Origin: Rufibacter roseolus
Lineage (GTDB): Bacteria; Bacteroidota; Bacteroidia; Cytophagales; Hymenobacteraceae
Reading direction: 5' to 3'
Assembly: GCF_017916365.1 (NCBI RefSeq)
Contig: NZ_JAFMSU010000003.1
Location: forward strand, 248,001 to 312,000
DNA: 64,000 nucleotides
Shown here piece by piece: positions 1 through 64,000 of the stretch. Position 1 is the stretch's first letter, and every line of letters starts with the position of its first letter. Both the position numbers and the translations under genes were made by a program. The notes under the pieces are model-generated. The model made no database searches. It was not told the DNA's origin and worked only from the letters and a program-made list of their open reading frames with translations.

Positions 1-142
1 ATTAGCGGCTTCCTTTGTGCTGGAGACTTTCCATTCTGAGCCTTACGCCCTGCAGTGGCTTCTGCAGTCCAATTAAAAGACAAACTTTCAACCCAACCAG
101 GAATTCCTCTAATCCTCAGGATAGTCCCTGCATGGCAAAAAA

Positions 143-167
143 AGACCTGCTCTTTTGGAGCAGGTCT
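143..167 (-). terminator. Intrinsic terminator of the small exported protein gene
   Basis: A 10-bp perfect stem (AGACCTGCTC / GAGCAGGTCT) with loop TTTTG. On the minus strand it is followed by a run of T residues (the A run at 136-143). It sits 21 bp beyond the stop codon of the gene at 189-506. The rest of positions 1-142 shows no gene I can support. Confidence 0.8.
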
Positions 168-188
168 GGAAAAAGAGGCGAAAAACTT

Positions 189-506
189 CTACTGCACCTG
201 GGCAATCTGCACCGAAGGGTGATCTTTCCCGAAGGCCTCAAAAGCCTTCTGCTTATTGGTGCCTAAGACTTCTAACAGGGCCGCCGCGTACTTTTTGTTA
301 ATGGCCGCCACATCAGCATTGGGGGCAGACACTTCCTGTATACGGGAAAGCTCCAAGTTCCTGATTTTCAGGTAGTGGTACTCATTCAAATTCAAAGCAT
401 TAGCGATATCACGAGCAGTGTTGCTTGCTGTTGAAGGCATGGTTCCGGCAACAGTGCTTCCCAGGAGAGTGAATGTTAAGAGCAGGGTGGCGTAAATCTT
501 TTTCAT
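189..506 (-). CDS. Small exported protein of unknown function
   Basis: A 105-residue protein with an N-terminal signal peptide (charged MKK, hydrophobic stretch to about residue 20, Ala/Gly near the cleavage point), so probably periplasmic or secreted. The mature part is a short, mostly helical sequence with no cysteines and no motif I recognise. The ATG start gives the signal peptide a normal length. It is transcribed alone, divergently from the MFS gene at 742, and has its own terminator. No function is proposed. Confidence 0.75.
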   Translation of the reverse strand: MKKIYATLLLTFTLLGSTVAGTMPSTASNTARDIANALNLNEYHYLKIRNLELSRIQEVSAPNADVAAINKKYAAALLEVLGTNKQKAFEAFGKDHPSVQIAQVQ

Positions 507-706
507 ATTCTATTATTTTTTATAATATTTTGTATACAGCACCAAAGATGGCGGTTTAATTCATTGACACTTACCATTTTAGCCAAACACCCCTTAAAAG
601 AAGATAAATGTATTTATTTCGTCGTTAAATCATATTTATCAATTATCTGTAGAAGGCCGGTTTACATGCATTACCAAGATCATTTCCCTGTGAAGGTGTA
701 AAATCA

Positions 707-714
707 TATCTTTG
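707..714 (+). promoter_or_regulatory. Candidate Bacteroidota -7 box for the MFS gene
   Basis: TATCTTTG matches the Bacteroidota -7 consensus TAnnTTTG exactly and lies 27 nt before the ATG at 742. I see no clear -33 TTG/TTTG element at the expected distance, so this is a partial promoter match. Confidence 0.35.
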
Positions 715-741
715 GCGCCATTTCTAAAAAACAGCTTCAAA

Positions 742-2037
742 ATGAAAGGTCAACGCAAAGCAGCTCTAGGGTTCATCTTTGTGACATTGCTTATTGATGT
801 CATCGGGTTCGGGATTATCATTCCGGTGCTGCCCAAGCTGATCAGTGAATTGATCCACGGGAGCCTGAGTGAGGCCTCGCTCTACGGCGGATGGCTCATG
901 TTTGCCTACTCCATCACGCAGTTCCTGTTCTCGCCAGTATTGGGTAACCTTTCTGATAGGTTCGGCCGGAGACCGGTGCTGCTGTTCTCACTGTTCGGGT
1001 TTGGGATAGACTATATTCTGTTGGCCTTGGCCCCCAACATAGGCTGGCTTTTCGTGGGCCGGATTATTGCGGGCATTACCGGTGCCAGCATGACCACCGC
1101 CACCGCCTACATCGCAGACATCAGTACGCCTGAGAAAAGGGCCCAAAACTTTGGCATGGTGGGCGCGGCCTTTGGGTTGGGCTTTATCATTGGGCCTGTG
1201 ATTGGTGGGGTGTTGGGGCAGTTTGGCGCGCGGGTGCCGTTCTACGCCGCGGCGGCCATTACGCTGCTGAACTGGCTGTATGGTTTCTTTATCTTGCCAG
1301 AATCGCTGGCGCAGGAGCACCGCCGGCCGTTTGAATTGAAGCGCGCCAACCCGGTGGGCTCTCTCCTGCAGCTAAAGCGCTACCCTATTATCGCCGGCTT
1401 GGTGGGTTCCCTCATTTTTGTGTACATCGCGGCGCACGCCACCCAGAGCACCTGGTCTTACTACACCATGGAGAAATTCAAGTGGAACGAGGCCTGGGTG
1501 GGTTACTCCCTGGGCTTTGTGGGCCTCATGGTGGCCATTGTGCAGGGCGGGCTCATCAGGTACATCAATCCGGCGCTGGGACCTAAGAAATCGGTGTACT
1601 ACGGGCTGGCCTTGTATGCCCTGGGCTTTCTGCTGCTGGCCTTCGCCACCCAGGAATGGATGATGTTTGCCTTTCTGGTGCCGTACTGCCTGGGCGGAAT
1701 TGCGGGTCCGGCCATCCAGGGGATCATCTCCACGCAGGTGCCGCCCAATGAGCAGGGCGAGCTGCAGGGCGGTCTTACCAGCCTGGTGAGTGCCACCTCC
1801 ATTGTGGGCCCACCCCTCATGACGAATCTTTTCGCCTACTTCACCAGCCGGCAAGCCCCGGTGTACTTCCCCGGCGCACCTTTCCTGACCGGTGCTGTGT
1901 TCACCGTGGTCAGTGTGATTCTGGCCGTGCGGTCCCTGTCGCGCCATGACCTACAGGTTTCGCCGGGCACGGGGCCGCAAACGCTGATTCCGGCCACCGA
2001 TGAAGCCCCGGCCATTGCCCCGGGGCTTACAGAATAG
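742..2037 (+). CDS. MFS multidrug/tetracycline-type efflux transporter
   Basis: A major facilitator superfamily exporter of the TCR/Tet-like drug:H+ antiporter group, about 431 residues with 12 predicted membrane segments. Family marks include the first-helix motif D-x-x-G-F-G with IIIPVLP, and the loop 2-3 motif G[10 protein letters not shown] (motif A). The start is set at the ATG at 742 because the ten preceding in-frame codons from a TTG are hydrophilic and unlike the family. Substrate cannot be read from sequence; a resistance role is possible but unproven. The 3' end overlaps the convergent arsC gene by 11 bp. Confidence 0.9.
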
Positions 2038-2368
2038 TCAGCACGTTCTCGGGCGGGCGGCCTACTACGGCTTTGTCTCCGTTCACCACAATGGGGCGTT
2101 CTATGAGCACCGGGTTCTCTGTCAGCACCTGTAGCCACTCTTCCTGGGTGAGATGCTGGCCGGCATAAACCTCTTTGTAGAGCTTCTCTCCTTTTCGGAT
2201 AATATCCTCGGGCCCGGCCTGGAGCTTGGCCAAAATTGCCCGAAGTTCTTCCACCGTGGGCGTTTCTGAGAGGTAAGGAACCACTTTTATTTCCTGGCCG
2301 GTGTTCTGTAGCAGTTCCAGGGCCTGGCGGCTTTTGCTGCAGCGATTGTTGTGGTAGATAGTGATCAT
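2027..2368 (-). CDS. arsC: Arsenate reductase-like protein, ArsC/Spx family
   Basis: A 113-residue thioredoxin-fold protein of the glutaredoxin-dependent ArsC family, close to the usual length. The active-site region near the N terminus is [10 protein letters not shown], with the catalytic Cys at residue 10. The later segment [21 protein letters not shown] matches the family's arginine-containing C-terminal part. It would reduce arsenate to arsenite, but many Bacteroidota ArsC/YffB paralogs have no proven arsenate role and no arsenite exporter is adjacent. It is tail-to-tail with the MFS gene, overlapping by 11 bp. Confidence 0.85.
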
Positions 2369-2465
2369 GTTTCTAAGACAATGGATTTAGGCACCTGAAC
2401 TGGACTTTGCCCCGAAAATTAATTATATTTAGTAAGTAGTTCCGGGCGTTCCAAATCGTAAGCGT

Positions 2466-2873
2466 ATGTTGGTCCTCAAAGATAGTTTGGTTGAGTTACA
2501 TTATGACGTAACCACGGATATCCTCTCCATGGCTTGGCCCGACCTGAACGGCTTTGCCTTATCAGAGATAAACCACTCCCTCAAGAAGGTCATAGACACC
2601 CTCAAGCACTATGACATCAAGAAACTTCTGATAGACGGCCGGCAAAACAAAGTGGAAGTCACAGAGAAAGAGCAAAAGCAGGTGGCCCACCAGTTCAGCC
2701 TTGATCTAAGGCAAACCCGGGTAAAGAAAGTAGCGCGCCTGGCTTCCATGGACCGCGAGAAAGAAAGGCGCACCCACCTGCTCAGCGAGGAACTGATCCA
2801 TGAATTAACCTACTCAGTGCAGTACCAGGAATTCACCGATGAACGTACCGCCGTGGCCTGGCTCAAAGCCTGA
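2466..2873 (+). CDS. SpoIIAA/STAS-like protein
   Basis: A 135-residue protein with alternating beta strands and helices resembling SpoIIAA-like (STAS-fold) proteins of Bacteroidota. It has an opening strand with D-x-x-x-x-x-L-S-x-x-W, a central strand KKLLIDGR, and a C-terminal AVAWL helix. The protein at 43238-43636 shares this layout and length, so the two are likely paralogs. There is no obvious phosphorylatable Ser in a D-S-S/T-G motif, so classical anti-anti-sigma function is doubtful. It is divergent from arsC with its own terminator at 3046. Confidence 0.65.
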   Translation: MLVLKDSLVELHYDVTTDILSMAWPDLNGFALSEINHSLKKVIDTLKHYDIKKLLIDGRQNKVEVTEKEQKQVAHQFSLDLRQTRVKKVARLASMDREKERRTHLLSEELIHELTYSVQYQEFTDERTAVAWLKA

Positions 2874-3045
2874 CTTCATCTGTGCCTCCGGAAGAAACCT
2901 AAAGTCCTTATTCTCTTTTAAAGCTGATTTCCCTGAAACAGTTCCTAAACGAGGATTCTCTTTATTCCCTTGTCAGATCTAACTGTCTAAAGATCTCTGA
3001 CCTTCCGGTAAACAGATCATTTTCAATCTATTAAGAAGTCTAACT

Positions 3046-3090
3046 GCGCCCAAACAGTTGCCTGCAAGGCTGTTCTGTTTGGGCGCGGCT
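3046..3090 (+). terminator. Hairpin terminator after the SpoIIAA-like gene
   Basis: A 12-bp perfect stem (GCGCCCAAACAG / CTGTTTGGGCGC) with a 17-nt loop, followed by GGCTTTTT. It lies 170 nt after the stop at 2873. Nothing else recognisable lies between 2874 and 3241. Confidence 0.65.
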
Positions 3091-3241
3091 TTTTCCGGCT
3101 TTACTCCAGAGAAATCTCCTTACAGCCGGAAAACCAATTTCCTCATAGGGGCAGGCCTGCAAGCGCCTGTCTAGAGTAGAAAATTCAGATACCCAACAGA
3201 TGGGGTGTCATTCACCAAAGACTGTAAAACAATCTACTCTT

Positions 3242-4018
3242 ATGAAAACGCTTGCAAAATCCCTTGCTTTCCTGGCCCTGGCCCTGTTTACCTTTTCGTG
3301 CTCAGAGGATAACCCCGAGCAACCCCAGCCCCAACCCGGCAAGACCATTGACGAATGGGGCCAGTCTATGCTACAGATAGAACAGATTGCCTCAGAAGTG
3401 GAACTGCTGGCCCGAGGCACTCATGCGAACGGCAGCAATTTTCTATCGTGTTCCCAGGTGCAGAACGAAACTGACCCCGATGGGCTGGAAACTACCTTCA
3501 CATTCTCCGGTTCAACCTGTGTGGACGGAAAAACCCGAACCGGCAAGATTTCAATGTTCACCAGCAACAAAACCAATTTGGAGGGCGTCATTTTCCTGGA
3601 CGATTATAAGGTGAACGGCACAACATTGGAAGGAGCCTTCGCCTTCCAGGTGATACAGGTACCCGGCAAAGCTGCTGCCCTCCGTTTGGTGAGCAGCAAC
3701 GCCCAGGTAATTCCCGCCTCCGGCAAGTCCTTCAGCTACTCCTTCAACCGCGTGACGCACCTGAAAGAAGGCGCCGGAAGCGTACATGACTACTCAGACG
3801 ATGTGGTGGAACTCTATGATGCCGAATACAGCTGCCTCAAACAAGACGGTGCTTTCCAGGCTTCACTCCTGGCCCCCGTTTTACTTAAGAGATCCTGCGC
3901 CGCGCCGGCTAATATGAGACCGGTGCAAGGCAAGGTGTTGATCCAGATGACCACCGGCCAGAAAAGCACCATTAACTTCGGGGACGGCACCTGCGCCGCT
4001 CAGCCTTCTGCCGAGTAA
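3242..4018 (+). CDS. Lipoprotein of unknown function
   Basis: A 258-residue predicted lipoprotein. The N terminus is a signal peptide ending in the lipobox LFTFSC with Cys20, followed by S-E-D-N and a Pro/Gln-rich linker (Q-P-Q-P-Q-P), typical of surface or periplasmic Bacteroidota lipoproteins. The body is beta-rich with paired cysteines (C-S-Q, S-T-C, Y-S-C, R-S-C, G-T-C) that could form disulfides. The start is the ATG at 3242; the upstream in-frame extension would bury the signal peptide. It is a single-gene unit with a terminator at 4092. No domain recognised. Confidence 0.8.
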   Translation: MKTLAKSLAFLALALFTFSCSEDNPEQPQPQPGKTIDEWGQSMLQIEQIASEVELLARGTHANGSNFLSCSQVQNETDPDGLETTFTFSGSTCVDGKTRTGKISMFTSNKTNLEGVIFLDDYKVNGTTLEGAFAFQVIQVPGKAAALRLVSSNAQVIPASGKSFSYSFNRVTHLKEGAGSVHDYSDDVVELYDAEYSCLKQDGAFQASLLAPVLLKRSCAAPANMRPVQGKVLIQMTTGQKSTINFGDGTCAAQPSAE

Positions 4019-4091
4019 TAGCATCAAGATGAAGCATCAGCTGTTTTGATCCTGATTTCATAAAAACGAAGGTAAAACAGACCTCACCTGC

Positions 4092-4129
4092 AAATGCCGG
4101 AATCGTTTGATTTCGGCATTTTTCTTTTT
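4092..4129 (+). terminator. Intrinsic terminator after the lipoprotein gene
   Basis: A 12-bp stem with one G-T pair (AAATGCCGGAAT / ATTTCGGCATTT), a 6-nt loop, then TTTCTTTTT. It lies 73 nt after the lipoprotein stop. Confidence 0.75.
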
Positions 4130-4245
4130 CAGAGTTGGCCCGAACACTTGGTTACTCAGGTAAATCTCAGAATTCATTTTGCACAGGATTTCTATTGGAG
4201 ACAAATGTCCTTTCCTGCGTTGCCAGAAGGCCGTAGGTTTGTGAC

Positions 4246-4917
4246 ATGGAAGAGCATTTCTATACCGAATACCGCACCAAGATCACCTCGTTCCTGCATG
4301 GGAACGGAGCGTTGCTGGCGCAATACCAGATCAGGGAAGTTCAACTTGCGGCGCAGGATGTTCTTTTGAAACAGGGCACCGCCCCCAAAGGGGTTTACAT
4401 TTTAACCTCGGGATTGGTAAAAGTGACCAGAACCACAGCCGCCGGCCAGGTATTCACCCTTGGCGTATTTGGCCCCGGCGAGGTGGAGGGCGATGTGGAG
4501 GCACTCATGCACATGCCCCATTTCTGCACGGTGCAGGCACTTACTGCGTGCCGGTTTTACCATATCAACAGTGATGTGTTCCTGAAGATGCTGGCCCGGG
4601 AAGAGGAATTCAACCTGCTCATGCACCGCTCCATGGCCTCCAAAATGCTCAACACCTCGCTGCAGAGCTCCATCCAGAACACCAACCGGCTGTACTTTAC
4701 CCTGCTCATTGTACTACGCGAGCTTTCCCGGCTCAATGAACTACAGATCTCCAAACCACTGCTCACCGAGCTGCTGGGCACCTCCCAAAGAAACCTGAAC
4801 CGCTTGCTACGCCAGCTGGAGGAAGAAAACCTCATCCAGGTGAAAGGCACCCTGGTAGCCTCCATAGACCGTCAGAAAATAGAAAAGAGAATTGAAACCT
4901 ATGACTTCGAAATATAA
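4246..4917 (+). CDS. Crp/Fnr-family transcriptional regulator
   Basis: A 223-residue regulator with an N-terminal cyclic-nucleotide-binding-type beta barrel (about residues 20-130, including LKQGTAPKGVYILTSGLVKV) and a C-terminal winged helix-turn-helix (about 165-215, with LLTELLGTSQRNLNRLLRQL). Length is normal. No Fnr-type cysteine cluster is visible, so oxygen sensing through Fe-S is unlikely. The coding end overlaps the next gene's start by 17 bp, so both are one transcript. The regulator may control itself and its acyltransferase neighbour; that is inference. Confidence 0.88.
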   Translation: MEEHFYTEYRTKITSFLHGNGALLAQYQIREVQLAAQDVLLKQGTAPKGVYILTSGLVKVTRTTAAGQVFTLGVFGPGEVEGDVEALMHMPHFCTVQALTACRFYHINSDVFLKMLAREEEFNLLMHRSMASKMLNTSLQSSIQNTNRLYFTLLIVLRELSRLNELQISKPLLTELLGTSQRNLNRLLRQLEEENLIQVKGTLVASIDRQKIEKRIETYDFEI

Positions 4918-5605
4918 TAAACAACCCTTCCCGGTAGAGGGCTGGGCCCGCGAAGAGCAGTTCCGCTTCTTCAAAACCTTTACCCAACCGTTTTTCAACG
5001 TACACACCCAGGTAGACATTACCCACCTGTATCACCTGTGCAAGGAACAGAACCTCTCCGTGTTTCTGGGTTACCTGTACGCCACCCTGGAAGCCGCCCG
5101 CGCCACCGAGAGTTTCCGGCTGCGCCTGGAGAACGATGACGTGGTACTCTACGAGGGCCTGGACCTGTCAACCACCGTCCTCCGGCACGACCACTCCATC
5201 TCCTTCGTGAGTTTGCCCCACCAGTCCACCCTGCCGGAGTTCTGCACCCACTCCCGGGCCCTCATTTTAGCCGCCCAGGCTGGAAAGCAACTCTTCATCG
5301 GCCACCAGGGCCCAGATCTGCTGCACCTCACTACCCTGCCCTGGTTTAAATCTGCCGGCATAGAACACGCCTACTCGGTAAATCCCCAGGAAACCGGAGT
5401 TCCAAAAATCGCTTTCGGGCAGTTAGAGGTACAACCGGGCAAAGTAACGCTCCCCATGAGTGTTTCCCTGCACCACGCCCTCGCCGATGGCTACCACGTG
5501 CACCTGTTCCTGCAGCAGATGGAAAGTGTAATCAACCGTTTGGCCGAAGAATATACAAAGGAGGCAACAATGCAAAAGGAACCCGTTTCAGCGGTGTTTT
5601 CATAA
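4901..5605 (+). CDS. Chloramphenicol acetyltransferase-like acyltransferase
   Basis: A 234-residue protein of the CAT family, slightly longer than classic CAT (about 215). The catalytic motif HHALADG is present, with the second His at residue 192 as catalytic base and Asp196 as structural partner. The family N-terminal pattern with hydrophobic FFNVHTQVDIT also fits. True CATs acetylate chloramphenicol with acetyl-CoA, but many Bacteroidota homologs are of unknown acceptor specificity. The ATG at 4901 lies inside the Crp gene; an in-frame TTG nine bp upstream is less likely. Co-transcribed with the Crp regulator. Confidence 0.82.
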   Translation: MTSKYNKQPFPVEGWAREEQFRFFKTFTQPFFNVHTQVDITHLYHLCKEQNLSVFLGYLYATLEAARATESFRLRLENDDVVLYEGLDLSTTVLRHDHSISFVSLPHQSTLPEFCTHSRALILAAQAGKQLFIGHQGPDLLHLTTLPWFKSAGIEHAYSVNPQETGVPKIAFGQLEVQPGKVTLPMSVSLHHALADGYHVHLFLQQMESVINRLAEEYTKEATMQKEPVSAVFS

Positions 5606-5687
5606 AATTAGCCCGAAAACCAGAAAAGCATGATCCTTTAGTAACCGCATCCGTTACATCCCAAATCCATTCATAAATCTCATTGAC

Positions 5688-5930
5688 ATGACACAACGGG
5701 AAGTAACCGATCAAGACAACCTCACCTGGACCTGCGTACAGGCCTACGCCGGTTTACAAGGCGATGCCGCCGAAAAAGCAACTGAACTCTCAGAATCCGA
5801 AGAAGGCACCGTCACCGTAGTCTGCACCCCCAGCGGCCAGGCCCAAACCGTGCGGCTGGACCTGCCCAGCAACTGGCTGGAAGCCACCTCAGACGAAGAG
5901 ATCCTGCAGAAGATAGCCCAGGAGCGGTAA
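5688..5930 (+). CDS. Small acidic protein of unknown function
   Basis: An 80-residue acidic protein starting MTQREV, with no signal peptide, cysteine pair or known motif apart from a strand pair around TVTVVCTPSGQAQTVRLDLP. It lies 82 bp after the CAT-like gene in the same direction and may belong to that transcript. Codon use looks like its neighbours and the ATG is convincing, but no homology can be named. Confidence 0.6.
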   Translation: MTQREVTDQDNLTWTCVQAYAGLQGDAAEKATELSESEEGTVTVVCTPSGQAQTVRLDLPSNWLEATSDEEILQKIAQER

Positions 5931-5939
5931 ACCCTACTG

Positions 5940-6860
5940 TTTGTGATTGTAGGGGCAATCCCTTGTGGTTGCCCTTGCGCTTTTCACCACAGTCTGGGTT
6001 GTTGGTGAAAACACTAAAAATGCATGGGGAAATGTTAACCCACCACTTTACCTCCGAGGAGGGGAATTCTGGAATGCATTAGGATGCAGTTGAGGTGTAG
6101 TTTTGGTTGTTGGTGATAACACCAATAACGACAGGCGAGGTTGCGAGAGAACGGAAAGAAATGTAGGGGCACCTCTTGTGGGTGCCCTTTCAGGTAGTGA
6201 CAGTTATTTCCAATAGCTGCCGGTTTTTGCGGAGGACCCGTTGGAGACAAGGCATGCCTTGTCTCTACATAATCAGATAATCCGAGCAGTCACCATAACC
6301 ATCTGCATCCTGCGGCGGGACGGGGCGTAGGCCTACAGTGAGGCCGAGGTCAGGCCCGCCGCAAGCGGGACAGTTCAAGCTGTAATGGCCTGCGTGTACT
6401 ATGCAACAGAGGACGCTGGCGGGGTGGTACCTTTACTGAAGCCTCACTGTCCGAGCGTCAGCGAGTTTAAGGCTTCTTGATTCTTTTGGTTACTTTTCTC
6501 ATCAAGGAGAAAAGTGACAAACGCCCGCAGATCGCGGCTACAGCCTTGAGGCTTGGCAAGGAAGGAAATAGAAAGTAACTGCAAGCAAGGAACCAATGGG
6601 AACGCCATGACCGGCAGATGTAAACACCCCTCTTTATCTCCCCTCAAGGGGAGAATCCCGGATAAGGGAAAGTGAAAGGAAGAAGCTGTGAAATACCAGT
6701 CAAGTACAGAACTTTGAGGCTGTCGCCTCACTGCAGTTGCAAACTGCAGACCATGGTAGGTCCAAGTTGAAAACTTGAACCAGAGGAGAGGGAAAAACGG
6801 ATCAGCAAGAGTTGTCATCCCCCTACCCCCTTCAAAGGGGGACGAAATATGTGATAATTG
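5940..6860. repeat. Composite intergenic repeat array, copy 1
   Basis: No gene fits between 5931 and 7071. The stretch is a string of dispersed repeats. In order: a GGGCAA...TTGCCC hairpin element (5948-5976); two copies of the GTTGGTG-ATAA-CACCAA palindrome family (about 5998 degenerate, 6106-6125); another GGGCA element (6161-6190); a perfect 22-bp palindrome GAGACAAGGCA / TGCCTTGTCTC (6244-6265); a roughly 125-bp module around TTGATTCTTTTGGTTAC (about 6436-6560); the CTGCAGTT/AAACTGCAG plus CAAGTT/AACTTG double-hairpin module (about 6711-6784); and the CCCCCTACCCCC element (about 6818-6847). Copy 2 at 56740-57640 has the same modules in the same order. Confidence 0.75.
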
Positions 6861-7071
6861 GAATTGCAAGAGCCCAAACATTTAAGTTGTGAACTTTCAA
6901 ATATTCACCTCAAAACCAAGAAATCAGCCTTAAAACGGCTCCCCATTACACCAAAAAACTCCATTGAATAAGCTTACCGCAAAATCCCTGCGGGCATGAA
7001 GGAATAAATTTTTAGCTTTAAGGCAGTGACTTAACTGTTTCAATGCTATTCCCATTCCTTTCACCACGCTT

Positions 7072-9252
7072 ATGAACAAACAACTTACGGCTTTCCTGCT
7101 TTTCTGGTGGGCGAGCATTGCCTGGGTGCAGGCCCAGCAAAACAAAGACCTGGTTCAGGTCACCGATCTCCTTAAAATCAAACAGGTAGGTGCGGTGGCG
7201 CTCTCACCTGATGGCAAGCAGGTGGCCTTTACCGTGACCTCAATTGAACCAGACCCCGAGAAGAAAAACGACTTCCGCTACAACACCCAGCTACACCTGC
7301 AGCCCACGAACGGGAGCCAGCAGGCCCGCCAGTTAACCTACGGCAACAGCAATGCCACCCAGCCCACCTGGAGCCCCGATGGCAAGCAGCTGGCTTTTGT
7401 GCGCGTGGTAGATAGCAAGCCGCAGATCTTTCTGCTTTCTTTCGCAGGCGGCGAGCCCCTGCAGCTGACCAAGTTTAAGTATGGCGCCAGTCAGCCGCGG
7501 TGGAGTCCTAACGGACAGCAGTTGCTCTTCACCTCGGGCATTGCCCTCAATGAGCTCCTCACCGATTCCACCCTCAATCCTTCGCGCGAATTGCCCAAGT
7601 GGTCTTATGAAAAACCGGGCTTCTTTCAGAACGAGAACCTGCGCAGCAACACCGCCAAGCCTAACCCAGACGGCACCTTGGCGGAGATCAGGGGGTATCT
7701 GGACCAGAACGAGAAAGACCAGAAAGCCAAGGTCATCAACCAACTGCGCTTCCAGGAAGAGTCAACCACGTCCTCGGCGCTCAACCTATCGCACATCTTT
7801 ATCATAGACGCCAAACCCGGTGCCACGCCCAAAGACCTTACGCCGGGCTTCGTGTCCAGCAGCAACGCCAACTTCCTGCCCAACGGTAAACAGGTCATCT
7901 TTGACGCCGATGCCGATGAAACTGAGAACCCCACCCGTTCGCAGGAAAACTCCATTTACCAAGTGAACACAGACGGAACCGGCCTGAAACTGCTCCTGGG
8001 CAAAAAAGGCATGTCCTATTCCGGTGCTACCGTATCGCCCTCGGGCAAATGGATTGCTTTCCAGTACAGCTCATCCAACCAGGTTAACATCCCGGCCCTG
8101 GGACTGCTGCCAGTAGGCGGAAAAGCCACTGATCTGGTAACCATCGCCTATGACCGCAACAAAAGCAATCTTACCTGGGATGACCAGGAGAAATACGTCT
8201 ACTTCACCTCCCCCTCCAACGGCGGCGTGCTTCTGAACCGCGCCGATGTGAAGAAACGCAAAGTTGAATCGCTCACCGATATCACCAAAGGCGTGGGTTC
8301 CTTTGATGTGAAGAAGGGCCATATGGCTTACGTGCTCACCGAGATCGCCAACCCAAATGAACTGTACGCAGCATCCGCTGATGGCAAGAAACCGCACCGG
8401 CTTACTTCCTTTAACCAGGATTGGGTGAGCCAAAAGAAACTGAGCAAACCCGAGAAATTCACCTTCACCAATGACAAAGGGCAGACCGTAGAGTACTGGG
8501 TGATGAAGCCCACCAACTTTACGGAAGGTCAGAAATACCCGCTGCTGCTGGAGATTCACGGTGGCCCAACCGCCATGTGGGGTCCCGGCGAGAACAGCAT
8601 GTGGCATGAGTACCAGTACTTCGCTTCCAGAGGCTACGGGGTGGTGTACGCTAACCCACGTGGCTCCGGCGGATACGGCGAAGAGTTCATGCGCGCCAAT
8701 ATCAAAGACTGGGGTGCTGGTCCAGCCAGCGATGTGCTTACCGCCCTTGATAAAACCGTGGCCCAAGGCTGGGCCGATACTTCGCGCCTGGCCATCACGG
8801 GTGGTTCTTACGGCGGCTACCTGGTTTCCTGGATTCTGGGCCATGACAAACGGTTCAAAGCAGCCTGCTCGCAACGCGGCGTGTATGACTTGAGTACGTT
8901 CTTCGGGGAAGGCAACGCTTGGCGTCTGGTTCCTAATTACTTCGGCGGTTATCCGTGGGAAGAGGCTCATAAAGCCATCATCCAGAGCGAATCCCCGCTG
9001 ACCTACGTGCAGAACATCACCACCCCGCTCATCATCTTCCACGGCGAGAATGACCTGCGTACCGGTGTTATCCAAAGCGAAATGCTCTACAAAAGCCTCA
9101 AAGTCCTGAACCGCCCCGTGGAGTACGTCCGTCACCCCGGCGCCACCCACGAGATCACCCGTGCCGGCAACAACCGCCAACGCATAGACCAGATGCTCCG
9201 CACCTACGAGTTCTTCGAACGGTACCTGCAGGCCAATCAGCAGGCCAAGTAA
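7072..9252 (+). CDS. S9 family prolyl oligopeptidase / acylaminoacyl-peptidase-type peptidase
   Basis: A 726-residue exported serine peptidase. A signal peptide occupies about residues 1-22. Residues about 40-440 form a WD40-like/beta-propeller region with repeated S-P-D-G-K blades. The C-terminal alpha/beta hydrolase domain carries HGGPTAMWGPG (oxyanion region), the nucleophile motif GGSYGGY with Ser579, Asp661 in ENDLRTG, and His693 in GATHEI. It would trim short peptides in the periplasm, as in the DPP-like/AAP branch of S9. It is a single-gene unit; a long palindrome (9276) and a terminator (9573) follow. Confidence 0.92.
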   Translation: MNKQLTAFLLFWWASIAWVQAQQNKDLVQVTDLLKIKQVGAVALSPDGKQVAFTVTSIEPDPEKKNDFRYNTQLHLQPTNGSQQARQLTYGNSNATQPTWSPDGKQLAFVRVVDSKPQIFLLSFAGGEPLQLTKFKYGASQPRWSPNGQQLLFTSGIALNELLTDSTLNPSRELPKWSYEKPGFFQNENLRSNTAKPNPDGTLAEIRGYLDQNEKDQKAKVINQLRFQEESTTSSALNLSHIFIIDAKPGATPKDLTPGFVSSSNANFLPNGKQVIFDADADETENPTRSQENSIYQVNTDGTGLKLLLGKKGMSYSGATVSPSGKWIAFQYSSSNQVNIPALGLLPVGGKATDLVTIAYDRNKSNLTWDDQEKYVYFTSPSNGGVLLNRADVKKRKVESLTDITKGVGSFDVKKGHMAYVLTEIANPNELYAASADGKKPHRLTSFNQDWVSQKKLSKPEKFTFTNDKGQTVEYWVMKPTNFTEGQKYPLLLEIHGGPTAMWGPGENSMWHEYQYFASRGYGVVYANPRGSGGYGEEFMRANIKDWGAGPASDVLTALDKTVAQGWADTSRLAITGGSYGGYLVSWILGHDKRFKAACSQRGVYDLSTFFGEGNAWRLVPNYFGGYPWEEAHKAIIQSESPLTYVQNITTPLIIFHGENDLRTGVIQSEMLYKSLKVLNRPVEYVRHPGATHEITRAGNNRQRIDQMLRTYEFFERYLQANQQAK

Positions 9253-9275
9253 AAAAGTAGGGCCAATCTCTACTG

Positions 9276-9335
9276 GTGGTTATAATTGCCTCGGTTATTG
9301 GTGATAACACCAACAACCGAGGCAATTATAACCAC
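9276..9335. repeat. 60-bp near-perfect palindrome
   Basis: Two 28-bp arms separated by ATAA with one mismatch. The core is the dispersed GTTGGTG-ATAA-CACCAA family, extended here by arms containing GTGGTTATAATTGCCTCGG and its complement. It lies 24 bp past the stop codon of the S9 peptidase. There is no T run, so it is unlikely to be a simple terminator. Confidence 0.8.
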
Positions 9336-9342
9336 GCATTCC

Positions 9343-9470
9343 GTCCCCCTTTGAAGGGGGTAGGGGGATGATAAGGCCGCATCAAGAATTAGGTTGGTTT
9401 GCTACAGGGTAGAAGCTTTGATGGTGCTCCTCACCCATGGGCAACCACAAGGGCTTGCCCCTACATGGGA
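9343..9470. repeat. Dispersed intergenic repeat elements
   Basis: A CCCCCTTTGAAGGGGG-type element (about 9343-9370) and a GGGCAACC...GGTTGCCC-type element in reverse orientation (about 9439-9466). Both families recur at other intergenic sites in the window. No gene fits between 9253 and 9661. Confidence 0.65.
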
Positions 9471-9572
9471 ACGCCACGATTAGGAAGAGTAATCATCTCC
9501 CTGGCCTGCAAAGGGGACGAAATGCGTAAATAAGCTTAATACGTTTACTACCCGTTTTTACCAAAACATCCC

Positions 9573-9619
9573 TAAAATAAGAATCCCGCCCTGGAGACCA
9601 GGGCGGGATTCTTATTTTA
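9573..9619. terminator. Strong bidirectional terminator
   Basis: A perfect 22-bp stem with a 3-nt loop AGA. The GC-rich centre CCCGCCCTGG is flanked by AT-rich arms that supply a T run in both directions. It sits between the convergent S9 peptidase and desaturase genes. Confidence 0.9.
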
Positions 9620-9661
9620 AACAGTAAGCTAAAGAGAAAACCCCCAAGCCTGAGATTTGTT

Positions 9662-10747
9662 TTACCGTTGCACCATAACGGGCTGAAGCGCCAGTTGCTT
9701 CAGATGCGAGATGTGTGACATGATGGCTGTTCTGGTTTTGGGGTATTCATGGTAAGTCACACCAAACTCGGCGCAGGCTTCCTTGATAATCTTACTGATG
9801 GCCGGGTAATGCACGTGTGAAATCCGGGGGAACAGGTGGTGCTCAATCTGGAAGTTCAGGCCGCCCGTTAACCAGGACACAATCTTGTTTTTGGTGGCGA
9901 AGTTGGCGGTGGTTTTGAGCTGGTGCAACGCCCACTCGTCCTCAATGCGGTTCGTAGACTCGGTAGGAATTGGGAAATGCGCGTGCTCAACGGTATGGGC
10001 CAATTGGAACACAATGCTCAATACCAACCCCGTGAACATACCGTACACCAGGAAACCAACCAGCCAGGGCAGAAACCCGACGGTGTAAATAGGCACTACC
10101 ACAAATAAGGCAAAGTGCATTGCTTTGAATCCCCAGAAAGTGAAATGGTCTTTGCCGCTCATTTTCTTGATGGGAATATCGCCTACCTTTTGGGTGAAAT
10201 ACTTCACGTAATCGGTGAAGAAGATCCAGTAGATGTAGAGCATGGCGTAGGCACCCCAGAAGTAATAATGCTGGTACTTGTGCAGTTTGAGGTGCTCCTG
10301 GTTTTCGCAGAGGCGCAGGAAGGGTTTGGCATCCAGGTCATCGTCTACGCCGTCAATGTTGGTGTAGGTGTGGTGGATGATGTTGTGCTTGGTGGTCCAC
10401 ATGTGGATGTTGGCACCCAGCACGTTCAGGGAAAGGCCGGCCAGTTCATTCACCCACTTCTTCCGGCTGAAACTGCCGTGCCCGCCATCGTGCATCACGT
10501 TGAACCCAATAGCAGCGGTTACCCCGCCAATGAGAATACATTCCAGCAAGGCCAACCAAACCGGCGGCGTGAAAAACACAAGGTGGATGTATAGAAACAC
10601 CAGGCTGGAGAGCAGCACCGCGGCTTTTATGTACAATTTGTAATTCCCGGTAGGGTGACTGCCTTTCTCCTCAAAATAGGCGTTGGTGCGCCGTTTAAGC
10701 TCGGAGTAAAACGAATTGGAAGGGGCAATGAATTTAGGAGTAGCCAT
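9662..10747 (-). CDS. Membrane fatty acid desaturase (acyl-CoA/lipid desaturase family)
   Basis: A 361-residue integral membrane di-iron desaturase. All three histidine boxes are present: HDGGH (His86-His90), HNIIHH (121-126) and QIEHH (300-304); Gln in the third box is typical of front-end and linoleoyl-CoA-type desaturases. Membrane segments lie around residues 42-62, 65-85 and 205-250. It would insert a double bond into membrane acyl chains with an external electron donor; no cytochrome b5 domain is fused. Regiospecificity cannot be read from sequence. It shares a strong terminator with the convergent peptidase gene. Confidence 0.92.
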   Translation of the reverse strand: MATPKFIAPSNSFYSELKRRTNAYFEEKGSHPTGNYKLYIKAAVLLSSLVFLYIHLVFFTPPVWLALLECILIGGVTAAIGFNVMHDGGHGSFSRKKWVNELAGLSLNVLGANIHMWTTKHNIIHHTYTNIDGVDDDLDAKPFLRLCENQEHLKLHKYQHYYFWGAYAMLYIYWIFFTDYVKYFTQKVGDIPIKKMSGKDHFTFWGFKAMHFALFVVVPIYTVGFLPWLVGFLVYGMFTGLVLSIVFQLAHTVEHAHFPIPTESTNRIEDEWALHQLKTTANFATKNKIVSWLTGGLNFQIEHHLFPRISHVHYPAISKIIKEACAEFGVTYHEYPKTRTAIMSHISHLKQLALQPVMVQR

Positions 10748-10965
10748 GAAGGACGATTTAGTTGAAAATAGGCTACAGAGCTATCTCAACGGAAAATCGT
10801 CAATCAAATCCATAACATCTTTGAAAGGTAACGCTTTATTTGTACGTATTAATTCACATTCATCCAAAACAGTAGGTTTATTTTCAAATCTATACAGCCT
10901 GGACTGAGAAAATAAGATGTAAGGATGGGTAAATAAAGCTCTGTCTATCTATAATCCAACTACGG

Positions 10966-11892
10966 CTACTTAGTCATTAACTTGTTGCTGGCCAGCCAAT
11001 TCACGCATCTTTCAAACCACAGGTCTTTGGTGGTGGGGTTGATCATCCCAAAACCATGGCCCCCGCCCTGGTAGACATGCAGCTCACCGGGAATCTTGTG
11101 TTGGCGCAGGGCCTGGTAGAAGACTATACTGTTTTGCACCGGCACTAACTCGTCATCTGAGGCGTGCACCAGGAAGGTAGGCGGCGTTTGGGCCGTTACC
11201 TGCTGCTCGTTGGAGTAAGCCTGCAGTTTGCCTTTTGAGGCTCCTTTTCCCAAAAGCCGCTCAAAAGAGCCCTGGTGCCAAATGGTAGGATCGCTGCTGA
11301 TGACCGGGTAAATCAAGACCATGAAATCGGGCCGCAGAGATAGGTTCTCAGGATTCTGGATTTGTGACTGGTTGAAGTGCGTGCCTGCAGTGGAGGCCAG
11401 GTGCCCGCCCGCCGAGAAGCCCAAAATGCCTACGCGCTGCGGATTCACGTTCCATTCCTTCGCCCGCTTACGCACCAGGTACAGCGCCCGCTGGGCATCC
11501 TGGAGCGGCGTGATCTCGGGCTGCGAAGTAATGGCGGGGTCCGGTAGGCGGTACTTCAGCACGAAGGCGGTCACCCCCTGCTCCGCGAACTTACGGGCTA
11601 CGTCTGCCCCTTCGTGCCCCGAGGCCAGTATCCAGTATCCTCCGCCGGGACAGATGACCACCGCGGTACCGTTCGCCTTACCTTTGGCCGGAAGGTAAAC
11701 GCTAAGGGTGGGCGTGCGCACCAGGGAGACTATCTCCACTTTATCCTGGTTCACCTCGCGTTTCTCCTGGTCTGGCCCGGGCACTTCATTGGGAATCTTG
11801 CCATCGTACAGCGGAATCACGGTGGGTTTGGTTTGGGCGGCGACACGGTAGGTCACGCCTGCCAGCAGCAGCAGGGCCAGTAGCTTTTTCAT
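10966..11892 (-). CDS. Exported alpha/beta hydrolase (acetyl-esterase/xylanase-like)
   Basis: A 308-residue protein with a signal peptide (MKKLLALLLLAGVTYRVAA). Motifs are the oxyanion segment CPGGGYW, the nucleophile elbow GFSAGGHLAS, an acid segment HASDDELVP, and the catalytic His in GGGHGFG. This pattern is of the BD-FAE/esterase-lipase group often annotated as acetylxylan or carbohydrate esterase in Bacteroidota. The start is the ATG at 11892, since the long upstream extension has no protein character and would mask the signal peptide. A 10-bp-armed palindrome at 11917-11964 separates it from the DinB gene. Confidence 0.85.
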   Translation of the reverse strand: MKKLLALLLLAGVTYRVAAQTKPTVIPLYDGKIPNEVPGPDQEKREVNQDKVEIVSLVRTPTLSVYLPAKGKANGTAVVICPGGGYWILASGHEGADVARKFAEQGVTAFVLKYRLPDPAITSQPEITPLQDAQRALYLVRKRAKEWNVNPQRVGILGFSAGGHLASTAGTHFNQSQIQNPENLSLRPDFMVLIYPVISSDPTIWHQGSFERLLGKGASKGKLQAYSNEQQVTAQTPPTFLVHASDDELVPVQNSIVFYQALRQHKIPGELHVYQGGGHGFGMINPTTKDLWFERCVNWLASNKLMTK

Positions 11893-11916
11893 CTTCTTGA
11901 AGTTTACAGGAAAGTG

Positions 11917-11964
11917 CCTCCTGTTTTCAGGCCGATTTAGGTAAATCAGCCCCGAAACAGGAGG
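11917..11964. repeat. Palindrome-family element with site-specific outer arms
   Basis: Outer arms CCTCCTGTTT and AAACAGGAGG enclose a copy of the dispersed TTTCAGGCC...GGCC-CGAAA palindrome core. It lies between DinB (ends 11999) and the hydrolase (starts 11892), both on the minus strand. It could fold as a hairpin terminator for DinB, though there is no clear T run. Confidence 0.55.
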
Positions 11965-11998
11965 TTTGACACGTTGGGAAATCGGAGTTAAAAAGGAG

Positions 11999-12505
11999 TT
12001 ATCCGGCGAATTGCTCATCGGCGGTGGGGCCGTACATACCGGGCACCGGTACATCCAGCAGGCGCAGGTACACACTTAATTGCCCCCGGTGATGGATGAG
12101 ATGGTTCATGGCCAGGTTCCTGATGACCACCTGCTTAGGCATGGACACAATCACCCGATCGCCACTGCGCAGGGTCCAGGTTTTGCCTATCTCCACCACA
12201 TTGGTATCGTTCAGGGCCTTGGCCGCTTTCTGGTAGTTTTCCTCAAAATGGGCCATTAACTCCTGGTGGGTAGTACCGGCGAAACGCTTGTAGGTCTCCG
12301 GTGTGAGATTCAGCTCATCAGACTTCAGCACAGAGGCAATGAACAGCCCCGGCAACTCGGCAATGTGGCTGGCTAGTCGCTGCAAAGTCATGCTTTTGGG
12401 GTGCGGCCGCCAGTCAAAATGCTCCTCCGGTACGCGTTCCAACATCTTTCTGGTATTGGCGGCCTCGTGTTCAAACTGCCGCAGTAGCTTCTGGTTCAAT
12501 TCCAT
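11999..12505 (-). CDS. DinB-family protein
   Basis: A 168-residue four-helix-bundle protein of the DinB/YfiT-like superfamily. The family's three metal-binding His positions can be assigned: one in LQRLASHIAELP and two in NHLIHHRGQL. Members are small metal-dependent thiol-S-transferase-like or damage-inducible proteins; the substrate here is unknown. Length is typical. It is downstream of the peptide transporter on the minus strand but separated by an intrinsic terminator at 12554-12585, so it probably has its own promoter. Confidence 0.85.
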   Translation of the reverse strand: MELNQKLLRQFEHEAANTRKMLERVPEEHFDWRPHPKSMTLQRLASHIAELPGLFIASVLKSDELNLTPETYKRFAGTTHQELMAHFEENYQKAAKALNDTNVVEIGKTWTLRSGDRVIVSMPKQVVIRNLAMNHLIHHRGQLSVYLRLLDVPVPGMYGPTADEQFAG

Positions 12506-12553
12506 AGTTCGTTCGTGGTTTGGTGAGGTAGGTAGCGGTAAGTTAGAAAAAAG

Positions 12554-12585
12554 AACGGGAGCCGAAAAAAATTCCGGCTCCCGTT
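12554..12585 (-). terminator. Intrinsic terminator of the peptide transporter gene
   Basis: An 11-bp perfect stem (AACGGGAGCCG / CGGCTCCCGTT) with a 10-nt A/T-rich loop, 20 bp beyond the stop of the transporter gene. On the minus strand it is followed by TTTTTTCTAAC. Confidence 0.75.
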
Positions 12586-12605
12586 TTCAAGTCATTTTCA
12601 GGAAA

Positions 12606-14108
12606 TTAGCGCACATCGCCCATCCACTTCCGGATAACCCGGCTGAACAGAATCAGCACCACCCCAATACCCAAAGACCAGAGCCCGATCTGGTTCAGGA
12701 TCTGGGCATAGTAAGGCAAAGAAAGTACCGGGTTGTCTACCACATTCTGCGGCACGCTCATGAGTGCTCCGATCTTGCTGGCCAGGAACTCCCCTACCGC
12801 GCTCGCGAAAAACCAGATCCCCATCATCATGGCCACAATGCGGGCCGGCGACAGTTTGGTGATCATAGACAACCCGATGGGTGAGATACACATCTCACCG
12901 CAAATGATGAAGAAGTAACCGGCAATGAAGGTGAACAGCGGAATAAGGCCGCTGCCCTGGCTGGTGACGCAGCCCAGGTAGAACACGTAAAAGCCCAGCC
13001 CCACCAGTACAAACGACAACCCGAACTTGGTGGGAGTGTTAGGTTCAATCCCTTTGCGGTTCAACGTGGGCCAGAGCCAGGCGAAGAAGAAGCTAAGAAC
13101 CACCACCCAGCCCGGCGGCAGAAAGTTGTTCACCGCCAGTGCCGGCAGCTCTACACCCATCACGTGCATGTCCACGTTACGCATGGCAAACAGGTTCAGC
13201 GACCCGGCGTTCTGCTCATAGAAAGACCAGAATAAGGCCGAAAACACAATAAGCACCAGCGCCGCAAACAGCTTGTAGCGCGCTGCCGCTTCCATCCTGA
13301 ACGCAATGAACAGAATGTACAGAATTGACAACGCTCCCAGCCCGAACATGATGAAGTCCATGATCTCGTAGCGGTTGAACAGCGCCACAATCACCGGAAT
13401 CACCGCCAGCGTAGCCACATAAATCACAACTTCCTTGCTGATGCCTGCGAACACCGGCTTTTTCAGATCCTCGGGATGCGGCGGCAGGCCATTGTTGCCC
13501 AAAGATTTCTTCCCGATGGAGAACACCACCAGCCCCAAAATCATGAACAGCCCCGCCAACCCGAAGCCGTAATGCCAGTTGATCTGCTGCCCCACGTAAC
13601 CGCAAAGCAAGCCGCCCAGCGCCGCCCCTATGTTGATGCCCATGTAGAAAATGGAGAACGCACTGTCTTTCCTCGGGTCATTGTCTGAGTACAGCGTACC
13701 CACCAGACTGGAGATATTGGGCTTGAAGAACCCGTTCCCGCAGATAATGAAGGCCATGCCATAGAAGAAGCTCCAGTCCTCCGGCAGCGCCAGAACCAAA
13801 TGCCCGATGGCCATGAGAATACCGCCGTACATCACCGCCTTGCGCCCACCCAGGAACCGGTCAGACATCATCCCCCCGAACATGGGCATGGTATACACCA
13901 GCGCTGCGTACGATCCCAGGATGGCGTAGCCTTTTGGTTCATCAAACTTGAGTTCAGAGATCATGTAAGCCAGCAGCAGGGCCTTCATGCCATAGAAAGA
14001 GAAACGCTCCCACATCTCGGTGAAGAAGAGCATGTAGAGTTGTTTGGGGTGCCCTGTCGCCGCTGGGGCCACGGGCGCCTCCGGAATCCTCGGTTCAGTT
14101 AAATCCAT
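12606..14108 (-). CDS. POT/PTR2-family proton-coupled oligopeptide transporter
   Basis: A 500-residue transporter with about 12-14 membrane segments. POT signatures are near the N terminus: FFTEMWERFSFYGMKALL (the ExxER-type helix 1 motif appears as E-M-W-E-R-F) and the PTR2 motif region with GGMMSDRFLGGRKAVMYGG. A second signature, FYMGINIGAALGGLLCGYVG, follows. It imports di- and tripeptides with protons across the inner membrane. The S9 and M14 peptidases elsewhere in the window would generate substrates, but no operon links them. Terminator at 12554. Confidence 0.92.
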   Translation of the reverse strand: MDLTEPRIPEAPVAPAATGHPKQLYMLFFTEMWERFSFYGMKALLLAYMISELKFDEPKGYAILGSYAALVYTMPMFGGMMSDRFLGGRKAVMYGGILMAIGHLVLALPEDWSFFYGMAFIICGNGFFKPNISSLVGTLYSDNDPRKDSAFSIFYMGINIGAALGGLLCGYVGQQINWHYGFGLAGLFMILGLVVFSIGKKSLGNNGLPPHPEDLKKPVFAGISKEVVIYVATLAVIPVIVALFNRYEIMDFIMFGLGALSILYILFIAFRMEAAARYKLFAALVLIVFSALFWSFYEQNAGSLNLFAMRNVDMHVMGVELPALAVNNFLPPGWVVVLSFFFAWLWPTLNRKGIEPNTPTKFGLSFVLVGLGFYVFYLGCVTSQGSGLIPLFTFIAGYFFIICGEMCISPIGLSMITKLSPARIVAMMMGIWFFASAVGEFLASKIGALMSVPQNVVDNPVLSLPYYAQILNQIGLWSLGIGVVLILFSRVIRKWMGDVR

Positions 14109-14196
14109 ATCAGGTGATAAACGGAAAATAGTTTCAGTTATTGACCTGACAAGTTAATGGTTTGCGGCGGGATTTAGAGCAGCCAAGGGGATTTCT

Positions 14197-14277
14197 GTTT
14201 AGGGCTGATATTGAGGAAAGAGGCTTGAAACGGTTATAGCGCAGACGCTCGCAGGTCCTCCGGACGCTACGAGGTCT
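14197..14277. repeat. Palindrome element plus AGAC...GTCT hairpin element, copy 1
   Basis: A copy of the dispersed approximately 35-bp palindrome family (14197-14231) directly followed by a 35-bp imperfect hairpin element that starts AGACGCTCG and ends CGAGGTCT (14243-14277). The same two elements stand side by side, in the same order, at 20736-20817. Confidence 0.65.
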
Positions 14278-14287
14278 TTGGAGCAAG

Positions 14288-14406
<119 letters not shown>

Positions 14407-14459
14407 GTTACACCTAAATCTGCGTTCCACGTAAACAACTCCACTCAAATCCGCTCACC

Positions 14460-15023
14460 ATGAACCTATCTCCCCGCCCCTATCACATGAAAAATCCCGA
14501 AGGCATGTACTTCGTCACCTTCTCTGTGGTATTTTGGATAGACGTGTTCATCAGGGCCAGGTACAAAGAAATTTTCGTGGAAAGCTTAAGGTTTTGCATC
14601 ACCAACAAAGGATTGCAAGTACATGCCTGGTGCCTCATAACAAGCCATGCGCACCTTATCATTTCTTCCAAAGACCCTGACAAAACACAGTTATCCGATG
14701 TCATCAGAGACTTAAAGAAGTATACTGCACAGCAAATCATTAGAGAAATTGAAAATAGCCCTGAGAGCAGAAGAGAATGGCTTCTGGATAAGTTCGCCTT
14801 TGCCGCCAAAAGCAACAACCGGAACACCAGCTACCAGTTCTGGCAGCAAAGCAACCATGCCGAGGAATTGCACAGCAATACATTCATGGACCAAAAACTT
14901 CAGTACATACATCAGAATCCGGTGAAAGACGGCTGGGTGGAAGAGCCCGAACATTACCTTTACAGCAGTGCTAGAGATTATGCAGGCACGCAGGGGCTGG
15001 TACCGATTGTGCTGATTGAGTAG
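14460..15023 (+). CDS. REP-associated tyrosine transposase (Y1-Tnp/RAYT)
   Basis: A 187-residue HUH-type transposase of the IS200-like Y1 family. It contains the HUH motif S-H-A-H-L-I-I (about residues 62-68), preceded by WCLITSH, and the catalytic Tyr region LQYIHQNPVKDGWV near residue 147, followed by the characteristic Y-S-S-A-R-D-Y. The N-terminal YFVTFSVVFWIDVFIR is typical of Bacteroidota RAYTs. The ORF is intact and the catalytic residues are present, so activity is possible. It would nick and join single-stranded REP DNA. The flanking inverted REPs support this. Confidence 0.92.
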   Translation: MNLSPRPYHMKNPEGMYFVTFSVVFWIDVFIRARYKEIFVESLRFCITNKGLQVHAWCLITSHAHLIISSKDPDKTQLSDVIRDLKKYTAQQIIREIENSPESRREWLLDKFAFAAKSNNRNTSYQFWQQSNHAEELHSNTFMDQKLQYIHQNPVKDGWVEEPEHYLYSSARDYAGTQGLVPIVLIE

Positions 15024-15041
15024 TTATGGATTGCTATTTAC

Positions 15042-15099
15042 GCCAATCGGGAGATTGGCTGTCCTTAAGTGCGTAGAGCGCTGCGCTAACTCTACGCAC
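15042..15099 (-). repeat. REP element, right copy (inverted)
   Basis: Inverse-orientation copy of the left REP: 7-bp stem 15042-15048 / 15053-15059 with loop GGGA, then 10-bp stem 15069-15078 / 15090-15099 with an 11-nt loop. It begins 18 bp after the transposase stop. Confidence 0.88.
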
Positions 15100-15139
15100 A
15101 CCCAAGTTTTGCCGGAGGTTAACACCACCGCTTTGTGAC

Positions 15140-15694
15140 CTATCTTTTGGGAAACCAGTATTGATCACTTTCTCGCACACCTCTTCCTAGAAAAGCGCTG
15201 TTCCTTGGCAGCTCAGAATCTAAAGCTGATTCTTTGTCATATAGTAGGAATAAAGAAAGCAGCAAAATATCATCTTCATCATTGTTGGCTACTATGAAGG
15301 CCTTTTTAAGAGGCAATGGATAATATTCTCGCGCATCAAACTTCGCGACTTGTTCTCCAGCCTTAAATAAGGATTTCTTGTAGCCATTGTGCATGTAGAA
15401 GTTGTATTGAAAGCCTTTATAATCAAAAGACCAATGGCCTTTCCAGGCGCTTTCAATGATTACCTCAACCGTTCCTTCCATTAGTTGAAGCAAATAGGTT
15501 ACCTTTCCCTTTTCCCAAAACTTTTGACCCTTACCTTGCCTTATGATTGCTACAGGCTTATCCCAAAATTTATAAATACTGGCTATTGCTTTATTGGAAG
15601 GTACCCAACCAACTCTCGCATTTAGATAGGGTTCCTCCTCATCATTCTTATAGAAACAGTAATCTTGCCCTTCCTGGCAGATGTTTAACCGCAT
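15140..15694 (-). CDS. Beta-rich protein of unknown function at the end of the AAA+ cluster
   Basis: A 184-residue cytoplasmic-looking protein starting MRLNICQEGQ. Alternating strands run throughout (ARVGWVPSN, KPVAIIRQG, TVEVIIES, FQYNFYMHN), with EQVAKFDA and a final hydrophobic helix DDILLLSLFLLYD. The pattern resembles Tubby C-terminal/LURP-one-like barrels, but this is only a resemblance. It starts 16 bp after the stop of the giant ATPase gene on the same strand, so it is probably the last gene of that transcript and may act with it. Confidence 0.7.
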   Translation of the reverse strand: MRLNICQEGQDYCFYKNDEEEPYLNARVGWVPSNKAIASIYKFWDKPVAIIRQGKGQKFWEKGKVTYLLQLMEGTVEVIIESAWKGHWSFDYKGFQYNFYMHNGYKKSLFKAGEQVAKFDAREYYPLPLKKAFIVANNDEDDILLLSLFLLYDKESALDSELPRNSAFLGRGVRESDQYWFPKR

Positions 15695-15710
15695 AAAGTA
15701 AGGTTAAAGA

Positions 15711-18700
15711 TTAATTCTCTCCAATCACCAGCTTTGTCTCCGGCTTCAACTCTCCCAACACCTGCTTAATCCCGGACAAACCCTCTGAAATACTTTCCAT
15801 CTGGGCCAGCACCTGTCCTACCTGATTACCGTCCCCGAAGCCTTTGAGTTTGTTGTTCCGCATGAAGGTCGCTTTGATGTCTTCCCAGCGCTGGGTTTCT
15901 TCTGGGGTAGCTAGGCCGATGAGCTGCTTGAACTTGAGCATGTTGGCCTCGGCACCGGTAGTCAAAGTCTGGGACTCAGACTGGTAATGCGACTGGATGA
16001 GCATTTGGAGTTCCTGGTCGTTCATGATGGGCATTACCTTCTCCGCGAGCTTGTTCATGTTACGGTACGAGCCCTGCATTTTGAACGGCGGCTCGGTACG
16101 GTACTCGTCGGCTTGGGCGGCGGAGCGGATGTACTCCAGGTTCACCTTCAGGATAACGTCACGCACGTGCAGGAGCTTTTTTAGGACGGCCACGTACTCG
16201 CTGATCTCGGCGGCAGTGTGGTTGGCTTCCAGTTCCATGCCCTCATTGCCGCCTGTTTCAGCGAGTTTTACCAGCGCGTACACGTCCTTCTGGCTCTTAG
16301 CAGCTAGCTTGGCCAGCACCGCGTTAGAGGTAAGGGAGTTCTCCAAGTAACTCAGCTTGAACACGTCTTCGGTGTCGCCGATGATGTCGCCCAGGTTGTA
16401 GATATCAGCACGGTTGGCGAGCATGTCGGGGATGCGGAATTTCTCGCCCGTCTCGGTGTAGGGGTTCCCGGCCATGACCACACAAACTTTCTTGCCCCGG
16501 AAATCATAGGTGCGGCTGCGGCCTTTGTATACGCCTTCAATCTTACGCTGGGCATCACAGAGCGAGATGAACTTCTGCAGGAACTCGGGGTTGCAGTGCT
16601 GGATATCGTCCAGGTAAATCATGACGTTGTCGCCCATCTCAAAGGATAGGTTCAGCTTCTCCAGTTCCTCGCGGGCGGCGGCGTTCGGGGCCTCCGTGGG
16701 GTCCAGCGCGGTGACCTGGTGACCGATTGCCGGACCGTTGATTTTCATGAAGATAATACCCAAACGGTTGGCGATATACTCCATGAGCGTGGTTTTGCCA
16801 TAACCCGGCGGCGACAACAACAGCAACATGCCCATCAAATCGGTGCGCTTGGTCTCGCCGGCGGTGCCCATCTGCTTGGCCAGGTTCGCCCCGATGAGCG
16901 GCAGATACACCTGGTCAATCAACCTGTTCCGCACGAACGAAGACATCACCCGCGGCTTGAACTCCTGTAGGCGCAACTCCTCCTCAAACGCGGCGGTCAT
17001 CTGGTGCTTCAATTCGTGGAACTGTTTGAATTGCTGCACCACCTGCTTTTCATAGCTGTTAAGCTTTTGCTGGAATCCGTGGAAGTGCAGCGGATACTGC
17101 TGATTCTGCACCAGCGGGTGCGTGCCCTGCATCCCCGCCAGCGTCTCGCGCAGGTTCGCGTGTACTATTTGCTTCGGCTTCAGTTCCTGCAACAGTAGCA
17201 GCAACGCGGCTTCAGGCCCGTACTCTGCATCCTGGGCTAAGTTGGTCTGTGACAAATAGGCCCTGAGCCAATGCTGCAATAGCTCCAACTGCGCTACTTT
17301 GTTTTCATCCAGCGCCTGCACCGATGCTTCGAACATACTCAACGCTTTTTTATCCGTGAGGTACTGGTGGAAGTTTTGTACCAACTCAGCGGCCTGAGCG
17401 CTGGAAATGAACTGTTCGCCGCGGGTGAGTTCATAGAACAGGTACTCGCCTGCCGCTCCGGAATTTGCCTCTGGGAACAAGCCTGTCTCCTTCTGGAATG
17501 CCTGCAGTTCGCGTTGCAGATCGGCTTTGAGGTTGTCAAACTGGTGCGTCTCGGGAAAGACCTGCAGAATGGCGCCCACGCCTTTGAGTTGGTGATGGAA
17601 CAGCTGTTTTTGGTCTTCTTTCCCGAAAACTGCCCAAAAACAACGGGCAGCCGCGCGGTCCACAGCCGTGTAGCGGAGCAAATCTGCGGTCTTGAACAGG
17701 CGCACCAGGGAGCTCAGAATCAGCGCCGCGTCATGGTCGTGCACGCCTTTGAGGTAGCCCTCGTTGAAACGCACGGCCATGAATTTCTGCACGTACTCCA
17801 CCAATTCGGGTTGGGATAATTCGTGCAGTTGGTCCAACGTCAGGAGTTGCAAGCTCTCCTCCTGCGCTTCGGCTGTGGCAGAAGTATTTTTGGCTGCTTG
17901 TGCCGCTTGCAGGATTTGGAACGCCAGGTACTCGGCGCGGTAAACTTGGTTGTTCTCTGAAATGAGCGATTGCTCCCAAACGGGGCGGAAACTCAGGAAA
18001 CGCTCATCGGTGATTTTCTCGAAGAAGCTGGTGCCGGTGAGATGGTAGTACATGGCGTCCTCGCGGTGCACAATGCTGAGCTCCAGCGGTTGGGTGTTCA
18101 CGGTGAAGTGGTGCATGCCAAACTTGAGCACGTTCTGCCCGTCCACGAACAGCTCGCTCTTGTCTTTGAGCTGGCGCACGGCGTCTTCGCGAAGCGTTTT
18201 CAGGCGACTCTGGATGGCATCAGCTTTCACGGTGTCGCCCATGGCCAGGAGCTCGTCCACGGTGGTGCGCACCTTCTCCATCATTAAGTCTGAGGCGAAG
18301 TAGCCGTTGATTTCGGCGACGGTTTCAAGCTTGCTCAGGCGACTTTGTACGGCTTTCAGGATGCGGTCGGCGGCTTGCTGCAGGGTGGTGGCACGTTTGT
18401 TCCTCGCTTCCTGCAGCGCTACTTTCTTGCTCTCAAACGCAGAGTAAATCTCCTCTTGTTTATCGGCTATGATTTCTAAAAACGTGTCAAACTCCGAGAA
18501 GCGACCTTCCAGTTCTTCCAGCTGCACCATGAGTTTGGTGAGGTACTCCTCGCATTTCTGGGGCGTGTCGCAGACGTCCAGGAAGTTGATGACGCTCTGC
18601 CCGATGAGTTTGATCTGGGCATTGAACTCGGCCTGCCCCTCGGCGCTCAACAGCTCCTGCCGCTTGCGTTTGAGGGTAGCCTTGGTCTTGTTGAACGAGG

Positions 18701-20690
18701 CGTAAATAGTAGAAATGGCGTCAACGATGCGCGTGGTCTGGGTGGCGTCTTCAATCTTGAGGTTACTCACAATCTCAATCAGCATCTCCAGCTCCGCACT
18801 CACGCCCGAGATTTCCTTCTCGGTAGCATCGGCCTCCACCACTTTGCCAATCTTATCTATGCCCGTCGTGATTTGGGCCACGCGTTGTTCATAGGGCACC
18901 AGTGCATCGGGCTTCAGCAGGAAGTCCACCGTTTGATTCGCCAGTTCCTGGCTGAAGTTCTGCAGTTGCGTCTCGTACGTTTCAATACGGGCAACATCCG
19001 CGTAGCGCAGTTCTTTTAAGGAAATTACCTCACCGCGCACTGACCGCAAATCGGCCAGCGCTTTCACGAAGTCATTGATGTGGCCGTTGCTCTGGAGTTT
19101 GAGCTGGGAAAGCAAAGCATCGGCTACGCCGAGAACCTGGTCAATCTGGGCCTGCGTGCTTTTCCGGATGCTGATGACTTTCTCGTACTCCTCTACGGCT
19201 GCGGAGGCCGTCTGCCGAATGGCCGTAATGGGCTGCGCCAGTTCAAAGGTCTCTTGGTTGGAGAGCCAATAGTAGCCGTCAAGCAGATCGGTGGTGCCCT
19301 TGATGAGGTCCAGGTAGAGGTTGTCGTAGGAGTCCTCTTTGTTCAATAAAGTCAGGATCTCGGTACACCCGGCCATGGCCTGCACAATCTCCTTGTTCCC
19401 TATCTTGTACAGGTAGCTTTCTTTGGTGACCGGAATGGTGAAGTTGCTCCCGATGTAGGGCGTCTGCCAGATTTGGAGGGCGTGGTGCTTTTTGGGCTCC
19501 TCATCTGCCCGGAAATAACACAGTTCCCCGTTCTCGTAGATGGCGTAGCCGTGGCAGATGATGGGGCTTTCTATTTTCTGAGTAATCAGGTTGTAGCTCA
19601 ACAACAGGTACACACCGCTCTGCTTATTGTAGAAGACGTACAGGAAATCCTCGCCGTTGGGCGAGGCGATGCGCTTCTCAAACAGCATCTCTTGCAAACC
19701 GTTGTCAAAACTCTTGAACTCACCGGTCTGCAGGTAGTAGCCGTAGGCGTAGATGATGCCCTGGTTCTCGGGCAAGAACACGCAGCAATCCTGAATGGCG
19801 TCAATGCGGCGCGCCTCCTTTAACTTGGCGTTATAGACGATGTAGCGGTAGTTACTCTCGCGGTACGGCCTGATTTTGAGCAGAATCAGGTTGCCGATAA
19901 AGGCGTAGTACAGCTCCGAATCATCCAGTGTCTGGTCTTTATCCTCCACCGGCTCAGAATAGATGCCCTGCCCAGTCTCGGTGTTATCTTCTACCTTGAT
20001 AGTGAGGTCGCCGCCGATGGTCTCCACAAACACCTTGTCCTCGATGGAGATGTGCGGGTGCTTGCCTTTGCGGTGCGCCTCGCGGGTGACACGCTTCCAG
20101 GTGAAATCGTGCTGGTTGGGGAAAGTGTATTCGTGGTCGGAGCGGTTGTCCAGATACGTGAGCGTTGCGCCCTGAATGGCCCACTTGAAGGTCTTGATGT
20201 CATTCACGCCCTTACCGATGCGGAACACCATAAACAGGTGCACGCCCTGCACCGCGAACTTCACAAACTGCGTGTTCTTGTAGTACTTATACAGCTTCTG
20301 GAACTCGTCTCGGAACTCCCCGTGATTGATCAGTTCCAGTCCCTGCTGCTGAAAAGTATGGTTTTGGTACGCATAGACGCTGAACACATCGCTCAGCTCT
20401 ACCTCCGTTTTCAGCCCCAAATGCACATTATAGCCAAAAAGCATTTGCTCGCCCACCGGCACCATGTCCCAAGGCACGCAGTTGTGCTCGGTAGTTACCC
20501 GCTCGGTGGCCAACAGCTTCGTCTCAATCGCCCCGAAAACTTCTTTCCGTTCCTGGTTCAGTTGGTCCAGCAGTCCGTGCAGCTCGCCGCCGCTTTTGCT
20601 CAGGCGGTTGCGGAGGATTTCATAGGTGCCGCCTTCCAGTTGCACACTTGGTGACGCCGGAGGGTTGGAGATGACAGGTTCTTGGGCCAT
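15711..20690 (-). CDS. Giant AAA+ 'DNA repair ATPase' (DUF3686-type)
   Basis: A 1659-residue protein of the family annotated as DNA repair ATPase, a name resting on weak evidence. The N-terminal 500 residues are beta-rich and propeller-like. Residues about 500-850 are long coiled coil. The C-terminal third holds an AAA+ domain with Walker A SPPGYGKTT (Lys1299) and Walker B MIYLDDIQH (Asp1361-Asp1362), then a sensor segment VCVVMAGNPYTETGEKFRIP. No nuclease domain is visible. It lies downstream of a membrane coiled-coil protein and flotillin on the same strand. I infer an envelope-linked remodelling role rather than classical DNA repair. Confidence 0.88.
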   Translation of the reverse strand: MAQEPVISNPPASPSVQLEGGTYEILRNRLSKSGGELHGLLDQLNQERKEVFGAIETKLLATERVTTEHNCVPWDMVPVGEQMLFGYNVHLGLKTEVELSDVFSVYAYQNHTFQQQGLELINHGEFRDEFQKLYKYYKNTQFVKFAVQGVHLFMVFRIGKGVNDIKTFKWAIQGATLTYLDNRSDHEYTFPNQHDFTWKRVTREAHRKGKHPHISIEDKVFVETIGGDLTIKVEDNTETGQGIYSEPVEDKDQTLDDSELYYAFIGNLILLKIRPYRESNYRYIVYNAKLKEARRIDAIQDCCVFLPENQGIIYAYGYYLQTGEFKSFDNGLQEMLFEKRIASPNGEDFLYVFYNKQSGVYLLLSYNLITQKIESPIICHGYAIYENGELCYFRADEEPKKHHALQIWQTPYIGSNFTIPVTKESYLYKIGNKEIVQAMAGCTEILTLLNKEDSYDNLYLDLIKGTTDLLDGYYWLSNQETFELAQPITAIRQTASAAVEEYEKVISIRKSTQAQIDQVLGVADALLSQLKLQSNGHINDFVKALADLRSVRGEVISLKELRYADVARIETYETQLQNFSQELANQTVDFLLKPDALVPYEQRVAQITTGIDKIGKVVEADATEKEISGVSAELEMLIEIVSNLKIEDATQTTRIVDAISTIYASFNKTKATLKRKRQELLSAEGQAEFNAQIKLIGQSVINFLDVCDTPQKCEEYLTKLMVQLEELEGRFSEFDTFLEIIADKQEEIYSAFESKKVALQEARNKRATTLQQAADRILKAVQSRLSKLETVAEINGYFASDLMMEKVRTTVDELLAMGDTVKADAIQSRLKTLREDAVRQLKDKSELFVDGQNVLKFGMHHFTVNTQPLELSIVHREDAMYYHLTGTSFFEKITDERFLSFRPVWEQSLISENNQVYRAEYLAFQILQAAQAAKNTSATAEAQEESLQLLTLDQLHELSQPELVEYVQKFMAVRFNEGYLKGVHDHDAALILSSLVRLFKTADLLRYTAVDRAAARCFWAVFGKEDQKQLFHHQLKGVGAILQVFPETHQFDNLKADLQRELQAFQKETGLFPEANSGAAGEYLFYELTRGEQFISSAQAAELVQNFHQYLTDKKALSMFEASVQALDENKVAQLELLQHWLRAYLSQTNLAQDAEYGPEAALLLLLQELKPKQIVHANLRETLAGMQGTHPLVQNQQYPLHFHGFQQKLNSYEKQVVQQFKQFHELKHQMTAAFEEELRLQEFKPRVMSSFVRNRLIDQVYLPLIGANLAKQMGTAGETKRTDLMGMLLLLSPPGYGKTTLMEYIANRLGIIFMKINGPAIGHQVTALDPTEAPNAAAREELEKLNLSFEMGDNVMIYLDDIQHCNPEFLQKFISLCDAQRKIEGVYKGRSRTYDFRGKKVCVVMAGNPYTETGEKFRIPDMLANRADIYNLGDIIGDTEDVFKLSYLENSLTSNAVLAKLAAKSQKDVYALVKLAETGGNEGMELEANHTAAEISEYVAVLKKLLHVRDVILKVNLEYIRSAAQADEYRTEPPFKMQGSYRNMNKLAEKVMPIMNDQELQMLIQSHYQSESQTLTTGAEANMLKFKQLIGLATPEETQRWEDIKATFMRNNKLKGFGDGNQVGQVLAQMESISEGLSGIKQVLGELKPETKLVIGEN

Positions 20691-20735
20691 GATGGTTTAA
20701 GCTGAGGCTGGGTGATGTGGGCAATGGAGTATTAT

Positions 20736-20817
20736 GTTTCAGGTTTGTTTTTGGGAAAACAGGCCTGAAACGGGGTTGATAAAGACGCTCACAGGTACTT
20801 CGGACGCTACGAGGTCT
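20736..20817. repeat. Palindrome element plus AGAC...GTCT hairpin element, copy 2
   Basis: A 36-bp copy of the palindrome family (GTTTCAGG ... CCTGAAAC, 20736-20771) followed by the AGACGCTC...GAGGTCT element (20783-20817). The same composite is at 14197-14277. It fills most of the gap between the ATPase gene and the membrane coiled-coil gene. Confidence 0.7.
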
Positions 20818-20888
20818 GTCACTTAAAAAGAAGAATTTTTACACTATAAACTCTCGGACACCAAACCCGCAAACCACCTCACCTGCTC

Positions 20889-21557
20889 TTAGTGTCTAAG
20901 CTGGGCGAGTTGCTGTTTCAGTTCTTCTACTTTGTTGGCTTCTGATTGCTGTTCGCGCTTAAGTTTGATTTCTTTTTCGCGGGCCAGCTGCTTGTGGGCT
21001 TTGAATTCCTCGGTGAGTTCGTCGTAAGCCCTAATTTTCTCCTCAGTCACCCGGTTGCTGTTCTTGTACATGGAGGCGAAGATGGCGGCTATAATGCCCA
21101 GGACCGCGATAATGGCCAGGCTGAGCCATACGTATACCTGTTTATCCATGTCAATACCCAGCACCGTCAGGCTGGCCACGTCATGCGCGCCCTGTTGGAT
21201 CTGCTTTTCCTTTTGGGCGTTCACCTCCTGCAGGGCCTGCACCTGGGCTTTCTGATCGGCGAGTTCTTTCTGGGTTTTGGCTAGGGCTACTGCTGTTTCC
21301 TTACCGGCGTTCTTGATGCTCTGTTGCCTCGCTCTGAGCGTATCCTGCACGTTTTTGAAGAAAGCATCCAAACTAGCCTGTTTCACCACTTTGTGCGGTT
21401 GGTTATACTTCATCTCAGTGGAAGAGCGAAATTTCAACGAGCTGAACTGCTGCTGCAGGTTGTAGGTTGCTCTGTTTTGAGCCGGGGCTGCCGTTTGGGC
21501 TTGGCCCGAGGTTACCACCAAAACACCTAGGAACAGAGAAAGGGATATAGCTTTCAT
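20889..21557 (-). CDS. Membrane protein with periplasmic and cytoplasmic coiled coils
   Basis: A 222-residue protein. A signal peptide or first membrane helix is at residues 1-20 (KAISLSLFLGVLVVTSG). A periplasmic helical region with coiled coil (AKTQKELADQKAQVQALQ) follows at about 80-115. One transmembrane segment (VWLSLAIIAVLGIIAAIFAS) is at about 140-160, and a charged cytoplasmic coiled coil (about 165-222) ends the protein. The start is the ATG at 21557; a TTG 21 bp upstream is less likely. It sits between flotillin and the giant ATPase and could tether the ATPase to the envelope (inference). No named family recognised. Confidence 0.8.
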   Translation of the reverse strand: MKAISLSLFLGVLVVTSGQAQTAAPAQNRATYNLQQQFSSLKFRSSTEMKYNQPHKVVKQASLDAFFKNVQDTLRARQQSIKNAGKETAVALAKTQKELADQKAQVQALQEVNAQKEKQIQQGAHDVASLTVLGIDMDKQVYVWLSLAIIAVLGIIAAIFASMYKNSNRVTEEKIRAYDELTEEFKAHKQLAREKEIKLKREQQSEANKVEELKQQLAQLRH

Positions 21558-21800
21558 ACGGGGATAATTTAATGTCAATAATTTTACCTGTGGAACTAAA
21601 ATTACTGATTTCTAGCCAAGGGAGAAAGTTAATGACAAAGAGTTTGGGCAAACGAGCAAGGCAGCGTTCCAGTATAAGACCAAGTCAAAAAAGGGCCTTC
21701 TTCCTCATCTTCAGCCTCTTTTCAGAAAATAAGCCTTAAAACAACAGCCTATTTGCGGCCATTTCCAAGTGTCTTTCCAGCCGGTCTGTTCCCTTTCCGA

Positions 21801-21831
21801 GTCCCCTCTCCTGGTGTTCAGGAGAGGGGAC
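21801..21831. terminator. Hairpin between flotillin and the coiled-coil gene
   Basis: A 13-bp perfect stem (GTCCCCTCTCCTG / CAGGAGAGGGGAC) with loop GTGTT, 12 bp beyond the flotillin stop. The T run is poor. It may end or reduce transcription between the flotillin half and the ATPase half of the cluster, or stabilise the mRNA end. Confidence 0.5.
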
Positions 21832-21842
21832 TTCTGGAGGGG

Positions 21843-24014
21843 TTAGTTCAGGGTGTACACTGGTTTATCGCCCAGGCCCAGCGCCGAGGCCGTGGAGGTC
21901 AGTTCCTTCAGGGTGTTGGTGGTGGCTTCGTCCAGGGTCTTCTGCTGCATCATTTTCAAAAGCAAGGCCGAAACGCTCAGGTTGCGCACGTCATCGGTGT
22001 TCATCCCAAACTGGGTGATGAACCGCTGCAGGTTGGCTTTAAAGTCAATGTGGCCGTTGCTGTCTTTCTGGAAGAAGGCGTCCTTCACCGTGCCCAGCAC
22101 CTCGCTGTTGGTGACCAGGCGGTCTACCTGCTTGCCCTTGGTGATGGACCCGATGATCTGATCGAAGAACATGGTCTCTCCGCCCACAATGTCAATTTTG
22201 GCAGCTTTCAGGGCTTCGGCAATCACAGAGGCCTGAGACGCGGCGATGTCTTTCTGGATGTCGATGTTGGCCAGTTCAATGGCTTTGTCTTTCTCCAGGC
22301 GCAGTTTGAACTCCTCGTGCTCTTTGCCCACCCCGTCCAGTTTCTTCATGGCCTCGGCTTTGGCCTCAATGCCTTTGGCGTCCACGGTGAATTTCTCCTC
22401 GTTCACGCGGGCTTCGGCTAAGCCTTTCTGCTGCTCGGCTTCGGCGGTCACCTGAATCACGGCAGCCTGGGCCAAGCCTTGCTCCTTGGCTACTTTGGCG
22501 GCGACCACGCCCAATGTTTCGTTCGCCTGGGCCTGCGCTTCGGCTTTGGCCTGAATGGCTTTGGCTTCGGCCACGGACTGCATTTCCAGCACGGTGGCTT
22601 CGCTCTGGCCTTCCTTGGTGCGGGCCTGGGCTTTGGCTTCCATTACTTTGGCTTCAGCTAAACCAACAGCGGCGGCTTTGCTAGCCTCGGCCTCAGCTAA
22701 GAGTTTGATGGCCTGGGCTTTATTATCGGCGGATGCTTTCTCCGCTTCGGCGTCAATGATGGTCTGCTTGGCCCGGAACTCGGCGGCTTGCCTTTCCATC
22801 TCAGCGGCACCTACCAGGGTGATGGTGGCTTCGTCGTTCTGCTGCTGGGCCTTGGTCACGGCCACCTGCTTCAGACGCTCGGCCTCGGCCAGGGCGCGGG
22901 TGTCCTTGATTTTCTCTTCTTCCAGCACCACCGCTTTCTCCACGGAGATGCGCTCTTTGATGATGCCCTGAATGTTCTTGCGCTCTTCTTCAATGGCTTT
23001 CTCCTTCTCAATCTCGGCCAGGGCCACAATGCGCTGCATTTCATTCTGCTCCAGCAATTTAGCCTGCTCCACGCGCACGGTTTCCACGGCATCGGTGCGC
23101 TGCTTGCTGCGTTCGGCCACCAATACCTGGCGGTCGCGGTTCTGCTCAGAGATCATGACCTCTTCGTCTGTGGCAATGCGGGCCCGTTCAGAGACCATGC
23201 GCTGCTCCTGGGTTACTTTCTCAATCTCCGCCGATTCCCTGGCCTTGATGCTGGCAATCTCACGGCGTTGTTTTTCCTGGTTCTCAGCGAGTTGCTTTTC
23301 CAGTTCCAGAATGGTTTCCTGTGCCTCTACGTTCTGTTTCTTGATGGTTTTCTCGCGCTCCCGCTCAATCAAGTTGGCCTGCACTTTCTGGCGGGCGGTC
23401 AGGTCAATGATTTTCTTGATCCCCTCGGCGTCCAGGATGTTGTTCTCGTTCAGGTTGCTCAATGGGGTCTGCTCCAGATAGTCAATGGCGCAATCGTCCA
23501 GGATGTAGCCGTTCAGATCAGTACCGATGGTCTGCAGGATCTGGCGCTTGAAGTCATCGCGGCTTTGGTACAATTCCACGAAATCAAAGTGCTTGCCCAC
23601 GGTTTTGAGTGCCTCTGAGAATTTGGCATCGAAAAGGCTCTCCAGCGCACCCGGGTCAGAGGCCCGCTTACACCCGATGGACTGTGCCACCTGCACCACG
23701 TCTTCCTGCGTTTTGTTTACCCGCAGAAAGAAATTCACCTTGATGTCGGCGCGCAGGTTGTCCTTGCAGATCAATCCCTCGGCCCCGGTGCGGGCGATCA
23801 CAATGGTCTTGAGGGTGATGTCCATGACCTCCAGCTTGTGGATGATGGGCACCACGAAGATGCCGGAGAAGGATACTTTGGTGTCGCCCATGCCGGTGCG
23901 TACCATGGCCTCGCCCTGGATAGCCTTGCGGTACATCTTGATGATGACCAACAGCACCCCGAAGACAATGACCGCCAGCATGATGGTGGTTGCGAAAGTA
24001 AGGGATTGAAACAT
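21843..24014 (-). CDS. Flotillin / SPFH-domain protein (YqiK-like)
   Basis: A 723-residue flotillin. Residues 8-28 are an N-terminal membrane segment. An SPFH/band-7 domain spans about 35-215 (with GIFVVPIIHKLEVMDI). A very long Ala/Glu/Lys-rich coiled coil follows (about 220-600, with many E-A-K-A and A-E-A repeats). The C-terminal 120 residues form a smaller conserved end (KIDIVGGETMFFDQIIGSI). Flotillins assemble large membrane scaffolds. The upstream NfeD/YqiJ-like gene (18 bp gap) is the standard partner, so the pair is equivalent to E. coli yqiJ-yqiK. Confidence 0.92.
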   Translation of the reverse strand: MFQSLTFATTIMLAVIVFGVLLVIIKMYRKAIQGEAMVRTGMGDTKVSFSGIFVVPIIHKLEVMDITLKTIVIARTGAEGLICKDNLRADIKVNFFLRVNKTQEDVVQVAQSIGCKRASDPGALESLFDAKFSEALKTVGKHFDFVELYQSRDDFKRQILQTIGTDLNGYILDDCAIDYLEQTPLSNLNENNILDAEGIKKIIDLTARQKVQANLIEREREKTIKKQNVEAQETILELEKQLAENQEKQRREIASIKARESAEIEKVTQEQRMVSERARIATDEEVMISEQNRDRQVLVAERSKQRTDAVETVRVEQAKLLEQNEMQRIVALAEIEKEKAIEEERKNIQGIIKERISVEKAVVLEEEKIKDTRALAEAERLKQVAVTKAQQQNDEATITLVGAAEMERQAAEFRAKQTIIDAEAEKASADNKAQAIKLLAEAEASKAAAVGLAEAKVMEAKAQARTKEGQSEATVLEMQSVAEAKAIQAKAEAQAQANETLGVVAAKVAKEQGLAQAAVIQVTAEAEQQKGLAEARVNEEKFTVDAKGIEAKAEAMKKLDGVGKEHEEFKLRLEKDKAIELANIDIQKDIAASQASVIAEALKAAKIDIVGGETMFFDQIIGSITKGKQVDRLVTNSEVLGTVKDAFFQKDSNGHIDFKANLQRFITQFGMNTDDVRNLSVSALLLKMMQQKTLDEATTNTLKELTSTASALGLGDKPVYTLN

Positions 24015-24032
24015 AGAATGTAGGATAAAAAG

Positions 24033-24653
24033 TTAAAGGGTTTGGTAAGGTTCTATTAAATGAAGGTTGGTTTCTGGCAAATAGTCAATAACTACGGCGG
24101 TATCCCCTTTGAGGATGAGGCTTTCCTGAGAGGTTTTCACGTTCAGGAGCACGGGGGCGCCTTTGGTTTTCACGGCAGCTTGCCCAATCTGGGCGTTGTT
24201 GGCGGGCAGCAGCACCGTACACACCTGCCCTATCAAAGCAGCATTAGGTGCTTCTTCCTTTTCCATGGCCTGGAACAATTTCACGAACGGATAGGTCAGG
24301 AACTTGGCCACGAACAGGCAGAAAACCATGAGGGGCAACATGAGCAGCAGGCCCACCCAACTGGAGGTCGTCCCCAGCGCGTAGTTCACCCCCACGGAGA
24401 CTGCCCAGTACGGCAGCGCGAAAAAGGACAGGAAAATCATGAGCGGCACCCGCCCCAGGTTGAAGAACACGAGCACGCCTTCCAGGCCGTCCAGCGAGGC
24501 ATCTGTGTCCAGATCAGCGTCTAAGTCAAGGTCCAGGGAACTCAGGTCCAGCACGCCCACCAGCACCGTGAGCCAATAGAGCAGCACAAAAATGAGCAAC
24601 CCCGAGGCGAACACGTTGGCACTGGAAAAGGAGGCTTGCAGAAGTTCTTGCAT
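24033..24653 (-). CDS. NfeD/YqiJ-like membrane protein, flotillin partner
   Basis: A 206-residue protein. A first membrane helix is at about 14-36, followed by an unusual acidic linker with repeated L-D-L-D-A-D-L-D-T-D. Two more membrane segments (about 68-90 and 98-122) follow. A C-terminal beta-rich OB-fold-like domain (about 140-206, with LIGQVCTVLLP, GAPVLLNVKT and GDTAVVIDYLP) is typical of NfeD/YqiJ proteins. Such proteins dock onto flotillin filaments. It ends 18 bp before the flotillin start. Confidence 0.82.
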   Translation of the reverse strand: MQELLQASFSSANVFASGLLIFVLLYWLTVLVGVLDLSSLDLDLDADLDTDASLDGLEGVLVFFNLGRVPLMIFLSFFALPYWAVSVGVNYALGTTSSWVGLLLMLPLMVFCLFVAKFLTYPFVKLFQAMEKEEAPNAALIGQVCTVLLPANNAQIGQAAVKTKGAPVLLNVKTSQESLILKGDTAVVIDYLPETNLHLIEPYQTL

Positions 24654-24749
24654 AAATGATGACGCTTTTCTAAAAGTACAAATTCTAGGTTCATCACAAC
24701 GAATAAGTGTAGTCCGGAAAAGAAATTTTTCAATTCCAAAGCCATCTTC

Positions 24750-24944
24750 TTAGAAGAGGGAACCCGATGGCAATATTTCAAGGCTAACCGCGTGCCAGGC
24801 CATCGCCTGTAATTCCTGCCAGGACGGGGTGATTTCTGCCAGGAAAGGTGCCGCGGCCTGGGCAAACTGGCCCACCTCTTCCACCCCATCTTTCACCAGC
24901 CAGAAACTCACGGCGGCGCAAAAGATAAATCCTAATTGTCCCAT
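24750..24944 (-). CDS. Small membrane protein in the PspA-flotillin cluster
   Basis: A 64-residue protein with one likely N-terminal membrane helix (GQLGFIFCAAVSFWLV) and an amphipathic second half. It has an ATG start and is in line with the PspA-like and NfeD-like genes between which it lies. It is short, so coding status rests on position and hydrophobic pattern. It could be a local partner of PspA or NfeD. Confidence 0.5.
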   Translation of the reverse strand: MGQLGFIFCAAVSFWLVKDGVEEVGQFAQAAAPFLAEITPSWQELQAMAWHAVSLEILPSGSLF

Positions 24945-25136
24945 TTTATTTAAGTGCTGAGTCTAGCGTTCTAAGTCCTGAGTCTGGTAAGCGGCTGCGT
25001 TTTTTAGCTCGAATTTGAAAAACCGGGCCGTAAACGAACAAGGGTGCTAAGATTCCTTTGATGAAGGAGAGGTGGGCAGGAAGTAAATTCTGCTTCGGGC
25101 CTGATTTCTGGAAAACAGCCCCGAAACGGCTGTTCT

Positions 25137-25718
25137 CTAGGGTTGGGTAATGGGGGCGTCTGTAGAAGGCGCGAGGCCTAATTTCTCATTTAAAGCATCT
25201 GCCTTTTGGGTAAAGGCCTGGGCAGTGGAGGCATCCTGCGGTTTTTCGGGCGCAGTGGTCTGGTCTTGGGTCTCGGGTCCATTTTCACTTGAACTCTGGG
25301 CCTGAGATGAGTCCGCAGTTCCTTCTCTCCGCAGATTTTCTAGCAGGGTGAGAGAGCCGGGAGAGTTGAGCTGGGCCATCTGCCGGTTAATGGTTTTGGT
25401 GGCACTGCTTACCGTCACCCGTGACTTGAGCACGCGCAGCTGCATCTCATTTTTCCGGAGATTGGTTTTCAGCGCTTTGATGTTCTGCTCCAGCTCTGCC
25501 CGGGTTTGACTTTGTTTCCCGCTATCCGGTCCTTCTGAGATTGAACCAGCGTTGGCTTCCTCTTTCCCCAGGTTTTCCAGGACACGAACGCTCTTCTCCA
25601 GCTCCAGCCGCATGTCCCTGATGGCTTGCTCCGCTTTCCGGATGGGCTCCTTGAGCTCCTCCACCGAGGGGTGCGCCTCAGAGGTGCCTATATTGAAAAT
25701 GTGTTGCAGAATGGTCAT
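25137..25718 (-). CDS. Short PspA/IM30-like coiled-coil protein
   Basis: A 193-residue helical protein. Residues about 20-55 (IRKAEQAIRDMRLELEKSV) match the PspA/Vipp1 N-terminal helix pattern. Residues about 75-130, ending KSRVTVSSATKTINRQ then MAQLNSPGSLTLLENL, resemble the PspA stretch that normally reads close to LKARxRxAKAxxKVNxAL...LxxLERM. It is shorter than classic PspA (about 220-240) and the tail is a Gln/Ser/Pro-rich linker. PspA proteins bind stressed membranes and polymerise. Its start is 1 bp from the stop of the YbjN-like gene, so they are co-transcribed. Confidence 0.65.
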   Translation of the reverse strand: MTILQHIFNIGTSEAHPSVEELKEPIRKAEQAIRDMRLELEKSVRVLENLGKEEANAGSISEGPDSGKQSQTRAELEQNIKALKTNLRKNEMQLRVLKSRVTVSSATKTINRQMAQLNSPGSLTLLENLRREGTADSSQAQSSSENGPETQDQTTAPEKPQDASTAQAFTQKADALNEKLGLAPSTDAPITQP

Positions 25719-25719
25719 A

Positions 25720-26127
25720 TCAGCGAGATTGGTTTTTAGAGAATTGGATCAGTTGCTCCCCGTACTCACTCAGCAGCAGGGCCAGCGAATTCAGCGAGGC
25801 CTCCAGTTCGTGCAGGTCCAGTTTGCTCATCTGCAGGGTATCCCGGAAAATAAGCCGCCGACCCGATTCATCCAGCACGAAGGCACCGTGGATGATGTCA
25901 CGGTTTTTCTGAAGCAGGCTCTGGCAGATCTCCACCGTTACCTTGGGTAGTTCCAGGATGTACTGCTCCATAATCAGGAGCGGATCTGTACAGCCAATGA
26001 CCAAGTTCTTGATGCCCAGGCTTTCCTTTTCCACCACCAACACGCAATCCCTGGGATCTTCGTGGGTGATGCGGAAATCCAGTTCCACCAGATATTCTTT
26101 CACTTTCTTGAAGTAGTTGTTTTCCAT
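25720..26127 (-). CDS. YbjN-like / secretion-chaperone-fold protein
   Basis: A 135-residue acidic protein with the alpha-beta sandwich pattern of YbjN and Tir-chaperone-like proteins. It has an N-terminal helix FKKVKEYLVELD, strands CVLVVEKESLGIKNLVIGC, a central segment LLQKNRDIIHGAFVLDESGRR, and a C-terminal helix ELEASLNSLALLL. Proteins of this fold act as small chaperones or regulators and recur beside PspA genes (YjfI-like). It is the first gene of the minus-strand cluster and diverges from the XRE regulator at 26447. Confidence 0.7.
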   Translation of the reverse strand: MENNYFKKVKEYLVELDFRITHEDPRDCVLVVEKESLGIKNLVIGCTDPLLIMEQYILELPKVTVEICQSLLQKNRDIIHGAFVLDESGRRLIFRDTLQMSKLDLHELEASLNSLALLLSEYGEQLIQFSKNQSR

Positions 26128-26334
26128 CTTTTAAGTTTATGTGTAATCTCTGCTTTTGCCTTAGGCCTGAAAAAGCGTTTTAAGCCTGTTTTTACCAATC
26201 ACCCAAAGAAAGGCTTTCTGCCTGTCCTTCCCTACTGCGTTCCTGGATTGCTCATAATCCTGACCTTTTCTCCCGAGTCTTTTCTCTTCCGAGCTTGCCC
26301 AACCTGGAAAGACCAGCCTTGTTTATGCTCTTAA

Positions 26335-26423
26335 TTGTAGCAACATTGAAAATTAGTCCTTATCTTGTCATGATTTCGAAGGCAATTATACTACAAAAAA
26401 TAGATACGCTCAAAATTGTAGCA
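26335..26423. promoter_or_regulatory. Candidate operator sites TTGTAGCA
   Basis: TTGTAGCA occurs at 26335-26342 and 26416-26423 (both within a longer direct repeat AATTGTAGCA), and a near copy TTGTAGTA is on the opposite strand at 26389-26396. They lie in the 319-bp divergent promoter region between the YbjN-like gene and the XRE regulator. A role as operator for that regulator is inference. No gene fits within 26128-26446. Confidence 0.35.
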
Positions 26424-26446
26424 GGATTATTTTTAAAATATTTTTT

Positions 26447-27223
26447 ATGTCGTGCATCGGGAAGAACATCAAGAAAATCAGGACGGTCAAAAATTTGAGC
26501 CAAGCCGCCTTTGCGCAACTCTTTGACCTGGCGCGCCCTAGCGTGGGTGCCTACGAAGAAGGCAGGTCAGAACCCAAGATTGACACGCTGGTGCAGATTG
26601 CAAGGCACTTCGGAATCAGTTTGGACCTGTTAATCACCAAAGAACTCACCGTCAATGATTTATATGGATTCGATATCTTCAAGCGGGATTTAAATCCTGA
26701 GCACCTGCTCATAAAAGTAGCAGACGCTGCTAAAGCACCGGCTTACCGCACAGCTTTGGTCATGGCGGTGGAGCAAACGGCTTATTTCACCCATCGGCAG
26801 GAAAAGCAGTTTATAGATGGACTTCCGTCCCTTATCTTACCCGGCGAGGTACAGATCCTGCACCGGGCCTTTGAGCATACCGGCTCCGAGATGCAGTACC
26901 AACAGCACGGCCTGCGCCACGGCGATATCCTGTACTGCTCGGCGTTGACCGTAGATACCTCCCAACTCAAACCCAATGAAGTCTACGTGGTCCTCACCCA
27001 GAACAAACTAGTCGCCCGCCGCTACCAGGGCCTCACAGAGGACGGCGCTCTCCTCCTTAAAGCAGACAACCCGGACTATGACCATCTCTCCATTCCAATA
27101 GCAGAGGTGACCGAGCTTTGGCACGTAGACGGCGTGTACAGCACCTATCTCAAATCACCATCCTCGCTGGAAGAGAGATTAACCCGTTTGGAGGCCCTGG
27201 TGCGGAAACTGACGGGTGAGTGA
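26447..27223 (+). CDS. XRE-family regulator with S24-like C-terminal domain
   Basis: A 258-residue regulator. Residues 5-62 form a cro/C1-type helix-turn-helix (LSQAAFAQLFDLARPSVGAYEEG). Residues about 130-235 resemble LexA/CI-type S24 domains (HGLRHGDILYCSAL, EVYVVLTQNKLVARRY, ADNPDYDHLSIPIAEV, ELWHVDGVYS). At the usual G-D-S-M nucleophile position the sequence reads G-S-E-M, and the catalytic Lys region reads V-A-R-R. Autocleavage is therefore doubtful and the domain may sense or dimerise only. A C-terminal coiled coil follows. It is divergent from the PspA-flotillin cluster, which it may control. Confidence 0.82.
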   Translation: MSCIGKNIKKIRTVKNLSQAAFAQLFDLARPSVGAYEEGRSEPKIDTLVQIARHFGISLDLLITKELTVNDLYGFDIFKRDLNPEHLLIKVADAAKAPAYRTALVMAVEQTAYFTHRQEKQFIDGLPSLILPGEVQILHRAFEHTGSEMQYQQHGLRHGDILYCSALTVDTSQLKPNEVYVVLTQNKLVARRYQGLTEDGALLLKADNPDYDHLSIPIAEVTELWHVDGVYSTYLKSPSSLEERLTRLEALVRKLTGE

Positions 27224-27253
27224 GTGAGTGAGTGAGTGAGTGAGTGAGTGAGT
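27216..27253. repeat. (GTGA)n tetranucleotide repeat across a stop codon
   Basis: About 9.5 GTGA units starting in the last two codons of the XRE gene and running over its TGA stop at 27221-27223. Because the unit contains TGA, every frame meets a stop within 12 nt. Confidence 0.95.
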
Positions 27254-27369
27254 CTTGGGCAAGGATGTTGTTTGATTAGGTAGTCGATCTCAAATTTAGT
27301 TTAAAGCTGTTTTTGGAAAAACGTAGTTGGAACCAATAGAGCATCTTAAAAAGAATACAGCATCGACCT

Positions 27370-27610
27370 GCAAAATGTCCCCCTTTGAAGGGGGTAGGGG
27401 GATGATTACTCGTGCTGATCACACGCATTATAATATGTAGGGGCTACTCCTTTGTGGTTGCCCTAATAGGTCCTGCGAACCGCTCAATTGGTGGCTCTCG
27501 CTTCACTGAAGTTGAAAACTTCAGCCCATTGTGGGTCCAAGTTGGAAACTTGAACCAGAGAGATGTAAAAAGTCATTCCCCCACCTCCTTCAAAGGGGGA
27601 CGGAACGCAT
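27370..27610. repeat. Cluster of dispersed intergenic repeats
   Basis: In order: a CCCCCTTTGAAGGGGG-type element (about 27380-27406), a GGGC...GGTTGCCC-type element (about 27436-27464), the double-hairpin module with GAAGTT/AACTTC and CAAGTT/AACTTG (about 27493-27558), and a reversed copy of the first element (about 27572-27605). No gene fits between 27224 and 27678. Confidence 0.65.
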
Positions 27611-27629
27611 GCAAAACTGGTCACCATAT

Positions 27630-27673
27630 AAAGCAAAAGCGGCTCCTACTTTAGTAGAAGCCGCTTTTGCTTT
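27630..27673. terminator. Terminator of the acyl-CoA ligase gene
   Basis: A 15-bp perfect outer stem (AAAGCAAAAGCGGCT / AGCCGCTTTTGCTTT) with an inner CTACT/AGTAG pairing. T runs occur on both strands. It lies 5 bp beyond the ligase stop. Confidence 0.85.
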
Positions 27674-27678
27674 TATGA

Positions 27679-29490
27679 TCAGGTGTAGATTTCCTGGATG
27701 AAGTTCTGATATTTCTCAAACAGGACCTTACGCTTTAGTTTAAGGGTGGGCGTGAGCTCACCGCCGGCAACGGTCCATTCCTGGGGTAAGAGGGCAAACT
27801 TTTTGAGTTGCTCCACAGGATTGAAGTTGTGGTTGTATTTCTTTACAGCCTCGGAGATAAGGGTGCGCACGCGTTTATCGGCGACGGCGGCCAAGTTTCC
27901 GGGGTATGGGAGGCCCTGGCTTGCGTACCATTCCTGCAGTGCCTTGAAAGCAGGCACAATCAGGGCGCCCACAAATTTCTGCGACTCGCCCACCACCATG
28001 ATCTGCTCAATCCAGGGGCTTTCCACCATTTTGTTTTCAATGGGCTGCGGCGCTACGTACTTGCCTCCACTGGTCTTGAAAAGCTCTTTCTTGCGATCAG
28101 TGATCTTGAGGAATTTGCCGTTGACCAGGGTGCCTATGTCCCCGGTGTGGAGCCAGCCGTCTCGCAGTACCTCGGCGGTGAGGTCGGGGCGCTTGTAGTA
28201 GCCCATCATCACGTTGGGGCCTTTGCAGAGGATTTCCCCGTCCTCAGCAATCTTCACCTCCACATCCCTTAGCAGCGGACCCACGGTGCCAAACATGCGG
28301 TTCTCCTCAGGATACCGATTGCCGCTGATGATGGGCGATGCCTCGGTAAGACCGTAGCCTTCCTGGATTACAATCTCTGCGGCGGTAAAGACTTTAAGCA
28401 ACCGCACCTGGCAAGCCGCCGCCCCCGTAATGATAGATTTCACCTCGCCGCCCATCGCCTCGCGCCATTTACTGAACACCAGCTTGTTGGCCAGGGCTAG
28501 TTGCATTTTGTAAGTTATTGGGAGGGGCGTGTTGATTTCAAACCGCTCGGCCAAGCGGAGGGCCCAGTCAAACAAAGATTTCTTCACCCCGGTGAGCTCA
28601 CTTCCTTTCCGCACAATAGTCTCGTACACTTTCTCCAGCAGGCGGGGCACAGTAGTGAAAATAGTGGGCTTTATTTCACGTAGGTTTTCGGCAATAGACT
28701 CCATGCTCTCGGCATAGTATATTGAGACGCTCGCATAGATGTAGCAATAGGTGGCCATGCGCTCAAAGGCGTGGTTCAGGGGCAGGAAGCTGATGGCTCG
28801 TTTCCCGCGCACGCCCACCTCATCAATCACCTCGGTACTGTTGAACATGTTGCTCAGGATGTTCCGGTGCGAGAGCATGACGCCTTTGGGCGTACCAGTA
28901 GTACCCGAGGTATAGAGGATGGTGGCCAAATCCTCTGGCTGGATACTATTTTTATTCTGGGCCAGTTGCCGTTCCAGATCACTGGAAACCTCAAAAAGGA
29001 GTTCCTTCCAATGCAGGGCTTCCGGCACGGGGCTAAAGGTGTAGATTTTCTGCAGCGCCGGCAGATCTCCCTTCACGTTTTGCACCTTTATATAAAGGTT
29101 CTTGTCGCCCACAAAAACCATTTTTACGGCGGCATCCTGTAAGACGAATTTCAGCTCCTCATCATTGATGGTAGGGTAGATGGGCACGGAGATAGCCCCG
29201 ATTTGCTGAATAGCCAGATCCACCAGAATCCACTCGGGCCGGTTGGCACTGATGATGGCGATCTTGTCCCGACCTTCGGCGGTGCCGTCTCCGGAAGATA
29301 TTCCCTGCGCCAAGAGCCCCACGCTTAATTGGTTCACGGTATCTACCACTTCCTGGGTGGAGTACTTGCGCCAGGCACCATTTTCTTTGGCGCTGAGCAT
29401 GTCTTCCAAGGGCATATTCTTCAATTGGTATGCCAGGCAATCAAACAGTCTGGTTGGCTCTTCTGGTGAGCCTTTCTTCGGAGTCAGCAC
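27679..29490 (-). CDS. Long-chain fatty acid-CoA ligase (AMP-binding)
   Basis: A 603-residue acyl-CoA synthetase of the ANL superfamily, FadD15-like. It has the P-loop YTSGTTGTPKGVMLSH (about residues 195-210), the A5 motif YGLTEASP, the A7/A8 region DGWLHTGDIG, and the late motif ITDRKKELFKTSGGKYVAPQ. It activates long-chain fatty acids with ATP and CoA at the membrane. The start is a GTG at 29490: an in-frame stop lies 24 bp upstream, no ATG intervenes, and the N terminus then aligns with family starts (TRLFD). It is single-gene with a strong terminator. Confidence 0.92.
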   Translation of the reverse strand: MLTPKKGSPEEPTRLFDCLAYQLKNMPLEDMLSAKENGAWRKYSTQEVVDTVNQLSVGLLAQGISSGDGTAEGRDKIAIISANRPEWILVDLAIQQIGAISVPIYPTINDEELKFVLQDAAVKMVFVGDKNLYIKVQNVKGDLPALQKIYTFSPVPEALHWKELLFEVSSDLERQLAQNKNSIQPEDLATILYTSGTTGTPKGVMLSHRNILSNMFNSTEVIDEVGVRGKRAISFLPLNHAFERMATYCYIYASVSIYYAESMESIAENLREIKPTIFTTVPRLLEKVYETIVRKGSELTGVKKSLFDWALRLAERFEINTPLPITYKMQLALANKLVFSKWREAMGGEVKSIITGAAACQVRLLKVFTAAEIVIQEGYGLTEASPIISGNRYPEENRMFGTVGPLLRDVEVKIAEDGEILCKGPNVMMGYYKRPDLTAEVLRDGWLHTGDIGTLVNGKFLKITDRKKELFKTSGGKYVAPQPIENKMVESPWIEQIMVVGESQKFVGALIVPAFKALQEWYASQGLPYPGNLAAVADKRVRTLISEAVKKYNHNFNPVEQLKKFALLPQEWTVAGGELTPTLKLKRKVLFEKYQNFIQEIYT

Positions 29491-29895
29491 GGGTTCCAGG
29501 GATATTTTAGGTTAAAAAGGGGCACAGGAGCTTTATCGCCCATTTTCGCGGGCTAAAAGTACTCGTATTTTACGGCTTAAAGAAGAAAGCAGATACCCAC
29601 ATCGCAGTACACCCGGACAGAATTATACAGGCCTGGCATTCAGCTCAAAACTCGCTTAAAAAGCTTCTAAATGAGTTTTCCAAAGTACCTCCCGGCGCCT
29701 GCGACTACTATCCGGCTAGAAAAAATGAAAGCCTTCTTGACTCTTGTGCAGTAAGCCTTCGGAGTTACTAAATCCGATTAAGGGCTATTTTGTAATAAAA
29801 GCCCCAAAAATGCTCTCTAAATCTAAAGCCAAACACCGGTGATAGCTGCCGGATCTACTGTCCTCGTATCCCTGGCTGTAAATAACCTATATTTC
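29491..29895. other. Intergenic region without a gene
   Basis: About 400 bp between the ligase start and the S-box leader promoter. I see only AT-rich sequence and no ORF, repeat or hairpin I would defend. Confidence 0.6.
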
Positions 29896-29928
29896 TTTTG
29901 CTATATAAGGACCTGATTTCTACCTTAG
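29896..29928 (+). promoter_or_regulatory. Candidate promoter of the M14 peptidase leader
   Basis: TTTTG at 29896-29900, 20 nt spacing, then TACCTTAG at 29921-29928. This is one base from the Bacteroidota -7 consensus at the usual distance. Transcription would start just at the 5' strand of riboswitch stem P1. Confidence 0.5.
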
Positions 29929-29930
29929 CC

Positions 29931-30044
29931 CTGAAATTATACCGAAGAGGGGAGAGAGCAGGCTCTGAGAACCTCTAGCAACCGTTAACCAAGTTAAAAA
30001 GGTGCTAACTCCTGCCCAGCCAAATGGGAAATATAAGTTTTCAG
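29931..30044 (+). ncRNA. S-box (SAM-I-like) riboswitch upstream of the M14 peptidase
   Basis: All architectural parts of an S-box RNA can be drawn. P1: CTGAAA-TTATA (29931-29941) with TATAA-GT-TTTCAG (30032-30044). P2: AGAGG (29946-29950) with CCTCT (29972-29976). P2b: GAG/CTC hairpin whose loop AGCAGG (29957-29962) can form a pseudoknot with CCTGC (30011-30015). The conserved AGCAACC follows, then P3 TTAAC-CAA-GTTAA, then the conserved AAGGTGCTAA, then P4 CCCA/TGGG. The copy at 38523-38626 keeps the unpaired conserved bases and changes P3 on both sides, supporting the fold. Ligand SAM is inferred from the core. Confidence 0.75.
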
Positions 30045-30047
30045 ACC

Positions 30048-30146
30048 ATGCTCAGCAGCCACCACCTTTCCAACGCAAATCTTCTTTCGTTATCTACTGC
30101 TTCAGGCTATTCCGTTGCCTGTATGCACTCTTGTTGTTGCTGTTAG
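30048..30146 (+). CDS. Leader peptide ending Cys-Cys-Cys-Cys (copy 1)
   Basis: A 32-codon ORF starting 3 nt after riboswitch stem P1 and ending M-H-S-C-C-C-C-stop, with codons TGT TGT TGC TGT TAG. The other S-box leader (38423-38515) has a 30-codon ORF at the same position ending M-Q-A-C-C-C-C-stop with the identical last five codons, while the rest of the peptide differs. Conservation of only the start and the Cys run is what a cysteine-sensing leader peptide would show. There is no Shine-Dalgarno sequence, as usual in Bacteroidota. Function as an attenuator is inference. Confidence 0.65.
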   Translation: MLSSHHLSNANLLSLSTASGYSVACMHSCCCC

Positions 30147-30186
30147 GTTCCTTAGACATTCCGGGCTCCCGGGCATCTATCCTTCT

Positions 30187-30212
30187 GCGCTGACGCAGCG
30201 CTCTTCTGTTTT
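30187..30212 (+). promoter_or_regulatory. Candidate attenuator hairpin, M14 leader
   Basis: A 6-bp stem GCGCTG / CAGCGC with a 3-nt loop (30187-30201), followed by the T-rich TCTTCTGTTTT. It begins 41 nt after the leader-peptide stop codon. It is weaker evidence than the equivalent in the susC leader. Confidence 0.35.
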
Positions 30213-30239
30213 CTAGCTACTTTTTCAGTTTTACTCTTT

Positions 30240-30419
30240 ATGTACACGGCACTTGCGCAGGCAAGGGCAAAGAAACCGGCGTTTGCCTGGGGTACTTCTT
30301 TGCACGCCTGCCTCTCCTCTACCCTGGCGGCGCTTTGTCGCTTCCTCTCTCTTTGCTGTTGCGGCATCATTATTCCTCGCCGCTACGCTTTTAACCCATT
30401 TTTTGAAAATCACCCTTAA
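30240..30419 (+). CDS. Possible second leader ORF with a Cys cluster (copy 1)
   Basis: A 59-codon ORF ending 6 nt before the peptidase ATG. It contains L-C-R-F-L-S-L-C-C-C-G, with three Cys codons in a row at 30354-30362. These lie 222 nt after the first Cys run, nearly the same spacing as in the susC leader (220 nt). Unlike the susC copy, the ORF continues beyond the cysteines. It could couple translation to the peptidase gene. Coding is uncertain. Confidence 0.35.
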   Translation: MYTALAQARAKKPAFAWGTSLHACLSSTLAALCRFLSLCCCGIIIPRRYAFNPFFENHP

Positions 30420-30425
30420 AACACC

Positions 30426-33032
30426 ATGAAATCATCCTTACAATTACACAGGGCGCTTCTGGTCCTGGCCGCCTGGGTCCTGACCCTTGTTCCGGCCCTG
30501 GCGCAAAGCAGCTATTATTTCCCGAAGACGAAGAACTTTGACGCCGCTATTCCCACGCCTGAGCAGTTCCTGGGCTACGGCATAGGCGAGCGCCACAGTC
30601 GCTATGAACAATCGGTGGCTTACCTCAAAGAGTTGGACCGACTCTCCGACAAAGTGAAAGTGCAGACCATCGGGTTTACCTATGAACTGCGCCCGCAGGT
30701 GGTGGCCATTATCACCTCGCCCGAGAACCACGCCCGCCTGGAAGACATCCGGAAAGAGCACCTGCAGCTAGCCGATGTCTCTAAACCACTGCCCAACCTG
30801 GCCAACGCACCGGTGTTCGTGAACCTGGGCTACAGCGTGCACGGCAACGAGGCCTCCAGCCTGGAAGCCTCCCTCCTAACGGCCTACTACTACACCGCCA
30901 ACCAGGACACAGAAACCCAGCGCGCTTTGAAAGAAGCGGTGATTTTGCTCGATCCTGCCCATAACCCCGATGGCCGCGACCGGCACGCCAACTGGATCAA
31001 TGTCCACCAGAGCGACCCTTCAGTAGCAGACCCCGCCGATTGGGAACACAACGAGGTATGGCCCGGCGGCCGCGGCAACCACTACTGGTTTGACCTGAAC
31101 CGCGACTGGTTGCCCATCGCGCACGTGGAAAGCAGAAACCGCCTCAAATTCTACCATGAGTGGCTCCCCAACGTGGTCATTGATTTCCACGAGATGGGCA
31201 CCAACTCCACCTACTACTTTGAGCCCAGCAAACCCTACGGCTCCGAGAACTACCTGGTGCCCCGCAGCACCTATGACAACCTGAACGTGATCATCGCCAA
31301 GTACCACGCCGCCGCGCTGGACGAGATCGGGTCTCTTTATTTCACCAAAGAGCAGTACGATAACATTTACCCCGGTTACGGCTCCACCTACCCCGATTTC
31401 CAGGGGGGCGTGGGCATCACCACCGAGCAGGCCAGCTCGCGCGGTAACCGCCAGGAGAATTCCACCGGCGTGCTGACCTTCGCCTTCGGAATCCGGAACC
31501 ACCTGAGCACGGGGCTAGCTACAGTGAAAGGAGCCGTGGAGAACCGCGAGACCTTCCTCAAACACCAGCGCGAGTTCTATAAATCCGGCATCGCCGATGG
31601 CCGCAAGAATCCGGTGAAAGCCTATGTGTACGGCGAGAAATACGATGCCACGCGCCTGCGGAATTTCACCGAACTGCTGCTGGCCCACAAAATTGAGGTA
31701 TATGAACTGCCCGGCAACCAGACCATCAACGGCACCGCCTTCGAGAAAGGGAAATCCTTTGTAGTGCCCACTGAGCAGCCGCAATACCGCTTGGTAGAGT
31801 CTATCTTTGCCAAAAACACAAACTTACCCGACAGTGTGTTCTACGATGCCTCCACCTGGACCCTGGCCCTGGCATATGGTCTGCCGCACGTGGGCGCCAC
31901 TAAACCCGTGAACCGCGGAAACAAAGTAACGGCCCTGCCTTCCCTTTCCGCCACTGCTCCGCCCAAAAGCAACTACGCCTACCTCCTGGACTGGACGGAT
32001 TACAACACCGCCGGCGCCTTGTACCAACTGCAATCCTTAGGCGTAACCGCTCAAACCGCCTTGAAGCCTTTCACGGCCAACACCACAGCGGGCGCCAAAG
32101 ACTACTTGCCCGGCGCCATCACCATTCCGGTGGCCTCGCAGAAAATCTCGTCTGACTCGCTGTACAAAGCCATCCAGAAAGTTGTCGCAGACCGCCAAAT
32201 CAACATCACCGCGGTGAACAGCGGTTTCAGCGCCAAAGGCATTGACCTGGGTAGCAGCAACATCCAGACCATCCGGAAACCCGAGGCTCTGATGCTGGTA
32301 GGCACCGGCGTGCAAGGTCCGGAGGCTGGCGAGGTGTGGTTCTTGCTGGATTCTCAGCTGAAGATGCCCATCACCAAAGCCGAGTTGAGTTCTTTCCCGC
32401 GCCTGTCTTTGGCCCGTTACAATACCATCGTGCTGGTAAGCGGCGCCTACAACAGCCTGGACAAAAACACTGTGGACAAACTGAAGCGCTGGGTTACCGA
32501 GGGCGGCACATTAATCACCTTCAAAACCGCCTCTGAGTGGGCCATCAAACAAGGCATCGCGAATGCCCGCCTTCTCTCCCCTGCTGATACCGCCGCTAAA
32601 ACCGTGCGCCAGGATTACATCAACGCCCGCGAACTCGAAGGCGCCAAATCGGTAGGCGGCTCTATTTACGAGACCGACCTGGACATCACGCACCCGCTGG
32701 CCTTCGGCTACACCTCCCGCAAACTGAGCGTGTACCGCAACAGCAACGTGTTCCTGGCACCCAGCAAAAGCTCGTATGAGACCGTGGCCCAATACACCGC
32801 CAATCCTTTGCAAAGTGGCTACGTGTCCAAAGCCAACCTGAAGAAAATCGCCAACTCCGCTTCGCTCTTAGCGCAGAACCAAGGCCAGGGCACAGTGGTC
32901 CTCTTCGCGGATAACCCCAACTTCCGGGGAAGCTGGTACGGCACCAATCGCCTGTTCTTCAACGCCCTGTTCTTCGGCAACATCATTAAAACCGTTGGCG
33001 GTGTGCCTGCTGGTGCGGAGGAAGAGGAATAA
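30426..33032 (+). CDS. Exported M14-family zinc carboxypeptidase
   Basis: An 868-residue periplasmic or secreted metallopeptidase. The signal peptide (about 1-26) ends in PALAQ. The M14 domain (about 55-390) has zinc ligands His139 and Glu142 in HGNEAS and His255 in VIDFHEMG. It also has the substrate-binding HNPDGRDRH and FDLNRDW segments and a probable catalytic Glu334 in GITTEQAS. The C-terminal half resembles a glutamine-amidotransferase-like fold without a recognised active site. It would release amino acids from peptides. Its mRNA carries an approximately 380-nt leader with an S-box and poly-Cys ORFs, suggesting induction when sulfur amino acids are short. Confidence 0.9.
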   Translation: MKSSLQLHRALLVLAAWVLTLVPALAQSSYYFPKTKNFDAAIPTPEQFLGYGIGERHSRYEQSVAYLKELDRLSDKVKVQTIGFTYELRPQVVAIITSPENHARLEDIRKEHLQLADVSKPLPNLANAPVFVNLGYSVHGNEASSLEASLLTAYYYTANQDTETQRALKEAVILLDPAHNPDGRDRHANWINVHQSDPSVADPADWEHNEVWPGGRGNHYWFDLNRDWLPIAHVESRNRLKFYHEWLPNVVIDFHEMGTNSTYYFEPSKPYGSENYLVPRSTYDNLNVIIAKYHAAALDEIGSLYFTKEQYDNIYPGYGSTYPDFQGGVGITTEQASSRGNRQENSTGVLTFAFGIRNHLSTGLATVKGAVENRETFLKHQREFYKSGIADGRKNPVKAYVYGEKYDATRLRNFTELLLAHKIEVYELPGNQTINGTAFEKGKSFVVPTEQPQYRLVESIFAKNTNLPDSVFYDASTWTLALAYGLPHVGATKPVNRGNKVTALPSLSATAPPKSNYAYLLDWTDYNTAGALYQLQSLGVTAQTALKPFTANTTAGAKDYLPGAITIPVASQKISSDSLYKAIQKVVADRQINITAVNSGFSAKGIDLGSSNIQTIRKPEALMLVGTGVQGPEAGEVWFLLDSQLKMPITKAELSSFPRLSLARYNTIVLVSGAYNSLDKNTVDKLKRWVTEGGTLITFKTASEWAIKQGIANARLLSPADTAAKTVRQDYINARELEGAKSVGGSIYETDLDITHPLAFGYTSRKLSVYRNSNVFLAPSKSSYETVAQYTANPLQSGYVSKANLKKIANSASLLAQNQGQGTVVLFADNPNFRGSWYGTNRLFFNALFFGNIIKTVGGVPAGAEEEE

Positions 33033-33170
33033 TGCACTGTATCTCCCTTGTATTCCTGAAAGGATTTTGGTAGCGAACGGCAATAATGCTTACTAATCGC
33101 CTCTCTAGCTTGCCATAAGACCCTTTCAGGATAACAGAAGGGGAATTGGTTTGTACTTCTATCTTAAATG

Positions 33171-33202
33171 AAAGCGGCTACCAAAAGGTAGCCGCTTTTT
33201 TA
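33171..33202 (+). terminator. Terminator of the M14 peptidase gene
   Basis: A 12-bp perfect stem (AAAGCGGCTACC / GGTAGCCGCTTT) with loop AAAA, then a T run. Confidence 0.85.
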
Positions 33203-33239
33203 TTGCTGTTCTGATGATAAAAGATTGTACAGCATTCAT

Positions 33240-33560
33240 CATTCCTTTTTCACGTATTCCGTCCCCCGTTGAAGGGGTAGGGGGATGACAAGGCGGTTCT
33301 TGTGTCAACTGCTCTTGCTACAGAAAGGCGACAGGGCAGAAAGTCATCTCCTACTCAGAAAGGGCAACCACAAGGGATTGCCCCTACAGTTTAGGAATGA
33401 CATAATCAGCACGAGTAATCATCCCCCTACCCCCTTCAAAGGGGGACGGAATGCGTGCTAATTTTATTACCTATTTCTATATCCCTCCCTATGGTTCAAG
33501 TTTTCAACTTGGACCTACCATGACCTGAAGTTTGCAACTTCAGTGAGGCGCAAGCCTCAA
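33240..33560. repeat. Cluster of dispersed intergenic repeats
   Basis: A CCCCCGTTGAAGGGG element (about 33260-33288), a GGGCAACC...GGGATTGCCC element (33362-33389), a reversed CCCCCTACCCCC element (about 33421-33452) and the double-hairpin module CAAGTT/AACTTG plus CTGAAGTT/AACTTCAG (about 33493-33560). All are also found elsewhere in the window. It lies between the convergent peptidase and SusD genes. Confidence 0.65.
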
Positions 33561-33640
33561 ACCAGACAACTGATAAAATAACAATCCCTCCCCTTTTAAG
33601 CCCATTTTCCCAAAAACAACCTCAAAACATCAACAAAAAA

Positions 33641-33674
33641 GAAAAGGAGTACCGCTTCTGCGGTACTCCTTTTC
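33641..33674 (-). terminator. Terminator of the SusCD operon
   Basis: A 15-bp perfect stem (GAAAAGGAGTACCGC / GCGGTACTCCTTTTC) with loop TTCT, followed by a T run on the minus strand, 22 bp beyond the SusD stop. Confidence 0.88.
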
Positions 33675-33696
33675 ACATGCAAAGGAAAAATTACAA

Positions 33697-35076
33697 TTAA
33701 TACCCGGGGTTCTGGTCTTCTGGTCCCAAGTCTGGGTCTGCGACGATGTCAGCGTTGGGGATGGGGTACAGGAACTTGTTGGGGTCCGTGATGCCCAGGA
33801 CGGCTTGGGCACGGCCGGTGCGGATGAGGTCAAACCAGCGGTGGCCTTCAAAGGCGAGTTCCAGTTTGCGTTCCTGCTCAATGGCCAGCAACAACCCAGG
33901 AGCATTCAGCAAGGTCAGTTTCTCAACGCGGGCTCTCTCCCGAATGGCGTTCACATCGGCTAGGGCACCTACCAGGTTTGGAGCGGCTTTCTTCACGCGG
34001 GCCTCGGCACGGATGAGGTACTGCTCAGAGATCCGCAGAAGAAACGCTGGGTCATCGCTGGTGCCATTACGGAAGTATTTTTTGCCGTAGACAATGGTGC
34101 CGGAGGTCCCGATGAGGATGCTGCGGGCGCCGCCCACGGCCGGATTGCGCAATTCGCTGGTGATGGTCTGACCAGGAATCCATTCCAAACGGCCACCGCT
34201 GGAGCTGGGCAGCCAGTAAGAGGCGTGGCTGTTGCCGTTGGCAGTGGTGTAGGCCAGTTCCAGAATGCTTTCGGGGGTGAGCAGGCCCTGGATGGTTTGC
34301 TCATATGGATACACCAGCTGGGCCTTCTTCGCGTCAATCACCTTGGTGGCGTAGTTCTCGGCCTCAGTCCAGTTCTCCTGGTAGAGGTAGAAGCGGGCTT
34401 TCAGGGCCCACACAGCCAGCAAAGAAGCGCGGGCGGGTGTAGTGTAGGAAGCGCCGACGGCGCCGTTCTCCACCGCGGTGAAAAGTTGTTCGGCCTGGTT
34501 CAGATCAGACAGCACCTGGGCGTAGGTTTCGGCTTTCGTGGAGCGGCCGATGCCTTGTCCGTCCAGTTTAGATTCCGTGGGCGTGAGAACCAGTTGGGCA
34601 CCGCCCCAGGCCCGGGCAATGTCAAAGTAGGCAAGGCCGCGCAGGAAGTGGGCTTCCGCCAGTGTGCTTTTCCGCAGGTTCTCGGTTAAGGCTGGGTCCT
34701 TGATGGCCGGTACTTTGGCAATGAGGTTGTTAGCCAGGTTGATCACGCGGTAAATCTGACGCCAGGTACTCAGGATGGAGCTGTTCTCTGACTGGATGCC
34801 GTTGCGGTCAAACTGCCGGTAGAAGTCAAAAGACCCGATGGACTCCGCCTCGTCTGAGGACAGGTAAGACAAAGCCGGGTAATCCAAGCCGTAGTAGTTG
34901 TTGCTTTGAAGCTCGCTGTACGTGCCTAACAGGGCGGCCTGCGCACCGCGGGCATCTACCAAGGCGGTGGAAGACAAGACTTCGGTGGCCGGGTCCGGCT
35001 CCAGCAAATCGCAACTGGAGAACAGAACGGCGGCGGCTAAGACAAAGGTTTTATAGGAAGTTAGAATATTTTTCAT
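33697..35076 (-). CDS. SusD/RagB-family nutrient-binding lipoprotein
   Basis: A 459-residue outer-membrane lipoprotein. The lipobox is LFSSC with Cys22. The body has TPR-like helices (AEAHFLRGLAYFDIARAWGG, ARASLLAVWALKARFYLYQ) and the C-terminal SusD signature RKLELAFEGHRWFDLIRTG near residue 420. It is the lid of the SusC channel and captures ligand at the cell surface. It starts 11 bp after susC ends. There is no glycoside hydrolase, sigma/anti-sigma pair or sulfatase beside it. With the S-box/Cys leader, this suggests a peptide or sulfur-compound ligand rather than a glycan. Confidence 0.94.
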   Translation of the reverse strand: MKNILTSYKTFVLAAAVLFSSCDLLEPDPATEVLSSTALVDARGAQAALLGTYSELQSNNYYGLDYPALSYLSSDEAESIGSFDFYRQFDRNGIQSENSSILSTWRQIYRVINLANNLIAKVPAIKDPALTENLRKSTLAEAHFLRGLAYFDIARAWGGAQLVLTPTESKLDGQGIGRSTKAETYAQVLSDLNQAEQLFTAVENGAVGASYTTPARASLLAVWALKARFYLYQENWTEAENYATKVIDAKKAQLVYPYEQTIQGLLTPESILELAYTTANGNSHASYWLPSSSGGRLEWIPGQTITSELRNPAVGGARSILIGTSGTIVYGKKYFRNGTSDDPAFLLRISEQYLIRAEARVKKAAPNLVGALADVNAIRERARVEKLTLLNAPGLLLAIEQERKLELAFEGHRWFDLIRTGRAQAVLGITDPNKFLYPIPNADIVADPDLGPEDQNPGY

Positions 35077-35087
35077 GGCTGGTTTTC

Positions 35088-38000
35088 TTAGAAAGTAACA
35101 TTGGCACCTATCTGGAAACTTCTGGGCTGCGGCACCACGGCGTGGTCAATTCCCAGCACGTTCTGGTTGTTCGCGGCCACGTTCACCTCAGGGTCAAGGC
35201 CGCTGTAGTTGGTGAGCGTCCAGAGGTTGGTGGCCAGGGCGTACAGGCGCAGGTTAGAGATTTTGAAACGGTTCACCAGCTCGGTAGGCACGTTGTAGCC
35301 CAGCGTGATGGAGCGCAGGCGCAGGAAAGACCCGTCTTCCAGGTAGCGGCTGCTAGGCAGGGTGTAGTTGTTGCCTCGTTTGGTCAGGCGCGGCACATCG
35401 GTGATATCGCCGGGTTTCTGCCAACGGTTCAGCTGATTTGGGAAGAAGGTGATGCCGCTCTGGGTACCGCCGTGTTCCATAAAAAAGCGGTTCAGGTTGA
35501 TGATGTCGTTTCCGGCCTGAAAATACAAAAGTGCCCCCAGATCGAACCGTTTGAAGCGCACGGTGTTGTTCAAGCTCCCGAAGAAATCCGGTGCGCCGTT
35601 GCCCAGAATCTTGCGGTCGGCGGTGGTGATGGTGCCGTTTTTGTCTACGTCATCGTACACGGCATCGCCGGTCTGCGGGTCTACATACAGCTGGTCATAC
35701 ACCCAGAAAGCGAAGAGCGAGTTGCCCTGTTCCATGCGCACCCAGTCGCGGGAGTGGGCGGTAATAGGTGTAGGCAGTTTCTCGATGCGGTTCTTGTTTC
35801 TGGCGATGTTGAAATCAGTGGACCACTGGAAATCGTCTTTCTGGATGTTCACCGAGGAAATGCTCAGCTCCACCCCTTTGTTGCTCACTTCGCCCAGGTT
35901 CTCATACACGCTGGAGTAGCCCAGCTTGGAAGGCACCGGCACTTGAATGAGCAGGTCTTTGGTGTATTTGCTGTAGTAGTTGGCCTCCACTTTAATGCGG
36001 TTCTGCAGGAACGCTAGGTCCAAGCCCACGTTCCACTGGCGGGTGGTTTCCCAGGTCAGATCGGGGTTGCCTAACTGGCTCGGGCTGATGCCGGGGTTGT
36101 TCTGGTAGTTTCTACCGGCTCTCCACAGGCTCTGCGAAGGGAAATCGCTGATGCCGTTCTGGTTACCAGACAACCCGATGTTGGCGCGCAGCTTGATCTG
36201 GTCAAACGGCAGGTCTTTCGCGAACGCCTCCTCTGAGACAATCCAGGACGCTCCTACTGATGGGAAGTAGCCCCATTTGTTACCCGCGGCAAACTTAGAG
36301 GAACCGTCGGCGCGTAGGCTCCCGTCCAGGCTGTATTTGTCTCTGAACGTGTAGCTGGCCCTTCCGAAGAAAGACACCAAGCCGTTCTGGCTCGAAGAAG
36401 TGCTACCCGTCTGGATGGAAGAAGAAGCTATTTCCTGGAAATTATCGCTCGGAAACTTCTGGCCCGAGAGAGTCAGGAAGTTGTATTTGGTGCTTTGGAG
36501 GGTATTTCCCAAAATTAGGTTCAAACGGTGGTCATCTCCCAAGGCTTTGTTGTAGGTCAAGACCTGCTCGTTAATCAAAGTCACCAAGCTGGATTGCGTG
36601 TTGCTGCCGTTCCCGGCCGGAAGACCTACACTGATCTGGGTGTTGTTGTAGACTTTGTCAATGTAGCTGTTGTAGTCCAGGCTCCAGCTGGATTTGAACG
36701 ACAAACCCGGCAGGATCTCGTACTCGGCGTACAGGTTCCCGATGAGGCGGTTGCTGTGCCCCTGGATGTTCAGGTTCTCAATAAGCGCCAAATGGTTGTC
36801 AAAGATGCTGTGGCGGGCGTAGCTGCCGTCCTCGTTGAACACGGGCAGAAACGTCTGCACGTACAAAGACGAGTTGATCACGCCCTGCGCGCTGTTATCG
36901 TTGCGGCTCACATTTCGGTGGCTGTACGCCCCCGAGGCACTGATGCCCACCGTCAGTTTCTCGCTCAGGTTATGGTCAAAGTTGAACCGACCGCTGAAGC
37001 GCTCAAACTGGGCAGGTTTCACAATCCCCTCCTGTGAGAAATAACTGCCCCCAATAAAGTACCGGCTTTTGTCTGACCCACCCGAGGCCGACAAGTCATA
37101 GCTCTGGGTTTTGGCGGTCTGGAATACATCCGGGATGCGGGAATAGGTGGTCTGCTCCTCGGGTAAGCCGCGGCCTCCTTCAGCTTTCGGGCGGAACGGA
37201 CGCGCCGCGAAAGCGCCGCCATCGTTCAGGAAGGCCTCGTTGATGAGTTCGGCTTCCTGCTGGGCATTCACCGTTTCATAAAGCTTAGGCGCCTTGGCCC
37301 AGCCGAAGTACGTCTGGAAACTGATCTTGGAACCCGCATTCAGTTTGCCGCGCTTCGTGGTGATGAGCACCACCCCGTTCGCTCCCCTGGACCCGTAAAT
37401 GGCCGTGGCGTTGGCGTCTTTCAGCACCTGGATGCTCTCAATATCCGCGGGGTTCAGATCCGCCAGCGGGTTGAAGGTCTGCCCACCCAGGCCAAGGTTG
37501 CTCAATGACTGGTTGTTGATGAACACGCCGTCAATCACATATAAAGGAGAGTTGCTGGCATTGATGGAGGTGGCCCCGCGCACACTCACGCTGATACCAC
37601 CTCCCGGCGCGCCGCTAGCCGAGGAAATCTGCACCCCGGCGGCTTTTCCCTGAATCAGTTGGTCCGGAGAAGTAACCGGCAAACCCCGCAGGTCTTCCAC
37701 GTTCACGGTACTCACCGAGCTGGAAACCGCCCGCTGCGACTGAGTTCCGTAACCCACCACCACAATCTCGTCCAGGCTTTTGGTGTCTTCTTTGAGCACC
37801 ACATTTACGGTGGTTCCGTTCACCACAATCTCTGCGGATGTACACCCGATGCTGGAAAACACCAGGGTCTGGCCTTGTTTTGCAGGGATAGAATAACGCC
37901 CCTCGGCGTTGGTGAAGGTGCCGCTGGTAGTGCCTTTCAGGACCACGCTTACGCCGGCCAGGGCCTCATTTCCTTTGGTGCCGCTCACCTGCCCGGATAC

Positions 38001-38099
38001 CGATTGGCCCTGGGCAAAAGCAGCATGGGTCAGCAATATTGCTAATAATACCCCTAGACTTACTAGACTTTTTAGAGTACTACTTATATATGTTTGCAT
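35088..38099 (-). CDS. SusC/RagA-family TonB-dependent outer-membrane transporter
   Basis: A 1003-residue TonB-linked transporter. Signal peptide about 1-29. A carboxypeptidase-regulatory-like (CarboxypepD_reg) domain lies at about 33-108 (VSGQVSGTKGNEALAGVSVVLKG). The TonB box and SusC signature are around DEIVVVGYG, then the plug domain (about 125-240, with NATAIYGSRGANGVVLITTK) and a 22-strand barrel. No N-terminal STN domain, so no direct sigma-factor signalling is expected. It pairs with SusD. The approximately 540-nt 5' leader carries an S-box RNA and two Cys-run ORFs. Confidence 0.95.
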   Translation of the reverse strand: MQTYISSTLKSLVSLGVLLAILLTHAAFAQGQSVSGQVSGTKGNEALAGVSVVLKGTTSGTFTNAEGRYSIPAKQGQTLVFSSIGCTSAEIVVNGTTVNVVLKEDTKSLDEIVVVGYGTQSQRAVSSSVSTVNVEDLRGLPVTSPDQLIQGKAAGVQISSASGAPGGGISVSVRGATSINASNSPLYVIDGVFINNQSLSNLGLGGQTFNPLADLNPADIESIQVLKDANATAIYGSRGANGVVLITTKRGKLNAGSKISFQTYFGWAKAPKLYETVNAQQEAELINEAFLNDGGAFAARPFRPKAEGGRGLPEEQTTYSRIPDVFQTAKTQSYDLSASGGSDKSRYFIGGSYFSQEGIVKPAQFERFSGRFNFDHNLSEKLTVGISASGAYSHRNVSRNDNSAQGVINSSLYVQTFLPVFNEDGSYARHSIFDNHLALIENLNIQGHSNRLIGNLYAEYEILPGLSFKSSWSLDYNSYIDKVYNNTQISVGLPAGNGSNTQSSLVTLINEQVLTYNKALGDDHRLNLILGNTLQSTKYNFLTLSGQKFPSDNFQEIASSSIQTGSTSSSQNGLVSFFGRASYTFRDKYSLDGSLRADGSSKFAAGNKWGYFPSVGASWIVSEEAFAKDLPFDQIKLRANIGLSGNQNGISDFPSQSLWRAGRNYQNNPGISPSQLGNPDLTWETTRQWNVGLDLAFLQNRIKVEANYYSKYTKDLLIQVPVPSKLGYSSVYENLGEVSNKGVELSISSVNIQKDDFQWSTDFNIARNKNRIEKLPTPITAHSRDWVRMEQGNSLFAFWVYDQLYVDPQTGDAVYDDVDKNGTITTADRKILGNGAPDFFGSLNNTVRFKRFDLGALLYFQAGNDIINLNRFFMEHGGTQSGITFFPNQLNRWQKPGDITDVPRLTKRGNNYTLPSSRYLEDGSFLRLRSITLGYNVPTELVNRFKISNLRLYALATNLWTLTNYSGLDPEVNVAANNQNVLGIDHAVVPQPRSFQIGANVTF

Positions 38100-38205
38100 T
38101 TGTATAAAATAATAAAGACAAGATGATTCTTACACGGCCTCAGGACGACACCGGTGATTCTTTTAACAGAAGTAAAAAGAGGATTTTAATGCCTCGAATC
38201 CTGTA

Positions 38206-38331
38206 TCAACAACAGCACATTCGGGCGAAGGTGGGCATGGCACCCATGGCTAGGGCAGCGGAATAAGTGTGGAAGGATGTTCCGGCGGGAACATAGTTCT
38301 CCGGGGAAGAGAAGGGTAAAGAATGGTCCAT
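38206..38331 (-). CDS. Possible second leader peptide ending Met-Cys-Cys-Cys (copy 2)
   Basis: A 41-codon ORF ending R-M-C-C-C-stop (ATG TGC TGT TGT TGA) 106 nt before susC. Its Cys run lies 220 nt after the first Cys run of the same leader. In the peptidase leader a Cys triplet lies at 222 nt. An ATG directly before the Cys codons would also allow a minimal M-C-C-C peptide. Low-evidence coding call, supported by the repeat of the pattern. Confidence 0.4.
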   Translation of the reverse strand: MDHSLPFSSPENYVPAGTSFHTYSAALAMGAMPTFARMCCC

Positions 38332-38345
38332 AATGAACTGAGTTT

Positions 38346-38417
38346 GAAAAAAAGAAGACAAAAGCGCGCATCACCGCAGGGTGAACAAGGCTACGCCAGG
38401 AAAGATGGAGGTGATGC
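38346..38417 (-). promoter_or_regulatory. Candidate ribosome-controlled attenuator, susC leader
   Basis: GCATCACC (38410-38417) can pair perfectly with GGTGATGC (38368-38375), followed by GCGCTTTTGTCTTC and a run of seven T. The 5' arm begins 6 nt after the stop codon of the tetracysteine leader peptide, inside the footprint of a ribosome held at the Cys codons. An alternative 5-bp local hairpin TCACC/GGTGA shares the 3' arm. Stalling for lack of Cys-tRNA would mask the 5' arm and allow read-through. This is inference from geometry. Confidence 0.5.
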
Positions 38418-38422
38418 CAGCT

Positions 38423-38515
38423 CTAACAGCAACAACAAGCCTGCATAAGCAGGATCTGCCGGGACGCAGGATGGTTGTTAGTAGTAAGGCGGGTGTTCAA
38501 ACGCTGTAAGTGCAT
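38423..38515 (-). CDS. Leader peptide ending Cys-Cys-Cys-Cys (copy 2)
   Basis: A 30-codon ORF ending M-Q-A-C-C-C-C-stop with codons TGT TGT TGC TGT TAG, identical to the last five codons of the peptidase leader. The start context ACCATG is also shared; a further in-frame ATG is 6 nt upstream. It begins 3 to 9 nt after riboswitch stem P1. Between start and Cys run the two peptides are unrelated, so selection seems to act on the Cys run and its position. Confidence 0.65.
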   Translation of the reverse strand: MHLQRLNTRLTTNNHPASRQILLMQACCCC

Positions 38516-38522
38516 GGTCATT

Positions 38523-38626
38523 AATTTATAGTTCCCAAAAATGGGCAGGTGTTAGCACCTTTTCGGCGGGGCCGAAGGTTGCTAGAGGGTCCTGGAGCCT
38601 GCTCTCTCGCCTCTTCTTTATAAATC
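38523..38626 (-). ncRNA. S-box (SAM-I-like) riboswitch upstream of susC
   Basis: Read on the minus strand. P1: ATTTATA (38625-38619) with TATAAAT (38530-38524). P2: AGAGG (38614-38610) with CCTCT (38588-38584). P2b: GAG/CTC with loop AGCAGG (38603-38598) complementary to CCTGC (38549-38545). Then AGCAACC, P3 TTCGGC-CCC-GCCGAA, conserved AAGGTGCTAA, and P4 CCCA/TGGG. P3 and P1 differ in sequence from the copy at 29931 but pair in both, which is covariation. The match to S-box architecture is good; SAM binding is inferred. Confidence 0.75.
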
Positions 38627-38642
38627 TCCAATAAAGATGCCC

Positions 38643-38674
38643 TAAAGGTAAGGGCACAACTTTTACAAAAACAA
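38643..38674 (-). promoter_or_regulatory. Candidate promoter of the susC leader
   Basis: On the minus strand TTG (38674-38672), 21 nt, then TACCTTTA (38650-38643), one base from the TAnnTTTG box. It stands 17 nt before the 5' strand of P1. The peptidase leader has TACCTTAG at the equivalent place. Confidence 0.4.
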
Positions 38675-38939
38675 CCTTTTTGCAGAAAATAATTTTTCCA
38701 AGTTTTCCTTAGCACTCAGACTAAATACAAATAATCCAACAAAGCAGAAATAAATAACCGCTTCTACTATTTATAATTCAAATAAATCTTATTGTATCAA
38801 ATACCCATTGGAAAGTCCACTGTGGAAGAGAATTCTGAGAATAACAAGTCTCAAGCTGCTACCCACCTCCACTTTAAGATTAGCAAGCATACCGTCCACC
38901 TTTGAGGGGTATGGAATGATTTCTTCTGCTGAGGATAGC

Positions 38940-39270
38940 ATTCCCAATATTGTACGGGCAATCCCTTGTGGTTGCCCTTGCACTTAGCAGAGGTTCGACG
39001 GTCCTTCAAGCCAATTGTTCATCCCCCTACCCCCTTCAAAGGGGGACATACGAGCATCGTTTCTAAAAAGTGAGTATTCGGGAAGTGACCGCTAGTAGTG
39101 TGTTAACCGTTGTTGGTGTTATCACCAACAACTAAATCTGCGGTGGCCGGCGCAAGGGCAACCACAAGGGATTGCCCCTACAGATCCTGAATGGTTGTAA
39201 TCAGCATGTGTTGTCGACCAGCATGAGTTGTCATCCCGGGCCTTCAATGGGGGACGGAGTGCGTGTCATG
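38940..39270. repeat. Cluster of dispersed intergenic repeats
   Basis: Contains a GGGCAATCCC...GGTTGCCC element (38953-38979), a CCCCCTACCCCC element (about 39021-39048), the perfect palindrome GTTGTTGGTG / CACCAACAAC around TTAT (39109-39132), a reversed GGGCAACC element (39156-39182) and a degenerate CCCGGGCCTTCAATGGGGG element (about 39231-39260). No gene fits between 38700 and 39493. Confidence 0.65.
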
Positions 39271-39493
39271 CATGGAAGAATAGCTTCAGTTTGAAATTAC
39301 TAAGGAGTTAGGTTTTAGGTAATCAGGAAGGTCAAGCTGCCTCTACAGGAGCATTTCTACGAGTTTTCTTTTTCAGGGCTACTTTTTGGAAAACAGGTAA
39401 AAAGCGGGTGTAGCTTAGAGTTTAGGCTGGGTTTAGCAACCCTGTATCTGGTTAGTTTGTATCTTACGCGCCAGAACCCTTAATCTTTCCTCT

Positions 39494-39976
39494 GTGAAAT
39501 CTGTCCTTTCGTTGTTCAAGAGTGCCCCTAAAGTAAAAAACGCCGCATACTTCAGCCCGGGCGAGGATTGTCTGATGGCCATTCTGGAGTTTATCGGGGC
39601 GGCTACGTCTTCGCTTAAGATCTGCGTGTTCACCATCTCAGATGACCGTATCACCAACGCTATTCTGGCAGCGCACCGGAAAGGGATAGACATCCAGTTG
39701 CTCACGGATAATGAGAAGCTTTTTGATAAGGGCTCAGACATCAGGCAGTTGGCGCAGACGGGGATCGCTGTTAAGATAGACAACACGCCTAACCACATGC
39801 ACCACAAGTTTGCCATCATGGACCACACGCAGGTGCTCACCGGCTCCTATAACTGGACCAGAAGCGCTGCCCTGTACAACCATGAGAATGTTCTGGTCAC
39901 TTCAGACGCCCACGTGGTGGCAGGTTATTCAGGTGAATTCAACCAGCTGTGGAAAGAAATGGAGCGATTCCGGTAA
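39494..39976 (+). CDS. PLD-like single-HKD nuclease/phosphodiesterase
   Basis: A 160-residue cytoplasmic protein of the phospholipase D superfamily (Nuc/MitoPLD-like). The single HKD motif is complete: His103, Lys105, Asp110 in HMHHKFAIMD, followed by GSYNWT with Ser118 and Asn120. A single motif implies action as a homodimer on nucleic acid or phosphodiester substrate. The start is a GTG at 39494; no in-frame ATG lies upstream near enough, and the next internal Met is at residue 28. No signal peptide. It stands alone, followed by a convergent gene 15 bp later. Confidence 0.82.
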   Translation: MKSVLSLFKSAPKVKNAAYFSPGEDCLMAILEFIGAATSSLKICVFTISDDRITNAILAAHRKGIDIQLLTDNEKLFDKGSDIRQLAQTGIAVKIDNTPNHMHHKFAIMDHTQVLTGSYNWTRSAALYNHENVLVTSDAHVVAGYSGEFNQLWKEMERFR

Positions 39977-39991
39977 ACGGATACAGCCAGG

Positions 39992-40333
39992 TTACTGATC
40001 GGTGGGTTTAGGGCTGCCTGGTTGGATTTGGTTGAGCTTCATGCGTACCAAAAACTCGCCAAACTGGGCATTGTCATAGGTAGAGCAGTTGTCAATGATG
40101 AAGCCTTTGAGACCATTCTTTGTCTGTACCGCGTACAGGACCGCCACGCTATGGACGCCTCTGAATTGCTGAAACCGATGGTAGGCATCTACCTGTACTT
40201 CTTCCGGGGCGAAAACCTCCTGGGTCTCCGCGCAAAGCCATCCCTGTGGGCTGTATTGAAAGTTATGGGAATATCCTTGCTGGTTTAAATAGGCCAGCCC
40301 CTCCTTCATGTCTTTGAATTCTTCCAGCCTCAT
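39992..40333 (-). CDS. Small conserved protein annotated in relatives as 'PRPP synthetase-like'
   Basis: A 113-residue soluble protein. The pattern G-Y-S-H-N-F near the N terminus, a central VQVDAYHRFQ, then AVLYAVQTKNGLKGFIIDNCSTY matches a small Bacteroidota family often labelled phosphoribosylpyrophosphate synthetase. That label looks wrong: there is no PRPP-binding motif and the protein is a third of the enzyme's size. True function is unknown. Convergent with the PLD-like gene. Confidence 0.7.
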   Translation of the reverse strand: MRLEEFKDMKEGLAYLNQQGYSHNFQYSPQGWLCAETQEVFAPEEVQVDAYHRFQQFRGVHSVAVLYAVQTKNGLKGFIIDNCSTYDNAQFGEFLVRMKLNQIQPGSPKPTDQ

Positions 40334-40436
40334 GCTGTTTCTACCTCCTCGTGCTTTTCTTGAAGCCCTTACAAGACCTCAAACTTTTCTGTGTAGCCCA
40401 ACCCTTCTGCCGGATAGATCAAACAGCCTGACTTTT

Positions 40437-40793
40437 CTAAGAAGCCTGTACCAAATGGTAGGCTTCCTCAAAATCCGGCACTACGCTGAAAAATGGTTCC
40501 ACCCGCAGGAGTTGCAAAATTTGCCGCTGCTGTCGGCTAAGATTCAGCAGGGCAATATTTACCTCATAGACCTTTAACAAAAGCAATTGGTTCACAAAGT
40601 GACAGAATCCCAGCGATTTAATGCATTCCAGGCTGGCGCAGTCTACCCAGATATTTACCTGTCCGCCCTGGCGCGTACCCTGCAGCCGGCGTAACAGACG
40701 CTGGTCAGACGCATCAAGGTCTTGCTGCAATACAATAATTACTTTTTCGCCTATCTTTTCTGTGATGATCCTCTGCATGGCTTTCCGTCTCAT
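40437..40793 (-). CDS. STAS-domain protein (anti-anti-sigma-like)
   Basis: About 118 residues starting MRRKAM (40793), or 113 from a second ATG at 40778. It has STAS-fold features: an initial strand KVIIVLQQDLDASDQ, a strand VNIWVDCASLECIKSLGFCHFV with Ser in the K-S-L-G position equivalent to the phosphorylated Ser of SpoIIAA, and a C-terminal helix. The first of several stand-alone STAS-like genes in this signalling region. No cognate anti-sigma kinase is adjacent. Confidence 0.72.
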   Translation of the reverse strand: MRRKAMQRIITEKIGEKVIIVLQQDLDASDQRLLRRLQGTRQGGQVNIWVDCASLECIKSLGFCHFVNQLLLLKVYEVNIALLNLSRQQRQILQLLRVEPFFSVVPDFEEAYHLVQAS

Positions 40794-41344
40794 TTGATTA
40801 CTCTTCGGTTGATGTAAAAGGCATTTGGGTAAGGTTTTCATCCTGCGGCCTGGCAAGGGAATGGCTTCCGGCTGGGGCACCACCCTCTTTTCGGCGCAGC
40901 CATTTCTTCCCTTTATCTGGTGACTTGAGCCAGGTTTTCCTGTATTTGGGATGAAAGGTCATAGGTTTTCTATTGCAGGGTAGAGATTGGAGAGACCTAA
41001 ACAGAACAGGTAAAATTTATATTTAGAACTCCCCTTAGATTCTATGCATACGCGCTACGCCCCCTGGAAAGTGCCGGAACAAACACGGCAAATAGCCAGA
41101 GAAAACACGGAATTTTATAAAACACCACCCTACCGGCTGCAGACTTTGACTTTATTAAGGACGGTTTATACCTCTCAACTCTATTTTGCTCCAGAATCTG
41201 GAAAACAGAGCTAAAAACGGCTCATCAGTAAATTCCCTACTCCATTTCAGTATTTAACGGACCAACTGCGTCCCTTGCCGGCCGTACACTCAAACACCGG
41301 TACAGAACCCGGCACGTGCCATACAACTAAAAGACACTACCGTT
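40794..41344. other. Intergenic region without a gene
   Basis: About 550 bp of divergent promoter space between the STAS gene and the isoaspartyl peptidase. It contains one copy of the palindrome family (about 41183-41220, TCTGGAAAACAGAGC core). No ORF I can support. Confidence 0.6.
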
Positions 41345-42280
41345 ATGAAGAAAAACTTCGTCATTGCAATCCATGGAGGAGCCGAGAACCAAAGCCGCGA
41401 AGAATTGGGCGAGGCCAAAGAGGCCGCCTATCAACAGGGCCTGGAAAACGCCCTGATGGCCGGCTGGCATATTCTGGAGCAGGGAGGCAGCGCCATTGAT
41501 GCCGTAGAAGCCGCCGTGAAAAGCATGGAAAATAACCAACTTTTTAATGCCGGCCGTGGCGGAAGCCTGGCCAAAGACGAAAGCATTGAGTTTGATGCCG
41601 CCATCATGGACGGCAAAAACATGAAGGCGGGCGCCGTGTCTGGGGTCAAGCACGTGAAACACCCTATCACCCTGGCCAAAACCATTATGCAGCGTTCCCC
41701 GCACGTTCTGCTCACCAGCATTGGAGCCGAGAACTTTGCCATGGAACAGGAACTGGAAATGAAAGGCGATGACTACTTCAAAACCGAGGAAAAGATAAAG
41801 TCTCTGAGGAAGGCGAAGAAGAAAGAGAAGGATGAGCTCCTGAAAGACACCGTAGGCGCCGTGGCCCTGGACATGGACGGCAACCTGGCTGCGGCCACTT
41901 CTACCGGAGGCCTGGAAAACCAGTACCCCGGCCGGGTAGGTGACTCGCCCATCATTGGCTCCGGCACCTACGCCAATAACGAGGTGGTAGCCGTTTCCTG
42001 CACCGGCGACGGCGAGGGCATCATGCGCGCCAACGTGGCCCATGAACTGTACGCCCTCATGAAATATAAAAAGCTGCCTTTGAAGGAAGCCGCCCAGGAA
42101 GCCATGAACGTGTACAAAGACCGCATTGAGGGCGACCGCAACTTCATCGCACTGGACCCGCAGGGCAACGTGGAGTTCAGCTTTGAGACCGCCCTCATGT
42201 TCAGGGCCTGCAAAAAGAACCATGACCCAACCTACCTGGCCATCTGGAAAGATGACACCGGCGAGTGGGAACAAGAATAA
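41345..42280 (+). CDS. Isoaspartyl peptidase / plant-type L-asparaginase
   Basis: A 311-residue Ntn hydrolase. The autoprocessing site and nucleophile is Thr169 in KDTVGAVALD, giving alpha and beta subunits. Other family marks are IAIHGGAEN at the N terminus, NAGRGGSLAKD, and TSTGGLENQYPGRVGDSPIIGSGTY split around the substrate loop (S-T-G-G and R-V-G-D-S-P). It removes isoaspartyl residues from damaged peptides and hydrolyses asparagine. No signal peptide, so cytoplasmic. The linker before Thr169 is rich in Lys/Glu. Single-gene unit with a terminator at 42586. Confidence 0.93.
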   Translation: MKKNFVIAIHGGAENQSREELGEAKEAAYQQGLENALMAGWHILEQGGSAIDAVEAAVKSMENNQLFNAGRGGSLAKDESIEFDAAIMDGKNMKAGAVSGVKHVKHPITLAKTIMQRSPHVLLTSIGAENFAMEQELEMKGDDYFKTEEKIKSLRKAKKKEKDELLKDTVGAVALDMDGNLAAATSTGGLENQYPGRVGDSPIIGSGTYANNEVVAVSCTGDGEGIMRANVAHELYALMKYKKLPLKEAAQEAMNVYKDRIEGDRNFIALDPQGNVEFSFETALMFRACKKNHDPTYLAIWKDDTGEWEQE

Positions 42281-42585
42281 GCTTTTAAAATAAGGCTGTT
42301 TTCACATCTCGGCGGCCAAAACTCAAACGGAGATACCTACCCCTCCCGGGAGAGGATTTTGGTTTTCGGGAGTTGCTCTTGCTATTGAGTAGGAGCCGGT
42401 TGGTGTTGATCAAGGTGAATTTTCAGGCCAGTTTCAGGTGCCCCGTTACACAACTGAAAACAGGTGAGCCAGAGCTTGAACCTACTTAAACCTGGTAACA
42501 AGAAATAAAATCAACCTTAAAAAAGAGGCGAGCCATACAACCTTTGCCCTAGCTGCCATAGTAACTCAAACCGGCAGAAAATACG

Positions 42586-42647
42586 AACTCCCGTTTAGGG
42601 CTTGTTTTCAGGGAAACGGGCTTTAAACGGGAGTTTGGTTTTGTTTT
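42586..42647. terminator. Terminator enclosing a palindrome-family element
   Basis: A 12-bp outer stem (AACTCCCGTTTA / TAAACGGGAGTT, 42586-42597 / 42624-42635) around a GGGCTTGTTTTC palindrome core, followed by TGGTTTTGTTTTT. It lies between the peptidase and the convergent gene at 42667. Confidence 0.7.
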
Positions 42648-42666
42648 TAGGATGGTGACAGGAGCG

Positions 42667-42960
42667 TTACACTCTGTTTCTGGGCTGGGGGTTTGACGAA
42701 GAATAAATATACAAGGGCATTGTAGGGTTGAGGGCTTCGTTAACGCCCGTTTTGGTGATGTAATAAACCGGCTCGGCAAGACCTTGGGTGCTGATGAGGT
42801 ATCCGTGGCTTTCCAGGGCTTTACAGCAGGCCTTTACTTGCTCCAGGGGCAAATCAGTGGCCTGGCTCATTGTTACGGGGGAAACCGGCAAGTGCACCGG
42901 CGACGGATCTCCTTTGACTAAACTAAATACGGTTTTCAGAATCTTCTCTTCCACTCTCAT
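42667..42960 (-). CDS. Small winged-helix-like protein
   Basis: A 97-residue protein starting MRVEEKILKTVFSLV. The middle reads like a winged helix (MSQATDLPLEQVKACCKALESHGYL then a beta wing AEPVYYITKTG), suggesting a small DNA-binding or MarR/TrmB-like domain without a sensor. No partner is obvious; it is the only gene in its unit. Function inferred only from this pattern. Confidence 0.6.
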   Translation of the reverse strand: MRVEEKILKTVFSLVKGDPSPVHLPVSPVTMSQATDLPLEQVKACCKALESHGYLISTQGLAEPVYYITKTGVNEALNPTMPLYIYSSSNPQPRNRV

Positions 42961-43237
42961 ACCTTCTCCTTTCTGATTATTCTACCTGTTAACGAGTATT
43001 TTACAAGCAGGTTGTAATAATACGTACTTTTATTGGAGTAAATACGGTATTCTTCAGAAACCAGGTATAAACTGGCAATCCAGCTTAGGTAACAAGAAGC
43101 CGGCAGGTGTTTAGCGGGGCTGAATGAAGACTTTGCGATAAAAAGCAAAAGGGGCTTCAAGCCCCTTGCAGTAATTGGTAGTTCTTATAAATTTGAAAGG
43201 AGCACCATCCTGGATTTTGCACCTGCCCTACAAAAAG

Positions 43238-43636
43238 CTAAACAGCACAGAGCCATTCCTCGGCGGCGGCCCTTCCATTGAAAGTGGTGACCAGGATACC
43301 CTTTATACCGAAATCTATAGTCTTTTCTACAGACAACCTGGCGTAGATGTCAGGCGAGTAAACGTGGGCCAGAAAACGGCATCCGGCCTTTTCCATGCGG
43401 GGTACCCAGTCAAGGGCTACCCACTCCGCTGAGTCTGACCACATGCCTGTCACGTGGGTGTTGTCATTGAGCAGTTTAGCGCAACGGTACACGGTCATGA
43501 ACCGGAGAATCTTCTCGCAGCCATCCCGCACGGTTTCCTGGGTCTGCTCCCCTTTCCAGTCAGCGGAGAGGGTGTCGTTGATCAGGTCATACCGGATGGT
43601 GATATATGATTCTTGGGCCAGTTGTTTTCCGTGCAT
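43238..43636 (-). CDS. SpoIIAA/STAS-like protein
   Basis: 132 residues from the ATG at 43636. Pattern as in the protein at 2466: a first strand pair IRYDLINDTLSADWKG, a strand AKLLNDNTHVTG, VPRMEKAGCRFLAHVYS, and a final AAAEEWL helix. A sensor or regulatory role by the STAS-like fold is inference. The longer in-frame extension upstream overlaps the GAF gene and is not protein-like. It starts 25 bp after the GAF gene ends, so they are co-transcribed. Confidence 0.68.
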   Translation of the reverse strand: MHGKQLAQESYITIRYDLINDTLSADWKGEQTQETVRDGCEKILRFMTVYRCAKLLNDNTHVTGMWSDSAEWVALDWVPRMEKAGCRFLAHVYSPDIYARLSVEKTIDFGIKGILVTTFNGRAAAEEWLCAV

Positions 43637-43661
43637 AGCTGCGTTGGTATGGTGAATGCTT

Positions 43662-44171
43662 TTAGGTGGTACCGCGCTCAATGTTATCCATGACCACAGA
43701 GGCCAGGTTCTCCAGTACCTTCCGCTCTGCTTCAGAAAACTCCCGGGGCTCTGTGTCCACAATGCAGAGTGCCCCTATGTTGTACCCATCGCTGGTAGTG
43801 AGCGGGGCAGCCGCGTAGAACCGCAGCCCCATGCCACCCGTCACCATAGGGTTGGCCAACAGGCAGGGCTCCTGCAGCGCATTCTCAAACACAGTGGCTT
43901 CTTGCCTGAGCACCGCCAATGAGCAGAGGCTGGTACCCCGGGGTACTGGCTCAGTTACGTCCAGGCCTTCATTGCCTTTGGTGTGCACGTACTCATCTTC
44001 CACCAGGTTCACCAACGCAATGGGCACGTTGAACATGCGCGCGGCCATGCTCGCGATGTGTTTGAAAGGCCCCTCTTCGCGGTGGGTGTCCAGGATATTA
44101 AAGCTGCGCAACTTGGCCAACCGCTCGTCTTCATTGTCGGGGATGATAGGTATCCCGAAGGTATTTTCCAT
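43662..44171 (-). CDS. Stand-alone GAF-domain sensor
   Basis: A 169-residue protein consisting of one GAF domain (about 15-165), of the type found before histidine kinases and cyclases: RLAKLRSFNILDT near the start, VPIALVNLVEDEYVHTKG, SLCSLAVLR, RFYAAAPLTTSDGYNIGALCIVD. It would bind a small ligand or redox/light cofactor. No output domain is attached, but the SpoIIAA-like protein follows on the same transcript and may be the output (inference). Confidence 0.85.
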   Translation of the reverse strand: MENTFGIPIIPDNEDERLAKLRSFNILDTHREEGPFKHIASMAARMFNVPIALVNLVEDEYVHTKGNEGLDVTEPVPRGTSLCSLAVLRQEATVFENALQEPCLLANPMVTGGMGLRFYAAAPLTTSDGYNIGALCIVDTEPREFSEAERKVLENLASVVMDNIERGTT

Positions 44172-44512
44172 TCTAAATTCAAAAGGGGATGAAAAGCTTT
44201 CTGTGTTGCCCTGTTCATCAGGTATACCTTTGCTTTTTTTCTAATGTTACCAATTTTCAGGACAAAAGAAGGTCTGGTTCAGGGTTCCCCGGGCATGAAA
44301 ACAACATCAAAGCTAGGGGGAATCATTCCATCAAAGGCGCAGACCGGGGTATACTCAAGGCTACTGCCCGGGCGGCGCTTTACTTTCATGAAACCAGCCC
44401 GCTCAGGCAAGGCCAAGCGGGGCCATAATAAACATCAGGGGAGTACAGCAGAAAGAGTAATTCTGCTTTAAGCCTTTTTTCCGGAAAACAAGCCGAAATC
44501 CCAAAGGAGGTA
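44172..44512. other. Intergenic region without a supported gene
   Basis: Contains a plus-strand TACCTTTG (44225-44232) matching the -7 consensus, but no convincing downstream gene, and one palindrome-family copy (about 44467-44500, TTTCCGGAAAACAAGCC). Confidence 0.5.
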
Positions 44513-45565
44513 TCAACTGGCTTCCTTTTCATCAGAATCCTCCTCAGACTCAAAGCGGTTTTTGGCATTGGCGTTGGCCATGAGCAGGTGCCGGATGCGG
44601 GCAATGTGCTCTTTAAGCTCCTGGGCGCGCTCTTGCTGGGTCTCGGCCCAATGGCTGTGGCCTTTGCGGCGGTCCTGCTCGGCCATGGCGTTGAGCAGGG
44701 TGCGGCGTTCCTCCAGCATGCGCAGGGCAATCCAGAGGGTTTCTTCAATAGACTCCACGTTGGCGTTGAGAAAGGCCTCTGGGGTAAAGGCGTGGCCAGC
44801 GTGGCACCGGAAATGCTTCACGTGGCCCTGGTTTACCTCCCAGAGCGCCCCCCCGCACGTGGGGCAGGAGTACGGAGAGCGCGGGCCCATGAGTTCTGTA
44901 TCTTCAATCTCCCCGGTATCTACCATCAGGCGCTCGGCAATGGAGGCTTCATAGGTGATATCCTCCGGCACCTCGGCCGAGGAGGAGGCGGGCACAAACA
45001 CCAGTTCTTGCAGCAGTTCGCCCATGGCCGAGACCGGCACCACGTAGTCTACCTCTATCTCGTTCAAGACGCTTTGGGGCATGTCTGGGTACTCGGCGTC
45101 TTCGGGCTTCTGCACCATGGTAATACCGCCGCTGCGCTTGATCATTTCCATGCCCACGGTACCGTCTTGCAGCATGCCCGTGAGCACAATGCCAATAACC
45201 CGGGGGCCGTAGGCGGCGGCGGCAGACCGGAACAAAGGGTCAATGGCGGGCCGGAACAGGTTCTCCCGCGGGCCTTTGGTGACGAGAATCCTACCCTTCT
45301 GCAGCAGCATGTGGTTGTCCTGGGGCACAAAGTACACTTTGCCGGTTTCAATGACCTGTTCATTCTGGGCCACAAAACACTCCAACCCTGAGGTCTTGTT
45401 AAGGCGGTTCACCAGCACTTCGGCATTGGAGTTTCTGGACAGGTGCTGCACAATGAAAACGGAAGCCGGCAGGTCTGTGGGCAGTTGCTCCAGCAAGGCG
45501 CAAAGCGCGTTCATACCCCCGGCGGAAGTACCAATCACAATGATGTCATGGCGCGGAAGAGTCAT
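44513..45565 (-). CDS. CheB-type methylesterase without a receiver domain
   Basis: A 350-residue protein. A CheB methylesterase domain (about 5-190) has the triad Ser14 (GTSAGG), His41 (VQHLS) and Asp134 (LTGMLQDGT). The usual N-terminal receiver is missing, so activity is not set by aspartate phosphorylation. Near residue 235 a zinc-ribbon-like C-P-T-C...C-H-A-G-H segment is followed by a helical tail. Stand-alone CheB proteins of this kind are common in Bacteroidota without flagella. Divergent from the CheB-CheR-PAS fusion next door. Confidence 0.88.
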   Translation of the reverse strand: MTLPRHDIIVIGTSAGGMNALCALLEQLPTDLPASVFIVQHLSRNSNAEVLVNRLNKTSGLECFVAQNEQVIETGKVYFVPQDNHMLLQKGRILVTKGPRENLFRPAIDPLFRSAAAAYGPRVIGIVLTGMLQDGTVGMEMIKRSGGITMVQKPEDAEYPDMPQSVLNEIEVDYVVPVSAMGELLQELVFVPASSSAEVPEDITYEASIAERLMVDTGEIEDTELMGPRSPYSCPTCGGALWEVNQGHVKHFRCHAGHAFTPEAFLNANVESIEETLWIALRMLEERRTLLNAMAEQDRRKGHSHWAETQQERAQELKEHIARIRHLLMANANAKNRFESEEDSDEKEAS

Positions 45566-45876
45566 AGGTTGGGGTTGTCTTGTTCAATAGTAAGTACGCA
45601 CGCAGCCTGAAAAAAGCCAGATTTCTGATTCTTATGTGTAAACCGCGCTTTGCCCGCGGCAAGTACCTACCCAGCACCTACGCATTAATGCGGTTTCTTT
45701 AGGGCATGGAAGGCCACCAGGCTTGTTTGTGCGGTATAAATAGTACCTTGGAGGGTTATATTGAAGGCCAGCAACACCTTGGCTGGCGGGCGCCTGGGAA
45801 ATTCCACATGATTGGTTCTGGAAATAAATCGCCCACCTGCAGAAAAGCAGGTCTCCCCTTTTACGTACACAAATTT

Positions 45877-48858
45877 ATGGACAACACAGAAACTGAGAAC
45901 CCTACCGCTCCTACTCCACCCAAGCCAGAGCCCTCCAGCCCCAAGGCACGGAAGGGCGTGGTGAAGCCTGCCAACCCTGCCCCGGAGTTCCAGGTGGTGG
46001 GCCTGGGAGGCTCAGCGGGGTCTTTAGAAGGGTTTGAGATTTTCTTCCAGCATTTGCCCCGCGGCACCAACATGGCCTTTGTGGTGATCCCCCACCTGGA
46101 TCCCACCCAGAAAGGCATGATGACCGATATTATAAAGCGCTATACCTCTCTGCCGGTGCTGCAGATAGAAGACGGCATGCCGATAGAGCCCGAGCACGTG
46201 TACGTGGTACCGCCCAACAAAGAGACCTCCCTGGAAAGAGGGACTTTCAGGTTGCATGACCCAGAGCTGCCTAACGGCCAGCGCATGCCCATTGACTTCT
46301 TTTTCCAGAGCCTGGCCCAGAACCGCCGGGAGCACGCCATCGGGGCCATCCTCTCGGGCATGGGGTCAGACGGTACGCTGGGCGTAAAGATGATCATGGA
46401 GAACTTTGGCATGGTCATGGTGCAGGACCCCAACACCGCCCGCTTTGACGCCATGCCCCGCAACGCCATCAAGACCGAGTTTGTAGACTACGTACTGCCG
46501 GTGGAGGAAATGCCCAGGAAACTGGTGACATACGCCAATATGCCCTCCATCAAAACCAAGAACATGGTAGAGGCCCACAAGTCTACCATTATGTTGCAGA
46601 AGATCTTCACGCTCATCCGCAACAAAACGGGCCATGACTTCTCGCTCTACAAACGCAACACCATTTTCCGGCGCATTGAACGCCGCATGAACAGCCACCA
46701 GATGGTGCTGTTCTCTGAGTACGTGCAGTTTCTGCAGGAAAACCCGCACGAGGTAGAGCAGCTTTTCAAAGAACTGCTTATTGGCGTGACCAAGTTTTTC
46801 AGGGATTCTGAGGCCTTTGCCATTCTGCAGGAGAGATACCTGCCAGACCTGCTCCGGAAAAAGCAAGAAGGAGACTATGTACGCGTGTGGGTGGCGGCCT
46901 GCTCTACCGGCGAAGAAGCCTACTCCATAGCCATTATGCTGCAGGAAACCATGGAGAAACTGAAACTGAACCTGAAGGTGCAGATCTTTGCCACTGACAT
47001 TGACCCTGAGGCTATTGCCCGCGCCCGGGCGGCCACCTACCTGGAGAGCATCTCGGCAGATGTATCCCCGGAGCGTTTAAGGCGCTATTTTATCAAATCA
47101 GACAATAACTACATAGTTAAGAAAGAGCTGCGTGAAACAGTGGTGTTTGCCGTGCATGACATTAACCGTGATGCGCCCTTCACCAAACTGGACCTGCTCA
47201 CCTGCCGCAACATCCTCATCTATCTTTCCTCAGAGCTGCAGAAAAAGCTGATCTCGGTTTTCCATTACTCGCTTAACCCCGGCGGGTTGCTGTTTTTGGG
47301 TTCCTCAGAGACCCTCTCCGGCTTCCCGGATATGTTTACCGCCCTGGATACTAAATGGAAAATCTCCCGCCGTGACGAAGCGTCCATTCCCCTGGCGCGC
47401 CTGGTGGAGTTTCCCTTTACCTATAAAACTATAGAAACCGTGAAATCGCAAACAGAACCGCAAGCAGCCGTGAAGAGAGAAACGGGCCTGGGTCAGGTGG
47501 TTCAGCGCCTCATGCTGAACCATTTTGCCCCTCCTACCCTCATTGTAAACCCTGCCGGTGACATCTTCTACATTCACGGGCGCACGGGCAAATACCTGGA
47601 GCCTGCCCAGGGCCAGGCCACGCTTAACATCTTTGACATGGCCCGCGAGGGCCTCACCTTTGAGCTGAACAACCTGGTAAACCGGGCCTCCATGCTCAAG
47701 GAAACAGCCCGGGCAGAGAACATTCAGATAAAAACCGACCACGGCGTGCAGCACATAAAACTCACGGTCACGCCCCTGGAGGAACCAGACCAGTTGCGGG
47801 GCCTGATCATGGTGGTGCTGGAAGACATGCCCAAGCCCAAATCACGCAGAAGCCGCAAAGAAAGCTCTGAAGAGGCATCGGGCAAAGATGCCCGCATTGC
47901 AGAACTGGAGAAGGAGCTGGTGTACACCAAACAGCGCCTGCAGACCACCCTGGAGGAGATGAACTCCTCGCTGGAGGAGCTCAAGTCCACCAATGAGGAG
48001 CTGCAGAGCGCCAACGAGGAGTTGCAAAGCACCAATGAGGAGTTCATGACCAACAAAGAGGAGATGCAGTCTTTGAACGAGGAGCTCATGACCATTAACC
48101 TTCAGTACCAGACCAAGACCGAGGAGCTCACCAATTCCAACAATGACATGAAGAACCTGTTGGATAGCACTGAGATTGCCACCATCTTCCTGGACAACGA
48201 ACTCCGCATCAGGAACTTCACCCCGCAGGTCACCCATATTTTCAAGCTGATCAGGTCAGATGTGGGCCGCCCCATCACGCACATTGCCTCCAACCTCAAG
48301 TACCAGCACATTGATGACGATGTGCGCGAGGTGCTGGACCGGCTCCAGAGCAAAGAGGTGCACCTGCAGACCCTTGACCACCAGCATTGGTACTCCATGC
48401 GGGTGCTCCCTTACCGCACGGCAGACAATTTCATTGACGGCGCGGTGGTCACGTTCACCAACATCACCAGTTACAAACAACTGGAAGCCAGCGTGGCGGC
48501 CACCACCCTGTACGCCGCCAACATCATAGACCTTATCCAGCAGCCGCTGGTGGTACTGGATGGGCAACTGCGGGTAGAGAGCGCCAGCAACGCCTTCGCC
48601 CAGGCTTTCCAGCTTATTCCGGAGCAGCTCAAAGGCCAGTGGCTCTACCACCTGGGCAACGGCCAGTGGGACATTCCCGAGCTGCGCGAGCGCATGAACA
48701 AGCTGCTCAACCAGGGCACTGAATTACAGAATGTGGTGCTGGAGCATGAGTTCCCGGCCGTGGGGTACCGTAGAATGATCCTTAACACCCGGCGGGTAGA
48801 GCAGACAGAAGACAAACCGTTTAAGATTCTGTTGGCCATTGAGGTTTTTGAGAAATAG
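45877..48858 (+). CDS. CheB-CheR-PAS fusion signalling protein
   Basis: 993 residues from the ATG at 45877. Domains in order: Pro-rich N-terminal tail; CheB methylesterase (about 38-225, Ser46 in GGSAGS); CheR N-terminal and methyltransferase domains (about 235-500, with CSTGEEAYS and LTCRNILIY); a long coiled coil with repeated NEELQS heptads (about 680-765); and one or two PAS domains (about 770-985). No kinase domain, so it needs a partner; the multi-PAS kinase starts 42 bp downstream. Opposing methylation activities in one chain without visible MCPs suggest non-chemotactic signalling. An upstream in-frame extension is rejected as unlike the family. Confidence 0.9.
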   Translation: MDNTETENPTAPTPPKPEPSSPKARKGVVKPANPAPEFQVVGLGGSAGSLEGFEIFFQHLPRGTNMAFVVIPHLDPTQKGMMTDIIKRYTSLPVLQIEDGMPIEPEHVYVVPPNKETSLERGTFRLHDPELPNGQRMPIDFFFQSLAQNRREHAIGAILSGMGSDGTLGVKMIMENFGMVMVQDPNTARFDAMPRNAIKTEFVDYVLPVEEMPRKLVTYANMPSIKTKNMVEAHKSTIMLQKIFTLIRNKTGHDFSLYKRNTIFRRIERRMNSHQMVLFSEYVQFLQENPHEVEQLFKELLIGVTKFFRDSEAFAILQERYLPDLLRKKQEGDYVRVWVAACSTGEEAYSIAIMLQETMEKLKLNLKVQIFATDIDPEAIARARAATYLESISADVSPERLRRYFIKSDNNYIVKKELRETVVFAVHDINRDAPFTKLDLLTCRNILIYLSSELQKKLISVFHYSLNPGGLLFLGSSETLSGFPDMFTALDTKWKISRRDEASIPLARLVEFPFTYKTIETVKSQTEPQAAVKRETGLGQVVQRLMLNHFAPPTLIVNPAGDIFYIHGRTGKYLEPAQGQATLNIFDMAREGLTFELNNLVNRASMLKETARAENIQIKTDHGVQHIKLTVTPLEEPDQLRGLIMVVLEDMPKPKSRRSRKESSEEASGKDARIAELEKELVYTKQRLQTTLEEMNSSLEELKSTNEELQSANEELQSTNEEFMTNKEEMQSLNEELMTINLQYQTKTEELTNSNNDMKNLLDSTEIATIFLDNELRIRNFTPQVTHIFKLIRSDVGRPITHIASNLKYQHIDDDVREVLDRLQSKEVHLQTLDHQHWYSMRVLPYRTADNFIDGAVVTFTNITSYKQLEASVAATTLYAANIIDLIQQPLVVLDGQLRVESASNAFAQAFQLIPEQLKGQWLYHLGNGQWDIPELRERMNKLLNQGTELQNVVLEHEFPAVGYRRMILNTRRVEQTEDKPFKILLAIEVFEK

Positions 48859-48900
48859 CTTATTGCCCAGTTGGTGTTCCAGACCCAGAACGCATCTTTT

Positions 48901-51900
48901 ATGAATAACAAGCGGAAAGATTCCCTCAATGGCGAGCCCCATGACTTTACCCTGCTAAGGCGTGAGGCTGAGAAACTTCAGCGGCCCGTAACGGCCGCTG
49001 ACGTGGAGAACATGCCCCCGCATGAAATACAGCGCCTCATCCAGGAACTTCAGATTCACCAGGTAGAACTGGAGATGCAGAACCACCAGCTTCAAATAAC
49101 CACCCAGGAACTGGAGGCAGCTACCGCCAAGTACCAGGACCTCTACCAGCGGTCGCCGTTTGGGTATGTGACCCTGGACAAAAGCGGGGTCATAGAAGAA
49201 GCAAATGCCAAGAGCATACAACTGCTGGCGGCCACCCGCGACCTTCTGGTAGCCCGGCGTTTCAGTCAGTTTGTGCACCCAGACAGCCTGGACGCCTTCT
49301 ATGGCTTTTTCAAAAAAGTGCTTTTCTCAGACACCATCCAAACAGTAGAGCTGCAGGTGGTCTCCAACAACGGAACCGTTTTCTACGCCCAACTGGAGGG
49401 CATGCTTTTGCGCCGCGAGAATGCCCCAGACCAGTGCCGAATTGCCTTTGTAGACGTTACCGAGCGAAAAACGGCCCACCTGGAGCTTGCCCAGAAAGAA
49501 GAGATAATCTCTGCGGTGCTCAACTCTTCCCTTGATGCCATCCAGGTGTTCAAAGCCATCCGCAACAGCGAGGGCAACATCCTTGACTTTGAGTGGCTTC
49601 TGCTCAACCGTACCGCCGAGCTTTTCCTTAACTCCACCCTGGCGCAACTGCGCCGCCGCCGCCTTACTGAGGTGCTGCCCTCCCTGCTCACAGACGGCCA
49701 CTATATCACTTTTCTTGAGGTGGTGGAAAACGGGCGGACGGCCACGTTTACGGCCCATTTTAAAGAAAACGGGCCAGAACGGTGGCTTAACTGCGTAGCC
49801 GTGAAGCTAAATGATGGTTTTGTGCTCACTTTTGAAGATGTCACCCAACAGCGCATTGCCAATGAAAAGCTGCAGGAAAGCCAGCTACTGGTGAAAAAGA
49901 CCGCTGAGGCCATGCCCGATTTCCTGTACGTGGAAGACCTCACCCTGGGCCGTAACATCTACAACAACCGTGATTTTCTGGCGTATCTGGGCTATACCAA
50001 AGAAGACATCAACGCCCACCCGCGCGATTTACTGGACACCCTCTACCACCCAGATGATGCGCACCTCATTCACACCCGGGCCACCCGGTTTGAGGAAGTG
50101 CCCAAAGGCGAATGCCTCACCTATGAGGTACGGGTCCAGGCCAAAGACGGCGACTGGCGCCACATCATGTTCCGGGAGACGGTCTTCAAACGCGGCACCT
50201 CAGGCAAACCCATTCAACTGGTGGGCGTGGCCGTGGACATCACGGAGCGTCACCAGAAAGAACAGGAGTTACGGCAACTGAATGAAACCGTAACGGCTAT
50301 TCTGCAAAACCTGCCCGTCACTCTCTGGCGCATTGACAAAGATGGCCACGTGCTGGAATCAAAAGGGTCTGGGCTCAGAGGCCTGGGCTTTGCTGAGAAC
50401 GGCCTGGTAGGCAACACCTTTGAGGCGGTTCACCCAGAACTGCACCTGCAGATACAACAGGCCCTGCAGGGGCAAAAGATTTCCACGGTGGTGGAGTTTG
50501 AAGTGGCCGGAGAGAAGGTGTACAAGCAGGTGTTCCTCTTCCAGGACATCCACACAGAGGAAGCCATTGGTTTTTGCCTGGACGTGACAGACCAGAAACA
50601 CGCCGAAGAGGAAGCCCGCTACCGCACCATGCTCCTGGACCAGCTGCTCCAGAACCTGCCCCTGGTGCTGGCCGTGCTGGACCTGGACGGGAACTATATA
50701 GAAATAAAAGGCCACGGCCTGCGCAGGGTGGGCATAGAAGACAATACCATGCTGGGGAAAAGCATCTACAATGTATTCCCCCAGTTGCGCGGCAACATTG
50801 AGGATATCCTTACGGGCGAAGTCAAAAGCTTTACCGCCGCCTTTGAGCACCAGGGCAAAAACGTGTATTTCCAGAATTACGGCTTTCTGGACAAACACCA
50901 CCAGAAAGCTATTGCCTTTGGCATTGACATCACCAACCTGCAGGAAGTACAGAACCAGCTTACCCTTGAAAAAGAGTTTTCTGAGAACCTGCTGGAAACG
51001 CATTTGCACGGCATAATTGCCCTTGACCGCGATTTCATGATCTCTACCTGGAACCACGCCATGGAGCAAATGTCTTCCCTAACCCGTAAACAAGTATTGG
51101 GCAAACCGGTGAGTTCCATTTTTCCGGCGCGGGCCAAATCCAGGCTCCAGAAGAAACTGGACAAAGTGCTGCAAGGCGAACAAGCCACTCTTACCCATTT
51201 GCCTTTTCTACCCGAGGAACGGTCTTTTGAGATTACCCTTACCCCGCTCTACAACGCTAACCGCGAGGTAACCGGCATCCTGGGCATTGTGCGCGACACC
51301 ACCACCCAGAAGCGCCGGCAGAAAGAAGAAACCCAGTTCCGCCTAGATCAGCAGAAAGTGGTAATGGACGCCATTCTCACCACCCAGAACGAAGAGCGCA
51401 AGCGCATTGCCGAGGCCCTGCACAACAGCCTGGCCCAGCTGCTGTACGCCGCCAAACTGAACCTTGAGGAAATAGAGTCTGAAAGGCAGGAGGCTGGCCA
51501 GCAAGAGACTTCGTTTAAGAAAGTGGCCGGCTTCCTGGAAGAGGCCATCAAGGAAACCCGTACCCTGGCCCATGAACTCATCCCGCGGGTACTGGTAGAC
51601 TTCGGGCTGAAGTCTGCCCTCAAAGACCTAGCCACGCGCCTCTCCACCAATTCCTTCTGCGTGCAGTGCGTGATCACTGGCTTTGACCACCCCACCGACT
51701 ATGGCCTGGAAACCCACCTGTTTCGGTTTGTGCAGGAACTCCTCAACAACATCATGAAACACGCCGAGGCCTCTGAGGCCCTGGTGCAGGTGGTGGACAA
51801 AGGCAAAGCGGTGCGCGTGCGCGTGCAGGACAACGGCAAAGGCATGCCCCAGAACAACCCAGAAAAAGCGGTATCTAAAGGCATAGGCCTCACCACTATC

Positions 51901-51990
51901 CGTAACCGCGTGAAACTCCTGCAAGGCACCATGGTCATTGACTCCTCGCCCGGTGAGGGCACCTGTATCACCATTGATATTCCGCATTAA
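48901..51990 (+). CDS. Multi-PAS sensor histidine kinase (HisKA_3 type)
   Basis: 1029 residues. An N-terminal helical region (QRLIQELQIHQVELEMQN) is followed by about six PAS domains (about 75-790) and a HisKA_3 dimerisation domain with phosphoacceptor His841 in ERKRIAEALHNSL. A HATPase domain ends the protein with N box ELLNNIMKHAEA, G1 DNGKGMP and G2 GIGLTTIRNR. No membrane segment, so it senses cytoplasmic signals. HisKA_3 kinases pair with NarL/LuxR-type regulators; such a regulator lies at 53795. Operon with the CheB-CheR-PAS gene. Start at the ATG at 48901. Confidence 0.92.
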   Translation: MNNKRKDSLNGEPHDFTLLRREAEKLQRPVTAADVENMPPHEIQRLIQELQIHQVELEMQNHQLQITTQELEAATAKYQDLYQRSPFGYVTLDKSGVIEEANAKSIQLLAATRDLLVARRFSQFVHPDSLDAFYGFFKKVLFSDTIQTVELQVVSNNGTVFYAQLEGMLLRRENAPDQCRIAFVDVTERKTAHLELAQKEEIISAVLNSSLDAIQVFKAIRNSEGNILDFEWLLLNRTAELFLNSTLAQLRRRRLTEVLPSLLTDGHYITFLEVVENGRTATFTAHFKENGPERWLNCVAVKLNDGFVLTFEDVTQQRIANEKLQESQLLVKKTAEAMPDFLYVEDLTLGRNIYNNRDFLAYLGYTKEDINAHPRDLLDTLYHPDDAHLIHTRATRFEEVPKGECLTYEVRVQAKDGDWRHIMFRETVFKRGTSGKPIQLVGVAVDITERHQKEQELRQLNETVTAILQNLPVTLWRIDKDGHVLESKGSGLRGLGFAENGLVGNTFEAVHPELHLQIQQALQGQKISTVVEFEVAGEKVYKQVFLFQDIHTEEAIGFCLDVTDQKHAEEEARYRTMLLDQLLQNLPLVLAVLDLDGNYIEIKGHGLRRVGIEDNTMLGKSIYNVFPQLRGNIEDILTGEVKSFTAAFEHQGKNVYFQNYGFLDKHHQKAIAFGIDITNLQEVQNQLTLEKEFSENLLETHLHGIIALDRDFMISTWNHAMEQMSSLTRKQVLGKPVSSIFPARAKSRLQKKLDKVLQGEQATLTHLPFLPEERSFEITLTPLYNANREVTGILGIVRDTTTQKRRQKEETQFRLDQQKVVMDAILTTQNEERKRIAEALHNSLAQLLYAAKLNLEEIESERQEAGQQETSFKKVAGFLEEAIKETRTLAHELIPRVLVDFGLKSALKDLATRLSTNSFCVQCVITGFDHPTDYGLETHLFRFVQELLNNIMKHAEASEALVQVVDKGKAVRVRVQDNGKGMPQNNPEKAVSKGIGLTTIRNRVKLLQGTMVIDSSPGEGTCITIDIPH

Positions 51991-52075
51991 AGGCAAACGG
52001 GTTTTAGGGCAGTTTTTTAAAAAACAACCTTAAAACCCCGCCGCTTGCACACCTCACCTTCTGCAGAACTTTACC

Positions 52076-52115
52076 CTAAAAAGGCAGCGCTCCCGCAAGA
52101 ACGCTGCCTTTTTAG
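52076..52115. terminator. Terminator of the kinase operon
   Basis: A 14-bp perfect stem (CTAAAAAGGCAGCG / CGCTGCCTTTTTAG) with a 12-nt loop and a T run. It lies 86 bp after the kinase stop and is preceded by a palindrome-family element with arms GGGGTTTT-like (51999-52039). Confidence 0.85.
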
Positions 52116-52748
52116 TTGTAAAGTCTTGACTGTTTTATTCTGTTGATTCTCTTGGAACCAATAGCAAAAACAGAACAGCATTATCTTAAGGCATTGGTTT
52201 TGGAGCGATGCTTTATATGCTTTATTCCTGATCAAAAAAATGCAAGAATTAAAACATACCCCTGAAAAAGGGGCTCCTAAAGAAGGTGTTATTTTATTCT
52301 AATTGCCTCTGAAGGCAGGCAACGTCTGGGTTAGTAATAGCAAAGCCGTTCTTGCCCATCTGGCACCTTTACGGAATACCCCATTAGACCCAACTATAAG
52401 GTAAATGACGGAGGGCTGCTCATAGAAAGCAAAGGCAGCCACAAGCTTAAAAGAATAGAAAGCAGTTACCTGAATGGTCCAGAAACTGACTAGTTCTGGC
52501 ATGGTACAGGCAAGGGTTAAGCACCCTTTGATCTGGAGATGGCGCAAAAGGGGTAGGTTTGCTCCCAAGGCTTTTGGCAAAGCACGCCATAGGCAAAGCC
52601 CTATATAAAACCAGGAAGCACGGGAATTGTCAAAAATAAGGAATGATGCCAGGCGTGGTTTGGAGAGGCAGCTTGAAAGCGCTCTACCTGCAAAAAAACC
52701 AGTCCGTAATGGCTGGCACAGAAGATATTACCAGATTAGCTGCATGAA
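52116..52748. other. Intergenic region without a supported gene
   Basis: About 630 bp. An open frame on the minus strand (52299-52580) has no protein-like composition and no start context I trust. No repeats recognised. Confidence 0.5.
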
Positions 52749-53084
52749 TTATTTTTCCTGCAGCAGGGCCTCTTTTTTGGAAGGCACAATGGTCATGATC
52801 AGATGCAGGCCCAAGAGCTCAAATACGTTCTTCACATGCGCACTCATCCCGTACAGCACTAGGTTTATGTTTCGGGCTTCAAGGGTACCCAAATGAGAAA
52901 TAAGCACGCCCAGCCCTGCAGATGAAATGTACTTTAGTTCTTCGCAGTCAATCCATAGCTGTTCAATGGGCTTGCAAAGCGCCAGCTCAATTTCCTTATC
53001 CACCTCCAGGCAAGTAGAAGCATCCAGTTCACCGTTCAAGCGCAGGATGTAGATGTTAGCCTCTTCTTCAATTGCTATGGTCAT
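52749..53084 (-). CDS. STAS-domain anti-sigma-factor antagonist
   Basis: A 111-residue classical anti-anti-sigma protein: strand IYILRLNGELDAST, helix, strand QLWIDCEELKYISSAGLGVL with the phosphorylatable Ser in S-S-A-G, then ARNINLVLYGM and helix VKNVFELLGL. In SpoIIAA/RsbV systems the Ser is phosphorylated by an anti-sigma kinase; no such kinase is in this window, so the partner must be elsewhere. Paired with a second STAS gene 63 bp upstream. Confidence 0.85.
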   Translation of the reverse strand: MTIAIEEEANIYILRLNGELDASTCLEVDKEIELALCKPIEQLWIDCEELKYISSAGLGVLISHLGTLEARNINLVLYGMSAHVKNVFELLGLHLIMTIVPSKKEALLQEK

Positions 53085-53147
53085 CCTCTTTTTTTATATA
53101 AAGTAAAGAATTTTTTTCTTATAATCCATATTAATTAAAAGTAAATT

Positions 53148-53498
53148 TTAAGCCGATTTTTTGGCATGAACATACTTAATTGCAGTATCCAAAGAATCAA
53201 CCACTTTCACCAAAGAATCAAAGCCAGAAGAATTTATTAACCCATGGATATTATCCTTCAGGTTAAATAAAATAAGCTCTTTTTTTTGCTGTTGCACCTG
53301 CTGCACATAAGGCAGCAGATTACGCAATCCGGTGGGGGTTACATCTGTCACGCCAGAAAAATCCAGGAACATAAACTTCCTATTCTGTTGCAAGACAATC
53401 TTTAGCTGGCTCTTTACTTTCTCCTCAGAAAGACCATCTAAAGCCCCTTTCAACGAGACCAGTAAACCTGCGCTTGTAAATTGGGTAGAGATTTCCAT
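53148..53498 (-). CDS. STAS-domain protein with Thr at the phospho-site
   Basis: A 116-residue STAS protein (strand GLLVSLKGALDGLS, strand FMFLDFSGVTDVTPTGLRNLL, helix FDSLVKVVDSLDTAIKYV). At the site where SpoIIAA has D-S-S-G this protein reads V-T-P-T-G-L, so phosphorylation would need Thr or does not occur. It is upstream of the STAS gene at 52749 on the same strand and probably co-transcribed. Confidence 0.82.
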   Translation of the reverse strand: MEISTQFTSAGLLVSLKGALDGLSEEKVKSQLKIVLQQNRKFMFLDFSGVTDVTPTGLRNLLPYVQQVQQQKKELILFNLKDNIHGLINSSGFDSLVKVVDSLDTAIKYVHAKKSA

Positions 53499-53794
53499 GG
53501 TCTTCTGTAAACGCTCAACTATATGTTAGATAGACACAACAGCATGACAGTTCACAAATATACCCCGATAAAATCCCCTTTAAAACGTCATTAATACCGC
53601 AATTTAGGTATACGTATTAATACGTAGTTCTCTACTTTAATAGCATAAATTCTTTGAGAGGAGAGACAAAATATAAGCATCTCCGTATTAATACTAAATA
53701 TCAACTCTTTTATTAAAGGATCCCCACTTAAATTAGCTTAAAAAAGAAATTCTTGATTTATTTAACATCTCAGTCAAATAACACTTAAAAGGTG

Positions 53795-54445
53795 ATGATA
53801 AAAGTAATTCTAGTAGATGATCATACGCTGATCAGAGATGGGTTGAAGTCTTTACTTAAATCTGAAAGAACTATACAAATAATTGGTGAGGCAGAGAACG
53901 GACAGCAACTTTTGGACCTTCTGGAAACCACCACCCCAGACGTGATTATGTTAGACTTGAACATGCCTGTGATGGATGGCTTTGAAACCTTACAGCACCT
54001 GCAGCAGAAGCATCCTAACGTAAAGGTGCTCATCCTAACCATGCTGGACCAGGAAAGTTACGTGCACAAGGTGCGCTCCTCAGGCGCTATGGGTTACGTA
54101 CTCAAAACGGCCGGACGAGATGAGCTGGTGCACGCCATTAAAACCGTGGCCAATGACAACTCCTTTATTTCTTCTGAGGTGGCCCTTAACCTTTTGAACA
54201 AAGCAAACAACCCAGAAGGGGCATCCGCTACCACTAAATCAAAGAACAACCCAGAGCTCTCCAAACGCGAGATGGAAGTTCTTAAACTTATTGCCGAAGG
54301 TTATACCAACGCCGAGATCGCTGATAAACTCTTCGCCAGTAAGCGCACCATTGAGTCTCACCGCCAGCACCTGATTGAGAAGACCAAAGCCCGCAACACC
54401 GCCACTTTAATCAAGTACGCCATTCAGGAAGGTCTTATAGACTAA
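53795..54445 (+). CDS. NarL/FixJ-family response regulator
   Basis: A 216-residue response regulator. Receiver domain 1-120 with acidic pocket D8-D9, phosphoacceptor Asp54 (MLDLNMP) and Lys in VLKTAG. LuxR-type helix-turn-helix about 150-215 (LSKREMEVLKLIAEGYTNAEIADKL). The start is the ATG at 53795; the preceding GTG is one codon upstream. The orphan HisKA_3 kinase 1.8 kb upstream on the same strand is the likely partner (inference from family pairing). Confidence 0.93.
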   Translation: MIKVILVDDHTLIRDGLKSLLKSERTIQIIGEAENGQQLLDLLETTTPDVIMLDLNMPVMDGFETLQHLQQKHPNVKVLILTMLDQESYVHKVRSSGAMGYVLKTAGRDELVHAIKTVANDNSFISSEVALNLLNKANNPEGASATTKSKNNPELSKREMEVLKLIAEGYTNAEIADKLFASKRTIESHRQHLIEKTKARNTATLIKYAIQEGLID

Positions 54446-54469
54446 AGGCACTAAACCAAAAGTTAAACA

Positions 54470-54530
54470 GGCACTTCCGTTTCAGGGCTCCTTGCAAGGA
54501 AACAACCCGGAAACAGAAGTGCCCGCTTTT
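54470..54530 (+). terminator. Terminator of the response regulator enclosing a palindrome element
   Basis: Outer stem GGCACTTCCGTTTC / GAAACAGAAGTGCC (54470-54483 / 54510-54523, one mismatch) around a palindrome-family core, then CGCTTTT. It begins 24 bp after the stop. A second palindrome-family copy lies at about 54675-54713. Nothing else seen up to 54833. Confidence 0.65.
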
Positions 54531-54833
54531 ATTTACCTCAACGGCACCTATCTTTCTTAAAAACTAGGGCACCCTGTGCAAACTCTGCCTTTTCCTAAAA
54601 GCAGGGACAAGATTGTCTGCCGACTATCGCCGGAAAGGTTCCTACCTACTTTCATAAGCCAATCCGTAAAACTCCTTTTAAGGTCATTTTGGTAAAAACA
54701 GCCAGTAAACAGGTTTGTTCTCTTATAGCAGCGCACCTTACCTTAGAAGCCGGCGAAAACAGAAAAGGCCTTGCCGTTTTGCAGCAAAGCCTGACCTTTT
54801 ATCAATAGAATAGATCTCGGGTTGGGGAAGTAT

Positions 54834-55025
54834 TTACTTTTTCAACGCGGGTAGCCGAAGAACATTTTTCCCAGTTCCCTGGGTCTGGATGTACTTCTGG
54901 CGCAGATCCTGCAACCTGGCCAAGGAATCATTGATGCTGCCGGTGTCTACGGGCAACAACATGCTGTTTTTCAAAATCTTTTCAATGGGCTTGCCCACCA
55001 CAGCTTTTTTAACAGAGGAGTTCAT
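54834..55025 (-). CDS. Small protein of unknown function
   Basis: 63 residues from the ATG at 55025 (MNSSVKKAVVGKPIEKILKN), basic N-terminal half, with a C-terminal helix SLARLQDLRQKYIQTQ. A longer form from an ATG at 55094 is possible but its extra residues look random. No motif recognised; coding moderately likely. Confidence 0.45.
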   Translation of the reverse strand: MNSSVKKAVVGKPIEKILKNSMLLPVDTGSINDSLARLQDLRQKYIQTQGTGKNVLRLPALKK

Positions 55026-55145
55026 AAGATCTCGCCAACAGGTAAAAGTAAATTCATGTACAAACAGCGAATTTATGCTATGGGGTTTGTTCATACAATA
55101 GTACTTATATGAAACAACTAAGGATTTTGTTGCATTAATTTTGCA

Positions 55146-55177
55146 TTTGCGGCATTTATTTTAAATTTTTATCTTTA
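55146..55177 (+). promoter_or_regulatory. Promoter of the 28-residue membrane protein
   Basis: TTTG (55146-55149), 20 nt, then TATCTTTA (55170-55177), one base off TAnnTTTG. It is 21 nt before the ATG at 55199, a good Bacteroidota promoter match. Confidence 0.55.
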
Positions 55178-55198
55178 CTCAACTTAACACCTACCAAA

Positions 55199-55285
55199 AT
55201 GCATCCAATACTGGGGTTCCTGTTTTTCTTTCTGGGTCTGCTTGCCTCCTTTGTTTCCTGGCTTCTGTCTTTCCTGTTTAGCTAA
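55199..55285 (+). CDS. 28-residue single-helix membrane protein
   Basis: A 28-codon ORF: M-H-P-I-L-G then almost entirely Phe/Leu/Ser/Gly hydrophobic residues, one transmembrane helix. It follows a good promoter and ends 178 bp before the CDF transporter start, on the same strand. Small hydrophobic proteins of this kind often escape annotation. It may be a regulator or simply a leader ORF of the transporter. Confidence 0.5.
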   Translation: MHPILGFLFFFLGLLASFVSWLLSFLFS

Positions 55286-55462
55286 GCCTTAGTTCATCGG
55301 GCCACCTCTGCCCTGTTTACCCACAGCGATCCCTTTCCAGGTTTCCAGTATTTCTTCTTGTCTGCTGCTTGCCGGCGGGTTAAAAAAAGCCGTACTTTTG
55401 CACCCCCTTTTGCCGCTCTTCTCGTTTGTAAGGCGAAAGTATCTTTTTTAACCTGCAAGTCT

Positions 55463-56461
55463 ATGCCCTCCACCTCACCGGCGGTTTCTTCTATCCGTAT
55501 CATGGCCCTTATGCTGGTGCTGGCGCTGGTGCTGCTCAGCGTTAAGTTTGGGGCCTTTTTTCTCACCAACTCCAACGCCATCTTAACCGATGCCCTGGAG
55601 TCTATCATCAACTTTGTGGCGGGCGGCGTAGCGTTGTACAGTGTGTACCTGGCGGCCAAACCCAAAGACAAAGACCACCCCTACGGACACGGCAAAATTG
55701 AATTCATTTCCTCTGGCTTGGAAGGATCACTTATCACGCTGGCGGGCGTGGCTATCATTGTCAAGTCTGTCTATAACCTTCTCTACCCGCAACCCATCCA
55801 TGCCATGGACGTGGGTATCTTTCTTACCCTGGCTACTGGGTTGGTCAATTACTTGGCCGGCCGCTACCTCATTAAGCGGGGCACAAAGCACCATTCCCTC
55901 ACCATCATCGCCAACGGCAAGCACCTGCTCTCAGACGCATACTCCAGCCTGGGTCTGGTCATAGGCCTGGGCTGCATTTACTTCACCAACATCCTGTGGC
56001 TGGACTCGGTGGTGGCCATCATCTTCGGGTCCTTTATTACCTACACCGGCTACGGCATTGTGCGCAACTCCATCTCCGGGGTCATGGATGAGGCCGACCA
56101 TGAGCTTATGGACCGCATTATCACCGTCCTGAACCAAAGCCGCCGCGAGAACTGGATTGACCTCCACAACATGCGGGTCATCAAGTACGGCAGCCAGCTG
56201 CACATAGACTGCCACCTCACCCTGCCCTGGTACTTCAACCTGCAGGAAGCCCACAAAGAAGTAGAGCTGCTCCAGGACATGATCTCCGAGGAGATGGGCG
56301 ATGTAGTAGAACTCTTCGTACACCTGGATCCCTGCCTTCCCCCCGCCAGCTGTTGCCTCTGCACCAAATCTGACTGCCACGTCCGGGAGCATGCCTTCGT
56401 TGGCCGCGTAGAATGGACCCTGGCCAACGTAAGCGAAAACGAAAAGCACGCCTTACATTAA
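55463..56461 (+). CDS. Cation diffusion facilitator (CDF) metal efflux transporter
   Basis: 332 residues from the ATG at 55463. Six membrane segments in the first 200 residues. The metal-site motifs are TDALESI (D in helix 2, with the H-x-x-x-D counterpart replaced by D-A-L-E) and GKHLLSDAYSS (His-Asp in helix 5). The HPYGHGKIE loop is present. A cytoplasmic C-terminal domain has a His/Asp site (MRVIKYGSQLHIDCHL). A Cys-rich tail C-C-L-C-T-K-S-D-C-H is unusual and may bind metal. It exports Zn, Fe or Mn; which cannot be told from sequence. Confidence 0.9.
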   Translation: MPSTSPAVSSIRIMALMLVLALVLLSVKFGAFFLTNSNAILTDALESIINFVAGGVALYSVYLAAKPKDKDHPYGHGKIEFISSGLEGSLITLAGVAIIVKSVYNLLYPQPIHAMDVGIFLTLATGLVNYLAGRYLIKRGTKHHSLTIIANGKHLLSDAYSSLGLVIGLGCIYFTNILWLDSVVAIIFGSFITYTGYGIVRNSISGVMDEADHELMDRIITVLNQSRRENWIDLHNMRVIKYGSQLHIDCHLTLPWYFNLQEAHKEVELLQDMISEEMGDVVELFVHLDPCLPPASCCLCTKSDCHVREHAFVGRVEWTLANVSENEKHALH

Positions 56462-56528
56462 ATAACCACTTACTTCATTTACGCTGTTTGCTGGTTTTAA
56501 CCTTTAAGCCGGGAGGTGCCTAAAGGTA

Positions 56529-56583
56529 GGAGCTGTTTAAAGCCTGTTTTCAGAAGAACAGCCTTTAAAACAGCTCCTTTTTT
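56529..56583 (+). terminator. Terminator of the CDF gene enclosing a palindrome element
   Basis: Outer stem GGAGCTGTTT / AAACAGCTCC (56529-56538 / 56568-56577) around an AAAGCCTGTTTTC palindrome core, then six T residues. A strong terminator. Confidence 0.85.
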
Positions 56584-56741
56584 CTTGCCTATGCACTCAG
56601 TCCAACAGACGGGCTAGATTTAAAACGAGACATGCCTTGATAGTTTGCCATCTGATTTATAGAAAGCAGCTCCAAAACGCATGACTTCTTTCCAAGTGGA
56701 AAGCCCTACGATTCTTCAGAAAGTAGTTAAACGGCCGTCTT

Positions 56742-57640
56742 AGTTGTTGGTGATAACACCAACAACGGTTGGCGAGGTTGAACGGTAGGCGAAGTTGAGA
56801 ACGCGTTCTTAAATAGCAAGGCTCAAATGATAAGGTCTCTTTTCCAGCAGGGGCAAGAATGTAGGGGCACCTCTTGTGGGTGCCCTTTCCGGTTGCTTCC
56901 GGTTATTTCCAGGAGCTGTTGTTTATTGCGCCAGAACCGTTGGAGACAAGACATGCCTTGTCTCTACATTTTTCAACCAAGGATAACAAGACGAGAACAG
57001 CTGCATTTTCCATCCGTCCGAAAGGACGATGCAGGCATTGCAGCGGCTCTAAAACCAAGGCAGGCATATGCGGGGAGGCGGAGGTTGGGCGCGTGCGCAA
57101 CCCAACCTCCGACGAGCGCAGGCAGTGGCTCCTCAATCGGCAGTGGCGTAAGTTCACCATGAAACAAAAGGCTTTTGCCAGGTGTCACCCTTACTGAAGA
57201 AAAGACTGTTTGAGCGTCAGCGAGTTTCTTTTCTTCTTGATTCTTTTGGTTACTTTTCTCATCAAGGAGAAAAGTGACAAACGCCCGCAGACCGCGGCTG
57301 CAGCCTTGAGGCTTGGTAGGAAGGGATTGGAGAGTAAAAGCAGAAATCTTACGGGAGAGGCAGTTGAAGTAACTGGTGAGAACACCAACAACGACGATAT
57401 ATACTACCAACTGGAACCTCTTCCAATTCGCCAATCAGGAGATTGGCTGTCCGGGAAGTGCGGAGAGCGCTGCCGTTAACTCTCCGCACAACGCAAGCGA
57501 AATCCGAGTTTGATGCAACACCTCACTGCAGTTGCAAACTGCAGGCCATGGTAGGTCCAAGTCACAGATTTGAATTAGGAAAAGAGGGAAGGAGCAGCAG
57601 AAGAAGTCATCCCCCTACCCCCTTCAAAGGGGGACAAGCC
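56742..57640. repeat. Composite intergenic repeat array, copy 2
   Basis: Same modules and order as 5940-6860: palindrome GTTGTTGGTG / CACCAACAAC around ATAA (56742-56765), GGGCAC...GGGTGCCC element (about 56860-56887), GAGACAAG...CTTGTCTC palindrome (56943-56964), the approximately 125-bp TTGATTCTTTTGGTTAC module (about 57205-57320), a degenerate palindrome, the solitary REP (57430-57489), CTGCAGTT/AAACTGCAG module (about 57528-57570) and CCCCCTACCCCC element (about 57608-57634). No gene is supported between 56462 and 57932. Confidence 0.75.
57430..57489 (-). repeat. Solitary REP element
   Basis: Same two-hairpin layout as the REPs that flank the RAYT gene: GCCAATC / GATTGGC (57430-57436 / 57441-57447), then GTGCGGAGAG / CTCTCCGCAC (57458-57467 / 57480-57489). 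Relative to the RAYT copies the second stem has a T-A to G-C change on both strands, so pairing is kept. Confidence 0.85.
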
Positions 57641-57932
57641 AAACGGGAGCGCAGCCATCTATCTGCAAGGACAATCCACTTGAACCAGGAAAGAGATATG
57701 AAGGAAGCACAGTCTGGTCTAACAGAAAGAAGAACCACACAGCTGAAAACACCCACGGCCGCAAGATAGAAGCAAAGCAAGAGAATAGGAAAAAGTATAC
57801 TTCTCAAACCCCACTATCGGACTGCCAACAAACCACCTTCCCACAAACGGCCAAACAAAAGCTCGTTTGTAAACAGTGCGTTTTCCAGAAAACAGATCAA
57901 AACTATAAAGAAAAGGGTATCCCCAGAATATA

Positions 57933-59102
57933 CTATTCTTTGGAACCAGCAGAGGCTGGTTTCAGCCATAAATCACTCACGATGGCATAGTGATCAGAGA
58001 GGTTCTGACGGATGGTTTTATAACCCGAGCCTACCATGCGCGGGTCGTGCAGGAGGTAGTCAATGCGCAGGATGGAGAAGAGTCCGTTGTAGGTGTTGCC
58101 CAAACCCCAGCCGCTTTCCCCGAAGGAATCTTTCAGGCCTTTGCTAATTTTATTATACGTGAACGAGGCCGGCGGGTCATTGAAATCACCGCAGACGATG
58201 ACCGGGTAGGGGGAACTTTCAATGTGATCCGCAACTACTTTGACCTGGCGCGCGCGCTTCACGGCGCCTACCTGCAGCCGCCGGATGATGTTGCGGGAGG
58301 CGATAATTTTCTCATCATTGGAGGGCTTGGCATTGGGGTTGCCCAGGAACTCATAGTCTTCGCGCTTGAACCGGTTAGACTGGAAATGGACGTTGTATAC
58401 CCGCACGGTATCCTGGCCAACCTTCAGGTCTGTGAAAATGCACAGGTTATTGGTTTGCTCATTGAAAAAGATGCTGCCCTTGTTCACAACCGGGTACGTG
58501 CTGAAGGTGGCTATTCCCCAGTGGTCGCTGTTGCGCATGGTCTCGGTGTAGGCCACATGGTGGTTCCTGGCCTTCTGTAAACGCAGCAGGGTGTCAAGGT
58601 TGTTTCTTCCGGCTTTAGAGGAGGTGTAGAACTCCTGGAAGCAGATGATGTCTGGGGTCTCGTCCTGCACCATCTTGAAGATCTTGTCTCGGGTGAGGGG
58701 GTTGCCGGTCCACTCATAGAGATCGAACAGCCGAGCGTTGAAACTTAGCACCCGCAGCTTCTGAGCTTGGGCCGGAACCTCGGTCTGGAACAGGTTCAAC
58801 TGGATCTGGTTCCGGAGGTTATCAAACCCGATAAGCAAGGCAAAGAGGGAGATGAACAAGGCCCGGCTTTTGACCAGGAGCCAGTACAGGATGAAGAGCA
58901 GGTTCACCAGGAGCAGGCCCGGGTATGCCAAGGCCACAAGGCTAGCTACCCAGAAAATTCCGGGGCTAATATAGGAGGCCACATGAGAGAGAATTAACAA
59001 CGCCGCTGCCCCTATGTTTAAAAACACAATGAGTTTAAACAGGAAACTTCGTCTGATTCTCCTTCCAGCCACAGTGCTTGCTTGCGTAAGGGTATTCCCC
59101 AT
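57933..59102 (-). CDS. Membrane-anchored endonuclease/exonuclease/phosphatase-family protein
   Basis: A 389-residue protein. Three membrane helices are in the first 95 residues, then an EEP domain (about 115-385). Catalytic marks are the Asn strand LRVLSFNARLFD, IICFQEF with metal-binding Glu, VYNVHFQSNR, VIVCGDFNDPP with Asp and Asn, IDYLL, and the terminal LSDHYAIVSDL with catalytic Asp-His. The domain sits on the periplasmic or cytoplasmic face of the membrane and could cleave phosphodiesters of DNA, RNA or lipids. This membrane-anchored form is common in Cytophagales; substrate unknown. Confidence 0.9.
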   Translation of the reverse strand: MGNTLTQASTVAGRRIRRSFLFKLIVFLNIGAAALLILSHVASYISPGIFWVASLVALAYPGLLLVNLLFILYWLLVKSRALFISLFALLIGFDNLRNQIQLNLFQTEVPAQAQKLRVLSFNARLFDLYEWTGNPLTRDKIFKMVQDETPDIICFQEFYTSSKAGRNNLDTLLRLQKARNHHVAYTETMRNSDHWGIATFSTYPVVNKGSIFFNEQTNNLCIFTDLKVGQDTVRVYNVHFQSNRFKREDYEFLGNPNAKPSNDEKIIASRNIIRRLQVGAVKRARQVKVVADHIESSPYPVIVCGDFNDPPASFTYNKISKGLKDSFGESGWGLGNTYNGLFSILRIDYLLHDPRMVGSGYKTIRQNLSDHYAIVSDLWLKPASAGSKE

Positions 59103-59666
59103 GGCTAAAGATACAAAGACCCTCTCTTTTTAGAAAAAGTTATATTCATAAAGAAGCAGAGGAGGGCACCCCTGGTGCGCTTACCCGGCAACTCACTTCT
59201 TAATGGTAACGTAATAGCATCAAATATCTTTTCTGGCTGCTTATTTATTTCAGGCTTGTTTCTTTTTGACCTATTAAACCTAAAATATAAATAAACCAAC
59301 TTAAGCAACTGGATTAAAATCAAATATCCTCAATTACATTCTTCTTATAATTAACCGTGGAACACCGGTTTAGGGCCTTTAATTCCTAAAGTTCCCGCTG
59401 CATGGGGTTTTAACCCTCAAACCACTCCTAAATACTCCCTGTGGCTTGAAGCAGACCTTTCTTCCTGTAGCCTCCCAAACTAGATAATAGCCTTTGCTTT
59501 ACCCTATTTCGGCTGAGACACCTCCCTGACAGGCTGTCACAACATCTACGTTTCTCTAGTAAACCCAGCCTTTTACCTAGCGCTTGCCAAACCAAAACTT
59601 CAAGCCCAAAAGATAGCTTTTGCAGGTCTACCAGGAAAAAGGAGAAATCACTTGGCAGGGTTTCAT
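59103..59666. other. Intergenic region without a supported gene
   Basis: About 560 bp between two minus-strand genes. AT-rich, no repeats or hairpins I would defend. A 72-codon open frame (59105-59323) lacks protein-like composition. Confidence 0.5.
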
Positions 59667-60770
59667 TTAAAACATAGAAAGCTGCTTTCCTGTTCGCGGA
59701 GTGAAGGCAGTAAGGTCATAAGGGGGCATAGATCGGCCCTGAAAATATTTGTGTTTGGAAACCTTGAAGAGCGCCTGAATGGTCTCGGCCCATCTCCCCT
59801 CCCCTGCCATCCGCCGCCCAAATTGGCTGTCGTTGAGGGTACCGCCGTGGCAGGCTTTGATTTGGTTCAGCACCTTATTGGCCCGGTCTGGGTAGGCTTT
59901 ATAGATCCAGTCTTCAAAAGTTTCTCCCACCGCGCCGTTCAGCCGCACAATGGTGTAAGCCGCCGATAGGGCTCCCGCCGCCGCCGAGGCTTCCAGGATA
60001 GCGGGCACTTCATGGTCGTTCAAGCCCGGGATAATGGGTGCTACCATCACGTTCACGGGCAGGCCCGCCTCAGACAATTGCCGTACCACCTGCAGGCGTT
60101 TGGCCCCGGTGGAAGTGCGCGGCTCCAGTTTCAGGCGCAGCTCTTCGTCCAGGGTGGTGATGGAAATATTGACGTGTAACAGCCGGTGCCGGTGCAGGGC
60201 AGAGAGCAAGTCAAGGTCGCGTAATACCAAGGCATTTTTGGTGATCAGGCTCACCGGGTGGCGGTACTGCAGCAACACTTCCAGCAAACGGCGGGTGATC
60301 TTCTTTTTGGCTTCAATGGGTTGGTAGCAGTCTGTATTACCGGCCAGCATGATGGGCTTTACCACCCACTTCGGGTGTTCCAACTGGGCCCGTAGCACCT
60401 CGGGGGCGTTTTCCTTTACAATGATTTTTTGCTCGAAATCCACCCCGGCTCCCAGCCCCCAATAGGCATGCGTGTTGCGGGCGTAGCAGTAGATACATCC
60501 ATGTTCACAGCCTTGGTACGGGTTCATGGAATAGCCCTGCCCCAGGTCCGGGGAGTTGATTTCGTTTACTATGGTTTTAGGGAATTCCTTGAAAAACTGA
60601 GTGGCGGCTTTTTGCTCCCAGGGCTCATCTATCCCTTCCAGATGCTCCACCACGTAGTCGTTTTTCAGGAACGGATTAGTGGGGTTGTACTGGGCACCTC
60701 TTCCCTTCCTGAGGCCTTGGTCCTGAAAAGGCCGGCCCTCTTTTCTCCCTTTAGAAGCGTCATTTTCCAT
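59667..60770 (-). CDS. PA0069-family radical SAM protein
   Basis: A 367-residue radical SAM protein. The [4Fe-4S] motif is C-E-H-G-C-I-Y-C (Cys88, Cys92, Cys95), preceded by YSMNPYQG, the hallmark of the SPL-related/PA0069 family. SAM-binding and barrel strands follow (HVNISITTLDEEL, VNVMVAPIIPGLND). The family is related to spore photoproduct lyase but has no established reaction. Length and motifs are complete. Single gene, ATG start. Any link to the SAM-responsive leaders elsewhere in the window is not supported. Confidence 0.9.
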   Translation of the reverse strand: MENDASKGRKEGRPFQDQGLRKGRGAQYNPTNPFLKNDYVVEHLEGIDEPWEQKAATQFFKEFPKTIVNEINSPDLGQGYSMNPYQGCEHGCIYCYARNTHAYWGLGAGVDFEQKIIVKENAPEVLRAQLEHPKWVVKPIMLAGNTDCYQPIEAKKKITRRLLEVLLQYRHPVSLITKNALVLRDLDLLSALHRHRLLHVNISITTLDEELRLKLEPRTSTGAKRLQVVRQLSEAGLPVNVMVAPIIPGLNDHEVPAILEASAAAGALSAAYTIVRLNGAVGETFEDWIYKAYPDRANKVLNQIKACHGGTLNDSQFGRRMAGEGRWAETIQALFKVSKHKYFQGRSMPPYDLTAFTPRTGKQLSMF

Positions 60771-61068
60771 AACTAAAATTATTAGCTTTTGACGTCATTC
60801 CCAAATAATACCATTATTTTTAGCCTTACACTTTTTGGGTCAAACCGATTGTTTTGGCTTGGGAACTTCTACGGTAAATGCCTGCTCCCTTTTCAGGGCC
60901 CGGTCTGAGACATAATTCATTCAGGGTTTTTACCCTAATAGCTCGTAGGGATAAATACGTATTTTTCTACAATTTCTGAGATTATTTTAATTAAGTCCAG
61001 ACTAAATAAATTGCAATCACGTAGGAAGATTCATGTGAACAAAGTCAAACTTAACCTTTCACTTAGCT

Positions 61069-61488
61069 ATGAAAATTAACGCATTGAATTGGGGTGCGGC
61101 TTGCGCTCTGGCAGCCATGATGGCTTTCTCGTCTTGCAGTGGCGGAAACAAAGAAGACCAGGCAAACGGCACCACTACAGACAACAGTACAGTGGACAGC
61201 AACACCATGGATGATGGTACCAGCACTACCACTGACATGAGCTCAGATACCATGGGCACTACCACCGGAACCACAACCGGGACCACTGGTACAACCGGTA
61301 CCACAGGCACTACCGGGTCAACCGGCGGTACTACCGGAACCACTGGTACTACTGGTACAACTGCCGGAACCACTGGTACCACCGGAACAACAGGTACTAC
61401 TGGTACAACCGGAACAACAGGCACTACTGCCGGTACTACTGGTACAACCGGAACAACAGGTACTACTGCCGGTACTACAGGCCGTTAA
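61069..61488 (+). CDS. Lipoprotein with Gly-Thr-Thr repeat tail
   Basis: A 139-residue lipoprotein. The signal peptide ends in AFSSC with Cys23. A short acidic Ser/Thr/Asp-rich linker follows. From about residue 60 to the end it is a low-complexity repeat of G-T-T with occasional A-G-T-T and S-T-G-G variants. The repeat codons are varied (GGT/GGC/GGA/GGG, ACT/ACC/ACA), so it is not a recently slipped DNA microsatellite and the protein repeat seems to be kept. Probably a surface or periplasmic extended spacer; O-glycosylation of D-T/S-type sites in the linker is conceivable. Confidence 0.75.
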   Translation: MKINALNWGAACALAAMMAFSSCSGGNKEDQANGTTTDNSTVDSNTMDDGTSTTTDMSSDTMGTTTGTTTGTTGTTGTTGTTGSTGGTTGTTGTTGTTAGTTGTTGTTGTTGTTGTTGTTAGTTGTTGTTGTTAGTTGR

Positions 61489-61530
61489 TACCCCAGCCAG
61501 ATTCTGGCTTTAACGTATTGCCTGAAAAGC

Positions 61531-61570
61531 AAAAAAGCGCATGTGGTTCTTCAACCATCTGCGCTTTTTT
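61531..61570. terminator. Bidirectional terminator between repeat lipoprotein and cytochrome c genes
   Basis: An 11-bp perfect outer stem AAAAAAGCGCA / TGCGCTTTTTT plus an inner TGGTT/AACCA pairing, with T runs on both strands. Confidence 0.88.
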
Positions 61571-61589
61571 CTTTTAAAGGCATCTTTTC

Positions 61590-61991
61590 TTACGGGCAAT
61601 TCTTCACCTGCTCCCTGATTTCCCCAAAAGAAACCCGCCGGGACGGTGATTTGAATTCTTTCTGCATGTAATTGATGATATTGGTAAGGTCTGCCTCAGA
61701 CAACTTTGCATTACCTGGCATAGGCTGGTTGTATTGCCGACCATTGACCATGATAGGGCCTTTTATGCCTTTGCGCAGGAGACAGGCCAGAATATCGCGG
61801 TTCTTCTCTATATAGTCTGAGTTTACCAGCGGCGGGATGACTCCCCTGAGCCCCTCCCCGTTCTCCAGGTGGCAACTGGCACAGTGACGCCCATAGAGCA
61901 ACTCTCCTTCCTGGCCCCTTTCCGTAAAACAGCTTGAAAGCAAGACGCCCAGGAAAAGGAAAAACAGCAGGTACTTTGCACTGTAACCCAT
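61590..61991 (-). CDS. Lipoprotein cytochrome c
   Basis: 133 residues from the ATG at 61991. Lipoprotein signal with Cys21 (LLSSC). Single haem c motif C-A-S-C-H (Cys37, Cys40, His41), and a probable axial Met in N-Q-P-M-P-G. A c-type electron carrier anchored at the periplasmic face. The ATG at 61991 is 4 bp past the SCO stop; an upstream in-frame ATG would overlap SCO and break the signal peptide. Last gene of the three-gene operon; terminator at 61531. Confidence 0.9.
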   Translation of the reverse strand: MGYSAKYLLFFLFLGVLLSSCFTERGQEGELLYGRHCASCHLENGEGLRGVIPPLVNSDYIEKNRDILACLLRKGIKGPIMVNGRQYNQPMPGNAKLSEADLTNIINYMQKEFKSPSRRVSFGEIREQVKNCP

Positions 61992-61995
61992 ACCG

Positions 61996-62640
61996 CTACT
62001 TCTTTTCTGCGAGCAGCACATCCATGTCCCGCATCAGTTTGTCTACGTCCTGGGCGTTGGTGCCGTCATAGTGACCGCGCAGGCGACGTTGCTCGTCTAC
62101 CAGCAGGAAAGCGCCGCTGTGCTCAAATCCGCCGGGCACGGTCTTGTCCACCATGGCGCTGGTGAAGTAGTATTTCTGAGCCATGTCCAGGATGGTGTCG
62201 CGGTCGCCGGTCAGGAAATGCCAGGTATTGCTTTTCACCCCCAGTCTATCGGCGTAGTCACGGAGCACGGCCACGGTGTCATGGGTGGGGTCAATGGAGT
62301 GCGAGAGCAAGGTTACCCGCGGGTTGTCTTTGTACTTCTCATACACCCGCAGCAACTGGCTTTTCATCTTAGGACAGATAGACGGACAAGAGGTGAAAAA
62401 GAAATCCGCCACGTAGATCTTGTTGGCTACCGTTTGCTGGGTCACCATCTGGCTGTCCTGGTCCAGGAAGGCGAAATCAGGAATGGAATGGTATATGGTG
62501 TCTACGCTTGGTTTACCGTCTACCATGGTTACTTTGGGCTCGCGCGGACCCAGGATGGGTAACTGCTTGTTTTCCGGGGCCGAGGTACAGGCCGTGGCCA
62601 GCACCACTCCCAGCCCAAGCGCTAAAAGGGTATTTTTCAT
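61996..62640 (-). CDS. SCO1/SenC-family copper chaperone lipoprotein
   Basis: A 214-residue thioredoxin-fold lipoprotein. Lipobox with Cys18. Copper-binding motif T-S-C-P-S-I-C-P (Cys85, Cys89) with partner His174 (GGFEHSG). SCO proteins deliver copper to the CuA site of cytochrome oxidase or act as thiol reductases in the periplasm. Its start codon overlaps the upstream stop as ATGA, so translation is coupled to the lipoprotein gene. A cytochrome c follows, in keeping with an oxidase-assembly or respiratory role. Confidence 0.93.
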   Translation of the reverse strand: MKNTLLALGLGVVLATACTSAPENKQLPILGPREPKVTMVDGKPSVDTIYHSIPDFAFLDQDSQMVTQQTVANKIYVADFFFTSCPSICPKMKSQLLRVYEKYKDNPRVTLLSHSIDPTHDTVAVLRDYADRLGVKSNTWHFLTGDRDTILDMAQKYYFTSAMVDKTVPGGFEHSGAFLLVDEQRRLRGHYDGTNAQDVDKLMRDMDVLLAEKK

Positions 62641-63059
62641 TTAGAAGTTCTGTAAAGGGAATTCAGGGAATCGGCGGACCGTAGGCTTTGGGCAATGGCG
62701 CGGCGCACCTCTTCTATTTTAACTTTTTCCTGCTGCAGGTAAGACAGGGCCTCATCTGGCACTTTTCCTTCCGGCGACTTGTACCCATGCATCCACTGCA
62801 TCATGCGCTCATCGGCGCGCACCAGATCAGAGATCCCGTTTGTGAGGCTTCGGCGGGCCAGCGTATCCTGCACCACCACCGAGTCTTTCAGGTAGGCAAG
62901 TTCCTTGCGGCGGGAATACAGGTCGCCCATTTTGGCCATGGCTGAGTCATGGAGCGCCAGCACCTCTGTTTGCAACACCTCTACTTTCTTTTCCGGCGAA
63001 GGCGCGCAGGACGCCAAAACCAAAGCCAGGAAAAACAGCGGAAGCCGTGAAGTCTTCAT
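62637..63059 (-). CDS. Helical lipoprotein upstream of SCO
   Basis: 140 residues from the ATG at 63059. Lipoprotein signal with Cys18 (LVLASC). The rest is an amphipathic helical, coiled-coil-like sequence (KVEVLQTEVLALHDSAMAKMGDL, split here by no breaks beyond that, then RRAIAQSLRSADSL). Its length and place before SCO are common in Cytophagales. Function unknown; it may assist the SCO-cytochrome pair. Its TGA overlaps the SCO ATG. Confidence 0.8.
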   Translation of the reverse strand: MKTSRLPLFFLALVLASCAPSPEKKVEVLQTEVLALHDSAMAKMGDLYSRRKELAYLKDSVVVQDTLARRSLTNGISDLVRADERMMQWMHGYKSPEGKVPDEALSYLQQEKVKIEEVRRAIAQSLRSADSLNSLYRTSK

Positions 63060-63146
63060 ATAGGAATACATTTTCAGGTGCAAAGGTAGATGCTACACCC
63101 ATAGAACGCACTGCTTTCCGGTAGATTATCAAGGATTCTGTTTTAG

Positions 63147-63436
63147 AACCATCCTGTTTCAGGGCTGTTTATGTAAAAGCAGGGGCAATCCCCTGTGGTT
63201 GCCCTTGATGTTGGCGAGCAAAGTTTAGGTTGTTGGCGATAACACCAACAACAGCAGAAAATTGCAAGGGCAATCTCCGCTGGCGCGAGCCGCTGGCTCG
63301 TGTCCGCACGCATTCCTCAACATTGCCTTGCTGAAGAGGAAAAGGGGCTCTGCAATACATGTGGACACGAGCCAGCGGCTTGCGCCAGCGCAGTTACTTT
63401 ATTCAATAAGGGCAACCACAAGGGATTGTCCCTACA
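63147..63436. repeat. Cluster of dispersed repeats with an inverted REP pair
   Basis: A palindrome-family copy (about 63147-63178), a GGGCAATCCC...GGTTGCCC element (63181-63208), the palindrome GTTGTTGGCG / CACCAACAAC (63229-63252), then two 28-bp inverted arms (63278-63305 and 63363-63390, containing GAGCCGCTGGCTCG, one mismatch) 57 bp apart, and a reversed GGGCAACC element (about 63409-63436). No gene fits here. Confidence 0.7.
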
Positions 63437-63558
63437 TGTTCAAAAAATATCAGGTATCATGAGAGACAAAGCGGTGCCTGTCCTCTACAAAAAACAGGCA
63501 CTTGGTTTTGGGCCTGTTTTCACTAAATGAGCGCTGAAACAGAAAGATCACAAATCAC

Positions 63559-63588
63559 ACTTATATAAAACAAACTTATATAAAACAA
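63559..63588. repeat. Tandem 15-bp duplication
   Basis: ACTTATATAAAACAA occurs twice in a row, directly before a terminator hairpin. Confidence 0.9.
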
Positions 63589-63620
63589 AGAGCGGCTGCC
63601 TGGTGGGCAGCCGCTCTTTG
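63586..63620. terminator. Terminator of the truncated gene at the window end
   Basis: A 15-bp perfect stem (CAAAGAGCGGCTGCC / GGCAGCCGCTCTTTG) with loop TGGTG, 15 bp beyond the stop at 63636. Confidence 0.85.
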
Positions 63621-63635
63621 TTCAGTGGTTTCTAA

Positions 63636-64000
63636 TTACCAGCTGAAGTCTTCGCGGGAAGGGGGTTGCGTTCCCTGGCCTCTCACGTGGCCGCTGCTTG
63701 GGTCGTAGCGGCGGTCCTGGCCTTCTTCTGAGCGGTAGTCGCGGTCGTTACCCCAGCTCAGGGAGCCGGCCATGTTGCCGTAGTTCTCGCTTCTGCCACC
63801 CTCGCCTTGTTGGTTGTGGTGTTCCCGGTGCGGTCTGTTGTAGTCAAAGTTAGCGCCGCCCTCGGCCTGGGTTCTGCGGTCAAAGCCGCTGCTCAATTGG
63901 CCCAGCTGCCGGCCGCGCTCATACTCGCCCCGGTTGTAGTGGGATTGTGAATCGTCATAGATCTCGTAGCGGCTGTCATCGCCTCGGCGGGAGATATCAT
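63636..64000 (-). CDS. Hydrophilic Gly/Arg/Asp-rich protein, 5'-truncated by the window
   Basis: The last 121 residues of a gene whose start lies beyond position 64000; the frame is open to the window edge. The visible part is very hydrophilic, rich in Gly, Arg, Asp, Gln, Tyr and Ser (SRRGDDSRYEIYDD, NYGNMAGSLSWGNDRDYRSE), almost without hydrophobic core, and ends S-R-E-D-F-S-W. It looks intrinsically disordered, like stress-related or nucleic-acid-binding tails. A TTG inside is not needed as a start. No family recognised. Confidence 0.75.
   Translation of the reverse strand, partial: DISRRGDDSRYEIYDDSQSHYNRGEYERGRQLGQLSSGFDRRTQAEGGANFDYNRPHREHHNQQGEGGRSENYGNMAGSLSWGNDRDYRSEEGQDRRYDPSSGHVRGQGTQPPSREDFSW

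Follow-up and report, generated by a model that had tools for sequence, protein, structure and literature searches.

A SAM-I riboswitch and a polycysteine leader ORF share one leader in Rufibacter roseolus and recur together in Bacteroidota

The window—a 64,000-nucleotide stretch of the Rufibacter roseolus genome—holds a gene for an M14 zinc carboxypeptidase of 868 amino acids (30426..33032, + strand; PF00246, 49 bits), which is probably secreted, as judged from a signal peptide read at its N terminus. Upstream lies a SAM-I riboswitch with an extended P1 stem (29931..30044, + strand). The covariance model RF00162 matches at 29934-30039 on the same strand with 76.4 bits against a gathering threshold of 44.4 (E 3.7e-16), and all 108 model positions are covered; the complete S-box-like fold described in a sequence-only reading of this DNA, which had referred the matter to the Rfam SAM families, is therefore recovered well above threshold. 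That reading had also described a pseudoknotted P2b loop: by eye, the P2 loop sequence CAGG pairs with CCTG after P3, and the riboswitch preceding metH in the same genome carries TAGG and CCTA, with both sides changed. Membership of the family suggests that the M14 riboswitch binds SAM. In the minimum free energy (MFE) fold of 29931-30044 (RNAfold), P1 is 11 bp long, formed by 29931-29941 with 30034-30044, and 3 nt separate its last base, 30044, from the leader ATG at 30048. The 3-nt spacing reported earlier thus holds for the extended stem, and from the end of the Rfam P1 the distance is 8 nt.

This ATG opens leader ORF1, a 32-codon ORF (30048..30146, + strand) with the translation MLSSHHLSNANLLSLSTASGYSVACMHSCCCC, ending in four successive Cys codons, TGT TGT TGC TGT (30132..30143, + strand), and a stop codon at 30144-30146, just as first described. 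An in-frame ATG at 30024, within the aptamer, would give a 40-codon version. The frame is kept across four M14 leaders, in which the 3- and 6-nt indels are all multiples of three; the Cys run is likewise conserved, as CCCC in L002, L098, and L100 and as CCYC in L094. Past the leader stop lie a small hairpin (TCCGG/CCGGG; 30160..30173, + strand), where TCCGGGCTCCCGGG is identical in 4/4 M14 orthologs, and an intrinsic-terminator-like hairpin, GCGCTG-ACG-CAGCGC with a T-rich tail (30187..30212, + strand). The stem-loop of the latter occupies 30187-30201, 40 nt past the leader stop, and L002, L094, L098, and L100 all have one. A second small ORF, ORF2, comprises 59 codons with an internal CCC (30240..30419, + strand); it is present in 4/4 orthologs without indel, the third Cys of its CCC being Trp in L098, and in all four only 6 nt separate its stop from the ATG of the M14 gene. 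The earlier description needs correcting here, in that ORF2 and the terminator-like hairpin separate the leader from the M14 gene.

A second SAM-I riboswitch, which the sequence-only reading had not mentioned (nor ORF2 and the hairpin at 30187-30201), lies on the minus strand at 38523..38626 (RF00162, 74.3 bits; gathering 44.4). It is followed by a polycysteine leader ORF, MHLQ...MQACCCC-stop (38423..38515, - strand), for which an earlier in-frame ATG exists at 38521; L095 and L099 also have ATG at the place of the 38515 start, and the earlier start is TTG there. A tandem polycysteine ORF, MDHSLPF...FARMCCC-stop (38206..38331, - strand), comes next, and an ORF ending RMCCC is found in 4/4 of its orthologs. 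The genes that follow are a SusC/RagA TonB-linked outer-membrane transporter (35088..38099, - strand; TIGR04056, 880.9 bits against a cut-off of 368.25) and a SusD-family lipoprotein (33697..35076, - strand; PF07980, 86.2 bits). In the genome as a whole, four of the five SAM riboswitches have a polycysteine ORF behind them, and the fifth, at metH, does not. Scanning the same genome for four Cys codons followed by TRR gave 16 matches: five with TGG, which are not stops, the two leaders of the window, one cysH leader, two with a start that are seemingly unrelated or too short to judge (L324 and L326), and six without an in-frame start codon.

The pairing of SAM riboswitch and polycysteine leader is real and recurrent. 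From Bacteroidota, 213 SAM loci were fetched and 209 analysed; the four left out were L156, L157, and L198, whose orientation the motif did not reveal, and L169, for its shortness. A leader was defined by a start 0-20 nt past P1, a length of 15-75 codons, and at least three Cys among the last eight residues. By this rule, a polycysteine leader is present in 87 of the 209 loci, a fraction that describes the sample, which is non-random (the best-scoring loci plus 120 hand-chosen places) and retains near relatives. The search of related genomes for the fold with a Cys-ended short ORF, as suggested at the outset, is thus positive, and neither outcome named there as refuting, a missing covariance-model hit or a Cys run lost from homologous leaders, came about. 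The rule was satisfied by 8/4180 dinucleotide shuffles, 0/624 shifted windows, and 0/209 reverse complements. CCC occurs within the last eight residues of 82/87 leaders (those without it are L011, L094, L111, L112, and L161), and the final residue is Cys in 64/87. Of 84 TGY3 runs, 83 share the frame of an ATG or GTG at +6 to +12, where one third would be expected. Starts lie 7-10 nt past P1 in 73/87 leaders. P1 itself carries 2.3 extra outer pairs in leader loci (n=87) against 0.9 in non-leader loci (n=123), and its end falls 3-9 nt before the start in 75/87. Leaders are 23-51 residues long with unlike N termini, which vary among gene classes, by eye, whereas the position of the start and the Cys tail do not. 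Because the pairing recurs, and because the ORF1 indels in the four M14 leaders are multiples of three, a chance origin of ORF1 is unlikely.

Four further loci (L138, L139, L145, and L146) have internal or below-cut-off Cys runs and were scored as misses. A genome-wide pattern scan returned 102 stretches, in 39 of which a script found both a SAM core and a polycysteine ORF. Among the 63 script-negative stretches, L230 and L289 are real leaders that fell outside the script's cut-offs and L227 is a probable one; many others are probably chance matches, lying as they do in genes or phyla with no relation to the leaders.

The modules are distributed by gene. The commonest target gene in the sample is metY, encoding a Met/Cys sulfhydrylase, and 42/76 metY loci have the leader (42/80 with a wider motif); in own-family metY sets, 23/23 have leaders by rule, 20 of them with CCC. 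All ten ATP-grasp loci carry one, as does one of seven metX-like loci (L045), against 0/44 SAM loci at metH. Polycysteine-led genes also include cysH, sulfite-reductase, amino-acid permease, NhaC-like antiporter, and SusC-type genes; the ATP-grasp and NhaC-like proteins scored under the NCBIfam cut-offs in a protein-family search and are given no name. In the genus, the 14 members having cysH all show a stand-alone polycysteine leader there, with an Rfam riboswitch at 0/14 of these loci, and the peptide is strongly alike throughout (the MVYSSHIKRMRFCCCSSCCCCC type, 14/14). As expected of attenuator peptides, homologous leaders keep a short ORF in which several codons for a single amino acid follow one another (87/209; cysH 14/14), and the gene downstream belongs to cysteine metabolism at the metY, cysH, and sulfite-reductase loci. 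The original emphasis on a peptidase context with no Met/Cys biosynthesis gene stands insofar as an M14 gene does lie downstream; the pairing is not, however, peculiar to the peptidase, metY being the commonest target sampled. The window's M14 peptidase and SusCD genes, for which we infer a link to sulfur, probably form a peptide- or sulfur-scavenging set.

Candidates for a general off-switch downstream of the leader fared poorly. A strict hairpin with T-tract occurs in 16/87 post-leader regions against 30/435 shuffles, and a general intrinsic terminator is thus unsupported outside the M14 group; a stop-proximal hairpin as common switch is likewise unsupported, as pairing at +1 to +12 of the 87 leaders exceeds that of shuffles at hardly any position. 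Between about +26 and +40 after the stop, pairing does exceed that of shuffles, and the post-stop regions as a whole have the higher stability (mean z -1.35, n=87). No common element could be defined in the post-leader regions of the 87 loci, and a search for an antiterminator at the leaders identified none.

Upstream of the aptamer, pairing with the 5′ strand of P1 (at least four expected pairs) is seen in a fraction of 0.77 of the 87 leader loci against 0.376 of shuffles, and outside the own family in 0.80 of 25 leader loci against 0.547. Non-leader loci give 0.44 of 121 against 0.357, and metH loci 0.36 of 45 against 0.41. A locus's own upstream sequence also outpairs swaps from other P1 classes (score 4.7 versus 3.3). 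At the M14 gene, the candidate hairpin competing with P1 (29914..29939, + strand) is weak, with an MFE of -3.3 kcal/mol; among the M14 orthologs such hairpins are weak or absent, and the score is zero in 2/4 (L098 and L100). As the SAM-free fold, an upstream anti-P1 hairpin would complete the switch, and we treat it as no more than a lead. Promoter boxes (TAnnTTnG) at -25 to -6 show no enrichment in leader loci (10/87 versus 12 in the control stretch), as opposed to 35/121 versus 7 in non-leader loci; TAnnTTnG sites of leader loci cluster at about -41 to -35.

The reading best supported by these observations, and one that we hold to be probable, is a two-input sulfur leader in which a SAM-I aptamer and a Cys-tRNA sensor act in series. 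Binding of SAM would close the extended P1, leaving 3 nt before the leader start codon, a geometry from which a block to ribosome entry is predicted; at low SAM, ribosomes would translate the leader ORF. Should Cys-tRNA then be scarce, the ribosome is predicted to halt on the terminal Cys run beside the stop, and, while it is halted, the RNA that follows would be prevented from switching off the gene's transcription or translation. When cysteine is plentiful, the ribosome would complete the ORF and leave, and the gene would be attenuated, such that expression should be highest with SAM and cysteine both low. At the M14 locus, shut-off may fall to the conserved terminator-like hairpin that begins 40 nt beyond the leader stop, and translational coupling may be added by ORF2, whose stop precedes the M14 start by 6 nt; elsewhere, Rho could possibly act as off-switch.

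Gating of leader translation by SAM agrees with the P1-to-start spacing (73/87) and with the extra P1 pairs of leader loci, a Cys-tRNA sensor agrees with the stand-alone cysH leader, and sequence comparison supports both the leader geometry and the Cys-codon sensor. The two-input layout first proposed for this locus thus agrees with spacing, stem, and cysH leader; it is not specific to the peptidase, ORF2 and the hairpin intervene before the gene, and the responses to SAM and cysteine are those that we infer. The broader proposal is that Cytophagales SAM-I aptamers gate a leader peptide that reads Cys-tRNA, forming a serial two-input gate across a whole sulfur regulon with modules dealt out separately (SAM only at metH; Cys only at cysH; both at metY, permeases, SusCD, and the peptidase), and we consider this slightly better than an even prospect. 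By our own reasoning, a serial AND would be costly should low methionine always call for metY, unless transsulfuration covers the need.

If the SAM riboswitch were the sole regulator, translation of any leader peptide would suffice for the gene to open, with the Cys run serving as a fixed level setting or surviving as a relic. Leaderless SAM loci are indeed common (122/209 sampled, including 44/44 at metH), and short or broken runs exist, with 5/87 leaders lacking CCC, the M14 ortholog L094 among them; against this, CCC lies in the last eight residues of 82/87, runs are in frame in 83/84, and cysH has its polycysteine leader standing alone, which makes the explanation unlikely. The single occurrence of each module—SAM without polycysteine at metH, polycysteine without SAM at cysH—is also what would be seen if the two signals were independent, either alone sufficing, with P1 not gating leader translation. 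A start near-fixed at 7-10 nt from P1 in 73/87 and a P1 extended towards it are, however, as predicted by P1-controlled initiation, and we regard independence as improbable.

That the ORF encodes a functional Cys-tailed small protein, binding metal or thiol under SAM regulation, seems very improbable. The strong likeness of the cysH-leader peptide in 14/14 genus members speaks for such a protein, as does a pooled leader N/S of about 0.52 of neutral, which counts for the serial reading too, a value drawn from related, overlapping pairs, mostly ATP-grasp and one metY group. N/S is not, however, below neutral (2.9) in the M14 leaders (9 synonymous and 30 nonsynonymous single changes) or the SusCD leaders (8 and 28); moreover, the Cys tail is, by eye, the part common to the gene classes, in peptides of 23-51 residues with unlike N termini, and the location of the ORF goes with the riboswitch and with sulfur genes. 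A lesser but real possibility concerns only the step after the leader, where re-initiation or translational coupling, running from the leader through ORF2 to M14, could exert control in place of transcription attenuation. The 6-nt gap between ORF2 stop and M14 ATG in 4/4 orthologs would suit coupling, as would a general terminator not being found in post-leader regions (16/87 versus 30/435 shuffles), whereas the terminator-like hairpin at 30187-30201 with its T-rich tail, also in 4/4, argues for attenuation; at metY loci, a search covering CCC-bearing ORFs listed no second one.

As a rule, riboswitches and amino-acid attenuators are regarded as alternatives to each other. Under the serial reading, both kinds of sensor appear stacked in one short leader, recurring across a bacterial order, and would provide a natural test case for serial RNA logic, namely whether SAM decides if the cysteine level gets read. 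The split between genes gives direct predictions: metH should respond to SAM only, cysH to Cys only, and metY to both. The pairing also flags uncharacterised genes, among them those for the SusCD transporter and M14 peptidase of the window and for the ATP-grasp enzyme, as likely to belong to sulfur acquisition.

In the open-access literature, no description of a SAM riboswitch paired with a polycysteine leader was found. Mycobacterial polycysteine ORFs are reportedly leaderless, going by the title of the 2020 work of Canestrari; ORF1 differs from such an attenuator in sitting behind a 106-nt aptamer, if the aptamer is taken as transcribed. Polycysteine leader peptides precede sulfur genes in Mycobacterium, Propionibacterium, and Bifidobacterium, those of Mycobacterium without conserved terminator hairpins, and share with the present leaders the short ORF, the Cys run near the stop, and the sulfur genes; the sections cited describe no SAM riboswitch (PMC1262725), whereas the leaders reported here are from Bacteroidota and often aptamer-joined. 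The uORFC-8-2 motif of Rhodobacterales is a Cys-codon uORF upstream of cysS thought to sense Cys-tRNA; as portrayed in the cited extract, it has two Cys codons at about positions 14-15, an intrinsic terminator, and no riboswitch, and belongs to another gene and phylum (PMC8632094). The M14 leader, in contrast, has four Cys codons at positions 29-32 and is not upstream of cysS. The Salmonella mgtA leader, with its Mg2+-sensing riboswitch region and proline-codon ORF mgtL, likewise joins a riboswitch-type signal to aminoacyl-tRNA supply through a short ORF, but its inputs are Mg2+ and proline, and the portion cited gives it neither a SAM aptamer nor an ORF start beside an aptamer P1 (PMC6460261). 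A second, tRNA-related input is also known for the Xanthomonas SAM-I riboswitch, which binds uncharged initiator tRNA; there the RNA binds the tRNA directly, and neither leader peptide nor Cys is mentioned in the excerpt cited (PMC7270179). The Bacillus clausii metE leader, according to the relevant section of PMC2258182, is a sulfur leader with two inputs as well, but both are aptamers, tandem SAM-I and AdoCbl riboswitches acting independently. With SAM-I (S-box, RF00162) itself, the M14 riboswitch shares a full model match, core, and pseudoknot, and sulfur genes lie downstream in relatives. SAM-I switches that hold the ribosome-binding site inside the 3′ strand of P1 have been described (PMC2258182, same section); here P1 faces the start of the polycysteine leader ORF, not the start of the gene.

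A SAM-I riboswitch (RF00162) lies at 29934-30039 on the plus strand (Rfam, 76.4 bits, gathering 44.4), as the sequence-only reading had proposed in placing an S-box fold upstream of a peptidase. The remaining elements of that layout, a leader ORF starting three nucleotides past the closing helix P1 and ending in four cysteine codons, were likewise borne out. In the fold of 29931-30044, the 11-bp P1 ends at 30044, three bases ahead of the ATG of ORF1 (30048-30146, plus strand), whose translation, MLSSHHLSNANLLSLSTASGYSVACMHSCCCC, finishes with CCCC directly before the stop; the gene 279 nt past ORF1 encodes an M14 zinc carboxypeptidase (PF00246). A second SAM-I riboswitch occupies 38626-38523 on the minus strand (RF00162, 74.3 bits, gathering 44.4), and two tandem polycysteine ORFs stand between it and its gene (38523-38206, minus strand). 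Such tandem ORFs occur at L003, L095, L099 and L101, and at L124 and L125 of another genus; the downstream gene is SusC-type at all of these but L125, where an NhaC-like antiporter is the first long ORF detected. The M14 and SusCD units are convergent neighbours (30426-38626), and three further genomes of the genus (G027, G042, G045) likewise carry paired SAM riboswitches, some 9 kb from each other, with these genes. A short intergenic repeat with a palindrome like CCCCCTTCAAAGGGGG, visible as 'HPPTPFKGG' or kin in listed ORFs, is found at around 27400, 27560 and 33430 and also downstream in the SusC-type locus L003.

Four of the five SAM riboswitches of this genome are followed by a short Cys-ending ORF whose start lies no more than 13 nt past P1 as delimited by Rfam. 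These precede an ATP-grasp gene (ORF end QNRCCC), M14 (CCCC), susC/susD (MQACCCC, with RMCCC ending the second ORF), and metY, the O-acetylhomoserine/O-acetylserine sulfhydrylase (TIGR01326; CCCCR). The fifth, before metH, is without a polycysteine ORF. Scanning the genome for a pattern of four Cys codons followed by a stop gave one extra clear polycysteine ORF, directly upstream of cysH and without the SAM core motif.

RF00162 was present in 99/100 genomes drawn from the family, 112/148 from the order, and 167/198 from the phylum. In all, 213 SAM loci were fetched and 209 analysed, a non-random sample whose fractions describe the sample only. With the criteria fixed (an ORF 15-75 codons long that starts 0-20 nt past P1 and has at least three Cys among its last eight residues), 87 of the 209 carry a leader, against 8/4180 dinucleotide shuffles, 0/624 shifted windows and 0/209 reverse complements; 82 of the 87 contain CCC within the last eight residues, and the last residue is Cys in 64. 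By set, leaders number 4/5 in the own genome, 16/30 and 42/60 in the family, 10/28 and 14/37 in the order, 1/19 in the class draw and 0/30 among phylum best hits. For metY alone the counts are 1/1, 10/10 and 12/12 in the own genome and the two family sets (20 of these 23 with CCC), 9/13 and 9/14 in the order, 1/5 in the class and 0/25 in the phylum. The search of relatives suggested beforehand, for the fold plus a Cys-ending short ORF, yielded 39 stretches by pattern scan of named genomes, some identical to loci in the 209-locus set, from Pontibacter, Rufibacter, Sabulibacter, Chryseolinea, Ohtaekwangia, Fulvivirga and Salegentibacter, among others, and from MAGs labelled Cyclobacteriaceae and Flammeovirgaceae. 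Rfam confirmed a SAM riboswitch in 18/18 of those checked from 102 scan stretches (16 from the 39), and all 18 have a polycysteine ORF behind it. At L138, L139, L145 and L146 the Cys runs are internal or split, and thus the position of the run can drift.

Leader starts cluster 7-10 nt beyond the end of P1 in the Rfam match (73/87). Independently of ORF calling, 84 loci have both an ATG/GTG at +6 to +12 and, within 200 nt, a run of three TGY codons, and in 83 of them the run is in frame with that start; two further loci have the run but no ATG/GTG in this interval. ORFs of 20-60 codons starting at +6 to +12 are found at 79/87 leader loci versus 20/126 others. P1 extends outwards by a mean of 2.3 pairs at leader loci versus 0.9 in 123 others, and at 75/87 the helix stops 3-9 nt short of the start codon. 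This geometry is as expected if SAM-stabilised P1 bars ribosomes from the leader; SAM-I switches with the ribosome-binding site inside the P1 3′ strand are a published mode (PMC2258182). A hairpin of the type AAGTCAA-loop-TTGATTT recurs some 32 nt ahead of P1 in many leader loci, L005, L045 and L053 among them. It is enriched in leader loci and not in metH loci, overlaps bases of the P1 5′ strand and is a possible anti-P1.

Leaders precede ATP-grasp genes in 10/10 cases and metY in 42/76 (42/80 with a wider motif), metH in 0/44, loci recognised as cystathionine gamma-synthase-like in 0/8, and metX-like genes in 1/7. A metX-like locus (L045, L217; alpha/beta hydrolase by Pfam) with a SAM riboswitch and a CCC leader departs from the general absence of the leader before Met-only genes. 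In the unsorted gene class 34/64 have leaders, representatives encoding by Pfam a PAPS reductase (L021), a sulfite/nitrite reductase (L114), an amino-acid permease (L031), Na+/H+ antiporter family proteins (L025, L155), an HPP membrane protein (L171) and a TonB plug (L124). Of 16 genomes searched within the genus, 14 have a cysH match, and 14/14 of these carry a stand-alone 22-codon leader of the type MVYSSHIKRMRFCCCSSCCCCC before cysH (G000:C1:1545783 in the own genome, L319, and genus loci L332-L345). The end of this leader lies 73-82 nt ahead of the aligned cysH start, and an Rfam family reached gathering at 0/14 of these loci. Other genera of the family combine the two modules before genes of cysH type, identified by Pfam (L021) or from their likeness (L115, L135). 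With SAM alone on metH, polycysteine alone on cysH in this genus, and both on metY and others, the modules are separable.

The most likely scheme, based on the geometry, on what is known of the riboswitch family and on the cysH leaders, would have three states. At high SAM, P1 would close, leaving the leader untranslated and the gene off; at low SAM with plentiful Cys-tRNA, the leader would be read to its end, the ribosome would depart, and the gene would be attenuated; at low SAM with scarce Cys-tRNA, the ribosome would stall on the Cys run next to the stop, turning the gene on. With the leader untranslated, the gene would have to be off by default, or SAM would switch on the genes for its own synthesis. 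Each of the four M14 leaders (L002, L094, L098 and L100) has, 38-40 nt past the leader stop, a GC hairpin (GCGCTG-NNN-CAGCGC) followed by a T-rich tail, and the off-switch here is perhaps an intrinsic terminator. Strict terminators are uncommon over all leaders (16/87 versus 30/435 shuffled). Post-stop regions exceed shuffles in stability (n=87, mean z -1.35); pairing is in excess from about +26 to +40 and not directly at the leader stop. At other loci the off-switch is possibly Rho-dependent or translational. Mycobacterial polycysteine leaders are also without conserved terminators (PMC1262725).

Pooled over 37 related, overlapping pairs in 13 groups chosen among leader loci, nonsynonymous relative to synonymous change in ORF1 is 0.52 of neutral expectation (133 synonymous, 198 nonsynonymous), a signal chiefly from the ATP-grasp group and one metY group; the M14 and SusCD groups, each alone, are not below neutral. 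All ORF1 indels among the M14 leaders are 3 or 6 nt long, and the Cys run of L094 reads CCYC. The N termini appear unrelated between gene classes, which argues for a ribosome-read sensor and against a working peptide. In all four M14 leaders a second small ORF of 59 codons (30240-30419 in the window) stops 6 nt before the M14 ATG; its single changes, 24 synonymous and 35 nonsynonymous, amount to a ratio of 0.53 of neutral.

The components are already known, and what may be new is the joining of a SAM riboswitch with a polycysteine leader. No description of this pairing was found in the open-access papers searched, most subscription papers lying outside that scope, and an earlier description is possible; a search of three surveys (PMC3766115, PMC2211319, PMC9971707) gave no such leader. 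Polycysteine leaders have been described in Actinobacteria (PMC1262725), as has a uORF upstream of cysS in Rhodobacterales (PMC8632094), and a flavobacterial transcriptome study describes leader-peptide attenuation of amino-acid operons in general terms (PMC9723704). Dual inputs are known from a SAM-I switch with initiator-tRNA as a further input (PMC7270179) and from the mgtA leader, which responds to Mg2+ and proline (PMC6460261).
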